NCBI GenBank assembly: GCA_903873295.1
Contig: CAIQNV010000156.1
Coordinates: 19,671-83,670, forward strand
DNA length: 64,000 nucleotides
Reading direction: 5' to 3'
Source of the DNA: an uncultured Elusimicrobia bacterium
GTDB lineage: Bacteria > Elusimicrobiota > Elusimicrobia > Elusimicrobiales > UBA9959
Position 1 is the first letter of the stretch. Each line of letters starts with the position of its first letter. This document shows, piece by piece, positions 1 through 64,000 of this stretch. The translations under genes and the position numbers were made by a program. The notes under the pieces are model-generated. The model saw nothing but the letters and a program-made list of their open reading frames with translations, did not search any database and was not told the DNA's origin.

Positions 1-861
1 AAGCGGGCCGAGGCCGCCGTGCCGGTGAAAACTTTCAGGACCGCGCTGCTGCAGCCCTCCATAGATCTTTACGCCAAGTGGGACGCCGCCGAGGCCGGGA
101 ATATAAAGACAAATATCGAAGGCCTGCTGGCCGGAGCGCGGGGCGCCGACCTGGTGGTGTGGCCGGAGAACGCTCTGCCCTGCTGGATAGACGAGCAGGA
201 GTGTTACGCCTGGCTTAAGGCGGCCGTCTCTTCCGGGGCCGCCGCCGGCAGCTTTGTCGGCTCGGTTTCAAAAGGCGGCGGGCGGCGCGTCTCCGCTTTT
301 CTGCTGGACGAGAAAGGGAACATCACTGCCTCCTATGACAAGCGCCAGCTGGTGCCGTTCGGAGAGTATGTGCCGTTCAGGGAGTTCCTCGGTAAATACA
401 TCCGGCCGGTGGCCGCGCTCGGGGAGTTCGTTCCCGGGGAGGAAGAGCAGAAGCTGCCGGAGTTTAAAGAAACTAAAATAGGGACCGCCATCTGCTACGA
501 ATCCGTCTTTCCATATCTCTTTGCCGGAGACACCCGCGGCGGGGCCGGGGTTTTCGTCAACATCACCAACGACGGCTGGTACCTGGATACGGCGGCGCCC
601 TACCAGCATTTCATCGCCAATATTTTCAGGGCGGTAGAGAACAGGCGCACGGTCGCGCGCGCCGCCAACAACGGCATTTCCGCGGTGATAGACCCCTGGG
701 GCAGGGTGCTGGCAAGAACCGCGCTCAACGAGCGGACGGTCCTTTCGGCGGCGGCGCCGGTCTACGCGGAGCAGGCCGCCTTCCCGTTTTCCGGCGACTG
801 GCCGGCCTGGGCGGCCCTCCTTATAATTTCGGCCTTCCTGCTGGCCCTGATCTTCATCTGA
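1..861 (+). CDS. lnt: Apolipoprotein N-acyltransferase, C-terminal (nitrilase) part; 5' end outside window
   Basis: Transfers a third acyl chain from phospholipid to the N-terminal cysteine of lipoproteins at the inner membrane. What is visible is the periplasmic carbon-nitrogen hydrolase domain and the last membrane helix. Counting from the first in-frame GTG (base 19), the likely catalytic triad is E50 in VVWPEN, K108 in YDKRQLVPFGEYVP and C159 in GTAICYESVFP, with spacing close to that of E. coli Lnt. The frame is open to base 1, so the N-terminal membrane helices lie upstream and the gene is partial. The C-terminal helix (WPAWAALLIISAFLLALIFI) matches the family. The stop overlaps the next start by one base (TGATG), implying translational coupling. 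Its presence implies a diderm cell with triacylated lipoproteins. Confidence 0.93.
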   Translation, partial: KRAEAAVPVKTFRTALLQPSIDLYAKWDAAEAGNIKTNIEGLLAGARGADLVVWPENALPCWIDEQECYAWLKAAVSSGAAAGSFVGSVSKGGGRRVSAFLLDEKGNITASYDKRQLVPFGEYVPFREFLGKYIRPVAALGEFVPGEEEQKLPEFKETKIGTAICYESVFPYLFAGDTRGGAGVFVNITNDGWYLDTAAPYQHFIANIFRAVENRRTVARAANNGISAVIDPWGRVLARTALNERTVLSAAAPVYAEQAAFPFSGDWPAWAALLIISAFLLALIFI

Positions 862-1754
862 TGAAAATAGTTTTTTCTAAATACTACACGGCGAGGACGC
901 CGGGACACGTTTTCAGGTCGGACAAATTCGAGGCCGCGCTGGAGCTGCTTTTGAAAGAGGGAGCGGTCTTAAAAAAAGACATACTCTCGCCGGCGGCCCC
1001 GTCTAAGGCGGACTTGCTGCTGGCGCACAGCCCGGTCTGGGCCGATAAAAACCTGAGGTTTAAATTCAGCGCGGAGGACGGGGCCCGGGCCGAATTGCGG
1101 ATAACCCGCGGCGTGGCGCGGGCGCATTTAATGAACGTCGGCGGCACTATCCTGGCGGCGCGCCTGGCGCTTGAGAGCGGCATAGGCATAAACTGCGGCG
1201 GCGGCGCCCATCACGCGTTCGGTGACCACGGCGAGGGTTTCTGCCTTTTGAACGATATCGCCGTCGCGGTGAAAAAACTTTTTAAAGAGCGGCTTATCAA
1301 GCGCGCTTTGGTGATAGACCTGGACGCCCACCAGGGGAACGGCACCGCCTCCATCTTCAGGGGCGACAGGCGGGTTTTCACCTTCTCGATGCACGGGGCG
1401 GAGCTCTACCCGGTGAAGAAAGAAAAAAGTTCGCTCGATATAGAGCTGCGTCCCGGCACCGGGGATGCGGCCTATCTGGCCGCGCTCGGGCGCGAGCTGC
1501 CCCGCGCTCTGGACGGCTTCAGGCCCGATTTCGCCGTGTATGTCGCCGGGGCCGACGTCTACCGGCGCGACCTGCTGGGCGGGCTGGGGCTTACGATGGG
1601 CGGCATCAGGAGGCGCGACGCTTTAGTTTTCGGCGCCTGCCGCGCCCGCCGCGTGCCGGCGGCGCTGGTGCTGAGCGGCGGCTACGCTAAAAAATTTTCC
1701 GAGACCGTCCGCATCCACGCGAACACCATAAAAGAAGCCCTGCGCTTCGCTTAA
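861..1754 (+). CDS. Histone deacetylase superfamily protein, class IV (HDAC11)-like
   Basis: Zinc-dependent deacylase of the HDAC/AcuC/AphA superfamily, 297 residues, cytoplasmic (no signal peptide). It has the tandem-histidine segment GGGAHHAFGDHGEGFCLLND (residues 113-132) and the metal-binding VIDLDAHQGNGTASIF (151-166), with a further ligand aspartate in the YVAGADVY block. The DxDAHQGNG form and the LGGLGLTMGGIRRRD block resemble class IV enzymes such as HDAC11 rather than AcuC, which usually has DVDxHHGDG. Characterised HDAC11 prefers long-chain acyl-lysine, but the substrate here is unknown. It is coupled to lnt by a one-base overlap. An imperfect hairpin (CGGGCT/AGCCCG) directly follows the stop. 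Confidence 0.88.
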   Translation: MKIVFSKYYTARTPGHVFRSDKFEAALELLLKEGAVLKKDILSPAAPSKADLLLAHSPVWADKNLRFKFSAEDGARAELRITRGVARAHLMNVGGTILAARLALESGIGINCGGGAHHAFGDHGEGFCLLNDIAVAVKKLFKERLIKRALVIDLDAHQGNGTASIFRGDRRVFTFSMHGAELYPVKKEKSSLDIELRPGTGDAAYLAALGRELPRALDGFRPDFAVYVAGADVYRRDLLGGLGLTMGGIRRRDALVFGACRARRVPAALVLSGGYAKKFSETVRIHANTIKEALRFA

Positions 1755-1775
1755 CGGGCTTTTGGGTTTAGCCCG
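1755..1775 (+). terminator. Possible weak terminator hairpin after the deacetylase gene
   Basis: A six-base perfect stem CGGGCT/AGCCCG with a nine-base loop starts one base after the TAA stop. There is no following T-tract, so it may simply be the edge of the repeat element that follows. Confidence 0.3.
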
Positions 1776-1952
1776 GTGACAAGGCCGGTCATGGGGTTGC
1801 CCATTCCGCCGCGCAGGAACCGTTGCGCGGTTCCCCCCGAAGCGGGGCCCCCCTCCCCAAAGCGGCTCCAGGGCAACCCCATGCCCGGCCCGCGGCTGTT
1901 TTACCTCCGGCTAGCGCAGTTTTATATCCAACTACCGGGTATTTACCCACGG
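1764..1952. repeat. Dispersed structured palindrome, copy A
   Basis: Fills most of the 362-base gap 1755-2116, which otherwise holds no gene; the rest is a short AT-richer leader before the next start. About 189 bases are shared with copy B at 36891. Outer arms are at 1783-1802 and 1871-1890 (19 of 20 pairs). Inside lie hairpin GGAACCG/CGGTTCC with loop TTGCG (1816-1834) and hairpin CCCCG/CGGGG (1835-1847). Flanks begin GGGTTTAGC and end near ACTACCGGGTATTTACC. No convincing ORF is carried, so it is a non-coding element. See the findings. Confidence 0.9.
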
Positions 1953-2116
1953 GGAGCCAGATAGTTTGAAATCAATTACAAATTAAGCGGCCGCGCTTTG
2001 GGCTGCGAGGTATGCTTTGCGGGCTAAGGTTTTTGCGGGAAACAGCGGATATCTTTAATAGATAATGCCGCGCTTTGCCGCGGCCGGAAAATTGCGGTTT
2101 GGAATGGGGGGATATA

Positions 2117-3892
2117 ATGTCTAAGAGAAATAGAAAGAAGCATGAGGAACTCAGAGTGAGCGCGCCCGCCGGGCTGCCGCCCGCCGCGCGCGAAGGCGGG
2201 GGGGGGCTTTCTCTGGCGGATCTGGAGGCTTATAATAATCTCGAGGCTACGCAGCGGGCGGAAGGCCTTAAGCGCCTGGGCATCTTCGAGGAGGACCCCG
2301 CGATACTCGGCATCCTCACCAAAAGCCATTTTGTGATCCCGGGAAAGACGCGCTTTGAGTGCCAGCGCTGCGGCGAGTGCTGCCGGTACGCGCGCAAGGT
2401 GGGGCAGCTCACCTATGAACCCTGTCTTTTCCTGACCGGGGAGAACACCTGCGCCAAGCACGACGAGAGGTACCTGGTCTGCAAATGGTTCCCCTACTGG
2501 ATCTACAACAGCCCCCGCTTCGGGCCTATGCTGACCGTAAAGCCCTACTGCACCGGCTTCGGCAAAGGCGCGCTGGTCGACTGCCGCGAGACGATAGAGC
2601 GGATAGCCGGGCTGGCCTCCGAGGAAAAGAGAGACGATGACGGCGCTTTTGTGATACACGAGGTGCTGTTCGTGCCGGGGCGCTGGGACTGGGCCTTCCC
2701 CTCCAAAGACAATGTGGACGCGCTGATGAGCTATATCATGCGGGAGCGGCTGCGCTCCACCGCGGGCCGGCCCGCGCCGCTGTCGGTAGAGAAAAAAGAC
2801 GAGGTGCACTACGCCCACCACTATACCTCAGGGCTCCTGGGAAGCATCAACTCCCCGCTTATCACCGTAAACGAGGACGGCGTAGTGACCGATGCCAACG
2901 AGGCGGCCGCCGGGCTCTTCAAGCGGGACCGCGCCGCGCTGATAGGCAGGCCGTTCTCCTCGTTCTTTGTTAACCATGACCGGGTGGCCGCCAGCCTTAC
3001 GTCCTGCCTCTCCCACGGCAAGGAGACGGCCTCTCCCCAGAGGCTGCGGCTCCCGGACGAGACGACCCTGCCGGTGCTGCTTAACGGTGTGGTGTTCCGC
3101 GACCGCAGCGACGGCCTCGTGCACGGCTCGCTCGTCTGCGTCAGCCCGGTGTCGGCGGCCGTTTTTTCCGACGTCAGCCATTCGCGCACTTACGCCCGCG
3201 GCCTGCTGGAGGCCAGCCTGGACGCGCTGATGGTGATAGACCACGACGGGGCGATCACGGACGTGAACGAGGAGCTGGTGAAGATCACGGGGCGCAGCCG
3301 GGTAAGCCTGACCGGCTCTTTATTCAAAGACCTGTTCGCGGACGCGGATAAAGCGCAGCGCGGGGTGGCTGTCACCTTCAGGGACGACAGCGTGCGCGCT
3401 TATGAGCTTGATCTGCGCGATATCAACGGGGAAATTATCCCCGTCTCCTTTAACGCGACGGTTTACCGGGACGCGGAGGGGGTGGCGCAGGGCATTTTTG
3501 CGGCCGCCCGCGACATCCGCGAAAGGCGCAAGCTGATCCAGGACCTGGAGGACGCGAAGAACTACGCCAGGGGCCTGATAGAATGCTGCATGGACCTGAT
3601 GGTCACCATCAGCCGGGACGGGGTTATCACCGACGTTAATAAGGCCGCCTGCGAACTGACGGGCGTGCCGCGCGAAGGGCTTATCGGCGCCGCGTTCAAA
3701 GCCTTCTTCGACGAGCCGGAGAAGGCGCGGCAGGGAGTGGAGCGCACTTTTACCAAAGGGGAGGTGCGCGGGTATGAAATGAACCTGCTGGACGCGCGGC
3801 AGCGTAAAATACCGGTATCCTTCAACGCGTCGCTGTACCGCGATTCCCGCGGCGCCGTACAGGGGGTTTTTGCGGTCGCAAGGGTTAAGTAG
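2117..3892 (+). CDS. YkgJ-type cysteine-cluster domain fused to three PAS domains
   Basis: 591 residues from the ATG after a purine-rich GGGGGGAT; the ORF-track start at 2075 has no better ribosome site. Residues about 75-190 form a YkgJ/CxxCxxCC metal-binding domain: C82, C85, C88 and C89 in ECQRCGECC, then further cysteines in EPCLFL, NTCAKHD, LVCKWFP and KPYCTGFG. Three PAS domains follow (about 245-355, 360-475 and 485-590). The last two are clearly related to each other (YARGL...VITDVN...PVSFNA in both), so they arose by duplication. There is no kinase, cyclase or other output domain. It probably senses redox or metal state and works with the kinases downstream, though that partnership is inferred from position. 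Confidence 0.82.
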   Translation: MSKRNRKKHEELRVSAPAGLPPAAREGGGGLSLADLEAYNNLEATQRAEGLKRLGIFEEDPAILGILTKSHFVIPGKTRFECQRCGECCRYARKVGQLTYEPCLFLTGENTCAKHDERYLVCKWFPYWIYNSPRFGPMLTVKPYCTGFGKGALVDCRETIERIAGLASEEKRDDDGAFVIHEVLFVPGRWDWAFPSKDNVDALMSYIMRERLRSTAGRPAPLSVEKKDEVHYAHHYTSGLLGSINSPLITVNEDGVVTDANEAAAGLFKRDRAALIGRPFSSFFVNHDRVAASLTSCLSHGKETASPQRLRLPDETTLPVLLNGVVFRDRSDGLVHGSLVCVSPVSAAVFSDVSHSRTYARGLLEASLDALMVIDHDGAITDVNEELVKITGRSRVSLTGSLFKDLFADADKAQRGVAVTFRDDSVRAYELDLRDINGEIIPVSFNATVYRDAEGVAQGIFAAARDIRERRKLIQDLEDAKNYARGLIECCMDLMVTISRDGVITDVNKAACELTGVPREGLIGAAFKAFFDEPEKARQGVERTFTKGEVRGYEMNLLDARQRKIPVSFNASLYRDSRGAVQGVFAVARVK

Positions 3893-4011
3893 CGGCGCGC
3901 GGAGCCTGGCTTGAGAAAAAAATGAGTATTTCTTGAGCAAAGGCGGGGGGGAATTCTGCGGATAACCAGTGTGGCAGACCCCGGAGCAAGTCATAAAAGG
4001 GTGCTAAAAGA

Positions 4012-5895
4012 ATGAAACTAAACTTTATCATAGCTACAGACGCCGCGGAGTATTCAGCCGGGGCGGCGGCGCGCCTGCGCGGCGCGGGGCTGGATTTTTC
4101 CTGCTCCACGGCCGCTACCCCGGAGGAGTTTAAAAGCCTGGCCGCGGCGCCGGCGCCGGACCTGATCATCCTCGATTACGGACTGAAGTCCTGGGACGGG
4201 AAAGCGGCCCTTAAGGCGGCGGGGGAAACCTTTCCCGAGACGCCCTGCGTGGTCATAGCGGAAGGCTGCGGGGAAGAGGAACTGGTCGAATTGTTCAAAG
4301 ACCGCGCCGCCGGCTATCTTTCAAAAGCTCCCCTGGAGAAGCTCGTCCAGGCCGTGTCGGGGGCGCTCGCCGCCGGCAAAAGCGTTTCTCCGCGGCTTCC
4401 CGCTATGGTCTATTTCTGCGAGGCCGACGAGAAAGGCGCCTGGTCCGGAGTGGAGGGCGATATAGAGGCGGTTTCCGGCTACAAAAAAGAGGATTTTTCG
4501 CGCAACCCGCTGCTTTGGTCGGCTAAAGTAAATCCCGAAGACCTGAAGATCATTTCTCAGCGGCTGCCGGCCTTGCTGGCCGCCGGGCACTTTGAGTGCG
4601 AATACCGCTGGCTCAAAGCCAACGGAGCGTACCGCTGGTTCCTGGATAAGCAGAGCCTGGAGGTCAAGCAGGACGGGAAGCCGCTGCGGATAACCGGCGT
4701 GCTGGTGGACATCACCGAAACAAAAAAAGCCGAGAGCAGGCTGAGCAGCGAGAAGAGAATGGAATCGGTGGGCAGGCTGGCCGGCGGGCTGGCGCACGAT
4801 TTTCACAATTTGCTCAGCTCGGTGCTGGGCTACAGCACGCTGATGCTGGGCAATATGGGAGCGGAAGATCCGCTGCGCGAGGATCTGAATGAAATTTACA
4901 AGGCGGCGGAAAAAGCGGTGGTCCTGACCCGCCAGCTGCTGGTGTTCAGCAAGAAGCAAGCTTATCAGCCGCAGCTCCTCGATCTCAACTCCGTTTTCTC
5001 CGGCATGCAGACGATGATGCGCCAGCTCATGCGCGACGATATCAGGGGCGTTTCCGATATGGCGGAGGGGCTCCCGGCTTTAAAAGCGGACCTGGTGCAG
5101 CTGGAACAGGTGCTGATAGGGCTGACCATGAATGTCTGCGATATGATCCCGCCCGGCGGCACGCTTACGGTGAGCACCAGGGCGGCCGACGTGGGCCCGG
5201 AGTACTGCAAGGGCGTTCCCGGAGCCGCGCCCGGCTCCTTTATACAGCTCAGCGTCAGCGGCACGGGCAAGGCCATGGACAGCGAAAGCCTGGAAAGGAT
5301 CTTCGAGCCCTATGCCCCGGCCTCCGGAGAGCGGCGGGGAGCCACGCTCGCGCTGCCGGCGATCTACGGCATAGTCAGGCAGCACGGCGGCTGGATCACG
5401 GCCAAGAGCGAGCCGGAAGCGGGCACTATTTTTGAGGTTTATCTGCCGGTGCTGGCGGCGGAGACCGCGCCGGCCGCCGAGGCCGGGCTGGCGCCGGTCG
5501 TGCGCAAAATAGGCGGCAACGGCGAGAGGATACTGCTGGTGGAAGACGAAGAGGCCCTCCGGAAGTTCGTGGGCAGGGTGCTGCGGGAGAACGGCTATAC
5601 GGTGTTCGCCGCCGGCAGCGTGAAAGAAACCCTGGAGATCTTCCGCAAAGAGAAGGGGAATTTCCACCTGGTCTTCACGGACGTGGTCCTGCCCGACAAG
5701 ACCGGGGTGCAGCTGGCCGAGGAGCTGCTCGCGCTTAAGCCCACGCTGAAGATAATTTTCAACAGCGGCTATATAAACGAGAAGTCGCAGTGGCCGGCCA
5801 TACAGCAGAAAGGGTTGAAATTCCTGCAGAAGCCCTACACCATACACAATATGCTTACGGCTATTAAGGAAGTAATAAAGCGGCCGGAAGTGTGA
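4012..5895 (+). CDS. Hybrid histidine kinase REC-PAS-HisKA-HATPase-REC with degenerate ATP site
   Basis: 627 residues, no membrane segments. It has an N-terminal receiver-like domain (about 1-120, DLIILDYG), a PAS domain (about 135-240), a dimerisation/phosphoacceptor helix with RLAGGLAHDFHNLLSS (H intact), an HATPase-like domain and a C-terminal receiver (ILLVEDEEALRK, VFTDVVLPDKTG, LQKPYT). The HATPase motifs are poor: the N-box reads IGLTMNVCDM, the G1 box SGTGKAM instead of DTGxGM, and the G2 box RRGATLALPA instead of GxGLGLS. The adenine-binding Asp of G1 is therefore missing, and autokinase activity is doubtful. The ends of the HATPase fold (IYGIVRQHGGWI) are normal. It may act as a pseudokinase partner. 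Confidence 0.85.
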   Translation: MKLNFIIATDAAEYSAGAAARLRGAGLDFSCSTAATPEEFKSLAAAPAPDLIILDYGLKSWDGKAALKAAGETFPETPCVVIAEGCGEEELVELFKDRAAGYLSKAPLEKLVQAVSGALAAGKSVSPRLPAMVYFCEADEKGAWSGVEGDIEAVSGYKKEDFSRNPLLWSAKVNPEDLKIISQRLPALLAAGHFECEYRWLKANGAYRWFLDKQSLEVKQDGKPLRITGVLVDITETKKAESRLSSEKRMESVGRLAGGLAHDFHNLLSSVLGYSTLMLGNMGAEDPLREDLNEIYKAAEKAVVLTRQLLVFSKKQAYQPQLLDLNSVFSGMQTMMRQLMRDDIRGVSDMAEGLPALKADLVQLEQVLIGLTMNVCDMIPPGGTLTVSTRAADVGPEYCKGVPGAAPGSFIQLSVSGTGKAMDSESLERIFEPYAPASGERRGATLALPAIYGIVRQHGGWITAKSEPEAGTIFEVYLPVLAAETAPAAEAGLAPVVRKIGGNGERILLVEDEEALRKFVGRVLRENGYTVFAAGSVKETLEIFRKEKGNFHLVFTDVVLPDKTGVQLAEELLALKPTLKIIFNSGYINEKSQWPAIQQKGLKFLQKPYTIHNMLTAIKEVIKRPEV

Positions 5896-6001
5896 GCCGG
5901 AGAGCGGGCCGGCTCTTCAGGCGGGCGGAAGCGGGTAAAGGTATAACGCCGCGCGGCGGATAGTAAAATGGCTGTCCGCGGGCGCCAGCAGAAGGAAAAT
6001 T

Positions 6002-7225
6002 ATGAGAATAAGCTACCTCTTGCCGGATCTGGGTTTCACGGGCGGAAGCCAGGTCATCTACCAGTTCATGGAGCGGCTCTCCATGCGCGATCATGAGGTT
6101 TTCCTTGTCACCCCCGGCGGCCGCATTCAGTGGCAGCCGGGCATGGCGGCGCTTATAAATTCCCGCAGGAACGATCCCGCTTTTGAAAGCGTCTCGGGCG
6201 AGCTTTTCGCGGATATGGACCTGGCGGCGGTCGACGACATGGCCCGCACCAAGCTCGGGATAGATTCCGGGCCCCTCGCCATCTCCTCGCTGGTCACTTC
6301 CTCCCTGACGGAGGGCCTGCTTAAGCACTGGCCGCCGTCGGACATCACCGTCGCCACCCACAATTTCACGGCCAACGCCGCCTTTCACCTGATGGACCGG
6401 ACGCTGTCCTTCTATCACATCCAGGCCTACGAGGAGCTGTTCTCCTACAACTCCTGCCTGCAGAAGCTGGCCCGCATGACCTATTTCCTGCCGCTGCGCC
6501 CCATGGCCAATTCAACCTGGATAGCGAAGCGCGTAAGCGAGCTTACCGGCCGGCCGTGCAAGCTGCTATGCCCCGGGATAGACACCCGTATCTTCAGGCC
6601 GTTCGCCGAGCACGCAGATAAATATGACCGCGCCGGGGAGTTCCGGGTCATCAGCTGCCATTCCGCCGCGCCGCACAAAGGCTGGAAGGACGCGGTCACA
6701 GCCATGAAGATAGTCGCGGCCGGGAGCGGCAGGAAGGTGAAATGGGTGATTTTCGGCGGCCGGCCCGACCCGGTGGAAGGGCTGGAGATCGAGTTCCACG
6801 GGAAAATCTTCGGCAGCGAGCTCGCCCGCCTGTATTCAGGCTGCCACGTCTGCCTGGTGACGTCCTGGTTCGAATCTTTTCCGCTGCCGCCGCTGGAGGC
6901 CATGGCCACCGGCACGGCGGTCGTCTCCACGCCTATCGGCACCGAGGACTACGCTTTCGACGGTAAGAACGCGCTGACCGCGCCTTCAAAAAACCCGCAG
7001 GCTATGGGCCTGGCGCTGCTGCGGCTCGCGGAAAGCCCGGCGCTGTGCTTCGCGCTTACGGAGGCGGGGATCCAGACCGCGGCCCGGTTCGGCTGGGATA
7101 ACGCCGTGAAAAGACTGGAAATAATGTTCGCCGAGGCTGTCGATGATTCTTCGAACAACAGGTTCTCCAAGCTGATGGCCGAGCTCGCTCCCGGCCTGAA
7201 AGCCGCCGCCGGGCGCGTTAAATAA
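6002..7225 (+). CDS. Family GT4-like glycosyltransferase
   Basis: 407 residues, cytoplasmic, two-Rossmann GT-B fold. The N-terminal YLLPDLGFTGGSQVIYQF holds the usual glycine-rich acceptor loop. The C-terminal donor half has FRVISCHSAAPHKGWKD, VKWVIFGGRP and the EX7E motif ESFPLPPLEAMATG with VSTPIGTEDY after it, typical of retaining GT4 enzymes. The start is supported by GAAGGAAAATT before the ATG. It sits between a hybrid kinase and an OmpR-type regulator inside the signalling island and has no other sugar gene beside it. The donor and acceptor sugars cannot be told from sequence; a role in surface polysaccharide or glycosylation is inferred. Confidence 0.83.
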   Translation: MRISYLLPDLGFTGGSQVIYQFMERLSMRDHEVFLVTPGGRIQWQPGMAALINSRRNDPAFESVSGELFADMDLAAVDDMARTKLGIDSGPLAISSLVTSSLTEGLLKHWPPSDITVATHNFTANAAFHLMDRTLSFYHIQAYEELFSYNSCLQKLARMTYFLPLRPMANSTWIAKRVSELTGRPCKLLCPGIDTRIFRPFAEHADKYDRAGEFRVISCHSAAPHKGWKDAVTAMKIVAAGSGRKVKWVIFGGRPDPVEGLEIEFHGKIFGSELARLYSGCHVCLVTSWFESFPLPPLEAMATGTAVVSTPIGTEDYAFDGKNALTAPSKNPQAMGLALLRLAESPALCFALTEAGIQTAARFGWDNAVKRLEIMFAEAVDDSSNNRFSKLMAELAPGLKAAAGRVK

Positions 7226-7257
7226 AAAGATCAGTTCTCAGGGCGGGAAGACTGCTT

Positions 7258-7962
7258 ATGCCGCAAAAGATCCTTGTGGTGGACGACGAGCGCAATATGG
7301 TACAGGTGCTCCGGCGCTATCTGGACGGGCACGCCTTCGCGACCATAGCCTCCGACAACGCTTCCGACGCGCTGATGCTGGCGCGGGAGGGACATCCCGA
7401 CCTTATCCTCTCCGACGCCGATATGCCCGGCCTCGACGGCCCGGCTTTCTGCCGCGCGGTAAAAGGGGACGCAGCCCTCTGCGGCATACCTTTCCTTATA
7501 ATGTCCGGGCAGCGGGTGAAAGAGTCTGATATCCTGTCCGGCTACGAGGGCGGCGCGGACGATTATCTGCTGAAACCTTTCTCTCTGCCCGTGATGCTGG
7601 CAAAGATCCGCACCGCCCTGAGGAACAGCGGGCCGGGCAGAAGCGCGGCGCGCTGCCTGCCGGCTCTCGGGCTGGAGCTCGACCGCGAGGGGCGGACGGC
7701 GCGCGCGGGCGGGAAGCTGCTAAAGCTGACCCGGAAGGAATTCGACCTGCTCGACCTGCTCATCAACAAGGCCGGCCGGGTGCTGAGCACCGCTTTCCTG
7801 CTTGAAAATGTCTGGGGCTACGACACCGCCGATTATAACGACCCCCACACGGTGGAGGTGCACATCTCCCAGCTCAGACGCAAACTGGGTCCGGCCGCAG
7901 CCTCCAGGCTGGTCACCGTGACCGGCTACGGCTATAAGCTGGAGATCCAGGAAAAACGGTAA
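7258..7962 (+). CDS. OmpR/PhoB-family response regulator
   Basis: 234 residues: receiver domain (1-120) with acidic pocket VVDDE, phosphoacceptor Asp in ILSDADMPGLDG and Lys in YLLKPFSLP, then a winged-helix DNA-binding domain (about 135-230) with KLTRKEFDLLDLLINKAGRVLS and HTVEVHISQLRRKLG. It is a transcription regulator, presumably phosphorylated by one of the kinases nearby. It lies 32 bases after the glycosyltransferase and 25 bases before the next receiver. ATG is preceded by GGGAAG. This and the REC-wHTH at 17963 are the only DNA-binding outputs among the receiver proteins here. Confidence 0.92.
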   Translation: MPQKILVVDDERNMVQVLRRYLDGHAFATIASDNASDALMLAREGHPDLILSDADMPGLDGPAFCRAVKGDAALCGIPFLIMSGQRVKESDILSGYEGGADDYLLKPFSLPVMLAKIRTALRNSGPGRSAARCLPALGLELDREGRTARAGGKLLKLTRKEFDLLDLLINKAGRVLSTAFLLENVWGYDTADYNDPHTVEVHISQLRRKLGPAAASRLVTVTGYGYKLEIQEKR

Positions 7963-7987
7963 CTGCCCGGCGGCCGCAAGGACAGTT

Positions 7988-8365
7988 ATGAAAATTTTAA
8001 TCGCAGAAGATGACCTGGCCTCCCGCAGCACTTTGACTGCTTTTCTGGGAAAAAGGGGCTACGACATAACTGCCGTGCCCGACGGGCAGTCGGCCTGGGA
8101 GCTGCTGCAGCGCGACAGGTCCTTCGACCTGGCGCTGCTGGACTGGAATATGCCCGGCCTGGACGGAGTGGACGTGTGCCGGAATATTAAAACAAAGCTG
8201 AAAGATTCCTATACCTACGTTATTGTCCTGACCTCTAAGAACAAGACCTCCGAGATCGTGGAAGCTTTTAATGCCGGAGCCGACGATTATATCTCGAAGC
8301 CGCCGGACATGGCGGTCCTGTGCGCCCGCATCGACGCCGGCCTGGATGGCCTCTTCGAAAGAGAA
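7988..8365 (+). pseudogene. Receiver domain (CheY-like) gene, broken at 3' junction
   Basis: The + strand ORF opens with a complete receiver domain: ILIAEDDLASRS, ALLDWNMPGLDG (phosphoacceptor Asp), VIVLTSKNK and DDYISKPPDM. After about residue 122 (ARIDAGLDGLFE) the frame runs with no stop into what is plainly the antisense of a histidine kinase on the minus strand, up to 9622. The ORF-track protein of 544 residues is therefore not credible past the junction. The gene lacks its own 3' end here. An inversion of a formerly fused or adjacent kinase segment, or an assembly chimera, would explain this. The end coordinate given is my estimate of the junction. The start has the usual 25-base spacing after the OmpR-type gene. 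Confidence 0.6.
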
Positions 8366-9712
8366 GGCGGGCAGGTAGATGGTGAAGGTGGTGCCTTTGC
8401 CGTACTCGCTGCCGACGGTGATAAACCCGTCGTGCTGGCGGATTATGCCGTACACCGTGGACAGGCCCAGCCCGGTGCCTTTCCCCAGCTCTTTGGTGGT
8501 GTAGAAGGGCTCGAAGACGTGGCTGAGGACTTCGCGGGTCATCCCCGCCCCGGTGTCCGTAATAGTGAGTGTGATGAAATTCCCGGGCCTGGCCTCAGAC
8601 GAGACGCTGCGGCAGGAATCGCCCAGCGCCGTGCTGCCGGTGTTTATGGTCAGGGTCCCGCCGCCGGGCATGGCGTCGCGCGCGTTCACTACCAGATTCA
8701 TTATAACCTGCTCCACCTGGCCGGGGTCCGCCTTAATGTCGGCCAGGTTCTCCTTCGCGCGGGTCACCAGCACTATGTCCTCGCCGATTATGCGGCGCAG
8801 GAATTTCTCCATGTCGTACACCAGCCGGTCCAGGCGCAGGACCCTGGGCTGGAGCGGCTGCTTGCGGCTGAAGGCGAGCAGCTGCCGGGTAAGCGACGCC
8901 GCCCTTTCGCCGGCCTTCTGTATCTCGTTTATATCGGCGCGGATATTCTCGTCGTTGGTGACGGTTTCCAGCAGGAAGGAGCTGTAGCCGAGGATCACGC
9001 CTATCAGGTTGTTGAAATCGTGCGCGATGCCGCCCGCGAGCCTGCCTACCGCCTCCATCTTCTGGGACTGGATGAACTGCGCCTCCAGGTGCTTGCGCTC
9101 GGTTATGTCCTCTCCGGAAAGGATAAGGCCGCAGACGGCGTCTTTCTCGTCCCTGAGGACCACATTGTTCCACAGTATGGAGCGCTCCGCTCCCGAAGCG
9201 CGCAGCAGCGGCGACTCCGCGCTTTCCGCTTCGAAGCTGCCGCTGTCCATCAGGCGTCTGAAGGCCTCGCAGGCGGCTTCCCGGTTCCTCTCGGGAATAA
9301 AGCCGGCGAACCAGTTCCGGCCGAGGATGTCCTCCCGGGGCTTTTCAAGGATCTCGCACCCTTTGCGGTTTATCAGGGAGATGGCGCCCGCGGTGTCCAG
9401 CACCAGCAGGATCACTCCGGCCACGTCCAGGTATTTCTGTATCTGGTTCTTCTCTCGGAGCAGGGCCTTGGCGTTCTTGATCTGCTCGGTCCTCGAGCGC
9501 AGCTCCATCGCGTTCTTCGCCAGCCCGTTAGAGAACTGCATCAGCGCCATAAAGTCGTCCAGCTGCTTCACGGCCTGATCGCGCGCTTTGCCCAAAAATT
9601 CCTTTTCCGCCCTGGCGGCTGAAAGCTCGGTTTTGCAGCCGGCGCTCCCGTTCCCGGGGCCCGCGGCGGCGCAGCAGCAATCAGGTGTGTTAAGGTTTTC
9701 TTTTTCTATCAT
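7997..9712 (-). CDS. PAS sensor histidine kinase, C-terminus running into antisense of a receiver gene
   Basis: 571-residue ORF; the real kinase is about residues 1-450 (9712 down to about 8365). A coiled-coil N-terminus (about 30-95) leads to PAS (VILLVLDTAGAISLINRKGC), then RLAGGIAHDFNNLIGV (phospho-His) and a fully canonical HATPase: NLVVNARDAM, DTGAGM, GKGTGLGLSTVYG. It is the only kinase of the three in this island with an intact ATP site. After FTIYLPAFSFEEA the frame continues for some 120 residues through the reverse strand of the receiver gene, with no family resemblance. The start ATG follows GGAG at a good distance. It is the only minus-strand gene in the 2-12 kb block, which supports a local inversion or a chimera. 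Confidence 0.75.
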   Translation of the reverse strand: MIEKENLNTPDCCCAAAGPGNGSAGCKTELSAARAEKEFLGKARDQAVKQLDDFMALMQFSNGLAKNAMELRSRTEQIKNAKALLREKNQIQKYLDVAGVILLVLDTAGAISLINRKGCEILEKPREDILGRNWFAGFIPERNREAACEAFRRLMDSGSFEAESAESPLLRASGAERSILWNNVVLRDEKDAVCGLILSGEDITERKHLEAQFIQSQKMEAVGRLAGGIAHDFNNLIGVILGYSSFLLETVTNDENIRADINEIQKAGERAASLTRQLLAFSRKQPLQPRVLRLDRLVYDMEKFLRRIIGEDIVLVTRAKENLADIKADPGQVEQVIMNLVVNARDAMPGGGTLTINTGSTALGDSCRSVSSEARPGNFITLTITDTGAGMTREVLSHVFEPFYTTKELGKGTGLGLSTVYGIIRQHDGFITVGSEYGKGTTFTIYLPAFSFEEAIQAGVDAGAQDRHVRRLRDIIVGSGIKSFHDLGGLVLRGQDNNVGIGIFQLCFNIPAHVHSVQAGHIPVQQRQVEGPVALQQLPGRLPVGHGSYVVAPFSQKSSQSAAGGQVIFCD

Positions 9713-9854
9713 TGATGTCTATCTCCATCGCGCCATCCGGCAGATAAGTTATCCGCCGAATTGAGGGAAAATTGAGGCGGTACTGAAATATATCTTATGC
9801 GGGAGGAGTATACTTTAACCAGCGCCGGTCGTCTCAGCACGGAAAAGAGGTTCT

Positions 9855-10820
9855 ATGAACACAACAAAAGAAAAGCTGGTGCTGGTAGCCGAGGATGAGA
9901 ACAGACTGAGAGGGATGCTCGGCCGGTTCCTGACGGCAAGGAATTGCCGGTTTTCCGGCGCCCGCGACGGCGTAGAGGCGCTGAGGCTGGCTCGGGCGGA
10001 AAGGCCCGAGCTGATCCTGCTGGACCTGGACATGCCGAGGAAAGGCGGGAGGGAAGTGCTGTTGGAACTCCGCCGCGGGATACAGACGAGGACGATACCG
10101 GTGATAATGCTTACCGGGAACGCCGATATCCTGGAGAAGATGATCACTTTCGAGCTGGGCGCCGACGACTATGTGACGAAGCCGTTCGATATGGAGGAGC
10201 TGGCGGCCCGGGTGGAGCGTCATCTGTGCCGGAACAGGCGGGCACTGTCGGCGGACGCGCTTACCCGCCTTCCCGGCAGCCCGATGATAGAGGAGGAGGT
10301 CAAGCGGCGCATAATGCAGGGGATCCCCTTCGCTTTCATGCGCATTGATATCGACAACTTCAGGGCCGTTAACGAGGGCGGCGGCTACGAGCTCGGCGAT
10401 GAGATGCTGCTCGCTACCGCCGGAATAATCCTGGGGGCGCTGGCGGAAGGCGGTCTTGCGGACGACTTCGCCGGCCACAGCGGCTGCGACGACTTTGTTG
10501 CGATAACTTCGCCGGAAAGGGCGGAGGGGGTGGCCCGCGCCGTGGCGGAAGGCTTTGACAGGGCGGCGGCGCTCCTGTTCACCACCGCCGCTGGTCCCGT
10601 GGTGCCGGCGGTCCCGGCGGCCAGCCTTTCGGTGGGGATCGCGAGCTCTTTAAAAAGGCGGCTCGACCATTACGCCAAGGCCGTAGAGATAGCTTCGGAA
10701 ATAACGGGCTTCCTGAAAAGCCGCGCCGCAGGGGGGGGCAGCGCCTACCTGCTGGACAGGCGCCGGGACCTGACCCCGGCGGAGAAGAAACAATATATAA
10801 ATAAAACCTGCGGATTTTAA
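9855..10820 (+). CDS. Receiver-GGDEF-like protein with degenerate active site
   Basis: 321 residues. The receiver (1-120) has VAEDEN, ILLDLDMPRKGG and YVTKPFDM. A diguanylate-cyclase-like domain (about 130-300) starts with DALTRLPGSPMIEEEV, has FMRIDIDNFRAVNEGGGYELGDEML and the later ASLSVGIASS block. The signature GGDEF is replaced by HSGCDDF, so the catalytic and GTP-binding residues are largely lost and cyclase activity is unlikely. The protein may bind nucleotide or serve as a phosphorylation-controlled adaptor. The start follows AAAAGAGG. A possible -10 (TATACT, 9809-9814) lies 40 bases upstream without a clear -35. Confidence 0.82.
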   Translation: MNTTKEKLVLVAEDENRLRGMLGRFLTARNCRFSGARDGVEALRLARAERPELILLDLDMPRKGGREVLLELRRGIQTRTIPVIMLTGNADILEKMITFELGADDYVTKPFDMEELAARVERHLCRNRRALSADALTRLPGSPMIEEEVKRRIMQGIPFAFMRIDIDNFRAVNEGGGYELGDEMLLATAGIILGALAEGGLADDFAGHSGCDDFVAITSPERAEGVARAVAEGFDRAAALLFTTAAGPVVPAVPAASLSVGIASSLKRRLDHYAKAVEIASEITGFLKSRAAGGGSAYLLDRRRDLTPAEKKQYINKTCGF

Positions 10821-10855
10821 CGGCCTCCCTGGCTTTCCCGCGCAAGCGGGCAACT

Positions 10856-12487
10856 ATGAAGATACTTATCGCTGAAGACGATACGGACGCCAGACTGCTG
10901 TTCGAGACGGCCATGTCCGGCTGGGGCTGCAGCGTCGAAAGCGCCGGGAACGGGGCCGAGGCTTTGGTAAAAGCCAGGCTTAACCCTCCCGACCTGATAA
11001 TTTCCGACATAATGATGCCGGAGATGGACGGGTTCATGTTCTGCCGCAGAGTGAAGGAAGATCTGCTGCTTAAAAAGATCCCTGTCATCCTTTATACCGC
11101 CACCCGCGCCGAAAACGACGAGGAAGAGCTGGCCAAGAAGCTCGGCGCGGCCAGATTCATAAGGAAGCCGGTTGCTTTGCAGGACCTGAAAGACGCCGTC
11201 ATGGCGGAGCTCGGGAAGAGCGGGAGCCTGGAGGAGCCGGGCGAAGCGCCTTCGGCGGGGGATTGGCGGCTGGACAGGGTTTATGTCGAGATCCTGTCGC
11301 GGAAGCTGCAGGACAAGAGCCTGCAGCTTGAGGAGGCCCTCGGAAACCTGGCCAGAAGCGAGGATATGTACCGGCGGCTGGTGGAGAATACCCCGGATAT
11401 AGTTTACTCCGCCTCGGCCCGCAGGGGGATCCTCTACTGCTCTCCCAGGGTCGAAGCCGTGCTTGGTTACCCAGCCGCCTTTCTGCTCGAAAATCCTTTC
11501 TTCTGGAGGGAGAGCGTGCATCCGGAAGACCTGCCGCGCGTAAATAGTCTGTCCGGCGGGGCTGCCGGGGGAAAGTTCATAGACGTTGAATACAGGATCA
11601 GGACCGCGGCCGGGGCCTGGCTCTGGCTGCGGGACCGGTCGGTTTTTCGCCGGGGCGAAGATGGGGAGGCGCTTTTCGACGGCATAGCCGCGGATATTAC
11701 CGGCCGCAAGCAGGCGGAGGAGAAGCTGCGGGAGAGCCAGGAGCGCCTTTTCGAGGCGCAGAAGCTGGACATTATCGGCCGCCTTTCCGGCGGGGTGGCG
11801 CACGATCTGAACAATCTGCTCGGGCCCATCATGGGCTACGCGGATTTTCTCAGGCAGAGCCTTCCCGAAGGGGACGCGCGCCAGTGCGACATAGCGGAGA
11901 TAACAAAAGCCTCCGGCCGCGCCGCCAGGCTGATACGCCAGCTGATGGCGTTCAGCCGCACCCAGCTGCTGGAGCCAAGGGTGGTCAGCGTTAACGCCAT
12001 AATCGACGCCGCCGGGAGCATGCTCGAGCGGATAATCGGCGAGCAGTTCCGGCTGGTATTTGACCTGGACCGGAAGCTGGGGCTGGTTCGCATAGACCCC
12101 GGCCAGCTGGAGCAGGCGGTGTTTAACCTGGTGATAGCCGCCCGCGAAGCCATGCCGGCCGGGGGGGATATTTTTATCAGCACGCGCGCCCTGCGGCTGA
12201 CCTCTGCGGTCGGGGGGATTCCTCCGGGCAACTGCGCCGGGCTGTTCGTGAGGGACGCCGGACCAGGAATGGACGAAGCCGTAAGGGGCAGGATCTTCGA
12301 GCCTTTTTTTGTGACTAATAATCCGGGCAGCGGGTTAAGGTTTCCGACCGTTTTCGGCATAATTAAACAGAGCGGCGGCGAGATACAGGTGGAAAGCAGC
12401 CCCGGGAGGGGGTCCCTGTTCAAGATCTATCTGCCGCTTGTCAGGGAGGCCGGCGATGACTGCCATGAAAAAACCGTTTCCCGGTGA
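10856..12487 (+). CDS. Hybrid kinase REC-PAS-HisKA-HATPase with altered ATP lid
   Basis: 543 residues. The receiver (1-120) has IAEDDTDARLL, IISDIMMPEMDG and FIRKPVAL; a short coiled coil and a PAS domain with PAC (EDMYRRLVENTPDIVYSASA, HPEDLPRV, EYRIRTAAGAWLWLRDRS) follow; then RLSGGVAHDLNNLLGP with the phospho-His. In the HATPase domain the N-box is NLVIAAREAM (second Asn replaced by Ala), G1 is DAGPGM (acceptable) and G2 is NPGSGLRFPTV in place of GxGLGLSTV. Kinase activity is therefore questionable. The phosphoacceptor helix is intact, so it could accept phosphate in trans or act as a phosphatase. The 3' end overlaps the next receiver gene by 32 bases. Confidence 0.85.
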   Translation: MKILIAEDDTDARLLFETAMSGWGCSVESAGNGAEALVKARLNPPDLIISDIMMPEMDGFMFCRRVKEDLLLKKIPVILYTATRAENDEEELAKKLGAARFIRKPVALQDLKDAVMAELGKSGSLEEPGEAPSAGDWRLDRVYVEILSRKLQDKSLQLEEALGNLARSEDMYRRLVENTPDIVYSASARRGILYCSPRVEAVLGYPAAFLLENPFFWRESVHPEDLPRVNSLSGGAAGGKFIDVEYRIRTAAGAWLWLRDRSVFRRGEDGEALFDGIAADITGRKQAEEKLRESQERLFEAQKLDIIGRLSGGVAHDLNNLLGPIMGYADFLRQSLPEGDARQCDIAEITKASGRAARLIRQLMAFSRTQLLEPRVVSVNAIIDAAGSMLERIIGEQFRLVFDLDRKLGLVRIDPGQLEQAVFNLVIAAREAMPAGGDIFISTRALRLTSAVGGIPPGNCAGLFVRDAGPGMDEAVRGRIFEPFFVTNNPGSGLRFPTVFGIIKQSGGEIQVESSPGRGSLFKIYLPLVREAGDDCHEKTVSR

Positions 12488-12848
12488 ACAGAGAAGAAGG
12501 GTCCTGCTTGCGGAGGATGACGCTGCTTTCCGCAGATTCGTCGGCAGGGTGCTGGTGATGTCGGGCTATGAGGTCGTGGAAGCCGGCAGCGGGCTCGAGG
12601 CTTTAACGCTGCTGGACGGTGGCGGCGCCCCGTTGGACCTGATCGTCAGCGATATCGTCATGCCCGGTCTGGGAGGGGCGGGGCTTGCCAGGGAGGCGCA
12701 CCGCAGATTTCCCGGGCTCAGGATAATTCTTATCTCCGGCTACGCGGATAAAGTGGAGGAGATCCTGGCCGAGATAGGCTCGGAAGCGGATTTCTTGCGG
12801 AAGCCGTTCACCCCCGACGAGCTGATAGCGGCGATAGAAAAAGTTTAA
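12456..12848 (+). CDS. Single-domain response regulator (receiver)
   Basis: About 130 residues. The ATG at 12456 is chosen because AGGGAGG lies seven bases upstream; the track start at 12438 lacks this. Receiver features: VLLAEDDAAFRRF, LIVSDIVMPGLGG (Asp), ILISGYADK (Thr/Ser position) and FLRKPFTPDEL (Lys). There is no output domain. It closely resembles the C-terminal receiver of the hybrid kinase at 4012 (FVGRVL, SGY, KP), so it likely separated from, or works like, a hybrid-kinase receiver for the preceding gene. Overlap with the kinase suggests coupled synthesis. Confidence 0.88.
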   Translation: MTAMKKPFPGEQRRRVLLAEDDAAFRRFVGRVLVMSGYEVVEAGSGLEALTLLDGGGAPLDLIVSDIVMPGLGGAGLAREAHRRFPGLRIILISGYADKVEEILAEIGSEADFLRKPFTPDELIAAIEKV

Positions 12849-13020
12849 CGCTCAGCGCGGCCAATAGGCCTATGGCATAGGTCCTTTAGTCTGAACCCCT
12901 GTTTTGTCCCCAAAAATAGTTTTGTCCGTTTTTGGGCTGGCTCTGGGCCTTTCTCCAATGAGGCATTGACAAGTCCATAGGTCTTTAGGCCCAAAAAGCA
13001 ATAGGCCCAAAGACTTTTAC
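12849..13020. promoter_or_regulatory. Intergenic region with repeated AGGCCY/CCTTTRG motifs upstream of clostripain 1
   Basis: Several copies of TAGGCC-type words lie here: AATAGGCCTAT, CATAGGTCCTTTAG, CATAGGTCTTTAGGCCC, AATAGGCCCAAAGAC and ACTAGGCCCTTTGGTC. The block GGTCTTTAGGCCCA (12980-12993) recurs as GGACCTTTAGGCCCA at 14443-14457 before the second clostripain gene, at nearly the same distance from the -10. This may be a regulator-binding region. A TTGACA lies at 12966. Confidence 0.5.
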
Positions 13021-13050
13021 TTGACTAGGCCCTTTGGTCTTGATTATAAT
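13021..13050 (+). promoter_or_regulatory. Promoter of clostripain gene 1
   Basis: TTGACT, 18-base spacer, TATAAT: close to the sigma-70 consensus. The transcript would start near 13057, about 60 bases before the chosen ATG at 13119. Confidence 0.8.
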
Positions 13051-13118
13051 CAATGAAGAGCATAAACTATAAAGGCAAGCCTAGGGCTTCCAGACTAAAC
13101 GCAGCACGGGAGGAAGTA

Positions 13119-14378
13119 ATGTTAAGGAAAGCAACCGCAGCACTCGCAATAATCGCCGCAGTCTCTACCCTGGTGTCAGCCGAAATTTCTTTTGACACCC
13201 CCAAGAACACCACCCTTCAGCAGGAAATAGCCAATCTCGAACTGAGCATTCCCCAGCCCGCTCCGATCGCGGAGAAGGTAAACCTGGCTAAGGCTGATAA
13301 AGAGTGGACCATAATGGTCTTCGTGAACGGCAAGAACAACCTCGAGCCCTATGCCCTCAAAGATATGAACGAGATGGAGATGATAGGCTCCACCGACAAG
13401 GTCAACGTGGTTGTCGAGATAGGCCGCATAGCCGGCTACTCCAACGCCGACGGCGACTGGAAGACCGCCCGCCGCTACCTTGTGAAGAAAGACAATGATA
13501 TCAATAAGATAACCTCCCCCGTGCTCGCCGACCTCGGCAAAGTGGACATGGGCGATTATAAACACCTCGTCGACTTCACCAACTGGGCCAAGACCACCTA
13601 CCCCGCCAAGAAATATATGCTGGTAGTCTGGAATCACGGCGCCGGCTGGATAAAGTCCCGCGGCCTCGATGCCACCCGCGGCATCTCCTACGACGACGAG
13701 ACCGGCAACCACATAACCACCCCCCAGCTGGGCCTGGCTATGAAGGCCATCGGCAAAGTCGACGTTTACGGCTCGGACGCCTGCCTCATGCAGATGCCTG
13801 AAGTTAACTACGAAATAAAAGACTACGTGGACTATATCGTAGGCTCAGAAGAGACCGAACCCGGCGATGGTTATACCTATAACCTGCTGCTCGGCCCCCT
13901 CGTGGCTAAGCCGACCATGGACGGCGCCGAACTCGGCAAACTGGCCGTGGACGCCTATGCCGACCATTACGGCACCCAGGACCACACCCAGAGCCTTGTG
14001 AACGCCTCCGCTATGAACGGCCTTGTGCCCGTAATTAATAACTTCGTGGCCGCCGCCATGGCCACCACCGAGACAGCCCTGGTTAAAACGGCCCTCGGCA
14101 ACGCCCAGTCCTATGCCTATGCCGAGAACAAAGACCTGTGGCACTTCCTGAGCCTCTACGGCGCCTCCACTGCGGATGCGAACGTCAAGACCGCGGCGAA
14201 AGCGCTGCAGGACTACCTGACCGGCTCGCTGATCATGCACAACCGCGTGAACGCCAACTATAGCGACTCCAAGGGCCTGGCGATATATATGCCCAACTAC
14301 GCGAATGCTTCCTACAACGAACTGGCCTGGGCCAAAGCCGCTCAGTGGGACGAGTTCATCAACTGGTACACCAAATAA
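13119..14378 (+). CDS. Secreted clostripain-family (C11) cysteine protease 1
   Basis: 419 residues from the ATG after GGGAGGAAGTA; the track ATG at 13053 would fall at the transcription start and lacks a ribosome site. A signal peptide is clear (MLRKATAALAIIAAVSTLVSA). The protease fold shows EWTIMVFVNGKNNLE, the histidine motif VVWNHGAGW, the cysteine motif GSDACLMQMPEV and YIVGSEETEPGDGYTY, all typical of C11 peptidases, which usually cleave after Arg or Lys. It lacks the long C-terminal extensions of clostridial enzymes. It is followed by a strong terminator and by a paralogue; the two are probably a recent duplication. A periplasmic or extracellular role is likely. Confidence 0.92.
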   Translation: MLRKATAALAIIAAVSTLVSAEISFDTPKNTTLQQEIANLELSIPQPAPIAEKVNLAKADKEWTIMVFVNGKNNLEPYALKDMNEMEMIGSTDKVNVVVEIGRIAGYSNADGDWKTARRYLVKKDNDINKITSPVLADLGKVDMGDYKHLVDFTNWAKTTYPAKKYMLVVWNHGAGWIKSRGLDATRGISYDDETGNHITTPQLGLAMKAIGKVDVYGSDACLMQMPEVNYEIKDYVDYIVGSEETEPGDGYTYNLLLGPLVAKPTMDGAELGKLAVDAYADHYGTQDHTQSLVNASAMNGLVPVINNFVAAAMATTETALVKTALGNAQSYAYAENKDLWHFLSLYGASTADANVKTAAKALQDYLTGSLIMHNRVNANYSDSKGLAIYMPNYANASYNELAWAKAAQWDEFINWYTK

Positions 14379-14400
14379 AGCGATCGGTTCGCTGAACGAA

Positions 14401-14432
14401 GGGCCGGCTGGCAGCAGCCGGCCCTTCTTTTT
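14401..14432 (+). terminator. Intrinsic terminator after clostripain 1
   Basis: Ten-base perfect stem GGGCCGGCTG/CAGCCGGCCC, loop GCAG, then TTCTTTTT. Confidence 0.92.
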
Positions 14433-14442
14433 GCCCCGGTCC

Positions 14443-14457
14443 GGACCTTTAGGCCCA
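14443..14457 (+). promoter_or_regulatory. Upstream motif shared with clostripain 1
   Basis: GGACCTTTAGGCCCA matches GGTCTTTAGGCCCA at 12980-12993, 46 versus 52 bases before the respective -10. Candidate binding site for a common regulator. Confidence 0.45.
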
Positions 14458-14480
14458 GGCCGGGCTGGGTCCTCGGTCCC

Positions 14481-14508
14481 TTGATAAATGCTAATAGCGG
14501 GGTACACT
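14481..14508 (+). promoter_or_regulatory. Promoter of clostripain gene 2
   Basis: TTGATA, 16-base spacer, TACACT; start expected near 14515, some 35 bases before the ATG. Confidence 0.65.
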
Positions 14509-14550
14509 GTATATATGAAACGCAACGCTTCGAAAGTCCCGGAGGAATCC

Positions 14551-15858
14551 ATGATACGCAAAATATCCCTGTCGGCAGTGGCTGTTTCCCTGTTCGCTTC
14601 CCTGGCCGCGGCTGAAGTGAATTTTGACAAGGGCGGCTTTAATATTAAGGATGAGATCGCTAAGATGGATGCCGCGATCCCCGAGCCCTCCCAGGAGAAA
14701 GGGGTATTCGACTGGCTGCTGGGCAGGAAAGCCCCGGCCGAATGGACTATAATGGTTTTCGGCAACGGCAAGAACGACCTGGAGCCCTTCCTGATGAAGG
14801 ACCTAAATGAGATGGAGCTGGTCGGCTCCAGCGCCAAACTGAACATCGTGGTGGAAGCGGGCCGCATAGACGGCTATGACACTTCGGACGGCGACTGGAA
14901 AGGCGTGCGCCGCTATCTGATGACCAAAGACAACGACGTAAAGAAGGTCAGCTCCAAAGTGGTGGAAGACCTGGGCATGATCGACATGGGCGATTATAAG
15001 AATCTGGCGGCTTTCGGCAAATGGGCGAAAGAAAAGTATCCCGCTAAAAAATACATGATGATAGTCTGGAACCACGGCTCAGGCTGGAGCAAAGGCGGCC
15101 AGCGCCCCGTGACCAAGGGCATCTCCTACGACGAGCAGTCCGGCAACCACATAAATACCCCGCAGCTGGGCCTGGCCTTGAAGGAAATGGGCAAGGTGGA
15201 CGTGTACGGCTCGGACGCCTGCCTGATGCAGATGCCCGAGGTGGATTACGAAATAAAAGATTACGCGGAATATATCGTAGGCTCCGAGGAAACCGAGCCC
15301 GGCGACGGCTATACCTACAATACCTTCCTGACCCCCGTGGCCGCGAACCCCGCCATGGGCGCTCTTGAGCTGGCCAGGACGGCGGTCGACGCCTACAGCG
15401 ACCACTATCAGGCGCAGAACGCGGGCTCTACCCAGAGCGTGGTGAGATCCGCTTCCCTTATCAGGCTGGTGACCCTTACCAACGAGTTCACCGCGGCTAT
15501 GACGGCGTCCGGGGACAAAGCGCTGGCAAAGAAAGCCCGCGACGGCGCGGTGAAATACGCGGTGGCGGAGAACAAGGACCTTGGCGACTTCGTGCGGCTG
15601 GTGCTGGCCGAGACCAAAAGCGACGGGGTTAAGGCGAAGGGGCAGGCGCTGCTGGCCTTCATCACCTCGGAGCTGGTCCTGCATAACCGCACCAATAACG
15701 ATCCGGGCGGCTACTGGAACGGCCCCGTCGACTACTCGCCTTCCAAGGGGATAGCGGCCTATTTCCCCGACGGCGGTCTTGCCGCCGGCTATTCCGACCT
15801 GCAGTGGGCCAAAGTATCCCTGTGGGACGAATTCGTGACCTGGATGAACCAGCCTTAA
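14551..15858 (+). CDS. Secreted clostripain-family (C11) cysteine protease 2
   Basis: 435 residues from the ATG after GGAGGAATCC; signal peptide MIRKISLSAVAVSLFASLAAA. Same architecture as its upstream paralogue, with EWTIMVFGNGKNDLE, VWNHGSGW (His), GSDACLMQMPEV (Cys) and YIVGSEETEPGDGYTY. An insert before the end (NNDPGGYWNGPVDYSPSKG) is absent in copy 1. It has its own promoter and terminator, so the two paralogues are separate transcription units although they share an upstream motif. Likely a secreted Arg/Lys-specific protease; the substrate is unknown. Confidence 0.92.
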   Translation: MIRKISLSAVAVSLFASLAAAEVNFDKGGFNIKDEIAKMDAAIPEPSQEKGVFDWLLGRKAPAEWTIMVFGNGKNDLEPFLMKDLNEMELVGSSAKLNIVVEAGRIDGYDTSDGDWKGVRRYLMTKDNDVKKVSSKVVEDLGMIDMGDYKNLAAFGKWAKEKYPAKKYMMIVWNHGSGWSKGGQRPVTKGISYDEQSGNHINTPQLGLALKEMGKVDVYGSDACLMQMPEVDYEIKDYAEYIVGSEETEPGDGYTYNTFLTPVAANPAMGALELARTAVDAYSDHYQAQNAGSTQSVVRSASLIRLVTLTNEFTAAMTASGDKALAKKARDGAVKYAVAENKDLGDFVRLVLAETKSDGVKAKGQALLAFITSELVLHNRTNNDPGGYWNGPVDYSPSKGIAAYFPDGGLAAGYSDLQWAKVSLWDEFVTWMNQP

Positions 15859-15878
15859 AGGTTCCGCCTTAAACGCGT

Positions 15879-15912
15879 AAAAAGCCGTCCGCCTGAAGCG
15901 GGCGGCTTTTTT
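15879..15912 (+). terminator. Intrinsic terminator after clostripain 2
   Basis: AAAAGCCGTCCGCC, loop TGAA, GCGGGCGGCTTTTTTT: long stem with one imperfect position and a T-tract. Confidence 0.92.
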
Positions 15913-15952
15913 TGCGGCAGGTCCCCGTGTAATCCTGAAACTTTTAAATTAT

Positions 15953-15985
15953 AAAAAAGCCGCCCGGTTTTACCCGGGCGGCCTT
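15953..15985 (-). terminator. Intrinsic terminator of the small secreted protein gene (minus strand)
   Basis: On the minus strand GGCCGCCCGGG, loop TAAAA, CCGGGCGGC, then TTTTTTAT. It lies 23 bases past the stop at 16008. Confidence 0.9.
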
Positions 15986-16007
15986 AGCTAATGCCTGCTT
16001 TGAGCCT

Positions 16008-16391
16008 TTATTTGCCCGCTTCGGGTTTCTTGGCTTCGGCTTTCTTGCCCTCGTGCTTGCCTTCGTGCTTCTGTATGGCCTTCACGGAGACTTTGCCGTC
16101 TTTCACGGTGACTTTCACTTTCTCGCCCTGGGTGAGGCCGGCCAGTTTGGCGGCTTCAACGGCGAATTTCTTCTCGACGCCCTTGGCGTCTTTTACGGTG
16201 ATCTCGTTCGTGGCGGCGTCGATGGCGCTGATGTCGCCGGCGAAGTTCTCAACTACCACCTTCGCGTGCTTCGCGGCGGGCTTTGCCATCTTGGCCGGGG
16301 CGGCCGCGGGGGCGGCAGCCGGGGGCTGCTGGGCGAAGCTCATTCCGCTGAAAGCTGCGAGAGTTATTGCTGCAAGTATGTACTTTTTCAT
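16008..16391 (-). CDS. Small secreted protein of unknown function, Lys/Ala-rich tails
   Basis: 127 residues, preceded by a strong GGAGGAG ribosome site. Signal peptide MKKYILAAITLAAFSGMSFA; then an Ala/Pro/Lys linker; a central 60-residue beta-type domain (ENFAGDISAIDAATNEITVKDAKGVEKKFAVE ... VKVTVKDGKVSVKAIQ); and a low-complexity KHEGKHEGKKAEAKK tail. The core resembles the short OB-like domains found in DUF5666-type secreted proteins, but I am not certain. It has its own terminator and appears monocistronic. Periplasmic location is likely. Confidence 0.8.
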   Translation of the reverse strand: MKKYILAAITLAAFSGMSFAQQPPAAAPAAAPAKMAKPAAKHAKVVVENFAGDISAIDAATNEITVKDAKGVEKKFAVEAAKLAGLTQGEKVKVTVKDGKVSVKAIQKHEGKHEGKKAEAKKPEAGK

Positions 16392-16484
16392 TTTAGGTCT
16401 CCTCCAAAAGATTGACTTCTATGCTCATAGTGTAGCAGGACCCTTATTAGAGCGGCCTTAAAACAACATTAAAAGATTTTAATG

Positions 16485-17963
16485 TTAGGCATCCCGCGGC
16501 TTCGTTATTCTTGCGGGAAAAACTACGGTGAAGGCGGAGCCATCGCCGGGGCGGCTTTCGGCTTTAATCTCGGCGCCGTGGGCTTCGGCGATGGATTTAG
16601 CTATCGCAAGGCCCAGGCCGAAGCCGGACGAGCTGCGGGAGGAATCCGCGCGGTAGAAGCGCTTGAAAATATGCGGCAGGTCCGCGGCGGCTATTCCCGC
16701 GCCGGTGTCCGAAACTTTAACCGCCGGGCGGCCTGCCGCGGAGAAGACTTCCGCCCTTACCTCGCCTCCGGAGGCGCTGTATTTGACGGCGTTGTCCAAG
16801 AGGTTCAGGAAAAGCCGGCCCAACTGGCTCTGGTCGCCCTCCGGTTCGGGGATGTCCGCGCCGGCGGACAGCCGGATCGTGACGCCGTTCTTCTGCGCCA
16901 TGCCCGACAGGCTTTGGACCGAGATCTCAAGCAGGGCCGGCAGGTTTACGGGGGCGCGCTCGAGTTTTACCTCCCGGTTGTCGAAGCGGGCCAGCGTGAG
17001 CAGGTCGCCGACAATGCGCGACATCTTCTCCGTCTCTTCCAGGTTGCTCTGCAGGATAGCCGCGTATTCGCCGGCGGAGCGCGCCTTTTTCAGGGCGACT
17101 TCCAGCTCGCCTTTTAGGATGGTCAGCGGGGTTTTTAGTTCATGCGAGACGTCCTGGATGAAGCGCCTCTCGGACAGGAACGAATCCTCCAGGCGCGTCA
17201 GCATGGCGTTGAACAGGTCGGCAAGCTCCCTTATCTCGTCGCGGCCGCGCGGCGGCGTCAGGCGCAGGCTCAGGTTCCGGGCGGTTATCTGGCGGATGGT
17301 CCTCGCCATATTCGCCACCGGGCGCAGCGCCACGCGCGCGAAGAACATGCCGAAGGCCCCGGTGAACAGCACTATCAGCGGCACCAGGGCGGCCATCATG
17401 TTGCGGAGGTTGCGCAGCGCGAACTGCGTGTGGTAGGTGGAGCGGTACGCCTGCACTATATATACGGCCCCGCCCGTGCCCGAGGCCGGGGTGGCGTAGG
17501 AGCGGTAAATATTTTCGGCCCGGTCCCCGCCTTCGATCTTTATCGTGTCATAGGCGGCGTTGCCTTTAAGGGCGTCCCTAAGCGTGCGCTCCGGCAGATC
17601 GGGGGCTCCGGACGCCCCGCGGGAACTTTCCAGTTCCATCCCCGAAGCGTCCAGTATCCTCAGCTCTACCGCGGCCTGATTGGGATCCTCCGTGTGCAGG
17701 CGCACCAGCTCAGGGGCGATCTTGTAGAAGGCCCCGCCTTTAGCCGCGGCGGCCGAGACCCGCCCCACCTCTATGCGCTCGGTCTCCAGGTAGGTCTCCA
17801 GCGCGTCCGCCACGCCTTCCGCCCGGACCGCCAGCAGCTGGTCCAGGTTCTCGTCGAGGCTTTTCTCCAGGCTGTTGTACACCAAAATGCTGAAAAGGGT
17901 GAGCGTGACGGCCAGCGTCGCTGCGTACCACAGGGTTATGCGGAATCTGACGGAGTTAAACAT
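16485..17963 (-). CDS. Membrane sensor histidine kinase (OmpR-type partner)
   Basis: 492 residues: N-terminal membrane helix (LWYAATLAVTLTLFSILVYN), periplasmic domain (about 35-170), second helix (MAALVPLIVLFTGAFGMFFA), HAMP (LRPVANMARTIRQIT), HisKA with FIQDVSHELKTPLTILKGE, and HATPase with intact NLLDNAVKYS, VSDTGAGI and GFGLGLAIAKSIAEAHG. A canonical kinase/phosphatase similar to CusS/QseC-type sensors. Its start overlaps the regulator stop (TGATG), so both are made from one transcript. The periplasmic sensor region has no family I recognise, so the signal is unknown. Confidence 0.92.
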   Translation of the reverse strand: MFNSVRFRITLWYAATLAVTLTLFSILVYNSLEKSLDENLDQLLAVRAEGVADALETYLETERIEVGRVSAAAAKGGAFYKIAPELVRLHTEDPNQAAVELRILDASGMELESSRGASGAPDLPERTLRDALKGNAAYDTIKIEGGDRAENIYRSYATPASGTGGAVYIVQAYRSTYHTQFALRNLRNMMAALVPLIVLFTGAFGMFFARVALRPVANMARTIRQITARNLSLRLTPPRGRDEIRELADLFNAMLTRLEDSFLSERRFIQDVSHELKTPLTILKGELEVALKKARSAGEYAAILQSNLEETEKMSRIVGDLLTLARFDNREVKLERAPVNLPALLEISVQSLSGMAQKNGVTIRLSAGADIPEPEGDQSQLGRLFLNLLDNAVKYSASGGEVRAEVFSAAGRPAVKVSDTGAGIAAADLPHIFKRFYRADSSRSSSGFGLGLAIAKSIAEAHGAEIKAESRPGDGSAFTVVFPARITKPRDA

Positions 17964-18631
17964 CAGCTTTTAAGCAGGTAACCCTTGCCCCTGACGGTAT
18001 GTATGATCTTTTTAGCCGGGCTTTTCTCGAGCTTGCGCCGCAGGTAGTTTATGTAGACGTCAATGACGTTGGTCCCGGTATCGAAATTTATGTCCCACAC
18101 ATGCTCGGCTATCATGGTGCGGGTCACGGTCTTGCCCTTGTTGCGCACCAGGTATTCCAGCAGGGAGAATTCTTTGGCGCTCAGGTCCAGCGCTTTGCCG
18201 GCGAGGCGGGCTTTGTGCGCCGGCAGGTCCAGTTCGATGTCTCCCGCCGTCAGCAGGGCCGCGGCTTCGGCGGGCTTCGTCCGCAGCAGGGCGCGTATGC
18301 GGGCCAGCAGTTCTTCGAAAGCGAACGGTTTAGTAAGGTAATCGTTGGCCCCGGCGTCGAGGCCTTTTACCTTGTCCTCCACCCGGTCTTTCGCCGTAAG
18401 CATCAGTATGGGCGCGGTGAAGCCGGAGGCGCGCAGGCGCGAGCAGACGGTGACGCCGTCGAGGCCGGGCAGCATCACGTCGAGAAGCAGCAGGTCGTAG
18501 GGGTTTTCTTCGGCCAGGACCAGGGCTTCGTTGCCGTTGTGGACGGTGTCCGCGGCGTAGCCCTCTTCTTTAAGGCCGCGTTTTATGAAATCGGCTATTT
18601 TCTTTTCGTCTTCGGCGATAAGGACGCGCAT
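17963..18631 (-). CDS. OmpR/PhoB-family response regulator (CusR/QseB-like)
   Basis: 222 residues. Receiver VLIAEDEKKIADFIKRGL, LLLLDVMLPGLDG (Asp) and YLTKPFAFEELLARI; winged helix KALDLSAKEFSLLEYLVRNKGKTVTR and TNVIDVYINYLRRKLEK. It pairs with the overlapping kinase gene. It starts only four bases after the UDP-xylose synthase stop, so this two-component system is co-transcribed with nucleotide-sugar genes and may respond to envelope or polysaccharide state. Confidence 0.93.
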   Translation of the reverse strand: MRVLIAEDEKKIADFIKRGLKEEGYAADTVHNGNEALVLAEENPYDLLLLDVMLPGLDGVTVCSRLRASGFTAPILMLTAKDRVEDKVKGLDAGANDYLTKPFAFEELLARIRALLRTKPAEAAALLTAGDIELDLPAHKARLAGKALDLSAKEFSLLEYLVRNKGKTVTRTMIAEHVWDINFDTGTNVIDVYINYLRRKLEKSPAKKIIHTVRGKGYLLKS

Positions 18632-18635
18632 AAAG

Positions 18636-19565
18636 TCAAACCCGGGGCTTGTAATAGGCGATGGTTTTTTTCAGGCCTTCTTCAAGGCCGATCCTGGGCT
18701 GCCATTTCAGGATCTTCTTGGCCTTGGTTATGTCGGGGCGGCGTACTTTGGGGTCGTCCTCGGGGAGGGGGCGGAAAACTATTTTGGACTTGCTTCCGGT
18801 CAGTCTTTTTACCGACTCGGCCAGTTCCAGAAGGGAGACTTCGTGCGGGTTGCCGATGTTGACGGGGCCGTTCTCTTTGCTTATCAGCAGGCGGTAGATG
18901 CCGTCTATCAGGTCCGAGACATAGCAGAGGCTGCGGGTCTGGGACCCGTCGCCGTAAACCGTTATCGGCTTGCCTTTCAGCGCCTGCGTCATGAAGTTTG
19001 GCACCGCGCGCCCGTCCTTCAGGCGCATATTCGGGCCGTAGGTGTTGAAGATGCGCAGCAGCCGCACCTGCATGCCGTGGTAGCGGTGGTAGGCCATGGT
19101 CAGGGCCTCGGCGTAGCGCTTGGCTTCGTCGTAAACGCCGCGCGGGCCGATAGGGTTGACGTTGCCCCAGTAGCCTTCGTGCTGGGGGTTTATCAGGGGG
19201 TCGCCGTAAACTTCGGAGGTGGAGGCTATCATGAAGATGGCCTTTTTTTCTTTGGCGAGCCCTAAAGCTTTATGTGTGCCCAGCGCGCCTACCTTCAGGG
19301 TGGGGATGGGGAACTTGAGATAGTCTATCGGGCTGGCGGGGCTGGCGAAGTGCAGCACCGCGTCCAGCTTGCCGGGGACGTGCAGGTAATTGGTTACGTC
19401 GTACTTGGTGAATTCGAACTTCTGGCTTTTGAACAGGTCCTGGATATTGTCTATGCTGCCGGTGATGAAGTTGTCTATACCTATTACGGAATGGCCCTTC
19501 CCCAGCAGGTAGCGCGAAAGATGGCTGCCCAGAAAGCCCGCCGCGCCGGTGACTAGTATTCTCAT
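18636..19565 (-). CDS. uxs: UDP-glucuronate decarboxylase (UDP-xylose synthase)
   Basis: 309 residues; start set at [15 protein letters not shown] because the longer track ORF reads into palindrome D. Extended short-chain dehydrogenase: NAD loop GAAGFLGSH, the [20 protein letters not shown] block diagnostic for UDP-glucuronate decarboxylases, [10 protein letters not shown] and the catalytic YDEAK in [13 protein letters not shown]. Converts UDP-glucuronate to UDP-xylose. UDP-glucose dehydrogenase, which makes its substrate, lies just upstream on the same strand across the palindrome. Used for capsule, exopolysaccharide or glycan xylose. Confidence 0.93.
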
Positions 19566-19596
19566 AATCAAATCTCCATTTTGCGAAACCTGCTCT

Positions 19597-19733
19597 CGCG
19601 GCGGCCAGGGGGGCCGGAACGCAAAATCGGCGTCGCGCACACCGTGCGCGCGCCTGCCGGTCTCGGGCTCGGCGCTTACGCAAGCCTCTCCCTCCGACGG
19701 GCTTTTGCTAACCCGGCCCCCCTGGCCGCCGCG
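19597..19733. repeat. Structured palindrome, element D
   Basis: Perfect 21-base outer arms (19597-19617 and 19713-19733), a second stem GCAAAA/TTTTGC, an inner CGCGCAC/GTGCGCG hairpin around CACACCGTG, and the loop motif GCTTACGCA (19674-19682) that is also found in elements E and C. It lies between ugd and uxs, in what would be the leader of uxs. Confidence 0.88.
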
Positions 19734-19751
19734 GGTTACTCAAATATCAGG

Positions 19752-19779
19752 GATTCCCGACTCCCGATTCCCGACTCCG
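19752..19779. repeat. Short direct repeat, two 14-base units
   Basis: GATTCCCGACTCCC followed by GATTCCCGACTCCG, between palindrome D and the ugd stop. Confidence 0.75.
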
Positions 19780-19787
19780 GACTCTTC

Positions 19788-21116
19788 TTACGGTCTTCCG
19801 ACGGATTTATACGTCCAGCCCAGCTCCCGCATTTTTGGGGGGTCGTAGAGGTTGCGGCCGTCCACTATTATCTGGTGTTTCACGATGGCCAGCAGCTTCT
19901 TCTGGTCGAGCTTCGCGAATTCTTTCCACTCGGTCACCAGGCAGACGCAGTCGGCGTCTTTGGCGCAGTCGTAGGCGTCCCTGGCGAAATAGATGCCCTT
20001 TATGGTCTTCTTCGCGTTCTCCTGCGAGACGGGGTCGTAGCCGCGCACTTTGGCGCCGCGCTTGAGCAGCTCCCGCACTATGTCTATGGACGGGGCGAAG
20101 CGCATGTCGTCGGTCTCCGGCTTGAAGGCCAGGCCCAGCAGCGCGATGGTCTTGCCTTCGAGGTTCCAGAGCTCCTCTTCAAGTTTCTTTATCAGCCACA
20201 TCTTCTGCCCCTCGTTGATATCCTTCACGGTCTTAAGCAGGGCGAAGTCGTAGCCGACCTGCGAGCTCAGCCAGTAGAAGGCCTCCAGGTCTTTGGGGAA
20301 ACAGAAGCCGCCGAAGCCGATGCCGGCCTTCAGGAAGGCGGGACCTATGCGCTTGTCGAGGCCCATGCCGCGGGCCACGTCTTCGACGTTGGCGCCGGTC
20401 TTCTCGCAGACGTTCGCCACCGCGTTGATGAAGGAGATCTTGGTGGACAGGAAGGAATTGGAGGCGTGCTTGATAAGCTCGGCGCTCTTCACGCTGGTGA
20501 TGACCAGGGGGCCCTTTATGGGCTTATAGACGCGGCGCATCAGCTCCTCGGCCTGCTTCGTGGAGACTCCCACGACTACGCGGTCGGGCTCCAGGAAGTC
20601 CCACACGGCGGTGCCTTCGCGCAGGAACTCCGGGTTGGAGGCCACGTCGAAAGGCAGGTGGTGCTTGTTGTGGCGCTTCACCGTCTTGTTTATCCAGTCG
20701 CAGGTGGCCACAGGCACGGTGGATTTTTCGACTATCACCGTATAGTCGGTCATGTTCTTCGCCACTTCTTCGGAAACTTTTTCTATGGCCGAAAGGTCGG
20801 CGGAGCCGTCCTCGCGGGGCGGGGTGCCCACGGCGATGAACACGGCCTCGGCGCGGTGGCCGCCGTGGTGCATGCCGTCCTTGATGGAATTGGCGAAGTG
20901 CAGGCGCCCGGCCTTCACGTTCTTTTTAACTACGCGCTCCAGGTCGTCCTCGTAGATGGGCATTACGCCCTTCTCGAGCATTTTTATCTTGGCGGGGTCG
21001 CTGTCCACGCAGACCACCCGGTGGCCGACCTCGGCCAGGCAGGCCCCGCTGACGAGGCCCACGTAGCCCGCGCCCACTATACAGATATTCACTTTGCCGT
21101 TCTTGGTCTTTTTCAT
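19788..21116 (-). CDS. ugd: UDP-glucose 6-dehydrogenase
   Basis: 442 residues. NAD-binding ICIVGAGYVGLVSG near the N-terminus, VGTPPREDGSADLS, EKSTVPV, SNPEFLREGTAVWDF, and the active-site cysteine in GFGGFCFPKDLEAF (usually GFGGSCFPKD). The C-terminal UDP-binding domain has LAFKPETDDMRFAPS. Oxidises UDP-glucose to UDP-glucuronate with two NAD, feeding UDP-xylose synthase downstream. The upstream membrane-protein gene ends 12 bases before its start, so they are probably one operon. The extra segment NSIKDGMHHGGHRAEA is longer than usual for the family. The long + strand ORF 19581..21482 is its shadow. Confidence 0.95.
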   Translation of the reverse strand: MKKTKNGKVNICIVGAGYVGLVSGACLAEVGHRVVCVDSDPAKIKMLEKGVMPIYEDDLERVVKKNVKAGRLHFANSIKDGMHHGGHRAEAVFIAVGTPPREDGSADLSAIEKVSEEVAKNMTDYTVIVEKSTVPVATCDWINKTVKRHNKHHLPFDVASNPEFLREGTAVWDFLEPDRVVVGVSTKQAEELMRRVYKPIKGPLVITSVKSAELIKHASNSFLSTKISFINAVANVCEKTGANVEDVARGMGLDKRIGPAFLKAGIGFGGFCFPKDLEAFYWLSSQVGYDFALLKTVKDINEGQKMWLIKKLEEELWNLEGKTIALLGLAFKPETDDMRFAPSIDIVRELLKRGAKVRGYDPVSQENAKKTIKGIYFARDAYDCAKDADCVCLVTEWKEFAKLDQKKLLAIVKHQIIVDGRNLYDPPKMRELGWTYKSVGRP

Positions 21117-21128
21117 TTTCAGCTCCGG

Positions 21129-22337
21129 TTATTTTATCTCGCTGTCTTTTTCCGGCTCCACCTCGTGCGCCACGGCCAGCTCGTGGGCGCGCCTCTTTTC
21201 GGACTTGCCCAGGAACCAGAGGGCGATGAAGATGATCACCAGGCCCACCCAGTCTTCCGTCTTCGGGGGTTTCTGGGCCATAAGCAGGAAGACCAGCAGG
21301 GTGGCGATGGTGCCGGCTATCAGCGAGGTCAGGCGGTTCACCAGGCCGGCGAAGGTGGCCGTTCTGCCCTTGAACATGAACAGGAACACGGAGAAGAAGG
21401 CCCCGATGCCGTAAGGTATGCCCGCTACGGCGGCCTTCCACCACTGCTCGTGGGGGACGCTGAAGGCGTTCTGGAAGTTTAACACGAAGTCCTTGGCGTT
21501 GGTCAGGTCCGGCTTCATGAAGAATACCACGAGGAGGGTTACGATCAGCATGGTGCTGCTGGCTGAGATCTGCTCAACGGCGAAGAAACCCTTGTTGTCG
21601 TAGGATACGCCTTTGGCCCGGGTGTTCTTGAAGTAGTTCATTATATAGATGCGGATGGCGTAGGCGATGATGTAGCTGGTCAGGATGGTCATGGCCGCCG
21701 CGTTGGTGAAGAAGGCGAAGTTCTTGGCGTCGAACACGAACAGCTGGGCGAAGAATTCCGCGTAATTGCCGCTGGCCTGCACGGCGGCGGTAGCGCCTTT
21801 GAAGTTCAGCAACTGCAGGGCCACCGCCAGCAGGGCGAAGACCACGGCCACGTTCTCTTCCCAATAAACTTTCTTCTTAAGTATGCCCTGATAGATCTGC
21901 ACGGAGTCCACGATGCGGCTCACCACTATGATGCTGGCCCGCATGATTATCATGGCCACCATCACCGAGATGGGCAGCAGATACATCAGCGTGGTGGTGG
22001 GGATGACCACAGCGGTGCAGACGCCGGAAGGGATTATGTAGAGGAACTCTTTTGGAAAGGTCACGCCCAGCACCGTTATCTTTTCCTGAGACTGGAACTT
22101 GTACCATTTCCAGATCACGACCAGGAACACGCAGAAAACGCTGGAGAGGGCCGTAGAGTAGACCATGTAGCTCACGTCGTTCATGGCCGGGTAGCCAGGC
22201 GCCGTGTTCAGGAAGTATTTGGGCGCTATGCCGGTGACGATGTAGGTGGCGAAGTAGCCCAAGGCCAGCTGCAGCAGCCTTTCGGTGGTCCCGTCGTGGG
22301 TTTTTTGCGTAAATACGGTTTTCAGCGTTTTTATCAT
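21129..22337 (-). CDS. Multi-spanning membrane protein, possibly DMT/EamA-like
   Basis: 402 residues from the ATG after CAGGAATT; the track start adds 38 unlikely residues. About ten hydrophobic helices, including LALGYFATYIVTGIAPKYFL, SVFCVFLVVIWKW, VVIPTTTLMYLLPISVMVAMII and GIGAFFSVFLFMF. The spacing of helices and the short cytoplasmic loops resemble drug/metabolite (EamA) transporters, but there is no signature I can confirm. Location directly before ugd and uxs suggests a role in transporting a precursor or product of surface glycan synthesis. The C-terminus is a charged cytoplasmic tail. Confidence 0.78.
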   Translation of the reverse strand: MIKTLKTVFTQKTHDGTTERLLQLALGYFATYIVTGIAPKYFLNTAPGYPAMNDVSYMVYSTALSSVFCVFLVVIWKWYKFQSQEKITVLGVTFPKEFLYIIPSGVCTAVVIPTTTLMYLLPISVMVAMIIMRASIIVVSRIVDSVQIYQGILKKKVYWEENVAVVFALLAVALQLLNFKGATAAVQASGNYAEFFAQLFVFDAKNFAFFTNAAAMTILTSYIIAYAIRIYIMNYFKNTRAKGVSYDNKGFFAVEQISASSTMLIVTLLVVFFMKPDLTNAKDFVLNFQNAFSVPHEQWWKAAVAGIPYGIGAFFSVFLFMFKGRTATFAGLVNRLTSLIAGTIATLLVFLLMAQKPPKTEDWVGLVIIFIALWFLGKSEKRRAHELAVAHEVEPEKDSEIK

Positions 22338-22416
22338 AATTCCTGATTCCTTGCGTAAATTGTTCTCCGCTCCCCGCCGCGCGGTGCCGCGTACCTTTAT
22401 ATTATTATAAATAAGA

Positions 22417-22443
22417 AGGGCCGCCTGCAAATTGGGCGGCCCT
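22417..22443 (-). terminator. Terminator of the lone receiver gene (minus strand)
   Basis: Minus-strand AGGGCCGCC, loop of eight or nine bases, GGCGGCCCT, followed by TCTTATTTATAAT. It lies 20 bases past the stop at 22464. Confidence 0.75.
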
Positions 22444-22463
22444 GAAATCAATTCTCCGCCGGG

Positions 22464-22880
22464 TCACGGCCTGGACGCCCGCCTGCGCGAGAGCTCCGCG
22501 GCTTTTTTTATCTTGGCCACCAGGGCGTCCTGGCTAAAAGGCTTAACTATATAGTCCATGGCCCCGAAGAGCAGCGCGTCGTTAAGCGTGGCGGCGTCGT
22601 TCAGGCCGCTGACGGCTATTATCGGGATGTGGGCCGCGGCGTCCCGGTTGCGGATGTCGCCCATGAGGCTTATGCCGTCTATGCCGGGCATTATGATATC
22701 CATAAGTATCACGTCGGGCAGCTCCTGCGGCCCGGCCGAGGCGAAGAACTCCCGGGCTTTTTTGGGGTCCACGAAGCCGCGCACCTCATAGCCGGCCGCG
22801 GCGAGGCCCGTCTCGTAAATTTCGAGTATGGTTTCGTCGTCGTCAACCGCCGTCACTTTTATTCTGGGTTCTTCTGGCAT
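22464..22880 (-). CDS. Single-domain response regulator (receiver)
   Basis: 138 residues, one receiver: VTAVDDDETILEIYETGL (acid cluster), DVILMDIIMPGIDGISL (phosphoacceptor Asp), IIAVSGLND and YIVKPFSQDALVAKIKKA (Lys). No output domain. It is monocistronic, bounded by a terminator, and separated from the neighbouring operons, so its kinase is not identifiable; the DNA-free receivers of the 2-12 kb island are similar in kind. Confidence 0.9.
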   Translation of the reverse strand: MPEEPRIKVTAVDDDETILEIYETGLAAAGYEVRGFVDPKKAREFFASAGPQELPDVILMDIIMPGIDGISLMGDIRNRDAAAHIPIIAVSGLNDAATLNDALLFGAMDYIVKPFSQDALVAKIKKAAELSRRRASRP

Positions 22881-22922
22881 AAGATTATTCTAACAAAAAA
22901 AGCCCGGTTTAAGATTCAAACT

Positions 22923-23729
22923 TTATAGCCGTTTCCCCTTCCCGGCGGGCGGGGGCGGTTTCGCCGGGGCGGCGGCCTGCTTCTTCACGGCTTCCAGCAG
23001 CTGGCATTTAAAGGTGCCGCGCGTGCTGGGCACGTAAAAAAGGGTGCGCAGGCCGTAAAGCTGGCGGCTGGAAATAAAATCCTGCAGCTCCTTAAGCGCC
23101 TCCGGCGTCTCGATAGGCACCAGGCGGTAAGGCTCTTTTACGGCGGCCATCAGCAGCTTTACCGTTTTCAGGTCGTCGGTCTCTATATTCTTCACTTCCC
23201 CTTCCACCGCGACCTTCGCCCGGAAAGATTCCAGCGCTTCGCCCTCCACCGTCTCGGCGCGCAGGAAGAAGAGCACTTTCGTTTCCTGCGGCAGGACGGC
23301 TACCGCTTTTTTAACCTCGTCGAAGGCGTAGGAGAAGGCTTCGCCGAAATTATTGAGCGGGGCCTCGGTACGGGTAAGCTCGCCGCTTAAATAGGCGGAG
23401 ATCTTAAGCATGTCGCCGCGGTAGAACACCATCTTGCTCCGCTTGACGTTCTGGGAGTTTATTATTTCGGAGTTCTCGATTTCGCGGAAGAAATCCTTTA
23501 CCAGCTGCGGCTTTATGCTGCCGCGCCGCGTCAGCAGGCTTTTTGAGGTTTCCTCGCGCATTACGGCCTGGCCGTCCTGCGCCACCTCGAGGTAATACTC
23601 CTGGCCGGTCTTTATGGCGGAGACCGTCATCCAGGCGGCTTTTGCGTGCCCGCCCTGGCTATAGGGCCTGAAAGCGGCAAGCGCCGCCGCCGCGGCGGTC
23701 AGTGCCGTTATCAGAAGAAGACGTCTCAT
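22923..23729 (-). CDS. Secreted protein of unknown function in a DsbA/MauE operon
   Basis: 268 residues with N-terminal signal MRRLLLITALTAAAAALAAF and a Pro/Ala/Lys-rich C-terminal tail. No family recognised. The middle (about 40-220) is an alpha/beta soluble domain with few cysteines. Its start overlaps the MauE-like gene by four bases (ATGA), so it is the third gene of a tight operon with a DsbA-like thioredoxin and a MauE/DoxX protein. A periplasmic role linked to redox handling is inferred from this position only. Confidence 0.72.
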   Translation of the reverse strand: MRRLLLITALTAAAAALAAFRPYSQGGHAKAAWMTVSAIKTGQEYYLEVAQDGQAVMREETSKSLLTRRGSIKPQLVKDFFREIENSEIINSQNVKRSKMVFYRGDMLKISAYLSGELTRTEAPLNNFGEAFSYAFDEVKKAVAVLPQETKVLFFLRAETVEGEALESFRAKVAVEGEVKNIETDDLKTVKLLMAAVKEPYRLVPIETPEALKELQDFISSRQLYGLRTLFYVPSTRGTFKCQLLEAVKKQAAAPAKPPPPAGKGKRL

Positions 23730-24184
23730 AGCGTTTCAACCGCTTTGTCGGCGGACCAGCGGCCGCCGTATTTGAAGGCGGCCCAGGCCAGCGCCAGGAA
23801 GATAAGATTCTGCAGGAACTCCCGCGTTAGGGAGTTGCCGCCGGAACTGCCGAAGCAGCCGCAGGAGGTTACGGGCAGTTTTCTCAGCCAGGCCTGGCCC
23901 AGCATCACTTCGAAAAATATAAGCATGGCGCCGGTGAACAGGGCGCTGAGGCGCGTAAAGACCCCGGCCGCCAGCAGGAGCCCGGCGTAAATTTCAAGCC
24001 AGGGCACTATATAAGCCGACCAGAGGGAGAGTTGGGAGTTCAGCACCCCGTAGCTCTCTATGGCGTAGCCGAATTCCTCGGCCGGGGCCAGGGCTTTCAG
24101 CAGGCCGGCGTAAATGAACACCCCGGCGACGGCCAGCCGCGCCAGGAAGCCGATCAGTTCTTTGGTTTCTGTTTTGCCGTTCAT
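23726..24184 (-). CDS. MauE/DoxX-family redox membrane protein
   Basis: 152 residues from the ATG overlapping the DsbA-like stop (ATGA); the longer track ORF is an out-of-context extension. Four membrane helices with LARLAVAGVFIYAGLLKAL and the cysteine motif SCGCFGSSGGNSLTREFL, typical of MauE-type DoxX relatives that pass electrons to periplasmic thioredoxins. It is encoded between a DsbA-like protein and a secreted unknown, with four-base overlaps on both sides. Confidence 0.85.
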   Translation of the reverse strand: MNGKTETKELIGFLARLAVAGVFIYAGLLKALAPAEEFGYAIESYGVLNSQLSLWSAYIVPWLEIYAGLLLAAGVFTRLSALFTGAMLIFFEVMLGQAWLRKLPVTSCGCFGSSGGNSLTREFLQNLIFLALAWAAFKYGGRWSADKAVETL

Positions 24185-24822
24185 TGTTTTGCCGCTCTCC
24201 CGAGTAAATTGTCGAATTTTCTGGCCTGGTCCACCAGCTGGCCGCCGCCTACGGCCCGCTTGCCGTTGATAAAGAAGGTGGGCGTGGCGTTTACGCCTTT
24301 CATGTCGGCCTCGGCGATATCGAGCTTCAGGCGCTTTACCGTTTCCGGCGCGTCCGCGCAGGCCTGCATTTCCGGCCAGTCCAGTTTGAGCCGCGCGGCG
24401 TAGATCTCGAAGTCCTTCGGTTTTTCCTTGGACTGGGCCCAAGTTCCCTGATTTTCAAACAGCAGCCCCGCGTATTCCTTGAACTTGCCTTGCGCGCCGG
24501 CGCAGTCGGCGTAGGCGGCGGCGTGCAGCGACCAGGGGTGGATGTTCATCAGGGGGTAATGTTTAAAGCTGACGCGGAGGCCGGGGCCGTAGATCTTCAT
24601 CATCTCGTCTATTTTTACCGCGGCGTGGCGGCAGGCGGGGCAGGCGAAGTCGGTGTATTCGTAGATCTGAACGGGGGCGGTCGGGGGGCCGAAGGTGCGG
24701 AAGTCCGGCGCGGGGCGCACGGGGCCCAGGTTGAACTGGCGCGCCAGCAGCACGGCGATAGTGGAGACGAAAACTATCATGCCGGCCAGGGTCAGCAGCC
24801 GCGCGGTTTTACGATCTATCAT
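24181..24822 (-). CDS. DsbA-family thioredoxin-fold protein, membrane-anchored
   Basis: 213 residues; start at MIDRKTARLL, giving a signal anchor (LLTLAGMIVFVSTIAVLLA). The longer track start would translate palindrome E. Thioredoxin fold with the active site CPAC in DFACPACRHAAVKID, insertion helices (FKEYAGLLFENQGTWA) and the cis-Pro region GVNATPTFFINGKRAVGG. Acts as a periplasmic disulfide oxidase or isomerase, probably serviced by the MauE-like protein encoded next. A -10 like TGTATAAT is present just upstream on the minus strand (24830-24838). Confidence 0.88.
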   Translation of the reverse strand: MIDRKTARLLTLAGMIVFVSTIAVLLARQFNLGPVRPAPDFRTFGPPTAPVQIYEYTDFACPACRHAAVKIDEMMKIYGPGLRVSFKHYPLMNIHPWSLHAAAYADCAGAQGKFKEYAGLLFENQGTWAQSKEKPKDFEIYAARLKLDWPEMQACADAPETVKRLKLDIAEADMKGVNATPTFFINGKRAVGGGQLVDQARKFDNLLGRAAKQ

Positions 24823-24895
24823 AATAAGAATTATACAGTAAGTCGCGCGGGGAAATCTATACTTAGTATCGAAGAGGAAAGCTGCGAGGGGGCCT

Positions 24896-25016
24896 GGCAA
24901 GGGTATGGGCCCGGCGGGCACCGGGTCGGCCACACCGTGGCCGCCCTCCTCACTCGGCCTTCGCGCTTACGCAAGCTCAGGCCTCCGTGAGGGCCCGCCG
25001 AACCCATACCCTTGCC
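24896..25016. repeat. Structured palindrome, element E
   Basis: Outer arms 24896-24919 and 24993-25016 pair at 22 of 24 positions. Inside are CGGCCAC/GTGGCCG with loop ACC, then GGCCT/AGGCC enclosing GCTTACGCA (24965-24973), the loop word shared with elements D and C. With element F it fills most of the 396-base gap 24823-25218, which otherwise holds no gene. Confidence 0.88.
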
Positions 25017-25058
25017 ACCCCTCCACAGGGAACTTAATTGACGAAACTTATTGTGGGG

Positions 25059-25186
25059 GGCTGGCCGGGGCGTTGCCCTGAGCACCCGTTGCGGAAAGGG
25101 GGCCCCGCCATAATTTCCCAAGGCGGGGGGAAACCGACGCAAGGGTTTCCTCTTCCCGGGTGAGCAGGGTAATGCCCCGGCCAGCC
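25059..25186. repeat. Structured palindrome, element F
   Basis: Outer arms 25059-25088 and 25157-25186 pair at 26 of 30 positions; two of the four exceptions could be G-U pairs in RNA. On the minus strand it holds GGAAACC/GGTTTCC around CTTGCGTC, then CCCCGCC/GGCGGGG, followed by CCCCC. That is the same order as copy A (GGAACCG/CGGTTCC, then CCCCG/CGGGG, then CCCCC) but with changed stems. Confidence 0.85.
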
Positions 25187-25218
25187 CTGCCGGGGGCTTG
25201 TGGTTTTTGTTTCCAAAG

Positions 25219-25455
25219 TTATTTCTTTATTTCGGGGCAGATGATCTTTACTATTTTGGCGGGGGAGGCGGCGCCTTTTATCAGCATTATCTTTTTTGCC
25301 TCTATGCCCAGCGCCAGCGAGAGCTGGCGGATGGCCGAGGCGTTGGCCAGGCCCCGCGAGGGCGGGGACTTGGTCCAGATCTCATAGGCGTCGGGGGCCT
25401 TCTTTACGAGCTTGTCCCGCCGCGAGTCGGGGTGGACTTTTAACTTTATGAACAT
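25219..25455 (-). CDS. DUF167 (YggU-family) small protein
   Basis: 78 residues, cytoplasmic. Pattern KLKVHPDSRRDKL, then PPSRGLANASAIRQLSLALGI and IMLIKGAASPAKIVKI, the usual DUF167 fold (YggU; human C15orf40). Function not established in any organism I know. It follows gpmI with no gap: the gpmI stop is immediately followed by this ATG. Confidence 0.88.
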   Translation of the reverse strand: MFIKLKVHPDSRRDKLVKKAPDAYEIWTKSPPSRGLANASAIRQLSLALGIEAKKIMLIKGAASPAKIVKIICPEIKK

Positions 25456-27009
25456 TTAAGCTATCAGCGACTTCGAAGTCATGTCCGCCGGCTGCTCAAG
25501 GCCCAGCACCTTCAGCACCGTCGGGGCGATATCGGAAAGAATGCCGTGCGGGCGCAGCTTCACGCCGGAGACCTCCCTGGCGATGTAAATGAACTCCACC
25601 GGGTTGGTGGTGTGGGCGGTCTTGGGCATGTTTATCCTGTAGTCCCACATCTCCTCGGCGTTGCCGTGGTCGGAGGTGACCATCACGGTATAATCATGCT
25701 TCAGGGCCTCGTCCACCAGCCTGCCCACGGAGAGATCGACTATTTCCACGGCCTTCACCGTGGCCTCGTAGATGCCGGTATGCCCCACCATGTCGCAGTT
25801 CGCGAAATTTACGACGATGAAATCGTATTCCCCGGCGGCTAGCTCTTTAAGCGCCCTTTCGCAGACCTCGGGGGCGTTCATCTCTGGGTGCTCGCCGAAG
25901 CTTGACGGGTCCCAGGTGCCTTTTATTTCCACCTGGTCCTCGTTCCTGTAGGGCTCGGTGCGCTTGCCGTTGAAAAAAGAAGTGACATGCTTGAATTTCT
26001 GCGTCTCGGCGAGGCGCAGCTGCCTGAGGCCGCTCGCGGAGATTATCTGGCCGAGCAGGTTCTCCATGCCGCCGCCCTCGTCCATGGGGGGGAGGGCGCT
26101 GAACTTGAACTCGTCGTAGTAGCGGGTAAGCCCGCAGTAAACGATATTCAGCTTCCGCCAGCGGCTGCCCGGATAATTGTCCTCGACGAAGGCTTTGGTG
26201 AGCTGGATGGCGCGGTCCTGGCGGAAGTTGAAGTGTATGACCGAGTCGCCATCCTTCACTCCGGGGTAGCCGGCTATGACGGTGGGCGGGATGTACTCGT
26301 CCACTATGGGCAGGCCGTTGGGGTTCTTGAGCGCCGCGTAGGCGTCGTTGAGGGCGGCTTCGGCGCTCTCCGCTCTTGCGCCTTCGGCTTTGGTGATGGT
26401 GTTATAGGTCTGATCGGTGAGCTTCCATTTTTCGCCGCGGTCCATGGCGTAGTATCGCCCCATTATGGTTCCGATGGAGGCTATGCCGACTTCTTTGATC
26501 ACTTCCTCCAGCATTTTGAGAAAGCTGAGGGCGGAGCGCGGGGGAGTGTCGCGGCCGTCGGCGAAAAAGTGAAGCCAGACCTTCTTTATCCCCAGTTTCT
26601 TCGCCTCGCGCATGATGGCGTACATATGGTCCTGGTGGGCGTGAACGCCTTCATCCTGGACCAGGCCCATCAGGTGGAGGGCGGAGCCGTTCGCGACGGC
26701 GTTGTCGAGGGCGGCCTTCAGGGCGGGCATTTTGAAAAAAGTGCCGTCCTCTATCATATCCATGATGCGCTTGAGTTCCTGTATGACGATGCGGCCGGCG
26801 CCCATGTTGAGGTGGCCTACCTCGGAGGAGCCCTGGTAGCCTTTGGGGAGGCCGACGGCTTCGCCCGCGGGCTCGAGCACGGTATTGGGGTACTCCCCGA
26901 GGTAGCGCCGCATATTTGGGGTCCGGGCATTGTCGACGGCGTTGAATTTGTCGGCCTTCGCCATCCCCCAACCGTCGCGCACGATAAGAAGAACTTTCTT
27001 TTTGTCCAT
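25456..27009 (-). CDS. gpmI: 2,3-bisphosphoglycerate-independent phosphoglycerate mutase
   Basis: 517 residues, the normal length for iPGM. Alkaline-phosphatase superfamily metal and catalytic motifs: LIVRDGWGMA (N-terminal Asp), the phospho-Ser loop GYQGSSEVGHLNMGAGR, GRYYAMDRGEKW, VNFANCDMVGHTG and TSDHGNAEEM with TAHTTNPVEF. Interconverts 3- and 2-phosphoglycerate in glycolysis with manganese. The start is set by LLIVRDGW alignment. It is divergently placed from the TMTC-like gene at 27209 and co-transcribed with the DUF167 gene. Confidence 0.96.
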   Translation of the reverse strand: MDKKKVLLIVRDGWGMAKADKFNAVDNARTPNMRRYLGEYPNTVLEPAGEAVGLPKGYQGSSEVGHLNMGAGRIVIQELKRIMDMIEDGTFFKMPALKAALDNAVANGSALHLMGLVQDEGVHAHQDHMYAIMREAKKLGIKKVWLHFFADGRDTPPRSALSFLKMLEEVIKEVGIASIGTIMGRYYAMDRGEKWKLTDQTYNTITKAEGARAESAEAALNDAYAALKNPNGLPIVDEYIPPTVIAGYPGVKDGDSVIHFNFRQDRAIQLTKAFVEDNYPGSRWRKLNIVYCGLTRYYDEFKFSALPPMDEGGGMENLLGQIISASGLRQLRLAETQKFKHVTSFFNGKRTEPYRNEDQVEIKGTWDPSSFGEHPEMNAPEVCERALKELAAGEYDFIVVNFANCDMVGHTGIYEATVKAVEIVDLSVGRLVDEALKHDYTVMVTSDHGNAEEMWDYRINMPKTAHTTNPVEFIYIAREVSGVKLRPHGILSDIAPTVLKVLGLEQPADMTSKSLIA

Positions 27010-27130
27010 AGCGATCTCCCCGGTAATACCTTTCCGCCGCGGTCCTGCGCCTATATTTTAGGAAATATGAGGGGCCTTGCGATATGGATGGAGCTGCGGG
27101 CGTTAGCAAGCCGGTCCGACCCGCGCCGAC

Positions 27131-27149
27131 TTTTTGTATTATAACGGTA
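27131..27149 (+). promoter_or_regulatory. Recurrent promoter-like motif, site 1
   Basis: TTTTTGTATTATAACGGTA, with TATTAT as likely -10, 60 bases before the TMTC-like gene. Same word at 45299, 51138 and 54679. Confidence 0.6.
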
Positions 27150-27208
27150 AAGGATGATCTTCCCGCGATTTTATTGCAGACCCTTTTTTTCCGGCCCGCG
27201 CTCTCGCG

Positions 27209-28924
27209 ATGAAAATATTTAATATATTTACTACGCTCGCCCATTCGCTCAAGCGCGTGACCTGGACGGGGATTTTAAGCCTTGTTCTGTTGACCGGCAT
27301 TGTTTATTCAAATACGCTTGGCGTTTCGGCTTTTATCCGCGACGACTGCTATATCATAGAAGCCAACCCCTTCCTGGGGCGCTGGTCGGCGCTTCCCCGC
27401 CTGCTCACTACCGGCTACTGGGAAGCCTCCATGGGGAGCGCGGCCCCGGTCAAAGAGTACCGTCCGGCGCTGATGCTGACATACTTCCTGAACTGCCGGA
27501 TCTTCGGCCTTTCCCCGCGAGCTTTTCACCTGGGGAACCTCCTTCTGCAGATCCTGAACACTATTCTCCTTTTTATATTGTTGCGGCGCAGCTACGGGGT
27601 CGAACCGGCTTTTACGGCTGCCGCGCTGTTCGCTATCCTGCCGGTCCATTCCGAGGCGGTCGCGTATATCTCCGGCAGGTCTGAGCTCCTTGTCCTGTTT
27701 TTCATGTTGTTAAGCTGGAAGGCGCTGGACCCGCAAAAACCGCGCCTGGCCTGGGGCCTGGCGTCGTTCGCTTTCGCTCTTTTATCTAAAGAACAAGCCA
27801 TCCTGTTCCCGATATTTTTAGCCGCGGCCGATGCCTGCTTGTACCGTGTTCCGTTCCATCTGCCTCCCCGCCGCCGCGTTTACTTCGGGCTGGCGGGAGT
27901 AGCGGGCCTGTACCTCCTGCTGCGGCAAGCCGTTCTGGGCCATGGCCTGCAGGCCGGCCGGGATTATTTCTCCGGGGCCGGCTACTTAACGCGGCTGCTC
28001 ACGATGTCGCGTTTCTACTTTGAACATTACCTCGTCCCGATGGTTACCGGGCTGCGCATCCAGTTCGATTACGCCCGCCCCCTTATCCCGGATTCTACGC
28101 CGGCGGACGCGGCGGCCTGGCTGTGCCTGGCGTGCTGGACCGCCCTCCTCGCTTATTCCCTGTGCCGGGCATGGAAGACCCGGTCGCGCACCGCTTTCTG
28201 GTTCCTGACGGCGGTCTTGTTCCTGCTGCCTACTGGCAACCTTATTTTAAAGCTGGATACGCTCGGAGCCGATCGTTTCCTTTATACTTCTTCCGTCTCT
28301 TTTTGTGTTCTGGCCGCGCTCGCCGTGAGCCGCCTGCGGCCGCTCTTCAGAAGGACCGCCGTTTGCGCGGTCCTGGCCTGGTATTCTTTTATTTCCGTAA
28401 AACTAAACCCGGTATGGGCCTTTCAGGAAAGTTTCTGCAAGGCCGCGCTCGCCGGCAACCCTTACTCGGCCAAATCCATCGCCCAGCTAGGCTATGAGCT
28501 CTGGCATAAAGGCGAACTGGAACCTGCGATCCGCCAGTACGACCGGGCGCTGCGGCTTGCCCCGGACCTTACGACCGCCTATTACAATCTGGGGTCTATT
28601 TACATGGAGAAGGGCGATCTTGAACGGGCGAAGTTGAATTTCCAAAAGGCGCTTCAGTATGATCCCACTGACCCCGACACCTGGACGTGCCTGGGGGTCG
28701 TCGCGGAAAGACTGGCGCGCCCGGACGTAGCCGGGCGTTGCTACACCCGCGCCATAGAGCTTCAGGACTTCAACGCGACCGCCAGATACAATTTGGCCCA
28801 TTTGCTGCTGATGGGCGGCCACCCGGCCCTGGCCCGGCCCCACTTCGAGCAATTCCTGCGCGTCGCGCCGGATGACCCGAAGGCGCCCGCTGTCAGGAAG
28901 CTGCTTGCCGGCTTGAAAGTGTAG
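27209..28924 (+). CDS. TMTC-like multi-spanning membrane protein with C-terminal TPRs
   Basis: 571 residues: about ten membrane helices followed by three or four tetratricopeptide repeats (about 425-560: EPAIRQYDRALRLAPDLTTAYYNLG, then RAKLNFQKALQYDPTDPDTW). The first loop FIRDDCYIIEANPFLG and the motif LPVHSEAVAYISGRSELL match the TMTC/GT-C family; human members are O-mannosyltransferases. It may be a lipid-linked sugar transferase acting outside the inner membrane. A second homologue lies at 48949. No clear ribosome site precedes the ATG. Confidence 0.83.
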   Translation: MKIFNIFTTLAHSLKRVTWTGILSLVLLTGIVYSNTLGVSAFIRDDCYIIEANPFLGRWSALPRLLTTGYWEASMGSAAPVKEYRPALMLTYFLNCRIFGLSPRAFHLGNLLLQILNTILLFILLRRSYGVEPAFTAAALFAILPVHSEAVAYISGRSELLVLFFMLLSWKALDPQKPRLAWGLASFAFALLSKEQAILFPIFLAAADACLYRVPFHLPPRRRVYFGLAGVAGLYLLLRQAVLGHGLQAGRDYFSGAGYLTRLLTMSRFYFEHYLVPMVTGLRIQFDYARPLIPDSTPADAAAWLCLACWTALLAYSLCRAWKTRSRTAFWFLTAVLFLLPTGNLILKLDTLGADRFLYTSSVSFCVLAALAVSRLRPLFRRTAVCAVLAWYSFISVKLNPVWAFQESFCKAALAGNPYSAKSIAQLGYELWHKGELEPAIRQYDRALRLAPDLTTAYYNLGSIYMEKGDLERAKLNFQKALQYDPTDPDTWTCLGVVAERLARPDVAGRCYTRAIELQDFNATARYNLAHLLLMGGHPALARPHFEQFLRVAPDDPKAPAVRKLLAGLKV

Positions 28925-28952
28925 GCTTTGCCGGAATATTCCTGAACGTGCG

Positions 28953-28982
28953 TTAGACCCCGGCGCGGTATTGTGTTATAAT
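28953..28982 (+). promoter_or_regulatory. Promoter of the M6 protease / PorV-like operon
   Basis: TTAGAC, 18-base spacer, TATAAT, with the extended TGT just before the -10. A leader of about 80 bases follows. Confidence 0.65.
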
Positions 28983-29070
28983 GATATATAGGGAATTCTC
29001 CGTCGGCAAGTCTAAAACAAACTCACCATAACTAAGAGCTCAAATCGCGACCGGACGACTGTTAAGGCAG

Positions 29071-32000
29071 ATGGCTATTTCTCGCCGTAAAATCATAAGG
29101 ATCGTTCTCTGCCTCGCGTTCGCCGGGCAGGCCTTTGCCGCGTTCGCTTTGCAGCCGCCCGAGGGCGGGCAGCTCGAACAATACAAAAAAGACGGCTCGC
29201 TCGCCGGCAGAATAGCCGCGGCCAGGGACCTGGGCAACAATATCCCCTCCCCGGCCTTGGCGGCGAAGCTGAAGCGGCAGGCGGAAATAATCAGGCTCAT
29301 GTCCCAGGGCTACACGAAGGACCGGGCGGCCTCGTTCGCGCCGCCGCCGGCCTGGAAAGGCTTCCCTACCACCGGCAACAGGAAAATGTTCATTCTGCTG
29401 ATAGATTTTGACGAATATTCAGCCGCTTATTCGTCCTCCGCTGTTAATTCCATGATATTCGGGGACGGGAGCGCAGTGCCGCCTTTTGACAGCTTGAAGA
29501 ACTTTTACGCCCGCTCCTCCTACGGCAAGCTCAATATCTCAGGCGCCACCCTGGGCTGGTACCATGCGGGCCCGCGGTCCGCCGTCGCGGAAAGCACTTC
29601 GGGCAGAGAGGCTTTGATCGAAAAGGCGCTGACTTCTTTTTCGGGGCACGATTTTGCGCAATACGACAATGACGGGGACGGCACGATAGAGTACTTCGCG
29701 GTAATCTGGACGGGGCCTAAAGGGCCGTGGGCCAGTTTCTGGTGGGGTTATTACACCGGGTTTTCCGACCATGCTTTCACTGTCGGCGGCAAGAAACTAT
29801 CGCAATATTCATGGCAATGGGAAGATAATTCACCTAAGGTCATGATACATGAAACAGGACACGCTCTGGGCGTTCCCGATTATTACGATTACAACGCCGA
29901 CGTGGGGCCGAAGGGCGGCGTAGGCAAGCTGGATATTATGGACGGGAACTGGGGCGACCATAACTGTTTCAGTAAATTCATGCTGGACTGGCTGACCCCG
30001 GGCTATTACGATACCGGAACACAGACGATAACCCTGAGGCCTTCAGACGCTTACGGCGAAAGCGTGAAAATTATCAAGGGCGGGAGCGCCTCCAACCCCT
30101 TCGAAGAATTTTTCATGGTCCAGAACAGGAAAAGGGAGGGGAATGACAGCACCTACCCGGCCGACGGGCTCCTGGTCTGGCACGTCGACGCCAGGCTGGA
30201 CGCGCAGAACTATGATTTCCTGTACGATAATTCATATTCCGCCCATAAGCTGCTGCGCCTTATGGAGGCGGACGGCCTGGAAGAGATAGAGAAGGGCGGC
30301 AGCGCGAACGCCGGAGATTTTTATTCCGCCGGCAAGAGCTTCGGCCCCGGCACCGCCCCGAACAGCAATAAATACGACGGGGCTGTCACCGGGGTTTTTG
30401 TGAACAGTATCAGCGAAGCCGCCGGCATAATCACCTTTAACACCGGTTTTGATTTTGCCTTCTCGACAGAGCTCCTGCCGGCGGCCGGCGCTATCGGGAC
30501 TTCCAGCCTGACCTTCACCTGGAACTCCTTGCCGGGGGCGCAATACATAGCGGTTTTATCCACCTCCGCCAATTATTCTAATCCTGTCTCAAGCGGAACG
30601 GAAACGGTCAGCAGCAGAAGTTTTACAGGCTTGTCATCCGGGGAAACATACTGGTTCGAAGTGAAACTCTCTACCGAGCCGGACGCCGCCTACGCCCACA
30701 ACCGGCTCTCCGCGCGAACAACGCCTCCTCCGCTCGCGGAGGCGCTTGACGCCCCGGCGCTTGCCTGGACGACCGGCGGCGGCGCGCGCTGGGAGGGGCA
30801 ATCCGCCGTCTCCGTCTACGGCGGCAGCGCCGCGAAGAGCGGGAGTATTTCAAATCTCCAGAATTCCTACCTGCAGACCGCCGTCGCGGGGCCCGGCGAA
30901 CTGGCTTTCTACTGGAAGGTCTCCTCCGAGGCGAATTATGATTATCTCAGCTTTTATATCGACGGTGCGCTGAAAACCAGGATAAGCGGCAGCGGAAACT
31001 GGGAGCAGGTGATATCCTCCGGCCTGGCCGCCGGCCAGCATACGATAAAGTGGGAGTACGCCAAAGACGACTATGTGGCCATAGGCTCGGATGCGGGCTG
31101 GCTGGATAAAGTCGAGTGGCGCCCTACTACGCCGCTGTCTCCGGCGGCCGTTCAGGTCAGCTCTCTGAGTATCACGGCGGGCTGGACGCCGGTCACCGGG
31201 GCGGTTTATACCGCCGTCCTGGCGGCGGACGCGGCCTACTCGGCGATACTCTCCTCTTTTCCTCTGACCGCCGGAGCCACGGCCTTTTCCGGGCTCTCGC
31301 CCGACACCACGTATTATTTCGAAGTAAAGATCTCCTCTGAGATCAACAGCGCCTTTTTGCTGAACCGGTTTTCCGCCAGGACCTCTTCCCCCTCGCCGCC
31401 CTCCCTGGCGGAGGCGCTTGACGCCCCCGCGTTCGCCTGGGCCACCGGCGGCAGCGCGGACTGGGCGGGGCAATCGGCCGTCTCCCTGTACGGGGGAAGC
31501 GCCGCGCGGAGCGGGCCCGTCGCTGACCTCCAGAATTCATATCTGCAAACCACCGTCACCGGCCCCGGCGAACTGGCTTTTTACTGGAAAGTCTCCTCCG
31601 AGGCGAACTATGATTATCTCAGCTTTTATATCGACGGCGCGCTTAAAACCAGGATCAGCGGCAGCCGGGACTGGGAGCAGGCGTTTTCCTCGGGCATACC
31701 GGCCGGCCAGCATCTGATAAAGTGGGAATATGCCAAGAACGGCGGCGCGTCTTCGGGCCTGGATGCGGGCTGGCTGGATAAAGTCGAATGGCGCCCTACG
31801 ACCCCGCTGTCTCCGGCGGCGGCTCTGATCAGCTCCCAAAGCATTACGGCGGGCTGGACGCCGGTCGCAGGGGCCGGCTATACCGCCGTCCTGGCGGCGG
31901 ATGCTGCCTATTCGGCGATACTCTCCTCCTTTCCGCTGACCGCCGGCGCCACGGCCTTTTCCGGGCTCTCCCCCGATACCGCGTATTATTTTGAAGTGAA

Positions 32001-33696
32001 GATCTCCACCGAGATCGACGGCGCTTTTTATCTCAACCGGATTTCCGTCAAAACCTCGCCGCCTCCGCCGCCGGACTCCCCCGGCTATTTTTACGGAGAA
32101 GCTGTAAGCGCCGCTTCAATCAGATGGCTGTGGGCGGACGTCTCTTCGGAGGCCGGCTACAGGGTGCTTGCCTCGACCGGGGGCAGCCTTTCCGGCAGCC
32201 TCGCGGCGGACACGATCTCCTGGACTGAAACCGGGCTTGGCGCGAACACCGCTTATTCGAGGGAGATAGTCGCCTACAACAGCGAGGGGGAAAGCGTACC
32301 GGTCTCCTCTTCCGCCTATACCCTGGCGGCGCCCCCGGCCTCGGTTTCCGCGGGCGCCCTCGGCCGGACCGGCATACGGGTAAGCTGGGACGTCGCCGGA
32401 AATCCTGCGGAAACCGTCTATGAGCTCGAATATTCAAGCGAGCCGGCCGCCTATTGGAAAAAGATCTCTACGGACTCGGCCGCGGTTGAGCTGACGGGCC
32501 TGCTGCCGGGAAAGGCCTACTACAGCAAGGTCCGCGCGCTGAACGGAGCCGGGCTCCCTACCGCATATACCGACGGCGGTCCTGCCTTTACTTTCCCGGG
32601 GCCCGTAGTTTCTTCTGTTTCAGGGATCAGCTCGGGCGCAAAAATGCAGCTGGTCATTAAAGGAAGCGGCTTTTATGCCGGCGACCGGGTGCGCCTTGAA
32701 AGAGCGGGGCAGGCGGCCGCAGGCGCGGAGGATCCCCCTGCGGTAAAACAGGACCATTCCGAGCTCAGCGCCGTAGTCGGCCTGGACGGCCTTGCGGCCG
32801 GGGCTTGGGACGTGGTCGTGTACAATGCCGACGGCTCCGATTCCGGAGCCTCGGGAAGCGGTCTGTTTTCCGTAAGCGCGGTCGAGCCGGGCGGCGCCGT
32901 TACGCAGGCCCTGATAGACAGCGCGATAACTTCCACGATCACGATCGCGGGCGGTCTTGAACGGATAATTGTGCCGCCCGGAGATATTCCCAACGGCTAT
33001 ATTCTCGTTTCCACGGATCCGGAAGTAAATCCTCTAGCTGTAAGCCCGGCGGCGCTCCTGGCCGCCGGCCGGGCGCTGCCGCACGGCTATCTGGTTCTGA
33101 ACATGCGGGAGTATGCCGCCTACAGCAACGGCGCGCCGCTTAACGGCTTTGCCGAGCCTGTAACGATAGTAATAAGCTACCGGGACGATTCCCCGGACGA
33201 CGGCATTGTCGACGGGACGGGCGTGCCGGAACTGGCGCTTAAGCTCGCGGTGCTTGACGAGGCGGAAGCAAAATGGGTCGAAGTTCCCGCCGGCGAGTAT
33301 TTTATCGATACCGCCGCTAACACCGTCACGGCCGGAAGGAGCCATTTCTCGGTCTATGCCCTGCTCGGCGGAATTATGGCGGGGAACGGGAGCCGGGTTA
33401 AAGTCTATCCTGTCCCCTGGCAGCCCGGGAGCGGCGGCAGGTTCGGCTCGGCGTATGTGGCCGGCTGCGGCGCAGGTCTGATTTTTGACGATCTCGGAGG
33501 AGAAGGCCTTATCCGGATATACACCCTCCCGGGCGATCTGGTGCGCGAGCTCGCGTTCTCCGCCGCCGACAATGGCTGCAAGTCCTGGGACGGCAGGAAC
33601 GCGGCGGGAAGGAACTCCGCCAGCGGGATCTATCTGGCCGTGATAAAGAGCAAGGGCGGAGGGAGTACTGTAAAGAAGCTGGCGATAGAGAGATAG
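29071..33696 (+). CDS. Large secreted M6-family metalloprotease with repeat domains and FlgD/type-IX-like C-terminal domain
   Basis: 1541 residues. Signal peptide MAISRRKIIRIVLCLAFAGQAFA. Catalytic domain about 90-450, with HETGHALGVPDYYD (H260, E261, H264 zinc motif) and Asp-rich calcium-like loop YDNDGDGTIEYF. Then fibronectin-III-type domains alternating with two copies of a jelly-roll/MAM-like domain (GELAFYWKVSSEANYDYLSF in both), each unit 224 residues. A further fibronectin-type and an IPT/TIG-like domain follow (about 1180-1260). The last 95 residues (VKVYPVPWQPGSG ... LIRIYTLPGDLV ... SASGIYLAVIKSKGG ... KKLAIER) resemble FlgD-Ig and type IX sorting domains. Likely exported and possibly surface-anchored; the neighbour 2 bases downstream is PorV-like. 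Confidence 0.9.
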   Translation: MAISRRKIIRIVLCLAFAGQAFAAFALQPPEGGQLEQYKKDGSLAGRIAAARDLGNNIPSPALAAKLKRQAEIIRLMSQGYTKDRAASFAPPPAWKGFPTTGNRKMFILLIDFDEYSAAYSSSAVNSMIFGDGSAVPPFDSLKNFYARSSYGKLNISGATLGWYHAGPRSAVAESTSGREALIEKALTSFSGHDFAQYDNDGDGTIEYFAVIWTGPKGPWASFWWGYYTGFSDHAFTVGGKKLSQYSWQWEDNSPKVMIHETGHALGVPDYYDYNADVGPKGGVGKLDIMDGNWGDHNCFSKFMLDWLTPGYYDTGTQTITLRPSDAYGESVKIIKGGSASNPFEEFFMVQNRKREGNDSTYPADGLLVWHVDARLDAQNYDFLYDNSYSAHKLLRLMEADGLEEIEKGGSANAGDFYSAGKSFGPGTAPNSNKYDGAVTGVFVNSISEAAGIITFNTGFDFAFSTELLPAAGAIGTSSLTFTWNSLPGAQYIAVLSTSANYSNPVSSGTETVSSRSFTGLSSGETYWFEVKLSTEPDAAYAHNRLSARTTPPPLAEALDAPALAWTTGGGARWEGQSAVSVYGGSAAKSGSISNLQNSYLQTAVAGPGELAFYWKVSSEANYDYLSFYIDGALKTRISGSGNWEQVISSGLAAGQHTIKWEYAKDDYVAIGSDAGWLDKVEWRPTTPLSPAAVQVSSLSITAGWTPVTGAVYTAVLAADAAYSAILSSFPLTAGATAFSGLSPDTTYYFEVKISSEINSAFLLNRFSARTSSPSPPSLAEALDAPAFAWATGGSADWAGQSAVSLYGGSAARSGPVADLQNSYLQTTVTGPGELAFYWKVSSEANYDYLSFYIDGALKTRISGSRDWEQAFSSGIPAGQHLIKWEYAKNGGASSGLDAGWLDKVEWRPTTPLSPAAALISSQSITAGWTPVAGAGYTAVLAADAAYSAILSSFPLTAGATAFSGLSPDTAYYFEVKISTEIDGAFYLNRISVKTSPPPPPDSPGYFYGEAVSAASIRWLWADVSSEAGYRVLASTGGSLSGSLAADTISWTETGLGANTAYSREIVAYNSEGESVPVSSSAYTLAAPPASVSAGALGRTGIRVSWDVAGNPAETVYELEYSSEPAAYWKKISTDSAAVELTGLLPGKAYYSKVRALNGAGLPTAYTDGGPAFTFPGPVVSSVSGISSGAKMQLVIKGSGFYAGDRVRLERAGQAAAGAEDPPAVKQDHSELSAVVGLDGLAAGAWDVVVYNADGSDSGASGSGLFSVSAVEPGGAVTQALIDSAITSTITIAGGLERIIVPPGDIPNGYILVSTDPEVNPLAVSPAALLAAGRALPHGYLVLNMREYAAYSNGAPLNGFAEPVTIVISYRDDSPDDGIVDGTGVPELALKLAVLDEAEAKWVEVPAGEYFIDTAANTVTAGRSHFSVYALLGGIMAGNGSRVKVYPVPWQPGSGGRFGSAYVAGCGAGLIFDDLGGEGLIRIYTLPGDLVRELAFSAADNGCKSWDGRNAAGRNSASGIYLAVIKSKGGGSTVKKLAIER
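30739..32080 (+). repeat. Two tandem 672-base repeats inside the M6 protease gene
   Basis: Units start at 30739 and 31411 (both GAGGCGCTTGACGCC) and code for a jelly-roll plus fibronectin module. They are very similar at DNA level with scattered silent changes, suggesting a recent internal duplication that could vary in copy number. Confidence 0.85.
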
Positions 33697-33698
33697 TT

Positions 33699-34619
33699 AT
33701 GCGCAAGATACTTTTGCTGATACTCTGCTTCTCCCGCCCGTCCCTTGCGGGGGCGGCGGCTTTTTCGGCGGGCGCCCTCGGCACTACCGGCGCGCAGTTC
33801 CTGGAATTGCCGGCGGGCGCGCGGGCGATCGCCCTGGGCTCGGCTTATACCTCGGTAAGCGGCGATCCTTTTTCGGCATATTATAATCCGGCCGGGCTTG
33901 CCGGCCTGGATAAGATCAGCGTCGGGCTGATGCATGCGGCGTACTTCCAGGATATTTCCTACGAGTACGGGGTCTTCGCGGCGCCCGCGGGGAAGCTGGG
34001 CGTACTGGCTGTTTCCGCTCAATCTCTGTCCGTCGGCAGGCTTGTGGAAATAGATAAGACCGGCGCGCAGACCGGTGATTCTTTTAAGCCGAACGATACG
34101 GCTTTAAGCGCGATATGCGCGAAACGGCTGGGGGCGTTCGATCTCGGGGCGTCGGCAAAATATATCAGATCCCAGATCCGCGCTTCCGCTTCCGCTTTCT
34201 CCGGCGACCTGGGCCTGCAGACAAAGATCGGAAAATATTCCTTCGGCCTCAGCGTTCTTAATATCGGCCGCGGGCTTAAGTTCCACGCTGAAGAAAGCGG
34301 CCTCCCCACAACAGGCAGGCTAGGCGCTTCGGTCCGCCTTAGCCCGAAATTATTCGTTTCCGTAGACGGTATAGCTCCGAAAGGGACCGGCCCGCTGATC
34401 GCGGCGGGAGCCGAATACGGGCTCGTTTCCCGCCAAAAAATAAAAATGTCGGTCAGGGGCGGCTATAACAGCCGCTATGTTTCCGGAAAATTAGGCGGGA
34501 TCACCGGAATGAGCGCCGGGGCCGGGCTGGCTCTCGGCGGCCTCGATCTCGATTATGCCTGGAGCTTATACGGAGAGCTGGGCTCGACCCACCGCTTTTC
34601 CTTCAGCCTGAAGCTGTGA
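33699..34619 (+). CDS. PorV/PorQ-family outer-membrane beta-barrel protein
   Basis: 306 residues. Signal peptide MRKILLLILCFSRPSLAGAA; then the family N-terminus GAQFLELPAGARAIALGSAYTSVSGDPFSAYYNPAGLAGL, followed by alternating amphipathic strands to a C-terminal barrel strand HRFSFSLKL. This is the UPF0164/PorV-PorQ pattern. In Bacteroidetes PorV shuttles type IX cargo with C-terminal sorting domains to the attachment complex. The start is 2 bases after the M6 protease stop, so the two are coupled. That pairing suggests cargo plus export partner, which is inference. Confidence 0.88.
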   Translation: MRKILLLILCFSRPSLAGAAAFSAGALGTTGAQFLELPAGARAIALGSAYTSVSGDPFSAYYNPAGLAGLDKISVGLMHAAYFQDISYEYGVFAAPAGKLGVLAVSAQSLSVGRLVEIDKTGAQTGDSFKPNDTALSAICAKRLGAFDLGASAKYIRSQIRASASAFSGDLGLQTKIGKYSFGLSVLNIGRGLKFHAEESGLPTTGRLGASVRLSPKLFVSVDGIAPKGTGPLIAAGAEYGLVSRQKIKMSVRGGYNSRYVSGKLGGITGMSAGAGLALGGLDLDYAWSLYGELGSTHRFSFSLKL

Positions 34620-34704
34620 GAAGCCCGGGCATAGCAGCGCCCGGGTTTCGATCCTGAAATATCCGCCGCCCGGGCTCCGGGCGCGCCGGCGGCGCCCGCC
34701 GCCG

Positions 34705-36156
34705 TCAGAACTTATGCCAGAGCATCTGGGTCGTCACGTCGTGATGAAAGAGCACCTCTGAAGACTTGACGATCCCGCCGAGCTCTTTCGGGCTCCGGTC
34801 AGCGGCGGCCTGCTTGTGTGAAACATATTTTTCGTGCGACGCCGCGCCCATGACCGTTTTGATGAAGTCGCTTCCGCGGAACAGCCGGATCGCGTCGTAG
34901 ATGTTGCCGGGCAGACAGCGCACCCGGTCGCGCTTGCTTTCGTCCTTAGTGAGCGGCTCGCCGTCCAGGCTGGCGCGCAGCAGCGCGTACAAAGCCAGGT
35001 ACGGGTTGGCGTCCGGCCCGACGGAGCGGATCTCTATGCGCGCGGAGGTCTCGTTCCCGGCCGGGATGCGGATCATCGCGCCGCGGTCCACCGAGGAGAC
35101 CTTGATCTGGTTCGGGGCTTCGAAGTGCGGGTCCAGGCGGCGGTAGGCGTTCACGCTCGAGTTTAAAATAAGCGAGAGCTCCTGCGCGTGATTAAGTATC
35201 CTCGAGATGGCGTCCCAGGCCGCCGGGGACAGGCCGTCCTCTCCTTTCCCGTCGTGGAAGAGGTTCTTCCCGCCTTTGAAGAAAGAGATGTTCAGGTGCA
35301 TGCCGCTGCCGTTAACTCCGGAGACCGGCTTCGGGAGAAAGGTGGCGGTCATGCCCATATTGGCGGCGACCTGGCGGCAGACGAGCTTGTAGAGCTGGAT
35401 CAGATCGCAGGCGCGCACCGCGCCCGCGTAGGAGAAATTGAGCTCGAACTGGGAGGGCGCTACCTCGGGATGGTCTTTCTCGTTCTTGAAGCCCATCGCC
35501 CGCTGCGCCTCGGCGGCCGAGTCGATAAACAGCTTCAGGGGGTCGAGGGGAAGCGAATGGAAATAGCCGCCGGTGGAAATAAGATCGAACCCCGCGACTT
35601 TATTGTAGACCTGCTCGGCGTTGAGGCCCTTCACCAGGAAGCCCTCCACTTCGCCGGCCACGTTCGCGGTGATGCCCCGTTCCTTTTTCAGCTCTTTGGT
35701 CAGCCCCGTGAGGCGCGCGCGGAAATCTGATTCATAGGGCGTTTTATCGCGGTTCAGGACGGTGCCGAAAAGAATGACCTTGCCCGGGCCGAAGACATCG
35801 GAAGGCAGCCAGAAGATGCTTCCCCAATCGATGCCGAGCCGGAGGTCGGACTCTTTCTGCGCTGAAAAGCCGCGGATGGACGAGCCGTCGAAGGTGAGAT
35901 TGTCGTGCGCCCTAAGCAGATACTGCTTGTCGTAGTCGAGCATGTGAAAGCGCCCCTCGATATCAGTGAAGCAGAGCGTGACCGCTTTAAGGCGCTTCTC
36001 TTTTAAAAGATACGCGCGGTATTTCTTTTCAAGCTCCGCCGGCGGCAGCGTTTCGGCCGCCGCCGCCGCCTCAAGGTTCATGCCCTCGAGCTCGTCATAA
36101 GGTATCTCAAGAAAATTTTTCAGGACCACGGGTTCGGTTAATTTTGGCTTAGGCAT
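34705..36156 (-). CDS. glnA: Glutamine synthetase (type I-like)
   Basis: 483 residues. Beta-grasp domain with LTFDGSSIRGFSAQKESDL, then catalytic motifs GEVEGFLVKG (Glu ligands), ELNFSYAGAVRACD, NGSGMHLNISFFKGGKNL, and EAPNQIKVSSVDRGAMIRIP, ETSARIEIRSVGPDANPYL (Arg/Glu). It joins ammonia and glutamate using ATP. The adenylylation Tyr loop (NLYDLP) of enterobacterial enzymes is not present; GNIYDAIRLF occupies the region. The ribosome site is AGAGG. It is convergent with the PorV-like gene and divergent from the rhodanese gene across an AT-rich region. Confidence 0.94.
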   Translation of the reverse strand: MPKPKLTEPVVLKNFLEIPYDELEGMNLEAAAAAETLPPAELEKKYRAYLLKEKRLKAVTLCFTDIEGRFHMLDYDKQYLLRAHDNLTFDGSSIRGFSAQKESDLRLGIDWGSIFWLPSDVFGPGKVILFGTVLNRDKTPYESDFRARLTGLTKELKKERGITANVAGEVEGFLVKGLNAEQVYNKVAGFDLISTGGYFHSLPLDPLKLFIDSAAEAQRAMGFKNEKDHPEVAPSQFELNFSYAGAVRACDLIQLYKLVCRQVAANMGMTATFLPKPVSGVNGSGMHLNISFFKGGKNLFHDGKGEDGLSPAAWDAISRILNHAQELSLILNSSVNAYRRLDPHFEAPNQIKVSSVDRGAMIRIPAGNETSARIEIRSVGPDANPYLALYALLRASLDGEPLTKDESKRDRVRCLPGNIYDAIRLFRGSDFIKTVMGAASHEKYVSHKQAAADRSPKELGGIVKSSEVLFHHDVTTQMLWHKF

Positions 36157-36324
36157 GAATTACCTCTTTCGGATAAAATATGGGTGACAAGTATAAATGT
36201 ATCATAACTTAAATTAAAAATCAACATAAATACTATAAAGAATGGTATAATTACTTAAGAAATCGCAGCACATGGCTTGCTGCCTGTTAAATTCTTGTTG
36301 GAGTTGACGTTGCGGGAGGACTAA
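36157..36324. promoter_or_regulatory. AT-rich divergent promoter region (glnA / rhodanese)
   Basis: 168 bases, far more AT-rich than the rest of the window. For the rhodanese gene there is an extended -10 TGGTATAAT (36243-36251). Several minus-strand -10-like words (TATAGT, TATACT) face glnA. No clear operator could be assigned. Confidence 0.6.
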
Positions 36325-36837
36325 ATGGAACAAATTATCCTGGATGTCAGGGAGCAGGACGAGTTCGCCTCCGGGCATGTCCCGGGGTCTATCTGGGTGC
36401 CGTTTTCCCAGTTCGGCCATACGGCCCCGGGGGTCCTGCAGTCGCTGGCGGGCCGGAAAATAGTGCTGATGTGCCGCAGCGGCAGCAGGGCGAAACTCGC
36501 TCTCGCGGAGATCTCGCGGCTGGGCTTCGGCGGCCAGCTTTCGGCGGAAGTTTATGAGGGCGGGATCCTGGAATGGGTCCGGCAGGGAAAACCTGTGGCG
36601 GCCGGTTCCGCCGCGCGTCTGCCGCTAATGCGGCAGGTGCAGATAGTCGCCGGGCTCGGGGTGCTGCTGTCGGTGCTGCTCGGCCTGGGCGTGGACCTGA
36701 GAATAACCTGGCTGGCCGCTTTTATCGGGGCCGGGCTCACCTTCGCGGGGGTTACGGGCTTCTGCGGGCTGGCGAAACTGCTCGCGCTTATGCCCTGGAA
36801 TAAGGCGGGTCCGGCGCAGGACTGCCGCTGCGGATAG
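36325..36837 (+). CDS. Rhodanese-domain membrane protein (YgaP-like)
   Basis: 170 residues from the ATG after GCGGGAGGA. The rhodanese domain (about 1-95) has LDVREQDEFASGHVPGS and the active-site cysteine in IVLMCRSGSRAKLAL. Two membrane helices follow (VQIVAGLGVLLSVLLGLGV, LAAFIGAGLTFAGVTGFCGL) with the DUF2892 pattern including TGFCGLAKLLALMPWNK. Transfers sulfane sulfur at the inner membrane face. It ends just before repeat copy B. Confidence 0.92.
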   Translation: MEQIILDVREQDEFASGHVPGSIWVPFSQFGHTAPGVLQSLAGRKIVLMCRSGSRAKLALAEISRLGFGGQLSAEVYEGGILEWVRQGKPVAAGSAARLPLMRQVQIVAGLGVLLSVLLGLGVDLRITWLAAFIGAGLTFAGVTGFCGLAKLLALMPWNKAGPAQDCRCG

Positions 36838-36890
36838 CGCTCGCGGGTCCGCGTGAGAGACCGGTTCATATATCGTATTATGGCGCTTCC

Positions 36891-37078
36891 GGGTTTAGCA
36901 GGGGTACGGGCCGGTCACGGGGTTGCCCATTCCGCCGCGCAGGAACCGTTGCGCGGTTCCCCCCGAAGCGGGGCCCCCCTCCCCAAAGCGGCTCCAGAGC
37001 AACCCCATGACTGGCCCGCGGCTGTTTTACGTACGGCTAGCGCAGTATTATATCGGACTACCGGGCATTTACCAACGG
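36891..37078. repeat. Dispersed structured palindrome, copy B
   Basis: 188 bases closely matching copy A, including both flanks (GGGTTTAGC start, CTACCGGGCATTTACC end). Outer arms 36909-36928 and 36997-37016 carry a few paired or wobble differences from copy A; the inner hairpins are identical. It occupies most of the 270-base gap 36838-37107. The track ORF from 36853 merely reads through it. Confidence 0.9.
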
Positions 37079-37107
37079 AAAACCCGGAAGCGCTCGTATT
37101 ATTTATC

Positions 37108-38685
37108 ATGCCACTTGAACTGATCGTCAGCGGTTTGTTGGTTCCCGTTGAGAAAGACGGGGCCGAGGAATATTTGATAGCCGCCGCGCTGAAGCTCGGA
37201 GTTCCGGCGGCCGGGCTTGAGGCCGTCAGAGTACTTTCTAAAGCGCCGGTTTTCGGCGATAGCCGGCAGTTCTACTACGAGGTTTCGCTGGCCGTGCGCG
37301 TCCCCGCCGGCTACGCGAACGAAGATAAATTCCCGCCTTATGTTTTAAAACCTGCCGCGCCGCGCAAGCCAGCGCCGGCCGGCGGGCGGCCCGTGATAAT
37401 CGGCTTCGGTCCGGCCGGGATGTTCGCCGCGCTGGAACTGCTGGAATACGGGCTTAAGCCCCTGATCTTTGAAAGGGGCAAAAGGCTGGAGGAGCGCGAC
37501 GAGGACGTGCGGAGATTCTTCAGCGGGCGGACGCTGGAGCCCGAGTCCAATATCCAGTTCGGAGAGGGCGGCGCCGGCTCTTATTCCGACGGGAAACTGT
37601 TTTCCCGGCGCAATAATTCCGCCAGCGCGGGCAAGGTGCTGGACACTTTTATTAAATTCGGCGCGCCGCCTGAAATAGGATATGTCAGCAAGCCCCATCT
37701 GGGCACCGATGTTCTGCGCAGGATCGTAGCTGAGATCAGGAACTATATCCTCGGGCGCGGCGGAAAAATACATTACGGCTCAAAAATGACGGATCTCCTT
37801 ATCTCCGGCGGCAAAGCCGCAGGCGTGGAAATAAACGGTTCGGCGCAATACCTTTGTTCGGGCGTCTACCTGGCCGTCGGCAATTCGGCGCGGGACACTT
37901 TTGAGCTGCTGCATAAAAAAAGCGTTGCCCTTGAGTCCAAGCCCGTCTCAATGGGAGTGAGGGTCGAACACCCGGCGGGGACCATCAACCTTATCAGGTA
38001 CGGAGAGAAGTACAGGAACTTCCCCGGCCTGGGCGCCGCCGCTTATTCTTTTAATTACACGGACCGGAAGATCGGGCGCGGCGCGTACACTTTCTGCATG
38101 TGCCCCGGCGGCGAGGTCGTGAACGCGTCCTCCGGCGAAGGCCTGCTGGCGCTCAACGGCATGAGCTACGCGGCCAGGGCTTCGGCTTTTTCCAACTCGG
38201 CCATTACGGTCGCCTGCGGCGCGGCGGATTACGGCTCGGCGCACCCGCTGGCCGGGGTCGAGTTCCAAAAGGAGATAGAGCGGAAAGCTTTCATGGCGGG
38301 TGGGGGGAACTGGAAGGCTCCGGCGCAGAACCTCAGGGATTATTTAAGCGGGACTTTGTCCTCCTCGCTGAACGCTAACTCCTGCAGACTGGGGACGCAG
38401 AGTGCGGACCTCGGCGCTATTTTCCCGCCCTTCATAAACGAAACTCTCCGTGCCGCTTTCGGCCGCTGGGAGACGGAGTGCCCGCTGTTCGTCGGTGCAG
38501 ATGCTCTTCTGCTGGCTCCGGAAACCCGGACTTCCTCGCCCGTAAGGATAGTACGCGGAAATAATTTCGAATCTGTAAATATCCGGAACCTCTACCCGAT
38601 AGGCGAAGGCTCCGGTTACAGCGGAGGCATAACCAGCTCCGCCGCCGACGCCATCAGAGCCGTGGAAGCCGTCCAAAAAAATTAA
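37108..38685 (+). CDS. FAD-dependent dehydrogenase-like protein (COG2509 family)
   Basis: 525 residues from MPLELIVSG; the first 85 residues of the track ORF are translated repeat B. An N-terminal small domain (1-85) is followed by the FAD loop VIIGFGPAGMFAALELLEYG, RGKRLEERDEDVRRFF, ESNIQFGEGGAGSYSDGKL and, at the end, GEGSGYSGGITSSAADAIRAVEA, all characteristic of COG2509 flavoproteins. Substrate unknown. There is no good ribosome site, so the repeat may supply the transcript start, or the gene may be poorly expressed. Confidence 0.9.
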   Translation: MPLELIVSGLLVPVEKDGAEEYLIAAALKLGVPAAGLEAVRVLSKAPVFGDSRQFYYEVSLAVRVPAGYANEDKFPPYVLKPAAPRKPAPAGGRPVIIGFGPAGMFAALELLEYGLKPLIFERGKRLEERDEDVRRFFSGRTLEPESNIQFGEGGAGSYSDGKLFSRRNNSASAGKVLDTFIKFGAPPEIGYVSKPHLGTDVLRRIVAEIRNYILGRGGKIHYGSKMTDLLISGGKAAGVEINGSAQYLCSGVYLAVGNSARDTFELLHKKSVALESKPVSMGVRVEHPAGTINLIRYGEKYRNFPGLGAAAYSFNYTDRKIGRGAYTFCMCPGGEVVNASSGEGLLALNGMSYAARASAFSNSAITVACGAADYGSAHPLAGVEFQKEIERKAFMAGGGNWKAPAQNLRDYLSGTLSSSLNANSCRLGTQSADLGAIFPPFINETLRAAFGRWETECPLFVGADALLLAPETRTSSPVRIVRGNNFESVNIRNLYPIGEGSGYSGGITSSAADAIRAVEAVQKN

Positions 38686-38695
38686 AAGGCGCCGG

Positions 38696-39994
38696 TCAGG
38701 CGTCCCAGTAGGCTTCCTGGAGGTTGTCTTCTTTTTCGGGCAGGGCGCGCGTCAGGCGCGGCGAATTCTGGGCTAAAACCTCGAAGCTCACGCGGTTGGC
38801 GTACTTTGAGATCTGGGACAAGGAGGAATAAGTCAGGGAATGGATCAGGTTTTTCGGCGAATTAGGAACTTTAGCCTGGTGATATTTCCTCGCTCCCAGA
38901 TCGTGCAGGAGCGCCGCGAGGGCGCCGTCGCCGGCGCCGTTGGTGTTTTTTATTATCATCGGGCCGCCCATGAACGGATTAATATGAGTGTAGATCTTCA
39001 GCGGCCTGGCGCAGTCGCTTTTTCTCATCGGGCGGCTGAACTCGTACATGTTGTACTCGATAATAGACTTGGTGTAAAGCTTGTAGGTGGTTTTTCGGGC
39101 GTACTGCTCGTCCACATAGCCAGCCAGGTAAAGCCCGTGCGCACCTACGGTCAGCAGGACAAGATCGGCGAGGTCTAAAACATTTTCCGCGGCCAAAAGG
39201 GGGTCGTTCAGCCCGGTAAGGGCCAGCGCTTCAAGATCGTTCATCGCCACGCAGGTGACGTATTTGTTTATAAACCCGCGGAAAAAATCTTTTTTAGCTT
39301 CGATCAAAGACGCCGTACCTAGCGTCATAACCACGGGGACCCTGGCCTTTAAGGCGGTTTCGCAGGCTTTTATAGTGGAGCTGAAGATCGGGTCCTTTTC
39401 ATCGCGCAGGATATATGCGGAAATAAGGAGGGCGGAGGCCTTTTCTATCACTTCGCCGGGAATAAATTCCGGGGTCAGATCGTTCATGCAGCCTTTGTTG
39501 ATGCCGAAAGTCCGCTCCCCGTCGGGGGTTACGAAACACATGGCCCTGCCCATCGTGTTTTCGGACGGCTGAAGATAAGAGAGGTCCACTTTCGCGCTGG
39601 TATTGCGGATGTATTTAAAAGCGTAATCGCCCACGGTTATATTCCGGGTGATAGCCCCGAGCGCGACCGAGCGTTCTTCGGACAGGATCGAGTAATTATG
39701 CAGGGTGTTCCCCACCGAGCCGCCGGCATATTCGCCCCGGATCTTCCCCTCCGTCTTCACTTCCCGGTAGATGGCCTCGGCGTCCTGGTCGTTCAGGATC
39801 TGCGATTCGCCTTTTTTCAGCCGGTGTTTAAGCAGAAATTCCTGCTCTACGCCGCATTCGATATCCACCAGCAGCTGGTCTATGCCGACCAGATAGAACG
39901 GTTCGGTCTGCAGAAAATGGGGGTCGGCGCTTTCCCGCCCCTTCTCGGTGACCGGGAAGTAATGTTTGTTCTTTCTTTTGCCGGGAAATTTCAT
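38696..39994 (-). CDS. gsk: Inosine-guanosine kinase
   Basis: 432 residues, PfkB/ribokinase family. From memory the N-terminus MKFPGKRKNKHYFPV and the tail SPRLTRALPEKEDNLQEAYWD are very close to E. coli Gsk, as are YEFSRPMR, GGPMIIKNTNGAGDGALAALLHD (anion hole and catalytic Asp) and KYANRVSFEVL. Phosphorylates inosine and guanosine for purine salvage. The family is best known from gammaproteobacteria, so its occurrence here, with no other salvage gene nearby, suggests lateral transfer. It converges on the COG2509 gene with 10 bases between. Confidence 0.95.
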   Translation of the reverse strand: MKFPGKRKNKHYFPVTEKGRESADPHFLQTEPFYLVGIDQLLVDIECGVEQEFLLKHRLKKGESQILNDQDAEAIYREVKTEGKIRGEYAGGSVGNTLHNYSILSEERSVALGAITRNITVGDYAFKYIRNTSAKVDLSYLQPSENTMGRAMCFVTPDGERTFGINKGCMNDLTPEFIPGEVIEKASALLISAYILRDEKDPIFSSTIKACETALKARVPVVMTLGTASLIEAKKDFFRGFINKYVTCVAMNDLEALALTGLNDPLLAAENVLDLADLVLLTVGAHGLYLAGYVDEQYARKTTYKLYTKSIIEYNMYEFSRPMRKSDCARPLKIYTHINPFMGGPMIIKNTNGAGDGALAALLHDLGARKYHQAKVPNSPKNLIHSLTYSSLSQISKYANRVSFEVLAQNSPRLTRALPEKEDNLQEAYWDA

Positions 39995-40021
39995 CGTAGC
40001 CTTTAATGTTTTTGCCGCTTA

Positions 40022-40870
40022 ATGACTATTATAGAAAAATCGGGGCGGCGCCAGGCGTTTTACGGCAGGCAGGAGGCTCGGGCTAAAGGTTTGGCGGAAA
40101 CCGCGGATAATCAGAGTGAGCCCTGTTCTTCTGCGGGCTGCTCATTCAAGCGCGGGCGCGGCGGAGCGGCCGCGCGAAATATCGGGGGGGGGAAAATTAA
40201 ATTATTCTGCATTGTGTTCGGCGTTAGCGCGGCGGCCTTGCCCGCCGCTGCCGCGGGCGGCGGCCCTTGGCCGCCGGGATTCTCCATCGAAACGCCCGTT
40301 TCAGCTGTGCCGGAGCCCGGGGCGCCGGCTGAAGTCATTACACCTGCTGTATTTAAAAGTGAAGGCCCTAAGCTAGGCGCGCGGGCAGGCGGGGCGTGCA
40401 TGCCGCATGACGGGCTCAACTATTCCGCGGCCGAAGAGATGCTTATAAAGGAATTCGGCGTGGTGGGTATAGGCCTGAGTATCCCGGAAGCGGAGGACAT
40501 AGCGCAGACGCAAGAGAACGCCAACCGGCGCTACTTTGACCAGGCGGTCCTCCTTATGATGAATAGTTTTTTTGACGATTATGCGGATCCCGCAAGTCCG
40601 CTTTCTGCGATCCTCGCCGCCTTGGGCGCTTCAGCCGCAGAACCCTCTAAGCAGGATCTGACCGCGGCAAAGCGTAAACTTCTGCAGCTTATGAACATGC
40701 CGGGCTCAATGCTGCGGCTGGTGCGCGCGAGCGGCGCCGAGCAGCCCGCCCGGGGCGAGAGGGTGAAAAAGAACTGGATCGTCCAGCTCCGCCTGGATCA
40801 TTACGTCCGCTTCTACCGGGCCATAGGCGACCGCCTGGGAAAGACGCCCGTTTACAACTACGGCTCCTGA
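40022..40870 (+). CDS. Secreted hypothetical protein
   Basis: 282-residue ORF. The real start is uncertain: residues 1-56 are unlike a signal, but IKLFCIVFGVSAAALPAAAAGGG (about 58-80) looks like one and is preceded by a long G-run that could bind the ribosome; no ATG or obvious alternative is placed well, except GTG at the V of CIVFG. The mature part is Pro-rich and then helical (LNYSAAEEMLIKEFG ... DHYVRFYRAIGDRLGK). No family recognised. Codon composition is like its neighbours, so it is likely real. Confidence 0.55.
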   Translation: MTIIEKSGRRQAFYGRQEARAKGLAETADNQSEPCSSAGCSFKRGRGGAAARNIGGGKIKLFCIVFGVSAAALPAAAAGGGPWPPGFSIETPVSAVPEPGAPAEVITPAVFKSEGPKLGARAGGACMPHDGLNYSAAEEMLIKEFGVVGIGLSIPEAEDIAQTQENANRRYFDQAVLLMMNSFFDDYADPASPLSAILAALGASAAEPSKQDLTAAKRKLLQLMNMPGSMLRLVRASGAEQPARGERVKKNWIVQLRLDHYVRFYRAIGDRLGKTPVYNYGS

Positions 40871-41021
40871 CCGGAGCTGGTCTCCTGCCGCCGCCGGGAA
40901 TAACGATAACCGTTCTTAGGTTTCCTGCAAATCAAATATAGCGGCCGCCAGGAGGAGAAAGTGTCCTGCTTTTACCGGAACTCTCGCTGGCGAAGTATTG
41001 TTTGGGGAAATCATAAACACT

Positions 41022-41054
41022 GGTGTCCGGGTTCTAAAGCTATTCCCGGACACC
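41022..41054. repeat. Perfect 10-base inverted repeat between convergent genes
   Basis: GGTGTCCGGG, 13-base loop, CCCGGACACC. There is no T-tract on either side, but it sits between convergent genes and may act as a bidirectional transcription barrier. A second stem GACTCCCC/GGGGGGTC overlaps the stop of the next gene (41072-41091). Confidence 0.6.
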
Positions 41055-41089
41055 GGGGCGGGAAAGAACCGGACTCCCCTCTCGGGGGG

Positions 41090-41962
41090 TCAGAGGCCGG
41101 CTGGGGCTTCGGTCACGTATTTCAGCGGAGGGATGGCGCCTATGCGCAGGCTCTTAACAATGGCCGCGAATTGCGGGTAGTATTCCTTGTAATGCTCGTC
41201 GCTGCACATAAAACTTACGGTGCACGCAATGTTCCCTTTGGGGTTCGGCAGGAAAATGGTTTCTTCCGAATAGGTACGGTCCATGACCGTCCTGGAACCC
41301 TTGTACTGTTTCCCTTCGGCGCGCAGCGCGGTCTCCATGGGTTTCAGCGCTACGCCGCGCCTTGTAAGGATGTTCGCCAACGCCTCGATGATATTATCGT
41401 CGAACGTGGTTTTTATCCGCTGGGCCGTGACGGCGACAGCTACGGGGACGGGGTCCCCCGCGAGTTTGCCCACGTTAATGCCCAAAAAAGCGAAGGTCAT
41501 CTGGCCGGGGGCTCCGGCGAAATGGTCCTCGACGGTGAATTCGGCGGGATAGCTTAGCTCGAACTGGAGCTGGCGGTTGCGGTACACTACCGTGCCTTTC
41601 TGCTCGTGCCGCACGAACGGGACCTGGCTGTTAAGGCTGTTTATGTCCATAAGGCGCGTCATGCTGAGGCTGATGGCGTACTGCAGGGTCTGGAGTTTTT
41701 TTGTGTCGGGCGGGAGGTCCAGGATCTCCGTGCCCATGAAGATAGCGTCGCTCTTCTGGCCGCCGCCCAGCAGCGTGCCGAATTTGTTGTAGTAATAATC
41801 CACGTTCTCCACAGAGGCGTGCGGGCGCCCGCTCAGCGGGGCGGTGGCGGCGTCGGTCAGGATGGCGCCTTCCTGGTCGACCATATACCGGTTGCCCTGG
41901 GAATCCGTAACCTGTTTCATGTTAGCGGCCGCAAAAGCCGGGCCTGCCCCGCACAGGCACAA
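41090..41962 (-). CDS. Secreted hypothetical protein with truncated signal sequence
   Basis: 290-residue ORF with TTG as first codon: MCLCGAGPAFAAAN looks like only the second half of a signal peptide. In the upstream sequence a seven-T run is followed by CTAGCG; removing one T would give TLIFFLALCLCGAGPAFA in frame. The frame as written hits a TAA a few codons up. Thus either a one-base sequencing or genuine frameshift has removed the start, or a poor TTG is used. The mature protein has a mixed alpha/beta domain (YRNRQLQFELSYPAEFTVEDHF, GTEILDLPP) but no family I recognise. Confidence 0.6.
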   Translation of the reverse strand: MCLCGAGPAFAAANMKQVTDSQGNRYMVDQEGAILTDAATAPLSGRPHASVENVDYYYNKFGTLLGGGQKSDAIFMGTEILDLPPDTKKLQTLQYAISLSMTRLMDINSLNSQVPFVRHEQKGTVVYRNRQLQFELSYPAEFTVEDHFAGAPGQMTFAFLGINVGKLAGDPVPVAVAVTAQRIKTTFDDNIIEALANILTRRGVALKPMETALRAEGKQYKGSRTVMDRTYSEETIFLPNPKGNIACTVSFMCSDEHYKEYYPQFAAIVKSLRIGAIPPLKYVTEAPAGL

Positions 41963-42159
41963 CGCTAGAAAAAAATATTAACGTATAGGTTCTCCCTATC
42001 CCTGGCTATCCGGCAGCTCACCCCTGTATTATACGGAATTACTTCCCGCGCAGGCTATTTGCGTGCAAGTAGCACAGTAAGGGTTGTTTTCCTTTGCCGC
42101 TTTTACCATTGCAAAGCAGTATATTCGCACTTTCACGCTATACCGTATGTGGTGAGCGG

Positions 42160-42426
42160 TTATTCGTAATGGGTCCACATCCGTAATATCTTTACGATGT
42201 GCTCGGCTTTGTATATCTGGTAGACGAGGCGGTGTTTGATGTTAATGCGCCGAGAGTAAGCGCCGGCGAGGTCTCCCACGAGTCTTTCGTAAGGGGGGGG
42301 ATTCTGGAATGGGTTAGCGCATAAAACCTCGAATAAAGCGTCTACGCGGCCGCGAAGCCCGGAGGCTTGGATCTTCTTGGCGTCTTTGCAAGCGTCCCGA
42401 GTAAAAACAAGTTCCCAATTCACCAT
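42160..42426 (-). CDS. yoeB: Txe/YoeB-family toxin (mRNA endonuclease)
   Basis: 88 residues from the ATG inside the antitoxin stop region (overlap of seven bases). RelE-fold with WELVFTRDACKDAKK, YERLVGDLAGAYSRRINIKHRLVYQIY and the C-terminal MWTHYE, matching YoeB/Txe where Glu, Arg, His and Tyr near these places act in ribosome-dependent mRNA cleavage. Encoded directly after its YefM/Phd-type antitoxin. Intact in length and key motifs, so probably active. Confidence 0.92.
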   Translation of the reverse strand: MVNWELVFTRDACKDAKKIQASGLRGRVDALFEVLCANPFQNPPPYERLVGDLAGAYSRRINIKHRLVYQIYKAEHIVKILRMWTHYE

Positions 42427-42662
42427 GGCAGCTTCTTTGAGCATTTGGCAACAGGGGTCTTCATGTTTTTAACAAGGGACTCGCGCATGCCAGGGACGGA
42501 CAGAAGATAAAGTGTCTCCTGGATGGCTTCCCAATCTTCGGAAGAAACAAGGACCGCGGAGGCGCGGCGCCCTTTTATCTGCACCGGCCTGTGCGAAATG
42601 ACAGCAGCATCGACAAGGTTGAAGAGCTGCGCGCGGGCCTGACTGGTTGTTATAGTAGTCAT
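42420..42662 (-). CDS. yefM: Phd/YefM-family antitoxin
   Basis: 80 residues from MTTITTSQARAQLFNLVDAAV; the track start adds an unlikely leader. The N-terminal beta-alpha DNA-binding fold (residues 1-55, HRPVQIKGRRASAVLVSSEDWEAIQETLYLL) is typical of YefM/Phd, and the C-terminal segment (about 56-80) would wrap the toxin. It likely represses its own promoter. The overlap with the toxin gene keeps the two in step. Confidence 0.92.
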   Translation of the reverse strand: MTTITTSQARAQLFNLVDAAVISHRPVQIKGRRASAVLVSSEDWEAIQETLYLLSVPGMRESLVKNMKTPVAKCSKKLPW

Positions 42663-42700
42663 ATTACTATTGTACCATATATAGTACCACTTGGCAAGGG
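42663..42700 (-). promoter_or_regulatory. Promoter/operator of the toxin-antitoxin operon
   Basis: Minus-strand TGGTACTATATATGGTACAA holds two TGGTAC-type words and a -10-like TACAAT. The inverted repeat TAGTA/TACTA overlaps the start, fitting autoregulation by YefM-type proteins. The rest of the 377-base gap 42663-43039 has no gene I can support. It contains a GGCTGCC/GGCAGCC stem (42913-42946) and the TATA-rich leader of the gene at 43040. Confidence 0.55.
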
Positions 42701-43039
42701 CCTGCCCCAAGGTCGCCACTACATCGCCCGTTTCCAGCGAGCGGGGACAACTTTATCAGTGAGAGTAAAATTCATTGAAGCCTGTTTTGAGGTGAAAATC
42801 GTTAAAATCCTGGGGGTGGGCGCGGAAGTCGGGCTAACTATCCCCAGCTTGTCTAATTGGCTATTGCCCTGAAGCCAAAAGAGCTGGGCAGGCCGCCGAC
42901 GGAACGCGAAAAGGCTGCCCGTCGACAGGGCCCCGAACCGGCAGCCGCCGGCATTGCAATGTCCGCCATAAACAGGTCTTTTGGCCCTTGTGTTTCGCTT
43001 ATGTGCCGGTAATACTATATATAGCGGAGAGGCGGAATC

Positions 43040-43852
43040 ATGAAACTTATGAGGATAAAGATTTTTGGCGCGGTCTTGGCGGCGCTTTGCTCTGCCCCGT
43101 TCCGCGCTGCCATCGCCGGCGGACTCTCTTCCGACCTGAATGCTCCGGGGGCAGTAAAAGCGCTGTTCATTGATTTTGATACATCAACTGCCTTGCCGAC
43201 GCCTGTGGCTGAAGCCGTGACTAAGGGGCCTGGCGCAGCTTACGCCGGCGGGGACTGCGCTCCGGTCAAAAACATCGGCTGTTATTTTAACGGCGCTCCG
43301 GCCGGGGAAAAGGCTCCCCTGCTGATCTATTACCGCGGGTGGCTGTCCGACACCAACTATCCCGGCGGCGGACTGAACGGCGGGCATATCTCCGGCGAAG
43401 CCAATATCCTGCGCTCCGCGCGGGCCGCGCTGGACTTTTACGGACTGAAGCGGCTGGCACAGGAGAAGGGGTTGGTCGTTCTTGTGACCGGTTCCAGCGA
43501 TATCAATGTCACGCGGCAGCATATCGCGGACCTGCAGCGCGAGCTCGGTTATGTTTTCCCGGCGGTGCATGTCGCGGCACACAGCGGCGGTTACATCGGT
43601 CTTAGCGCTTCCATAGATTCTCTGGACAGGGTAGACGGCATCATCCTGTTGGACCCGTTCTATTCCGATTTTTCCGCCAAGCTCCGTCCATGGATACAGA
43701 GCGGCGCAGCCTGCGGCGGTTTCTACACGCCCCATAACAATAAACGCTACGAAGACTATTTTTTCACCCTGGGCTGCGCGGTCGAATCGCGCGCGGCCGC
43801 CTCCGACCATGAGTTCTATGTTCCGAAGTCCCTGAACAAGAATCTTCCCTAG
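43040..43852 (+). CDS. Secreted alpha/beta-hydrolase-like protein
   Basis: 270 residues; ribosome site GGAGAGGCGG. Signal peptide MKLMRIKIFGAVLAALCSAPFRAAIAG. The core has APLLIYYRGW, GLVVLVTGSSDINVTRQH, VHVAAHSGGYIGLSASID (nucleophile elbow with Ser in AHSGGY), DGIILLDPFYSDF (acid) and possibly a late His (SDHEFYVPK or YTPHNNK). This order fits alpha/beta-hydrolases, but the exact family is unclear; an esterase or amidase is possible. It is monocistronic, downstream of the TA module. A TATATA-type -10 lies about 25 bases ahead of the ATG. Confidence 0.72.
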   Translation: MKLMRIKIFGAVLAALCSAPFRAAIAGGLSSDLNAPGAVKALFIDFDTSTALPTPVAEAVTKGPGAAYAGGDCAPVKNIGCYFNGAPAGEKAPLLIYYRGWLSDTNYPGGGLNGGHISGEANILRSARAALDFYGLKRLAQEKGLVVLVTGSSDINVTRQHIADLQRELGYVFPAVHVAAHSGGYIGLSASIDSLDRVDGIILLDPFYSDFSAKLRPWIQSGAACGGFYTPHNNKRYEDYFFTLGCAVESRAAASDHEFYVPKSLNKNLP

Positions 43853-43975
43853 CTGATAATTTCAGTTGAAGTTTCCCGCCGGCAGGCCCAGGCGGGTTAG
43901 CGGGCGCTCCAGTGCCTGGGGGCGGGAGGCGCGGATCGGGCGGGGTTTTCTGCCAGTGCACGAATTATAAACCGC

Positions 43976-43981
43976 TATAAT
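43976..43981 (+). promoter_or_regulatory. -10 element ahead of the membrane protein/nitroreductase operon
   Basis: TATAAT with no good -35; about 108 bases of leader, including a 13-codon ORF MNRLLNFPRTWNS (43990-44031) of unknown significance. Confidence 0.4.
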
Positions 43982-44089
43982 ACAGTAAGATGAACCGTCT
44001 TTTGAATTTCCCGCGCACCTGGAACAGCTAAGGACAGAATACCGGAAATAAGAACGGAAAAGATCTAATAAGCAGCCGGCATAATTTTG

Positions 44090-44722
44090 ATGAACACGGA
44101 GCCACATTTTATCTTCGGCGCGCTATCCGTAGCAATGATGGTCTGTTCCCGCGCCGGCTATTTTACCGCGATCTTCCGTGGGAAAACCCGGCCGCACGTG
44201 TTCTCCTGGCTTATCTGGGGCACGATTTCCGGCATCGGCTTCGCGGCGCAGGCGGCGGAAGGCGCGGGCCCCGGCTCCTGGGCGCGCGGGTTCGGCTCCG
44301 CCACCTGTTTCCTCCTGGCGCTCCTCAGCTGTTTTAAAGGTGAAAAAAAGATAACGCGCGCCGACTGGATAACCCTGTCAGTCGCGCTGTCGGCGATACC
44401 TCTCTGGATCTTGACCAAAACTCCGTTCTGGTCGGTGCTGATAGTCTGTGTTATAGACACTATCGGTTACCTGCCTACCGTGCGCAAGTCGTGGCTGAAG
44501 CCCCGGGAGGAACTGGCCGTCAGCTATCTCTTCTCCTGCCTCGGGGCGGCGTTCTCTCTGCTGGCTATCGAAGTCTACACCCCGTCCACCTGGCTTTACC
44601 CGCTGGTGCTGACCTTCTCCAACGGCTCGATGTGGCTGTTCCTGCTCTCGCGCCGCCGCGCCGCCCTTGCCGGGCAGGCGCTTGATGGGCGGTTTAAATC
44701 AAACAAGGGAGGCTTATCATGA
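44090..44722 (+). CDS. Seven-helix membrane protein of unknown function
   Basis: 210 residues from the ATG at 44090 (the track begins at a TTG one codon earlier). About seven hydrophobic segments, including HFIFGALSVAMMVCSRAGYF, PHVFSWLIWGTISGIGFAAQ, LIVCVIDTIGYLPTVRKSW and STWLYPLVLTFSNGSMWLFLL. The repeated pattern of small loops with SW/P motifs resembles PQ-loop-like or SemiSWEET-type proteins only loosely. Its stop overlaps the nitroreductase ATG (ATGA), so the two are coupled. Confidence 0.75.
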   Translation: MNTEPHFIFGALSVAMMVCSRAGYFTAIFRGKTRPHVFSWLIWGTISGIGFAAQAAEGAGPGSWARGFGSATCFLLALLSCFKGEKKITRADWITLSVALSAIPLWILTKTPFWSVLIVCVIDTIGYLPTVRKSWLKPREELAVSYLFSCLGAAFSLLAIEVYTPSTWLYPLVLTFSNGSMWLFLLSRRRAALAGQALDGRFKSNKGGLS

Positions 44723-45297
44723 ACGTAAAAGAAGCTATCGATACAAGGCGCGCTTACCGGGCCCTCGGACCCGTGGAAATAACGGACGGAATGATAAAGG
44801 AGCTGGCCGCCGCCGCGCAGCTTACGGCTTCGTGCTTTAACAACCAGCCGTGGAAATTTATTTTTGTCAGATCGAAGGATTCCCTGGCGAAGGTGAAAGA
44901 ATGCCTGAACAAAGGCAATGACTGGGCAAAGAACGCCTCCGTCATCATAGCAGCCTTCGCAAAAAAAGAAAACGACTGCGTCATAAAAGAAAGGGAATAT
45001 TATCTCTTCGACCTGGGCATGGGGGTTTCCGCCCTGCTGCTGCGCGCGACCGAACTGGGGCTGGTGGCCCATCCCATAGCGGGGTTTGAGAATGAAAAAG
45101 TCCGGCTCGCGCTCGGTATCCCGGAAGGAAATATGGTGCTCACCCTGATAATCGTCGGGAAAAAAAGCCCCGACATGAGCTCGCTCACGCCCCAGCAGGC
45201 CGGGATGGAGGCGGGCCGGCCGCCGCGGCTGCCGCTGGAAAATATTTTCAGCGTGGACGCTTACGATGAGAAACTGGCCGTCAAACCCGCCCGCTGA
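44719..45297 (+). CDS. Nitroreductase-family protein
   Basis: 192 residues. FMN-binding pattern: IDTRRAYRALGPVEIT at the N-terminus (RR binding phosphate), TASCFNNQPWKFIFVRSKD, the central FDLGMGVSALLLRATELGLVAHPIAGFE and LGIPEGNMVLTLIIVGKK. NAD(P)H-dependent flavin oxidoreductase; the substrate is unknown. Preceded by AAGGGAGGC and coupled to a membrane protein gene. Confidence 0.92.
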   Translation: MNVKEAIDTRRAYRALGPVEITDGMIKELAAAAQLTASCFNNQPWKFIFVRSKDSLAKVKECLNKGNDWAKNASVIIAAFAKKENDCVIKEREYYLFDLGMGVSALLLRATELGLVAHPIAGFENEKVRLALGIPEGNMVLTLIIVGKKSPDMSSLTPQQAGMEAGRPPRLPLENIFSVDAYDEKLAVKPAR

Positions 45298-45298
45298 T

Positions 45299-45318
45299 TT
45301 TTTGTATCATTTGCGGTA
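45299..45318 (+). promoter_or_regulatory. Recurrent promoter-like motif, site 2
   Basis: TTTTTGTATCATTTGCGGTA, one base longer than the other three sites, directly ahead of the FKBP gene (ATG at 45341). Confidence 0.6.
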
Positions 45319-45340
45319 GGACGGAACAAGGAGATCTGAT

Positions 45341-45691
45341 ATGGGAAATGAAGAAATAGTTTTGAAGTCCGGTTTGAAGTATATAGACGTGGAAGTGGGG
45401 GAGGGCCCCGCCGCCGTCAGCGGCAAAGAAGTTACCGTGCACTATACCGGCACTTTCCCCGACGGAAAGAAATTCGACAGCTCGGTGGACCGCAGCGAGC
45501 CTTTCGCTTTCAAGCTGGGCGCGGGCCATGTTATAAAGGGCTGGGACGAGGGCGTCGCCGGCATGCGGATAGGCGGCAAGCGCAAACTTTTCATCCCGCC
45601 CGCTTTGGGCTACGGCAAAAAGGGCGCCGGGAGCGTTATACCCCCGAACGCCGACCTGTGCTTCGAAGTGGAGCTGCTCGGCGTGGAGTGA
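45341..45691 (+). CDS. FKBP-type peptidyl-prolyl isomerase
   Basis: 116 residues, cytoplasmic, single FKBP domain: [76 protein letters not shown] and [16 protein letters not shown]. All residues of the hydrophobic pocket seem present. Assists folding by cis-trans isomerisation of proline bonds. Ribosome site GGAGATCTGAT; ends in an intrinsic terminator. Confidence 0.95.
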
Positions 45692-45709
45692 GCGCTGTCT
45701 GTCCGAATA

Positions 45710-45738
45710 AAAAACCCCGGGCGGCTCCGGGGTTTTTT
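45710..45738 (+). terminator. Intrinsic terminator after the FKBP gene
   Basis: AAAACCCCGG, loop GCGGCT, CCGGGGTTTTTTC. Confidence 0.93.
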
Positions 45739-45847
45739 CTGGCCGGCCTGGCTTCAGGCTTTCCCGGGGGATGTCATCTTAAAGAGGCCATTCCCGCCGC
45801 GGCAAACGCTGAAAAACGAGCCGACGCCTTATAAATTAGAGTAAAAT

Positions 45848-46489
45848 ATGTGGATGCTTACAGAATTAACTCCTATAGAAGCCCGGGTGCTGGGGTCGCT
45901 GGTGGAGAAGTCGCTCACCACGCGCGAACAGTATCCTCTTACCTTCAACGCCATACTCAACGCCTGCAACCAAAAAACCAGCCGCGAGCCCGTGATGGAC
46001 CTGGACACGGACGCCCTGGGCAGGGCCGTGCAGACCCTTATAGAAAAAAGCCTGGTGGAGCGTTTGCAGGCCCCCGGCGGCCGCGTTCCTAAATTCCGGC
46101 ATAACATAGACAGGCTGCTGAACAGCGCGGACGCCAAACTTATAGGCGTCATTACCGTGCTGCTGCTGCGCGGACCGCAGACCCCCGGCGAGATAAAAGT
46201 CCGCACCGACCGCCTTTGCGAATTCACCGGCACCGCCGAGGTGGAGGGCCTGTTGCAGGAGCTCTGCGCCAGGGCCGAGGACCCCATCGTGGCCCGGCTG
46301 CCCCGCCAGGCCGGCCAGAAAGAAACCCGCTATCAACACCTTTTTTCCGGAGCGGCTCCGGCCGCGGAGGCCGAAACCTACGCCGCGGTTCCGGATTCTT
46401 CGGAAAGCCTGGCGCGGCTGGAGAAGCGGGTGGAAGCCCTGGAGGCTTTCGTCAGGGCGTACGAAGAACGGCTCGCCAAGCCGGAGTAG
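45848..46489 (+). CDS. YceH/DUF480-family winged-helix protein
   Basis: 213 residues. Tandem winged helices: LTPIEARVLGSLVEKSLTTREQYPLTFNAILNACNQKTSREPVM is the family signature; KLIGVITVLLLRGPQTPGEIKVRT starts the second. The C-terminal coiled coil (SLARLEKRVEALEAFVRAYEERL) is also typical. Function in bacteria is uncertain; it may regulate transcription. Its start (MWMLTELT) lacks a strong ribosome site. Confidence 0.9.
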   Translation: MWMLTELTPIEARVLGSLVEKSLTTREQYPLTFNAILNACNQKTSREPVMDLDTDALGRAVQTLIEKSLVERLQAPGGRVPKFRHNIDRLLNSADAKLIGVITVLLLRGPQTPGEIKVRTDRLCEFTGTAEVEGLLQELCARAEDPIVARLPRQAGQKETRYQHLFSGAAPAAEAETYAAVPDSSESLARLEKRVEALEAFVRAYEERLAKPE

Positions 46490-46549
46490 GAGTTGCGGGG
46501 TTTCGGGCTGCCGTATCAGGTTGTGTGTTTGATAAAGAAACTTTCCAAA

Positions 46550-47377
46550 ATGACTAAAAGACTGATACTGATCCTTGGTTTTGTTTTTATCGCCGCGGCC
46601 GGCGCGTCCGCGGCCCAGTTCATAGAAAGGGAGCTTCCCTGCCCCGTGTGCGGGAAGGTTTTCTACGCCAAGCTGGACCTGTCCGGCTCGCAGGGCGAGA
46701 TGCGCCTGGACCTTAAACCGGTCGGCCCCGAAGCCGGGCCCTGGCGGCTGCCTGATTGTCCCCGGTGCGGGTTCGTGATTTACAAGCTGCCGATCCCCGC
46801 TGCCGAGCTTGCGAAGTGCAGGGAGATAGCGGCTTCAGAAGAGTATAAAAAAGATCAGGCGCGCAGCACGTATTTCCGCGTCGGCCTTATCTATGAGAAG
46901 CTGGGCAAATCCGCTTTCAGCGTGGCCAATTCTTTCCTTAAAGCCTCATGGCAGGAGGAGGCCGAAGCCGCCAGGCTTAAAGAGGATCAGGAACTGAGCC
47001 TTAAGTATTTTACCGTCTGCGCGCAGGCGTGCGGCGCCGAAGAAAAAGAGAATTCGCAGCTTCTGATCGGAGAGCTGCTGCGCCGGCTGGGCCGGTTCGA
47101 GGAAGCGCGGGCGCACCTGGCCGGGCTCCGCAGCCTGAAGGGCTTCCAGAAAAATTTCTTCGCCGATATAGTGGAGTACCAGCTCAGCCTGTGCTCCCAG
47201 TTGGATTCCGCGCCTCACGAGATGGCGGAGGTCAGGGATTTTAAAAAACCGCTTCTGGAAAAAATAAAAAATAAGCTTAATAATATTTTACGGGACCTGG
47301 CCGGTTTGGCGGGTTATAAGGCGGGAGGCGCGCCGTCGGCCCGGAAAATGTATTCGCCCGATCTTGACGCCCAGTGA
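46550..47377 (+). CDS. Secreted DUF2225-like zinc-ribbon protein
   Basis: 275 residues starting at MTKRLILILGFVFIAAAGASA, a signal peptide; the track start adds 19 residues. A zinc-binding pair follows: ELPCPVCGKVF and RLPDCPRCGFVIYKLPI. The rest is helical, TPR-like (EYKKDQARSTYFRVGLIYEKLGKSAFSVANSFLKAS, LLIGELLRRLGRFEEARAHL). This matches DUF2225 proteins, usually cytoplasmic; export is unusual and rests on the hydrophobic N-terminus. Function unknown. Confidence 0.8.
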   Translation: MTKRLILILGFVFIAAAGASAAQFIERELPCPVCGKVFYAKLDLSGSQGEMRLDLKPVGPEAGPWRLPDCPRCGFVIYKLPIPAAELAKCREIAASEEYKKDQARSTYFRVGLIYEKLGKSAFSVANSFLKASWQEEAEAARLKEDQELSLKYFTVCAQACGAEEKENSQLLIGELLRRLGRFEEARAHLAGLRSLKGFQKNFFADIVEYQLSLCSQLDSAPHEMAEVRDFKKPLLEKIKNKLNNILRDLAGLAGYKAGGAPSARKMYSPDLDAQ

Positions 47378-47425
47378 GACGGGGGTCTTGTTCCGGCCGG
47401 CCGGTCGTTTTTATATAATAAAATC

Positions 47426-48856
47426 ATGACAAAACTTTCCGATGTGAACTCAAAACTCCTCAAAGCCCGTTACGCCGTACGCGGCAAGATAGTCATAAGG
47501 GCGCAGGAGCTGGAAGAGCAGGGCAGGAAAATAATTTACTGCAATATCGGCAACCCGCAGGCGCTCAGGCAGAAGCCCATAACCTTCGTGCGGCAGGTGT
47601 TGAGCCTGCTGGAATATCCCGCGCTTCTGGAACAGCCGGGCGCGGAGAAATTTTTCCCGGCCGACACCGTAAGGCGCGCGAAGATGATCCTTGAAAAAAA
47701 CCCCGCCGGCACCGGGGCTTACACCCAGAGCGCGGGCATCCCCTTTATCCGCAAGGCCATAGCGGAATTCATAGAGAAGCGGGACGGCATCCCCGCCGAC
47801 CCCAACCGCATAATGCTTACCGACGGGGCGAGCAAAGGGGTGCATACCGTTTTCACCCTGCTTACCAATAAAGCGAACGACGGCTATATGATACCGATCC
47901 CGCAGTACCCGCTTTACAGCGCCGCCATAGAGCTCTACGGGGCCAGGCAGATCAACTATTTCCTCGACGAAAAGAACCAGTGGCGGCTGGACGAGGAGGA
48001 GCTGACCCGCAGCATAGAGGGCGCCCGGGCCTCTGGCGTAAACCCCGTGGCTATAGCCGTCATCAACCCCGGCAACCCGACCGGCGCGGTGCTCTCCAGG
48101 AAAAATATCGGCATGGTCATACGCTTCGCGAAGAAGCACGGCCTGGCCATCATGGCGGACGAGGTTTACCAGGAGAACGTCTACGGCGAGGGCCTGGAAT
48201 TCCACTCTTTCGCCAAGGTCATGCACGAGCTGGGGGAAAAGGAGGTTACGCTGTTCAGCTTCCACTCCGTCTCGAAAGGCTTCCTGGGGGAATGCGGGCA
48301 CCGCGGCGGCTATCTGGAAATACGCAACATGCCCGACGACGTTTACGCCGAAGTGATAAAGCTGCTGTCCATAGGCCTCTGCTCCAACGTGGACGGGCAG
48401 ATCGTGACCTACCTGATGGCGGCCCCGCCGCAGCCCGGCGACGAGAGCTACGAGCTTTACTCCAAAGAGCGCGCCGCGATACTCGGCGACCTCAAAGAAA
48501 AAGCGGAGATATTAGGCAAGGGCCTCAACGAGATCGAGGGGATGAAAACCGACATTCCCGAGGGGGCGATGTACGCTTTCGTCAGGTTCGACCTGCCCCA
48601 TCCGAAAGGCATAGACCCGGAAGCCATGTCCCCCGACGAGCGCCACAAGTACGAGGCCGCGCGGGATTCCAAATACTGCCTGCGGCTTCTCGAGGGGACG
48701 GGCATCTGCGTGGTTCCGGGCTCCGGCTTCGGCCAGCACCCCGGCACGCTGCATTTTCGCACCACTTTCCTGCCGCCCAAAGAGGATATTCTGGCCCTGG
48801 TGGAAAAGATGAAGAAGTTCCACGCCTCCTACGTGGCGAAGCTGCGGGAGTCCTGA
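47426..48856 (+). CDS. Aminotransferase class I/II, alanine-aminotransferase (GPT)-like
   Basis: 476 residues, PLP-dependent. It follows the eukaryotic alanine aminotransferase layout: VRGKIVIRAQELEEQG, IIYCNIGNPQALRQKPITFVRQVLSL, GAYTQSAGIPFIRKAIAEFI, IMLTDGASKGVHTVFTLL, INPGNPTGAVLS, and the PLP Lys in FSFHSVSKGFLGECGHRGGY. Converts pyruvate and glutamate to alanine and 2-oxoglutarate. Bacterial members of this branch are scattered. It has a weak TATAATAAAAT box just upstream of the ATG. Confidence 0.93.
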   Translation: MTKLSDVNSKLLKARYAVRGKIVIRAQELEEQGRKIIYCNIGNPQALRQKPITFVRQVLSLLEYPALLEQPGAEKFFPADTVRRAKMILEKNPAGTGAYTQSAGIPFIRKAIAEFIEKRDGIPADPNRIMLTDGASKGVHTVFTLLTNKANDGYMIPIPQYPLYSAAIELYGARQINYFLDEKNQWRLDEEELTRSIEGARASGVNPVAIAVINPGNPTGAVLSRKNIGMVIRFAKKHGLAIMADEVYQENVYGEGLEFHSFAKVMHELGEKEVTLFSFHSVSKGFLGECGHRGGYLEIRNMPDDVYAEVIKLLSIGLCSNVDGQIVTYLMAAPPQPGDESYELYSKERAAILGDLKEKAEILGKGLNEIEGMKTDIPEGAMYAFVRFDLPHPKGIDPEAMSPDERHKYEAARDSKYCLRLLEGTGICVVPGSGFGQHPGTLHFRTTFLPPKEDILALVEKMKKFHASYVAKLRES

Positions 48857-48858
48857 AA

Positions 48859-48877
48859 CCCGCCGCTTTGCGGCGGG
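48859..48877. terminator. Possible terminator-like hairpin after the aminotransferase gene
   Basis: Perfect stem CCCGCCGC/GCGGCGGG with TTT loop, just past the stop; no T-tract. Confidence 0.4.
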
Positions 48878-48948
48878 GGCCGCGCAGCCGGGGGGGCGGT
48901 CTTTCGCACGGGATTCTTTCGGCGGCCCGAAGGTGAGAGGATGCTCGA

Positions 48949-51054
48949 TTGACTCCGCAGAAACAAAAAAATAAAAAATTTTCCGCGCAGCGCCCGCAGG
49001 CGTCTCTCCAGGACCGGGCGGCCTCGTGGCTGGCAGCCGGCCCCTGGCGGGGAGCGGCGCTTCTGGCCGTCTTTACCTGGCTTCTCTGGTCGCGGACGCT
49101 CGGGTTCGGGCTGCACTACTGGGATGATTCCGTCTATCTCTTCCAGGACCCGCGGCTGGACGGGCTGACGCTTTCCCATTTCTGGGCCGTTCTCTCCCGG
49201 CCCTTTTTCGCCAACTACCATCCGGTCACCACCCTCACCTATTTCTTCGACCGGGCGGTTTGGGGGCAATGGCTTCCGGGCTACCGCCTTACCCACCTTC
49301 TTTTTTATTCCGCGGGGGTCGCGCTGACCTACGAGTTCTTCCGCCGGGTGCTGGGAGACAGGCCCTGGGCGCTGTTCGGAGCGGCCTTGTTTTCCGCCCA
49401 CGCCGTCCACGTGGAGCCGGTAGCCTGGCTGGCCTGCCGCAAGGATATAGTCTGCCTCCTCTTCTACGCCGCCGCCCTGCTGGCCTATGAGCGCTATGCC
49501 GCCCGGGCGGACAGCGCGGAGGAGAACGCCGGGCCCTGGCCCTGGAGGGACTACCTTTCGGTGAGCCTTTTTACCTGCCTCGCTCTGGGCGCGAAGGGTT
49601 ATGCCGTCATCCTGCCCGCCGCCTTTCTCGCCCGGGACCTCTGTTTTTCGCCGCGTATCAGCCGGCGGCACTGGCTTGATAAAATGCCGCTCCTGGCGCT
49701 GGCGGTCTGGTTAGGACTGATGACCGTGTGGGCCCAGGACGACAGCAGCGCCCTGCTCAAAGATATGAGCGTCCTCGGCGGGCTTACGTTTCCGGGCCGG
49801 CTTGAAGTGCTGCTGAAGATCTTCGCGCTTTATGCGGGCCGCTCGCTGGCTCCGCTCTACTTGAACGCTACCTATCTGGTTTCCTCGCAGGGGTGGTATC
49901 CCGGCTGGGTCGCGCTTCTGGGGCTTGCGCTTTTCGCAGCCCTGTTCGCGGGTTTTTTCCTGCTCCGCCGCCGCTCCCCCGCGGCGGCCTATGCTCTCGC
50001 GCTCTTCGGCCTGCCCCTGGCCACTACGATGAACACCTTTTTTACGCTGCGCATCTGGATGGCGGACCGGTATTTATTTCTGCCGACTCTCGGCAGCTGT
50101 CTGCTCCTGGCCCTGGCCGGAAAGGCGCTGCGGGAAAAATGGCCCGGCCGCGGCGGAAGCGGCCGTCCGGCGAAGGCGGCTTTCGCCGTGCTGGCGCTGT
50201 ACTGCGGGCTTACGGCGCTGAGAACTAACGTCTGGAGCTCGCTCGTCCTGCTCCGCTCCGACAGCCTTAGAAAAAACTCAAACTTGCTCCCGGGCGACGG
50301 CCCCGTAACGGCGGAGGAATTTTTAGCCAGGGCAAAGGGCCGCCAGGTTTCCGTAGCCTTTCTTGACTCGGTCGGCGCGCTGGCTGTCGCCTACGAGAAG
50401 GAGGGTAATCCGGGGGAAGCTTACGCTCTCCGCGGGATCCTTAAACAAGCCGGACAGGGAGGGACGGGCGCAGCCTCAGGCGCTCTGGAGGCGGGACGCC
50501 CCCTGGACGCTATCGCCCTGTTCACGGCGGTCGTGGAAAAGGACGAATGGGAGGCGCCGGAGGCTGCCAAAGGCATCGGCGACGCCTACAGTAAAATGGC
50601 CCAGCCCGAAAATGCCCGGCGCTGGTACCGCCGGTCTTTCGGGCTGCATAAGAAGCGCGGGCTCTCGGGCGCCCCTCCGCTGGTGGGCGAAATGGCGCTC
50701 GAATTCAATTTGAAAAATTACGCGCGCGCGCTGGAAATCCTCGGGCATCTGCAAAAGGAAGCTCCCGGTGATCCCCGCGGGTATTTCTTTGAAGGCCGCG
50801 CTCTGGAGGAACTGGGCCGGCCCGGAGAAGCCTATAAAAAATACGAGCTGACCGAGAGGCTGCCCGACTCCGCTTTCCGGGATACTCAGCTGACCCCCGC
50901 CGATGTCCAGCGGCAGCTGGGTTCCACCGCCCAGAAACTGGGGAGGATGGACGAGATGCGAAAGCATTTCTCAAGATCTCTCCGGCTCAACCCGAACGAC
51001 CCCCAGCGGGCCGCCATAGAGAAGATCCTTGAATATTTTAAAGGCGCCCGCTGA
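48949..51054 (+). CDS. Second TMTC-like membrane protein with TPRs
   Basis: 701 residues, probably from a TTG start with GAGAGG eight bases upstream; an ATG-CTC-GAT-TGA mini-ORF overlaps this region. About ten membrane helices (to about residue 430), with LHYWDDSVYLFQDPRLDGL and the family motif SAHAVHVEPVAWLACRKDIVCLLFY, equivalent to PVHSEAVAYISGRSELL in the protein at 27209. The C-terminal half is TPR-rich (YEKEGNPGEAYALRGIL ... ALEILGHLQKEAPGDPRGYFFEGRALEELGRPGEAYKKYELTE). Probably a membrane glycosyltransferase-like protein of the GT-C group. Confidence 0.82.
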   Translation: MTPQKQKNKKFSAQRPQASLQDRAASWLAAGPWRGAALLAVFTWLLWSRTLGFGLHYWDDSVYLFQDPRLDGLTLSHFWAVLSRPFFANYHPVTTLTYFFDRAVWGQWLPGYRLTHLLFYSAGVALTYEFFRRVLGDRPWALFGAALFSAHAVHVEPVAWLACRKDIVCLLFYAAALLAYERYAARADSAEENAGPWPWRDYLSVSLFTCLALGAKGYAVILPAAFLARDLCFSPRISRRHWLDKMPLLALAVWLGLMTVWAQDDSSALLKDMSVLGGLTFPGRLEVLLKIFALYAGRSLAPLYLNATYLVSSQGWYPGWVALLGLALFAALFAGFFLLRRRSPAAAYALALFGLPLATTMNTFFTLRIWMADRYLFLPTLGSCLLLALAGKALREKWPGRGGSGRPAKAAFAVLALYCGLTALRTNVWSSLVLLRSDSLRKNSNLLPGDGPVTAEEFLARAKGRQVSVAFLDSVGALAVAYEKEGNPGEAYALRGILKQAGQGGTGAASGALEAGRPLDAIALFTAVVEKDEWEAPEAAKGIGDAYSKMAQPENARRWYRRSFGLHKKRGLSGAPPLVGEMALEFNLKNYARALEILGHLQKEAPGDPRGYFFEGRALEELGRPGEAYKKYELTERLPDSAFRDTQLTPADVQRQLGSTAQKLGRMDEMRKHFSRSLRLNPNDPQRAAIEKILEYFKGAR

Positions 51055-51137
51055 ACGGTGCGGAAATATGCCCGCGGGGCCGGTGCGCCGGCTATCACGA
51101 TGGAAAAAATCAGAGAAATTGATAAAAAGGACGCCGC

Positions 51138-51156
51138 TTTTTGTATTATAGCGGTA
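51138..51156 (+). promoter_or_regulatory. Recurrent promoter-like motif, site 3
   Basis: TTTTTGTATTATAGCGGTA; TTGATA lies 19 bases before the TATTAT. The next gene starts at 51277. Confidence 0.62.
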
Positions 51157-51276
51157 GATGCTTTTTTTCATAAATTCCAGAAGCTATCCGGAAGGTTCAG
51201 GCGCGGAGAACTTAACGATAACGGCCGCCCGTGTTTCCTGCGGGTCAAGGGGCGGTAAAGATGAAACAGGACAGGT

Positions 51277-52602
51277 ATGAAAAACACTAATAAGCTTACG
51301 GGGATCACTGCGGATAAAGCGGGAGCGCCGGCAAAGCGGAAAGGCTGGCGGCTCCTGTTCGGCGGGTTGACCACGCTCACCGGCAAAGTGGCGAAGGCGC
51401 TTGCGAAGCATAAAGGCAGGCTCGACCTGGACAGGGTGACCACAATTTCGACCAGGACCGCGGAGACGCTGGCGAAACATAAAGGCCTGCTTGAACTCGA
51501 CGGGCTGACTACGATCTCCGCCCGGACCGCGGAGGCGCTGGCGAAACATAAAGGCCAGCTGGAGCTAGACGGGCTGACCACGATCTCCACAAGGACCGCG
51601 GAGGCGCTGGCGAGGCATAAGGGCCAGTTGGAGCTCGACGGGCTGACCACGATCTCCACCAGGACCGCGGAGGCGCTGGCGAAGCATAGAGGCCCGCTTG
51701 AAATGGACGGGCTGACCACTATTTCCACCGAAGCGGCGGAGGCGCTGGCAAGGCATAAAGGCCCGCTTGAAATGGACGGGCTGACCACTATTTCCACCGA
51801 AGCGGCGGAAGCGCTGGCGAAGCATAAAGGCCAGCTCGAACTGGACGGGCTGACCACGATTACCGCCAGGACCGCGGAGGCGCTGGCAAGGCATAAAGGC
51901 CCGCTTGAACTGGACGGGCTGACCACTATTTCCGCCGAAGCGGCGGAAGCGCTGGCAAAACATGAAGGTTTGCTCGAGCTGGACGGGCTGACCACGATTA
52001 CCGCCAGGACCGCGGAGGCGCTGGTAAAGCGTAAAAGTCTGTTTAGCGGCATCAAAGGGCTGAACCCGGGCGCTGACAGAACGGCGGAGGGACAGCCGAA
52101 GCATAAAAGCCTGTTCAGAAACCTGAACGTCCCGCTCAAAAGTTCGCATAAAGCGGCGGAGGAATCAGCGAAGCATAATAACTCGGGGCTTACCCTGGAC
52201 GGCCTGGGCGCGCTTACCGGCAAAGCGGCGGAGGCGCTGGCGACGCAGAAGGGCTGTCTCGAGCTTAACGGCCTTACCACGATCAGCGACCCCATAGCGG
52301 AGGCGCTGGCCGGGCATAAGGGCGGCCTCAAACTCGACGGTTTGACCGCGCTAACCGTCAAAGCCGCGGAGGCGCTGGCTAAACACAAGGGCGAACTCTC
52401 TCTCAACGGCCTCACCGCGCTTACGGATAAAACCGCGGAGGCGCTGGCGAAGCATGAGGGCCGGCTCAGCCTCAACGGCCTGACCGGGCTTACCGACAAG
52501 GCCGCGGAGGCGCTGGCGGATGTATGCGGGCGCGCGCTTGCCCTGCGGCCGGACCAGGAGCACAAAGACGGAACAGAGAATAAAAACAGACAATTCTTCT
52601 AA
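51277..52602 (+). CDS. 23-residue tandem-repeat (leucine-rich-like) protein
   Basis: 441 residues, no signal peptide. Built from about 14 units of 23 residues: TTISTRTAEALAKHKGQLEL-DGL and variants, where regularly spaced L, A and G positions predict a solenoid like leucine-rich repeats. The middle (about 245-300) is degenerate, and the last units are more divergent (TALTDKTAEALAKHEGRLSL). Similar repeats occur in Planctomycetes. At DNA level neighbouring units are nearly identical. It may be a protein-binding scaffold. Note the antisense reading also yields a long open frame, an artefact of the repeat. Confidence 0.85.
   Translation: MKNTNKLTGITADKAGAPAKRKGWRLLFGGLTTLTGKVAKALAKHKGRLDLDRVTTISTRTAETLAKHKGLLELDGLTTISARTAEALAKHKGQLELDGLTTISTRTAEALARHKGQLELDGLTTISTRTAEALAKHRGPLEMDGLTTISTEAAEALARHKGPLEMDGLTTISTEAAEALAKHKGQLELDGLTTITARTAEALARHKGPLELDGLTTISAEAAEALAKHEGLLELDGLTTITARTAEALVKRKSLFSGIKGLNPGADRTAEGQPKHKSLFRNLNVPLKSSHKAAEESAKHNNSGLTLDGLGALTGKAAEALATQKGCLELNGLTTISDPIAEALAGHKGGLKLDGLTALTVKAAEALAKHKGELSLNGLTALTDKTAEALAKHEGRLSLNGLTGLTDKAAEALADVCGRALALRPDQEHKDGTENKNRQFF
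51490..52030 (+). repeat. Tandem 69-base DNA repeats inside the 51277 gene
   Basis: Period of 69 bases (23 codons); two adjacent units around 51700-51840 differ at only a few bases. This suggests recent expansion and probable copy-number variation. Confidence 0.85.
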
Positions 52603-52679
52603 CCGCCCGCCGGCGGCGGCCTCCCTCAAAGAGCGCAAAGCGAAGATTTATTTCAAAGCGGCAGGAGCTCTCACCGAAC

Positions 52680-53939
52680 ATGCTGAAGCTACTGGCGGAC
52701 CTTAAAAACAGGCGGCACAAGCGCGTCTTCGGCGGGCTCGAGATACTGAAATATATCGGCCCGGGGCTTATCGTCACCGTCGGATTCATAGACCCGGGGA
52801 ACTGGGCCTCCAACCTGGCCGCCGGCACCTCCTTCGGCTATTCGCTGCTCTGGATCATAACGCTGTCCACGCTGATGCTGATCATGCTCCAGCATAACGC
52901 GGCCCACCTTGGCATAGCCACCGGCCTGTGCCTGAGCGAGGCGGCGTGGAAATATTTGCCGCCGGCGCTGGCCAGGCCGCTCATCTGGTCGGCCATGGGC
53001 GCTTCAGTGGCGACTTCGCTGGCCGAAATACTCGGCGGCGCGCTGGCGCTGCAGATGCTGCTGAAAATACCGTTCAAGGTCGGCGCCGTCCTGGTCGCCG
53101 CGCTGGTGCTTTATCTGCTTTTCTCCAATACCTACCGCAGGCTGGAAAAATGGATCATCGGCTTCGTCTCGCTTATCGGCCTTTCCTTCATTTACGAGCT
53201 GAAGCTGGCGCGGGTGGACTGGGGCCTGGCCGCCGCCGGCTGGGCCACGCCCGTCATCCCGGACGGCTCCATGCTGATAGTCATGAGCGTGCTGGGCGCC
53301 GTGGTAATGCCGCATAATTTATTCCTCCATTCGGAGATAATCCAGAGCCGCCAATGGAACCTCGCGGACGAGAAGGTCATCCGGAAACAGTTGAAGTACG
53401 AGTTCACCGACACGCTGCTGTCGATGCTGGCCGGCTGGGCGATAAACAGCGCGATGATAATAATGGCGGCCGCCACTTTTTACAAGGTTGGCGCCGCGGC
53501 CGGGGAGCTTCGCCAGGCCGGGCAGATGCTGGTTCCTCTCCTGGGCGGTTCGGCCGGTCTGGTGTTCGCGCTGGCCCTGCTTTTCTCCGGCATCGCCTCC
53601 GGCGTCACCTCCGGCATGGCCGCCGGGTCCATATTTTCCGGCATATACGGCGAGCCGCTCAATTTAAAGGACAGTCACAGCAGGCTCGGCGTCTGCATTT
53701 CGGTGCTGGCGGCCCTTATGCTGATCCTTTTTATTTCGGATCCGTTCAGGGGCCTGATAATTTCGCAGATGGCGCTCAGCGTGCAGCTGCCGTTCACCAT
53801 ATTTCTGCAGCTCTACCTGACTTCGTCAAAAAAAATAATGGGCCCCTACGCCAACGGCAACTGGACCAGGCTCGTGCTTGTCTCCATAGCCCTGGCGGTC
53901 AGCTTCCTTAACATCAAACTTGTGCTGAGCCTGCTCTGA
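52680..53939 (+). CDS. mntH: Nramp-family divalent metal transporter (MntH-like)
   Basis: 419 residues, 11 membrane helices. Helix 1 carries the metal-binding DPGN (TVGFIDPGNWASNLAAG) and helix 6 the GAVVMPHNLFLHSE motif with the Met that favours transition metals over magnesium. Imports manganese or ferrous iron with protons. The start (ATGCTGAAGC) is preceded by GGCAGGAGC. It is followed, one base after its stop, by a hypothetical gene. Confidence 0.93.
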   Translation: MLKLLADLKNRRHKRVFGGLEILKYIGPGLIVTVGFIDPGNWASNLAAGTSFGYSLLWIITLSTLMLIMLQHNAAHLGIATGLCLSEAAWKYLPPALARPLIWSAMGASVATSLAEILGGALALQMLLKIPFKVGAVLVAALVLYLLFSNTYRRLEKWIIGFVSLIGLSFIYELKLARVDWGLAAAGWATPVIPDGSMLIVMSVLGAVVMPHNLFLHSEIIQSRQWNLADEKVIRKQLKYEFTDTLLSMLAGWAINSAMIIMAAATFYKVGAAAGELRQAGQMLVPLLGGSAGLVFALALLFSGIASGVTSGMAAGSIFSGIYGEPLNLKDSHSRLGVCISVLAALMLILFISDPFRGLIISQMALSVQLPFTIFLQLYLTSSKKIMGPYANGNWTRLVLVSIALAVSFLNIKLVLSLL

Positions 53940-53940
53940 C

Positions 53941-54615
53941 ATGAACAAGGCCGGACTGATAAGACTCATAAACGCGTCGGCGCTGCCGGTGGCGCTCAAG
54001 GGCTATCTGGGCGGCGTCCTCGCCGGGAACCTGCCGTCTTCGCTCAGGAAAAGGCTTAAAGAGGACCCGGACGGGTTTATTTCGGGTGTCGGCGGCCTGC
54101 TGCGGGAAACCGGACTCGCGCTCGGCTGCGACGGCGACAAAGCGCTGTTCCTGAGCGGCTTCGACGGGAACAACCTGGCGCCGGACAGGCTGGAGGCGGC
54201 CCTGGCTGAAATGCTCGCGGTGGTATTTTTGAGCTCGGAGGGTTTTTTCAGCCTGAGCTTTATCGGCCGCGGCAGCGGAAAGACGGCGGATATCTCGGCC
54301 GTAAGGGGGGGTCTCGCTTACGCTTTCGAGGTCTGTTCCGCGCGGACCGGGGCCGCCTGCCTTTCGGTGGATTTCCTGGAGCTGAAATACGACAAAAAAA
54401 TAACGCAGGCCAGAGTCTCCGGGCGGAAGGGCTGCCTGGACCGGGCCGGCCTCGTGCTGGTCGCGGGGCCGCCGGCTTTTTCAGGCTTTGCTCCCGACGA
54501 GCGGCTGACCGGGCTGGCCCGGGGCCTCTATGAGCGCAAGGGCCGGCCGCGGGCCACTCATATCTGCCTGCTCGCGGACGGAAGCGCCGCGGTTTTTCCG
54601 GGCTGGGAAGCCTGA
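53941..54615 (+). CDS. Hypothetical protein co-encoded with the Nramp transporter
   Basis: 224 residues, cytoplasmic. No family recognised. Helical N-terminus (NKAGLIRLINASALPVALKGYLGGVLAG, then SSLRKRLKEDPDGFISG), then an alpha/beta region (TADISAVRGGLAYAFEVCSARTGAACLSVDFLELKYDKK) and a C-terminal nuclease-like ending (RATHICLLADGSAAVFPGW). The EVC-x-LELKYDK pattern loosely recalls restriction-endonuclease-like folds, but there is not enough to claim it. One base separates it from mntH. Confidence 0.72.
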   Translation: MNKAGLIRLINASALPVALKGYLGGVLAGNLPSSLRKRLKEDPDGFISGVGGLLRETGLALGCDGDKALFLSGFDGNNLAPDRLEAALAEMLAVVFLSSEGFFSLSFIGRGSGKTADISAVRGGLAYAFEVCSARTGAACLSVDFLELKYDKKITQARVSGRKGCLDRAGLVLVAGPPAFSGFAPDERLTGLARGLYERKGRPRATHICLLADGSAAVFPGWEA

Positions 54616-54678
54616 GCCTTTAACCGTGTTCTGTTCGCGTAGATATGTCGCGTAAATATATTTATAATGCCGTTGCGT

Positions 54679-54697
54679 TTTTTGTATCATAGCGGTA
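54679..54697 (+). promoter_or_regulatory. Recurrent promoter-like motif, site 4
   Basis: TTTTTGTATCATAGCGGTA, 66 bases before the DUF4405-like gene. Confidence 0.6.
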
Positions 54698-54762
54698 AGT
54701 CGTCAGACACACCTGCCCGACTCGGCACAAAACCGCGGCAGGCGGCTCTTTGAGGGGGAAAT

Positions 54763-54990
54763 ATGAAACCCGGCACCGCATTGAAGGTCCTGAACCCGAT
54801 CCTTGGCGCGCTGGCCCTGAGCCAGCTCCTCACGGGCGTTCTGCGTGATTTTCTTCCGCGCCACACTTTCGGACTCGTCCATAAAGCCGGCGGTCTTGCG
54901 TTCGCGGCGGCGGCCCTGCTGCATGTCGCTCTGAACTGGAACTGGGTCAAAGCGGCCTATTTCAGGCGGGATCCGGCCGCCGGCGGCTGA
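54763..54990 (+). CDS. Small DUF4405-like membrane protein
   Basis: 75 residues, ribosome site GAGGGGG. Two membrane helices (VLNPILGALALSQLLTGVL and VHKAGGLAFAAAALLHVALNW) with His in HTFGLVHKAGG and LLHVALNW, as in DUF4405/cytochrome-b-like heme-binding pairs. It directly precedes a c-type cytochrome gene, which suggests a small electron-transfer pair. Confidence 0.8.
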   Translation: MKPGTALKVLNPILGALALSQLLTGVLRDFLPRHTFGLVHKAGGLAFAAAALLHVALNWNWVKAAYFRRDPAAGG

Positions 54991-55046
54991 ATTTAACGCT
55001 CTTTTTCGTTGTGCCCGCCGCTATTAAAATTTCGCAGGAGGATTTT

Positions 55047-55436
55047 ATGAATACCATTATGACAGTCTGCGCGTTGTTCCTGGCGGCCGGAGTCAGTCTT
55101 GTTTTTGCCGCGGAGCCGGCGCCGAAGGACCTGCGGCTTTTCTATCAGAGTAATTGCGCGCGCTGCCACGGCGCGGATGGCTCAGCGAGGGACGCGCAGG
55201 GCAAGAGCATGAAAGGGCAGGACTTCACCGAAGCGCGGTGGCGCGCGGACAGCTCGGATGCTTCAATGGTGAAGGTCATCCTAAAAGGCAAGTTCTTCGG
55301 CCTGGCCATGCCCGGGTTCAGGAGCCAGCTCACCATCGAGGAGTCGCAGCGCTTTGTTACGGAGATCATCCGCCAGGCCGTCAAAGGCAAGGCCATAGAG
55401 CCGGAGCCCAAAGCGCCGGAAGCCGTGCAGCCGTAA
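55047..55436 (+). CDS. Secreted c-type cytochrome
   Basis: 129 residues from the ATG after GGAGGATTTT; signal peptide MNTIMTVCALFLAAGVSLVFA. Single class I heme site NCARCHGADGS with axial Met probably in LAMPGFRSQLT. The C-terminal tail is Glu/Pro/Lys-rich. Periplasmic electron carrier; partner oxidase or reductase not in the window apart from the DUF4405-like neighbour. Confidence 0.93.
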   Translation: MNTIMTVCALFLAAGVSLVFAAEPAPKDLRLFYQSNCARCHGADGSARDAQGKSMKGQDFTEARWRADSSDASMVKVILKGKFFGLAMPGFRSQLTIEESQRFVTEIIRQAVKGKAIEPEPKAPEAVQP

Positions 55437-55507
55437 GGCGCGCCGCCCGGACGAAGTTTATGTGCGGCGGTCGGCAGCAGAACTATCTGCCACCGGGAGG
55501 AAATTAA

Positions 55508-56644
55508 GTGAAGAGTCCAATAGCTATCCCCAGCGTCCTTATAACGGCCTTAATGATATTTTCTGCCGGGGGCTGTTCCGACAAGAATTCCAAAGCTCCG
55601 GCGGGCCTGCCGGAGGTTTCCGTCCGGGCGGGAGAGGTTTTGCGGCAAACCGTCCCCGTAACCGTAGAAGTGGTGGGCACGGTAGAAGCTTACAACTCCG
55701 TGCCGGTGCTTCCCCGCGTAACCGGGCAGATCCTCCGGAGCCATTTCCAGGAGGGCCAGGCCGTCGCCGCCGGGGAACTGCTGTTCACTATCGATCCCGC
55801 CCCGTTCGAGCAGAAACTGAAGGAGGCCGCGGGACAGCTTGCCGGGAACCAGTCGAAGCTCAAATTCAGCAAGGCCCAGGCGGAGCGGTTAACTTTTCTC
55901 CTGGAGCGGGGAGCTATATCCCGTTCCGAGTGCGACAAAAGCCAGTCCGAGGCCGTCCAGCTGGAACAGGCCGTTGAGTCGGATAAGGCGGCGGTGGAAC
56001 AGGCGCGGCTGAACCTTTCCTACTGCGAAGTGCGCTCCCCCGTGTCCGGCCGGGCCGGGAGTTTTCTCGCCGACCAGGGCTCCGTCGTGGAGGCTTTCAA
56101 GACCAGGCTCGTGCAGGTTAACCAGATCCAGCCCGCGAAGGTCGTGTTCTCTGTGTCGGAGAAATACCTGCCCGACATGAAAAATCTGATGGCTTACGGA
56201 GCCAGAGCCGTTTCCGTGTCCATTCCCGGAACGGTGCTTAAGCGCGCCGGCGGGAGGCTCTCCTTTCTCGACAATACCGTGGACCAGGCGACCGGCATGG
56301 TGCGGCTCAAGGCGGAGTTTTCCAACAGGGACACGCTGCTCTGGCCGGGGCAGTTCGTGCGGGTGACGGTGCTCCTCGCCAATCTCCCGGACGCCGTAGT
56401 CGCTCCGGCCGAGGCGGTGCAGGTGAACCAGTCGGGCAGCTATGTTTTTGTGGTGAAGCCCGACAGTACGGTCGAGCTCCGGCCGGTGACCGTGGACAGG
56501 ACTTACGGCCCGCTCGCCGTCGTAAGCCGGGGGCTGGCGCCGGGCGAAACGGTGGTGACGGACGGCCAGAACAAACTCAAGAGCGGCCGCAAGGTTAAGA
56601 TGCTCGCCGTGAACCCGGCGGGCGCCGCTCCCGCAGGCAGGTAA
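55508..56644 (+). CDS. RND efflux periplasmic adaptor (membrane fusion protein)
   Basis: 378 residues, GTG start after GGGAGGAAATTAA. Lipoprotein-type N-terminus (ALMIFSAGGCSDKNSKAP). Barrel-sandwich and hairpin regions: VPVLPRVTGQILRSHFQEGQAVAAGELLFTIDPAPFEQKL, coiled coil about 95-165, LSYCEVRSPVSGRAGSFLADQGSVV, then the beta-barrel and membrane-proximal domains (PEAVVAPAEAVQVNQ-like APAEAVQVNQSGSYVFVV). Links the RND pump to TolC. First gene of the efflux operon; the permease starts 6 bases after its stop. Confidence 0.93.
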   Translation: MKSPIAIPSVLITALMIFSAGGCSDKNSKAPAGLPEVSVRAGEVLRQTVPVTVEVVGTVEAYNSVPVLPRVTGQILRSHFQEGQAVAAGELLFTIDPAPFEQKLKEAAGQLAGNQSKLKFSKAQAERLTFLLERGAISRSECDKSQSEAVQLEQAVESDKAAVEQARLNLSYCEVRSPVSGRAGSFLADQGSVVEAFKTRLVQVNQIQPAKVVFSVSEKYLPDMKNLMAYGARAVSVSIPGTVLKRAGGRLSFLDNTVDQATGMVRLKAEFSNRDTLLWPGQFVRVTVLLANLPDAVVAPAEAVQVNQSGSYVFVVKPDSTVELRPVTVDRTYGPLAVVSRGLAPGETVVTDGQNKLKSGRKVKMLAVNPAGAAPAGR

Positions 56645-56650
56645 TCTACC

Positions 56651-59600
56651 GTGAATATCTCGGAAATCTGGATACGCCGCCCCGTCATGACGACGCTCGT
56701 CATGGGCGGGATACTCCTTTTCGGGCTGCTCAGCTACCGCAAGCTTCCCATCAATAATCTGCCGGATGTGGATTTCCCCACCATAAGCGTAACCGCCGCC
56801 CTCCCCGGGGCGAGCCCCGCGACCATGGCCGCCACGGTCGCCACTCCGCTGGAAAAACAGTTCTCCACTATCGCCGGTATAGAGTCTATGACTTCGGCGA
56901 GCACGCTCGGCGCGACCACCATTAATATCCAATTTTCCCTCAGCCGTAAAATAGACGCCGCCGCGCTCGATATCAATTCGGCGATCTCCGCCGCGATGGG
57001 CGTGCTGCCGCGCAACATGCCCAACCCGCCCACCTATCAGAAGGTGAATCCCGCCGACATGCCGATAAGTTTTATCGCGCTGACTTCAGAAAGTCTGCCG
57101 GTCACGGCCCTTAACGATTTCGCGGAGAACGTGCTTATCGCACATCTTTCCTCCATCGACGGAGTAGGCCTGGTGGATCTGATCCCGTCGCAGCGCTACG
57201 CGGTGCGCGTGCAGATCAACCCGGACCTCCTCGCCAGGCGCGGCGTGGGGATCAACGAGGTCGTAAAGGCCCTGCAGAACGCCAATGTCAATATGCCGGG
57301 CGGCACGCTCGACGGGCCGCTGGTCTCCTATACGCTGGAATCGAACGGCCAGCTTCGCAGCGCGGCGGAATATAATTCTCTTATCGTAAGTTATGAGAAC
57401 GGGTATCCGCTGCGGATACAGGACCTGGGCCGGGCGGTGGACGGCGTTGAGAATGAGCGGGTGTCGGGAACATATTATAAAGACGGCAAAAGGCATCCCG
57501 CTATCGTCGTGCGCGTGCGCAAACAGATAGGCGCCAATACGGTGATGGTGGCTCAAAAGGTAAAAGCCAAGCTGGAAGGGCTCCGCGCAGCCATGCCCGG
57601 CGCGATGAGCCTCAACCTCTGTTACGACCAGTCGGAGTTCATCCGGGAGTCGATCACCGACATGCAGCTGACCATGCTCCTGACGATCGTGCTGGTGGTG
57701 GCGGTGGTCTTCGTTTTTATCCGCGCGCTGAAGCCCACCATTATTCCCAGCCTGGTGGTTCCGCTGTCGCTGGTCGCGGTCTTTCCGCTCATGGGAGCGC
57801 TCGGCTATACGCTCAATAATCTTTCCCTGATGGCGCTTACGCTGGCCATCGGCTTCGTGGTGGACGACGCGATCGTGGTGCTGGAAAATATCATCCGCCG
57901 CATGGAGGCGGGAGAGACGGCGATGGAGGCCTCGCTGCGGGGTTCGCGCGAGATCGGCTTCACGATCTTTTCCATGACGCTGTCGCTCGCCATAGTTTTT
58001 GTCCCGATCATGTTCATGGAGGGCATTCTGGGGCGGCTCTTCCGGGAATTCTCCGTCTGCATCACCGCCGCGATCCTGTGCTCGGGTTTTCTTTCCCTCA
58101 CGCTGACGCCGATGCTGGCGGGCCGCATGCTGGCCGGGTTCTCCAATACAAAGCACGGGCGGTTCTTTACGGCCACAGAGCGGGCTTTCGACCGGCTGCG
58201 CGGGGCGTATGAGAGCAGCCTGCGCCGGACCATGAACTACCGCGGCACGGCGCTGCTTTTAACCGCCGCGGTCACCGTAGCGATGGTGCTTATTTTCCGC
58301 GCCCTGCCCAAAGGGTTCATTCCGCCGCAGGACCAGTATTTCTTCCGCATCTTTTCCCAGGTCGACGACAAGACTTCGTTCAGCGACATGGCGCGGCATC
58401 AGCGGGTCCTCGAGGATACTTTGCTGCAGGACCCCGATATCTCCGGCGCGGAGTTCGCCTCCATCGTCGGCTTGGGCGGCGACAACAAGGCCCTGGTCTT
58501 TGTAAGTCTGAAGCCCAGGGGACAGCGCAGGCATACGGTGGATGAGATCATCGCCCGGCTCCGGCCCAAGCTGAACCAGGTGCCGGGGCTGGTGGTGTCG
58601 CTCGTGAACCCGCCGGTCATCTCCATTGGTTCGCGGCTGGCTACGGCGCAGTGGCAGTTCACCCTGCAGTCCACCGATATAGACGGGCTTTACAAATACG
58701 GGGCGCAGTTGGAGGAGAAGCTGCGCGCCATGCCCGCGCTGACGGACGTGAAGTCGGACCTGGAGATACGCAAGCCCAAGGTCACCATTGAAGTCGACAG
58801 GGACAAGGCCTCGCTGCTCGGCCTCTCGCTGGAGCAGGTGCAGGACGCTTTTTTCTCGGCTTACGGCGCGCGGCAGGTGTCCACCATCTTCACCTCCACT
58901 AATTTTTATTATGTGATAGCGGAGCTCGCGCCCGAGTTCAGACAGAACCCGGTGTCGCTCGATAAGCTCTATCTCAAGTCCTCCGGCGGAAACCTGGTGC
59001 CGCTCGGGACGGTGGCCAGGCTTACTCAGACGGTCGCGCCGCTTTCCGTGAGCCATGCGGGGCAGATCCCCGCCGCCACCATCGCTTTCAATCTTAAGCC
59101 GGGGGCCTCCATCGGCCCGGCGATGGACGAAGTCAACCGCTGCGCCCGCGAGACTCTGCCCGCCGGCATCAGCACGAGTTTCCAGGGCACGGCGCAGGCT
59201 TTTCAGTCTTCGCTTTCCAGCATGGGTTTTCTGCTGGTCATCACCGTGATACTGATCTATATGGTGCTCGGGATCCTGTATGAAAGCTTCATCCATCCGC
59301 TTACGATCCTGACCGCCCTGCCGCTGGCCGGCTTCGGCGCCCTGGCCGCGCTCAAGGCGTTCAATATGGAGCTGGATATGTACGCCTATGTCGGCATAAT
59401 CATGCTGGTGGGGATCGTAAAAAAGAACGGCATCATGATGGTAGACTTCGCGCTGGAGGCCGAGCGCGCCGAAAATCTTGGCTCCGAACAATCGATCATC
59501 AAGGCCTGCCTGACGCGGTTCCGGCCTATCCTTATGACGACTATGGCGGCTATTTTCGGCACGCTCCCGATCGCGCTGGGACTGGGGGCGGGCGGCGAAG

Positions 59601-59761
59601 CCCGGCAATCCCTGGGCGTCGCCGTAGTGGGCGGGCTTTTGTTCTCCCAGCTGTTCACGCTTTACATCACTCCGGTCTTTTATGTTTACATCGACGGACT
59701 GTCCCGCTGGGCGGCGCAACGCGGCGCCGGGCGGGCGCGGTCCGCGGGAGGCGGCTCATGA
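56651..59761 (+). CDS. RND efflux permease, HAE-1/AcrB-like
   Basis: 1036 residues, GTG start. Twelve membrane helices and two large periplasmic loops. Motif A-type LAIGFVVDDAIVVLENIIRRME (paired Asp in helix 4, proton path), IWIRRPVMTTLVMGGILLFGLL at the N-terminus, and YVGIIMLVGIVKKNGIMMVDFALEAER in the second half (Lys of helix 10). Exports small hydrophobic compounds using proton motive force; substrate not deducible. The stop overlaps the DUF47 gene start by four bases. Confidence 0.95.
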   Translation: MNISEIWIRRPVMTTLVMGGILLFGLLSYRKLPINNLPDVDFPTISVTAALPGASPATMAATVATPLEKQFSTIAGIESMTSASTLGATTINIQFSLSRKIDAAALDINSAISAAMGVLPRNMPNPPTYQKVNPADMPISFIALTSESLPVTALNDFAENVLIAHLSSIDGVGLVDLIPSQRYAVRVQINPDLLARRGVGINEVVKALQNANVNMPGGTLDGPLVSYTLESNGQLRSAAEYNSLIVSYENGYPLRIQDLGRAVDGVENERVSGTYYKDGKRHPAIVVRVRKQIGANTVMVAQKVKAKLEGLRAAMPGAMSLNLCYDQSEFIRESITDMQLTMLLTIVLVVAVVFVFIRALKPTIIPSLVVPLSLVAVFPLMGALGYTLNNLSLMALTLAIGFVVDDAIVVLENIIRRMEAGETAMEASLRGSREIGFTIFSMTLSLAIVFVPIMFMEGILGRLFREFSVCITAAILCSGFLSLTLTPMLAGRMLAGFSNTKHGRFFTATERAFDRLRGAYESSLRRTMNYRGTALLLTAAVTVAMVLIFRALPKGFIPPQDQYFFRIFSQVDDKTSFSDMARHQRVLEDTLLQDPDISGAEFASIVGLGGDNKALVFVSLKPRGQRRHTVDEIIARLRPKLNQVPGLVVSLVNPPVISIGSRLATAQWQFTLQSTDIDGLYKYGAQLEEKLRAMPALTDVKSDLEIRKPKVTIEVDRDKASLLGLSLEQVQDAFFSAYGARQVSTIFTSTNFYYVIAELAPEFRQNPVSLDKLYLKSSGGNLVPLGTVARLTQTVAPLSVSHAGQIPAATIAFNLKPGASIGPAMDEVNRCARETLPAGISTSFQGTAQAFQSSLSSMGFLLVITVILIYMVLGILYESFIHPLTILTALPLAGFGALAALKAFNMELDMYAYVGIIMLVGIVKKNGIMMVDFALEAERAENLGSEQSIIKACLTRFRPILMTTMAAIFGTLPIALGLGAGGEARQSLGVAVVGGLLFSQLFTLYITPVFYVYIDGLSRWAAQRGAGRARSAGGGS

Positions 59762-60396
59762 GACGCTCAGGGGACAGTTTGTTCAGCGCGGCTTTCCCGT
59801 TCAGCGAACTTTTTCGCGGGCAGGGCGGGAGGCTCGCGGAGAGCGCGGCTTCGCTCGATTCTATTTTCAGCGATTTCAGGGACGTCAGCGCCAAGTGCGC
59901 CCGCATACATACGCTCGCGTCCGAGGCGGACTCGGATGCGCGGGAGATCGCGCTCCAGCTTTCGCTCATCCTGATCCTGCCGGGCGACCGCGGCGATATT
60001 TACGAACTGAACATGGCGTTCGAAGCCTGTTTTAATTCGATCAAGGCTGTCGCGGCGCGCATCGGCCTTTACGGGTTTACGGAGATCAGGGGCTCCTCGC
60101 GGGAACTGACTAAAAACCTTGTGGAAATGTCAGCCGAGATCGGGAAAATGCTCGGGATAATGAGCCGCGGTACCGGCGCGCACGAGGCCGCCCGCGGCGC
60201 GGTGAAAATACGCAAGGAAGCGGAAAGCTTCCTCCTGGTGGGCCTGGGCGAGCTTTACGAACAGCCTGATATCAAGGCCGCCTCGGTACTGGAGATCGTG
60301 AAGTGGTCGCAGATCTACGACCGCCTGGAGGAGGCGCTCAACCGCGCCGAGCGCGCGGCCCAGATCATCGAGGGCATAACGCTTAAACAGCTGTGA
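59758..60396 (+). CDS. DUF47/PhoU-like protein within the RND operon
   Basis: 212 residues, all-helical: a PhoU-like bundle with FSELFRGQGGRLAESAASLDSIFSDF, ILILPGDRGDIYELNMAFE and IVKWSQIYDRLEEALNRAERAAQIIEGI, the last being the usual DUF47 ending (YDxLExxxDxxExxAxxIExI). DUF47 proteins normally accompany Pit phosphate transporters; here the ATG overlaps the RND permease stop and the TolC-like gene follows after 61 bases. The expected metal-binding ExxxD motifs are only partly kept (Glu and Asp spaced differently), so its ligand is uncertain. Confidence 0.8.
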   Translation: MRRSGDSLFSAAFPFSELFRGQGGRLAESAASLDSIFSDFRDVSAKCARIHTLASEADSDAREIALQLSLILILPGDRGDIYELNMAFEACFNSIKAVAARIGLYGFTEIRGSSRELTKNLVEMSAEIGKMLGIMSRGTGAHEAARGAVKIRKEAESFLLVGLGELYEQPDIKAASVLEIVKWSQIYDRLEEALNRAERAAQIIEGITLKQL

Positions 60397-60457
60397 GGCG
60401 GGCGCGCAGGGCTGAGCTAAGCGTACGGAACGGATCCTGCCGCAAAACGGGGGCGAA

Positions 60458-61774
60458 ATGTTGAACCCAGCGATAGAACTTTTTCTTGTCTCGATGTTGT
60501 TCGCGGCGCCGCGGCCGGCTGCCGGCCTGTCCGCCCCGAACGCCGGTCTGACGATAGTGGAGGGGTCGACGCTGACCCTGTCCCGCTGTCTCGACATCGC
60601 TCTGGCCGCCGCTCCGGGTATAAAGAGCGCGGATTATACGGTGCTGGCCAGCCGCGCCCGCCTTAAAGAGGCGCAGGCCGGCTGGTATCCGTCGGCGAAC
60701 GCGACCGCCGGTTATACGGCGAACAGGGCGGTGCGTAAAAATATTTTCGATCCGTTCAGCTCCAGGATCGACACTTACGAGGCCAAAGCCGCGGGCCTGA
60801 CGGTCAATCAGACGCTTTATGATTTCGGGCGGACAAAAGCCGCCGCCGGTCTCGGCGCCGATTCCCTGGGTATTGCCCGGCGCGGCAAAGAGCGCGCAGA
60901 ACTTTCCGCGGCGACGGACGTGAAAATTAATTACTACGGCCAGCTCGCGGCCCAGCGGCTGCGCGAGGTGCGGAAGGAGGCCGTCGCGCAATACGGCAGG
61001 CAGCTGCTTGCGGCGCAGTCGCATTTCTCGGCGGGAACAAAACCGAAATACGACGTAACCAAGGCCGAGGTCGACCTGAGCGCCGCCCGGCTGCAGCTGC
61101 TGCAGGCGGAGCATCAGGTTCAGCTCGCCCGCGCCGCGCTTAACGCGGCCATGAACAAGACAGCCGCGCCGGAGTATTCTATCGAAGATACCCTGGACTA
61201 TGTCAGGCTGGATATCGCGCTCGACGAGATCGTCGCGGCGGCCTGCGGCTTCAATCCCGAGCTCAAAGCGCAGGAAGAGGTCGTCAGAGCCGGCGGGCAT
61301 AAATTAAGTTTGTCCCGCTCTAATTATTATCCCGTCCTGGCCGGCTTCGCCGGGTATAATTTTTCGGGCAGCGTCGCGCCGATCTCCGAGGGCTGGAACG
61401 CGGGGGTCGCGGTGTCCCTGAACCTGTTCAACGGCTTTTCGGACAGTAATAAAATAGCGGAAGCGGAGAACAGCCTGAGCGCGGACCGCATGAAACTGGA
61501 CGAGCTGAAGCTGCTCGTCTCGCTGCAGGCGCGGCGGTCTTTTCTCTCTCTGCAGAACGCGGATGACTCCATAAGATCCGCGTCGCTTCAGGTAAAACAG
61601 GCTTCGGAAAACCTGGAGATCGCCGCTGCCCGCTACGAAACCGGGCTCGGCAGCCCCGTGGAAGTGGCTGACGCCACGGTCTCTTACGGCCAGGCCAAGC
61701 AGACGCTTATTCAGGCGCTCTACGACTACAAAAGATCGCAGACCGAGATAGAAAATATAATGGGCAAAAAATAG
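60458..61774 (+). CDS. TolC-family outer-membrane efflux protein
   Basis: 438 residues, signal peptide MLNPAIELFLVSMLFAAPRPAAG. Two TolC repeats: LSRCLDIALAAAPGIKSADYTVLASRARLKEAQAGWYPS in the first and IVAACGFNPELKAQ-type sequence, SRSNYYPVLAGFAGYNFSG in the second, with coiled coils (ARLQLLQAEHQVQLARAALNAAM; ASLQVKQASENLEIAAARYETG). Forms the outer-membrane duct for the RND pump encoded just before. Last gene of the efflux operon. Confidence 0.94.
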   Translation: MLNPAIELFLVSMLFAAPRPAAGLSAPNAGLTIVEGSTLTLSRCLDIALAAAPGIKSADYTVLASRARLKEAQAGWYPSANATAGYTANRAVRKNIFDPFSSRIDTYEAKAAGLTVNQTLYDFGRTKAAAGLGADSLGIARRGKERAELSAATDVKINYYGQLAAQRLREVRKEAVAQYGRQLLAAQSHFSAGTKPKYDVTKAEVDLSAARLQLLQAEHQVQLARAALNAAMNKTAAPEYSIEDTLDYVRLDIALDEIVAAACGFNPELKAQEEVVRAGGHKLSLSRSNYYPVLAGFAGYNFSGSVAPISEGWNAGVAVSLNLFNGFSDSNKIAEAENSLSADRMKLDELKLLVSLQARRSFLSLQNADDSIRSASLQVKQASENLEIAAARYETGLGSPVEVADATVSYGQAKQTLIQALYDYKRSQTEIENIMGKK

Positions 61775-61896
61775 GAAGCCGTTCTTAGGCTGTGCATCCG
61801 GATCGCGGCGGCCGGTCTGCCTTTTGAAGGCGTTGCCGGCGGCGGATACCAGCTTCGCGGATCAGGGACAGGTCGCGCATAAATATGAGGATAAAA

Positions 61897-63726
61897 ATGA
61901 AGACGATCTTACTCTGTGTCTCTTTTCTCGGCGCATGTGTTTACGGGCCGGAGGCGCTCTCGGGGCAGGAAAGCCTGCTGACGAAAACGCTCAAAGGCAA
62001 TTCGAGGATAATCTATTCCGTCGCGTTTTCACCCGACGGGAAATATATAGCTTCTGGGGGAGTGGACAATACCCTTAGGCTCTGGAGCCTGGCGGACGGC
62101 TCGGCGGCTAAATCGTTCGCCGGCCATAAGAACTTCGTGAATTCGGTCGCGTTCTCTCCGGACGGAAAGAAACTCGTTTCCGCGGGCGAGGACGGCGCCG
62201 TGAAGATCTGGAACGCTGAAGACGGCTCCTGCCTGAACACCTTGAAAGGCCATAAAGATTCCGTCTCATCGGCGGTTTTTTTCCCGGACGGTGAAAGCGT
62301 CGCGTCCGGGAGCACCGACGGTACTGTTAAACTCTGGCGGACCGCTTCCGGGACTCTCTACAAGACGATCAAAGGCCACTCAAGCTACATTTATTCGGTC
62401 GCCGTCTCCCCCGACGGAAAAACCATCGCCTCCGGGAGCGCGGACCGCACCGTAAAGATCTGGGACGCCGAAACAGGCGCCCGTAAAATAACGCTCGAGG
62501 GGCATAGCGGCGCCGTAAATTCCGCGGCTTTTTCGAAAGCGGGAAACTATCTCGTTTCCGGAAGCGACGACGGCTCGGTTAAGATCTGGCGGATCAGCGA
62601 CGGCGTGTGCATAAAAACCTTTACCGCCGGCCCGCAGCCGGTCCTTGCCGTCGCCTATTCCCCGGACGACGCCTACGTCTTTTCCGGGGGCGGCGACCGC
62701 GCGGTAAGCGCGTGGAACGTCTCCAGGAGCACCCTCGCGCGGACGTTCAGCGGACATGGCGGCACGGTAAAGTCGCTGGCTCTTTCCCGGGACGGGAAAT
62801 ATCTGGCTTCCGGCAGTTTCGACAAAACCATCAGGGTCTGGCTGACGCCGTGGGAAGCGGAAGCGCGGGACGGGGAAATGCGGAAAGCCGAGGAGCAGGA
62901 AGCCGGAAAAAACAAGAACTATGCCCTCCATTATGAAGCCGGGCTGCAGCTGCTGTCCGCCCCGGCCTGGCGGAACCTGAAAAAGTCGGTCGAAGAGTTT
63001 AAGCTGGCGCTTACCTATAAACAAAGCGAAGGCTGTGAGGAGAAGCTTAAAGAGGCGGCGGAGGCCCTGCGCCGGAAAGAAGCGGAGATAAAGAGAACGG
63101 CGGTAATAAGCCTGATCTCCCTGCTGGTAGTTTTCGCGCTGCTGGCGGCCGTCAGGGGCATATTCGGGACAAAAAAGAACGCGAGATTAAAGCAGGTTCT
63201 CCCGGACGAAATAAAAAGAGAGACGATGTCGGGGGGCTATGAAAAGGCCTTCAAGCTGTACGCTAAATACAAGGCGATCGGCGGCGAAGCGCAAAACCTC
63301 CCTCAGGGAGAACTGCTCGAACTTTACCGCGGACTGCAGGCTCTTGACGAGCTGCCGAAGGAAGAGCTCCCTTATTATTTCTTCCTGTCCTACGCGGCCG
63401 CGTTCGCGAAAGAAGGCAATTATAGAATGGCGCAAAGCATGCTGCGCTCCGGCAGACTGCTGGACCAGTTCAAGACACCCGCCGAGTATGACAGTTTCGT
63501 GGAGATATACGAGGAGGCCCGCAGGCCGGAAAATCTGCTGATGATAAAGCTTGAGCCTTCCACTTATTCGGGCCTCGCCGAAGCTTTTTTCAGAGCTAAA
63601 AAATATGACTGCTGCGAAAAAGTGTGCGCTTTAAAAAAGCAGTTCCATCCCGTGCAACTTTCACCCCGGGACAATGAGCTTTTATCCGCCAGCCAAAAGA
63701 ACAGGGCGCCGGCCGACCCCGAATAG
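61897..63726 (+). CDS. WD40 beta-propeller protein with one membrane segment
   Basis: 609 residues; the second ATG is preferred because GAGG lies six bases before it (track start 61885 also possible). Secretion signal MKTILLCVSFLGACVYG with a lipobox-like LGAC. Seven WD40 repeats (about 30-310), for example VAFSPDGKYIASGGVDNTLRLW and VAVSPDGKTIASGSADRTVKIW. A charged linker follows, then a membrane helix (TAVISLISLLVVFALLAAV, about 400-420) and a helical C-terminal domain of about 190 residues (TPR-like, GNYRMAQSMLRSGRLLDQF). Propeller outside and helical domain inside is a plausible transmembrane sensor layout. No catalytic domain seen. Confidence 0.85.
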   Translation: MKTILLCVSFLGACVYGPEALSGQESLLTKTLKGNSRIIYSVAFSPDGKYIASGGVDNTLRLWSLADGSAAKSFAGHKNFVNSVAFSPDGKKLVSAGEDGAVKIWNAEDGSCLNTLKGHKDSVSSAVFFPDGESVASGSTDGTVKLWRTASGTLYKTIKGHSSYIYSVAVSPDGKTIASGSADRTVKIWDAETGARKITLEGHSGAVNSAAFSKAGNYLVSGSDDGSVKIWRISDGVCIKTFTAGPQPVLAVAYSPDDAYVFSGGGDRAVSAWNVSRSTLARTFSGHGGTVKSLALSRDGKYLASGSFDKTIRVWLTPWEAEARDGEMRKAEEQEAGKNKNYALHYEAGLQLLSAPAWRNLKKSVEEFKLALTYKQSEGCEEKLKEAAEALRRKEAEIKRTAVISLISLLVVFALLAAVRGIFGTKKNARLKQVLPDEIKRETMSGGYEKAFKLYAKYKAIGGEAQNLPQGELLELYRGLQALDELPKEELPYYFFLSYAAAFAKEGNYRMAQSMLRSGRLLDQFKTPAEYDSFVEIYEEARRPENLLMIKLEPSTYSGLAEAFFRAKKYDCCEKVCALKKQFHPVQLSPRDNELLSASQKNRAPADPE

Positions 63727-63780
63727 ATATTCCCGGCCTGTGCCAAAGTGACCCCGGAACCTTGAAATTTCTGCGCTACC

Positions 63781-64000
63781 GGGTTTAGCATGGGTACGGG
63801 CCGGTCATGGGGTTGCCCATTCCGCCGCGCAGGAACCGTTGGCCGTCTGAAGAGCATAGCTTGATACGGCACGGGCATAGCCCAGCGCGGTTCCCCCCGA
63901 AGCGGGGCCAGCCACGCATAAACCGCATAGCGGTTTTGCGCGGTCCCGGCTCGGCGGTTTTGCTTACGCAGAAAACCGCCTCCGCCCTTGCGGCCCGGAC
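63781..64000. repeat. Dispersed structured palindrome, copy C (chimeric, runs off window)
   Basis: Begins like copies A and B (63781-63840, GGGTTTAGC through GGAACCGTT). A 44-base insert (63841-63884) carrying GCCGT/ACGGC and GGGC/GCCC hairpins sits in the loop of the first inner hairpin. The copy A sequence resumes (GCGCGGTTCCCCCCGAAGCG), then a second extra block follows with AAACCGCATAGCGGTTT and GGCGGTTTT/AAAACCGCC around GCTTACGCA (63962-63970), the element D/E loop word. The 3' arm lies beyond the window. Confidence 0.85.

What the first reader, a model, noticed from the sequence alone, without database searches (positions are those of the whole stretch)
63781..64000. Copy C shows modular hairpin insertions inside hairpin loops
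Relative to A and B, copy C has 44 extra bases placed exactly in the TTG/CG loop of the first inner hairpin, themselves made of two hairpins. It then carries a second block resembling the core of elements D and E. Insertion of stem-loop modules into loops of other stem-loops suggests the elements grow or recombine through single-stranded hairpins.
Basis: seen in the sequence. Interest (0 to 1): 0.68.

Follow-up and report, generated by a model that had tools for sequence, protein, structure and literature searches.

The report
Nested mosaic of small mobile palindromes
In an uncultured Elusimicrobia bacterium, a short jumping element found in about 77 copies carries other, independent jumping hairpin elements at fixed spots inside it, one of which is in turn the landing site of an RNA-guided insertion sequence; the nesting is real, but it looks like serial insertion and module exchange rather than growth through hairpin loops.

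Summary
Copy C (63773-64000) carries exactly 44 extra bases (module M1) in the TTG/CG loop of its first inner hairpin, then 90 bases of a second block (M2). It is cut because the contig ends at base 64000, inside M2. It is not a join artefact: complete copy L002 has the same order and closes its 3' arm, and 77 places in the genome match the left part of the core. Copies occur with neither module, M1 only, M2 only, or both.

The core is a MITE: terminal inverted repeats and 8-10 bp target duplications (copy B in the window: TCGTATTAT on both sides). M1 (46 nt) and M2 (~130 nt) are separate palindromic mobile repeats that also stand alone in other Elusimicrobia genomes. M1 leaves no target duplication, follows TT, and over 39 independent sites shows no preference for hairpin loops. 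M2 sits at a hairpin foot, not in a loop. At least six M1 copies inside the core are split by an IS1111-group (IS110 family) insertion sequence whose 3' non-coding end holds two guides matching M1. Arms and interiors are also swapped between families. It is a new variant of known MITE/BIME-like mosaics.

The parts
63773..63814 (+). Copy C, left outer arms of the core element (GCGCTACCGGGTTTAGC... and GGGCCGGTCATGGGGTTGC)
   Evidence: 96% identical to copy B over the first 69 bases; first base of the match G000:C156:83443
63832..63838 (+). Hairpin 1, 5' arm GGAACCG
   Evidence: sequence; fold
63841..63884 (+). Module M1 (44 nt here, 46 nt in most copies) in the loop of hairpin 1; two hairpins of its own
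63888..63894 (+). Hairpin 1, 3' arm CGGTTCC
   Evidence: sequence; fold
63895..63907 (+). Hairpin 2 (CCCCGAAGCGGGG); other copies have AGCCGGGATAATnAGGCTGGGG instead
63911..64000 (+). Module M2, first 90 of ~130 nt, cut by the contig end
   Evidence: contig length
36882..37093 (+). Copy B, complete core element without modules (MITE, TIR GGYGCTTCCGGGTTTA)
36873..36881 (.). Left target-site duplication of copy B, TCGTATTAT
37094..37102 (.). Right target-site duplication of copy B, TCGTATTAT
1757..1952 (+). Copy A, core element without modules, degenerate outer arms
24888..25024 (.). Element D, another palindromic family; its arms also enclose core interiors elsewhere (L100, L114, L253, L259) and its interior occurs in A-type arms (L083)
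25058..25187 (-). Element E, homologous skeleton to the core (two hairpins plus CCCTTTCC)

Best explanation
Copy C is a composite of three kinds of small mobile palindrome. (1) The core (copies A, B and the shell of C) is a MITE of about 130-215 bp with terminal inverted repeats GGYGCTTCCGGGTTTA. It inserts with 8-10 bp target duplications (shown), so it is probably moved by a DDE transposase acting on the TIRs (inferred; no autonomous partner seen). (2) M1 is a separate 46-nt two-hairpin repeat. It inserts after TT without target duplication (shown) and reached the GTTG loop of the core because that loop offers this target (inferred). (3) M2 is a separate ~130-nt multi-hairpin repeat that occupies a fixed place after hairpin 2 (shown). 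It is found on two core haplotypes that do not otherwise recombine, so it was gained or exchanged more than once (inferred). Composites then spread with the core, and modules reassort by further insertion, excision or gene conversion (inferred). An IS1111-group insertion sequence adds another layer by using M1 as its target, most likely through a bridge RNA (guide match shown, function inferred).
For: TSDs: 9 copies with both arms, mean longest flanking repeat 3.56 vs 0.83 in re-paired flanks, 0/500; TCGTATTAT, CTTGATTAAA, TTAAATTT. M1 free-standing in many unrelated flanks, in tandem arrays, and in loops of two different palindromic families; TT on the left in 38/59 vs 7%; no flank duplication in 43/61. 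M2 free-standing in several genomes and confined to one family of Elusimicrobiota (20 of 295 genomes). All four M1/M2 combinations (43/10/8/3). hp1 and t1 linked 34:12 with no recombinants, yet M2 on both. Structure conserved with covariation. IS: PF01548 + PF02371 and NCBIfam IS110 RNA-guided transposase; guides GTCTGATG and TATGCTCAT in its 3' end (chance 0.001); six left junctions all inside M1 in the core.
Against: No autonomous element with the core TIRs was seen (only held loci were scanned), and no mobilising enzyme for M1 or M2 was found. Only 9 copies keep both arms and 5 of those show no TSD, so part of the family may spread or change by recombination. M1 could be in the core by a single ancient insertion: all scoreable M1+ copies share one t1 state.
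Confidence: 0.72

Rival explanations
1. Hairpin-loop growth: modules are captured in the loops of single-stranded hairpins, for example at replication forks by an HUH (Y1) transposase of the IS200/IS605 or RAYT kind.
For: M1 sits exactly in a loop; no TSD and a short left target motif resemble IS200/IS605 insertion; the genome has six Y1_Tnp genes; a few free M1 sites are strong hairpins (L197, L274); one M1 tip is itself interrupted by another palindrome (L222).
Against: 39 independent M1 sites show no loop preference (p=0.43). M2 is not in a loop. None of 35 Y1_Tnp loci of the genus has M1, M2 or core nearby. The core has TSDs.
Confidence: 0.13
2. Composite amplification only: one ancestral core acquired M1 and M2 once; all combinations arose by homologous recombination or gene conversion among dispersed copies.
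For: Insertion points are identical in all copies and even in core-like elements of other species; markers show four-gamete patterns.
Against: hp1 and t1, which flank the M2 site, show no recombinants in 46 scoreable copies while M2 lies on both haplotypes; M1 and M2 exist as independent elements.
Confidence: 0.12
3. Assembly artefact at a contig end.
For: Copy C ends at the contig end, and many contigs of this MAG end in these repeats.
Against: L002 has the whole arrangement inside a 39.9-kb contig; L003 shows the same order in another contig; independent MAGs show M1 or M2 at the same places.
Confidence: 0.02
4. The modules are structured RNAs, for example terminators or mRNA stabilisers, kept by selection rather than by mobility.
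For: Strong folds and compensatory changes.
Against: No Rfam match; unrelated flanks and patchy copy numbers between species; no clear bias in neighbouring gene orientation (16 tandem, 6 convergent, 6 divergent; crude gene calls).
Confidence: 0.08

Closest known systems
MITEs (bacterial, e.g. QMITE, Chunjie; review PMC10969869)
   Same: Short, non-coding, high copy number, TIRs, target duplications; a MITE can be the target of an IS1111-group IS (C. burnetii QMITE2)
   Different: Interior is built of exchangeable nested palindromes, two of which are separate mobile repeats with no TSD
REP / BIME / REPIN with RAYT (PMC3733652, PMC3116915)
   Same: Short palindromes with covarying stems, dispersed, mosaic arrangements, targets of IS elements
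   Different: M1 has two hairpins and no unpaired GTAG/CGTC tag; no tyrosine transposase gene flanked by it; modules sit inside a TIR/TSD element
Rickettsia palindromic elements (RPE; described in PMC10969869)
   Same: M2 (125-130 nt palindromic element) lies in frame inside genes in three independent cases
   Different: Most M2 copies are intergenic or inside other palindromes; in the SLFN-type gene it replaces host sequence rather than being added
IS621 (IS110 group) targeting REP elements by bridge RNA (PMC11208160)
   Same: IS110-family DEDD recombinase inserted at one point of a repeated palindrome; guide-like stretches match the target
   Different: IS1111-like layout (long 3' end, subterminal repeats); target is M1 of Elusimicrobia

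Membership tests
MITE | Terminal inverted repeats | tested here: met
   copy B 14-bp perfect arms; TIR GGYGCTTCCGGGTTTA in several copies
MITE | Target-site duplication | tested here: met
   8-10 bp in three copies and 5 bp in one, of nine with both arms; 0/500 re-pairings reach the mean
MITE | Autonomous partner with the same ends | tested here: inconclusive
   none in held own-genome loci; not searched genome-wide
REP/RAYT | Unpaired GTAG or CGTC tag at the hairpin foot | tested here: not met
   in M1 most of CGTC lies in the paired stem (columns 4-6 of A2 pair with 28-30)
REP/RAYT | Y1 transposase gene flanked by the repeat | tested here: not met
   0 of 35 Y1_Tnp loci of the genus
IS200/IS605-derived element (PATE-like), for M1 | No TSD, short left target motif, hairpin ends | tested here: met
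IS200/IS605-derived element (PATE-like), for M1 | Full-length relative with tnpA between the same ends | tested here: inconclusive
   only two isolated first hairpins, no transposase between the halves, in the loci held
RPE, for M2 | In-frame, stop-free insertion in protein genes | tested here: met
   NamZ gene L163; SLFN-g3 helicase genes L164 and L170/L173/L271
RPE, for M2 | Mainly inside genes | tested here: not met
   most of 29 distinct M2 copies are outside genes
IS1111 group of IS110, for the IS in M1 | DEDD_Tnp_IS110 and Transposase_20 domains | tested here: met
IS1111 group of IS110, for the IS in M1 | Subterminal inverted repeats and 3' non-coding end longer than 5' | tested here: met
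   TATGAAAAGGG / CCCTTTTCATA; about 300 vs 123 nt
IS1111 group of IS110, for the IS in M1 | Bridge RNA guiding to the target | tested here: inconclusive
   8-nt direct and 9-nt reverse matches to M1 in the 3' end, chance 0.001; RNA not shown

The most novel reading that the evidence does not exclude
M1 and M2 represent a new class of non-autonomous palindromes that move by an unknown, TSD-free route, repeatedly enter other mobile palindromes at fixed positions and can replace in-frame segments of protein genes, so that elements evolve by nested module exchange.
Probability: 0.2. Interest if true: 0.75.

Novelty: new variant of a known kind. Interest (0 to 1): 0.52.

Why it matters
Mosaic repeats such as BIMEs and BOX elements are usually seen as finished products. 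Here one genome and its relatives show the intermediate states: core alone, core+M1, core+M2, both, and core+M1+IS, with the modules also found free. That makes it possible to ask in what order such mosaics are built and what moves each part. The IS1111-group element with guides matching M1 is a natural case of an RNA-guided IS that uses one mobile repeat as its address inside another.

Tried and rejected
M1 as the MITE of the long body found in its slot: rejected, the body is an IS110-family IS inserted inside M1. RAYT mobilisation: no Y1_Tnp locus carries the repeats nearby. General hairpin-loop targeting of M1: no preference. Known RNA families: no match in the window; weak sub-threshold microRNA-like and M23 hits elsewhere in loci are chance. 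Spread by phages or plasmids: no exact match in viral contigs, no similar DNA in phage or plasmid records. The M1 genome-contig scan gave one hit outside Elusimicrobia (Levilactobacillus, L249) without the rest of M1: chance.

Full report
What is there. The window is bases 19671-83670 of contig C156 of a 3.49-Mb, 157-contig MAG, and the contig ends where the window ends. A 28-base stretch of the core's left part matches 77 places in this genome with up to 3 mismatches and none in the reversed-pattern control. A scan of named genomes for an M1 stretch returned only Elusimicrobia-type MAGs (a few titled just 'bacterium'), plus one chance hit in Levilactobacillus.

Copy C. Its insert in the hairpin-1 loop is exactly 44 nt, 2 nt shorter than in most copies. 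The second block is M2, cut after 90 of ~130 nt by the contig end.

Chart of modules. Of 74 separated core copies, most have no insert, 8 have M1 only, 10 M2 only and 3 both; five more carry M1 split by an IS and stop at the contig end. Hairpin 2 has two versions, and one is found both with and without M1. Outer arms are exchangeable too: D-type arms around the core interior (L100, L114, L253, L259), A-type arm with D interior (L083), and interiors in either orientation relative to the A-type arm (L018, L096, L113, L268).

The modules are independent. M1 stands free in many unrelated contexts, in tandem arrays of 46-bp units, in the loop of the GGAACC hairpin in several species, and in a different palindrome (GGCCGGGGTTTTG^CCCCGC) in another. 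Its inner stem varies freely while its CATAG tip is nearly fixed; covariation exceeds all shuffles. M2 is likewise free-standing in several genomes, folds into a conserved multi-hairpin structure with ten compensatory pairs, and is confined to one family of Elusimicrobiota in a sample of 295 genomes of the phylum.

How it works. Core: nine copies keep both arms; three have 8-10 bp direct repeats and one 5 bp, far above re-paired flanks. Copy B shows TCGTATTAT at 36873-36881 and 37094-37102. That is the mark of a TIR/TSD element. M1: TT on the left in 38 of 59 sites against 7% background, no flank duplication in 43 of 61, and no preference for hairpin loops over 39 independent clusters. M2: on two core haplotypes (hp1/t1) that show no recombinants, so it entered or was exchanged more than once.

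An RNA-guided IS inside M1. In at least six places M1 within the core is split by a ~1.45-kb IS (C129 complete, L285; left ends in C149, C60, C55, C44 and C43; right ends in C47 and C85). Its 338-aa protein is an IS110-family DEDD recombinase. The long 3' end and subterminal repeats are of the IS1111 type as described in PMC11208160. The 3' end holds GTCTGATG and, 25 nt upstream, TATGCTCAT, which match the two sides of the M1 target.

Mobiliser. Y1 transposases are present (six in this genome), but none of 35 loci across the genus has the repeats nearby. What moves M1 and M2 is unknown.

Limits. TSD evidence rests on few copies with both arms. Gene neighbourhood was assessed only with a crude ORF caller. 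The four-gamete markers t2 and t3 are single bases and may recur by mutation, so the argument rests on M1, M2, hairpin 2, hp1 and t1.

Noticed in passing
L170:312-2732 (-), L164:634-2085 (+), L271:2-541 (+, own genome C124), L173: SLFN-g3 helicase genes of several genus members carry M2 in frame (VRPGFRARHNYASRPGRKAGGDF...). The 807-aa L170 protein holds several further repeat-derived stretches (about residues 193-244, 493-568, 704-754) that match many scattered places. Against orthologues these stretches replace host residues, including the Walker A motif, rather than being added.
   Followed up: partly
L163:1156-2736 (+): M2 in frame directly after MKK at the start of a NamZ (exo-beta-N-acetylmuramidase) gene, ahead of a signal-peptide-like stretch.
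   Followed up: partly
L178:5499-6119 (-): M1 lies in frame between a gas vesicle protein domain (PF00741) and GvpK (PF05121), joining them in one open frame.
   Followed up: partly
L154 (positions about 1500-1700), L166 (130-300): Tandem arrays: M1 in 46-bp units (G018) and the first part of M2 in 69-bp units (G001).
   Followed up: no
L222 and L187: M1 copies interrupted by other palindromes, one exactly in the CATAG tip (CCTGCCTGCCGGCAGACAGG), one at the hairpin foot.
   Followed up: no
L288 (G003:C1): A related IS110-family IS inserted at a different site; its 3' end has GGTTATTGG where the window species has GTCTGATGG, resembling its own left flank GTGTTAATGG, as expected if the guide follows the target.
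   Followed up: partly
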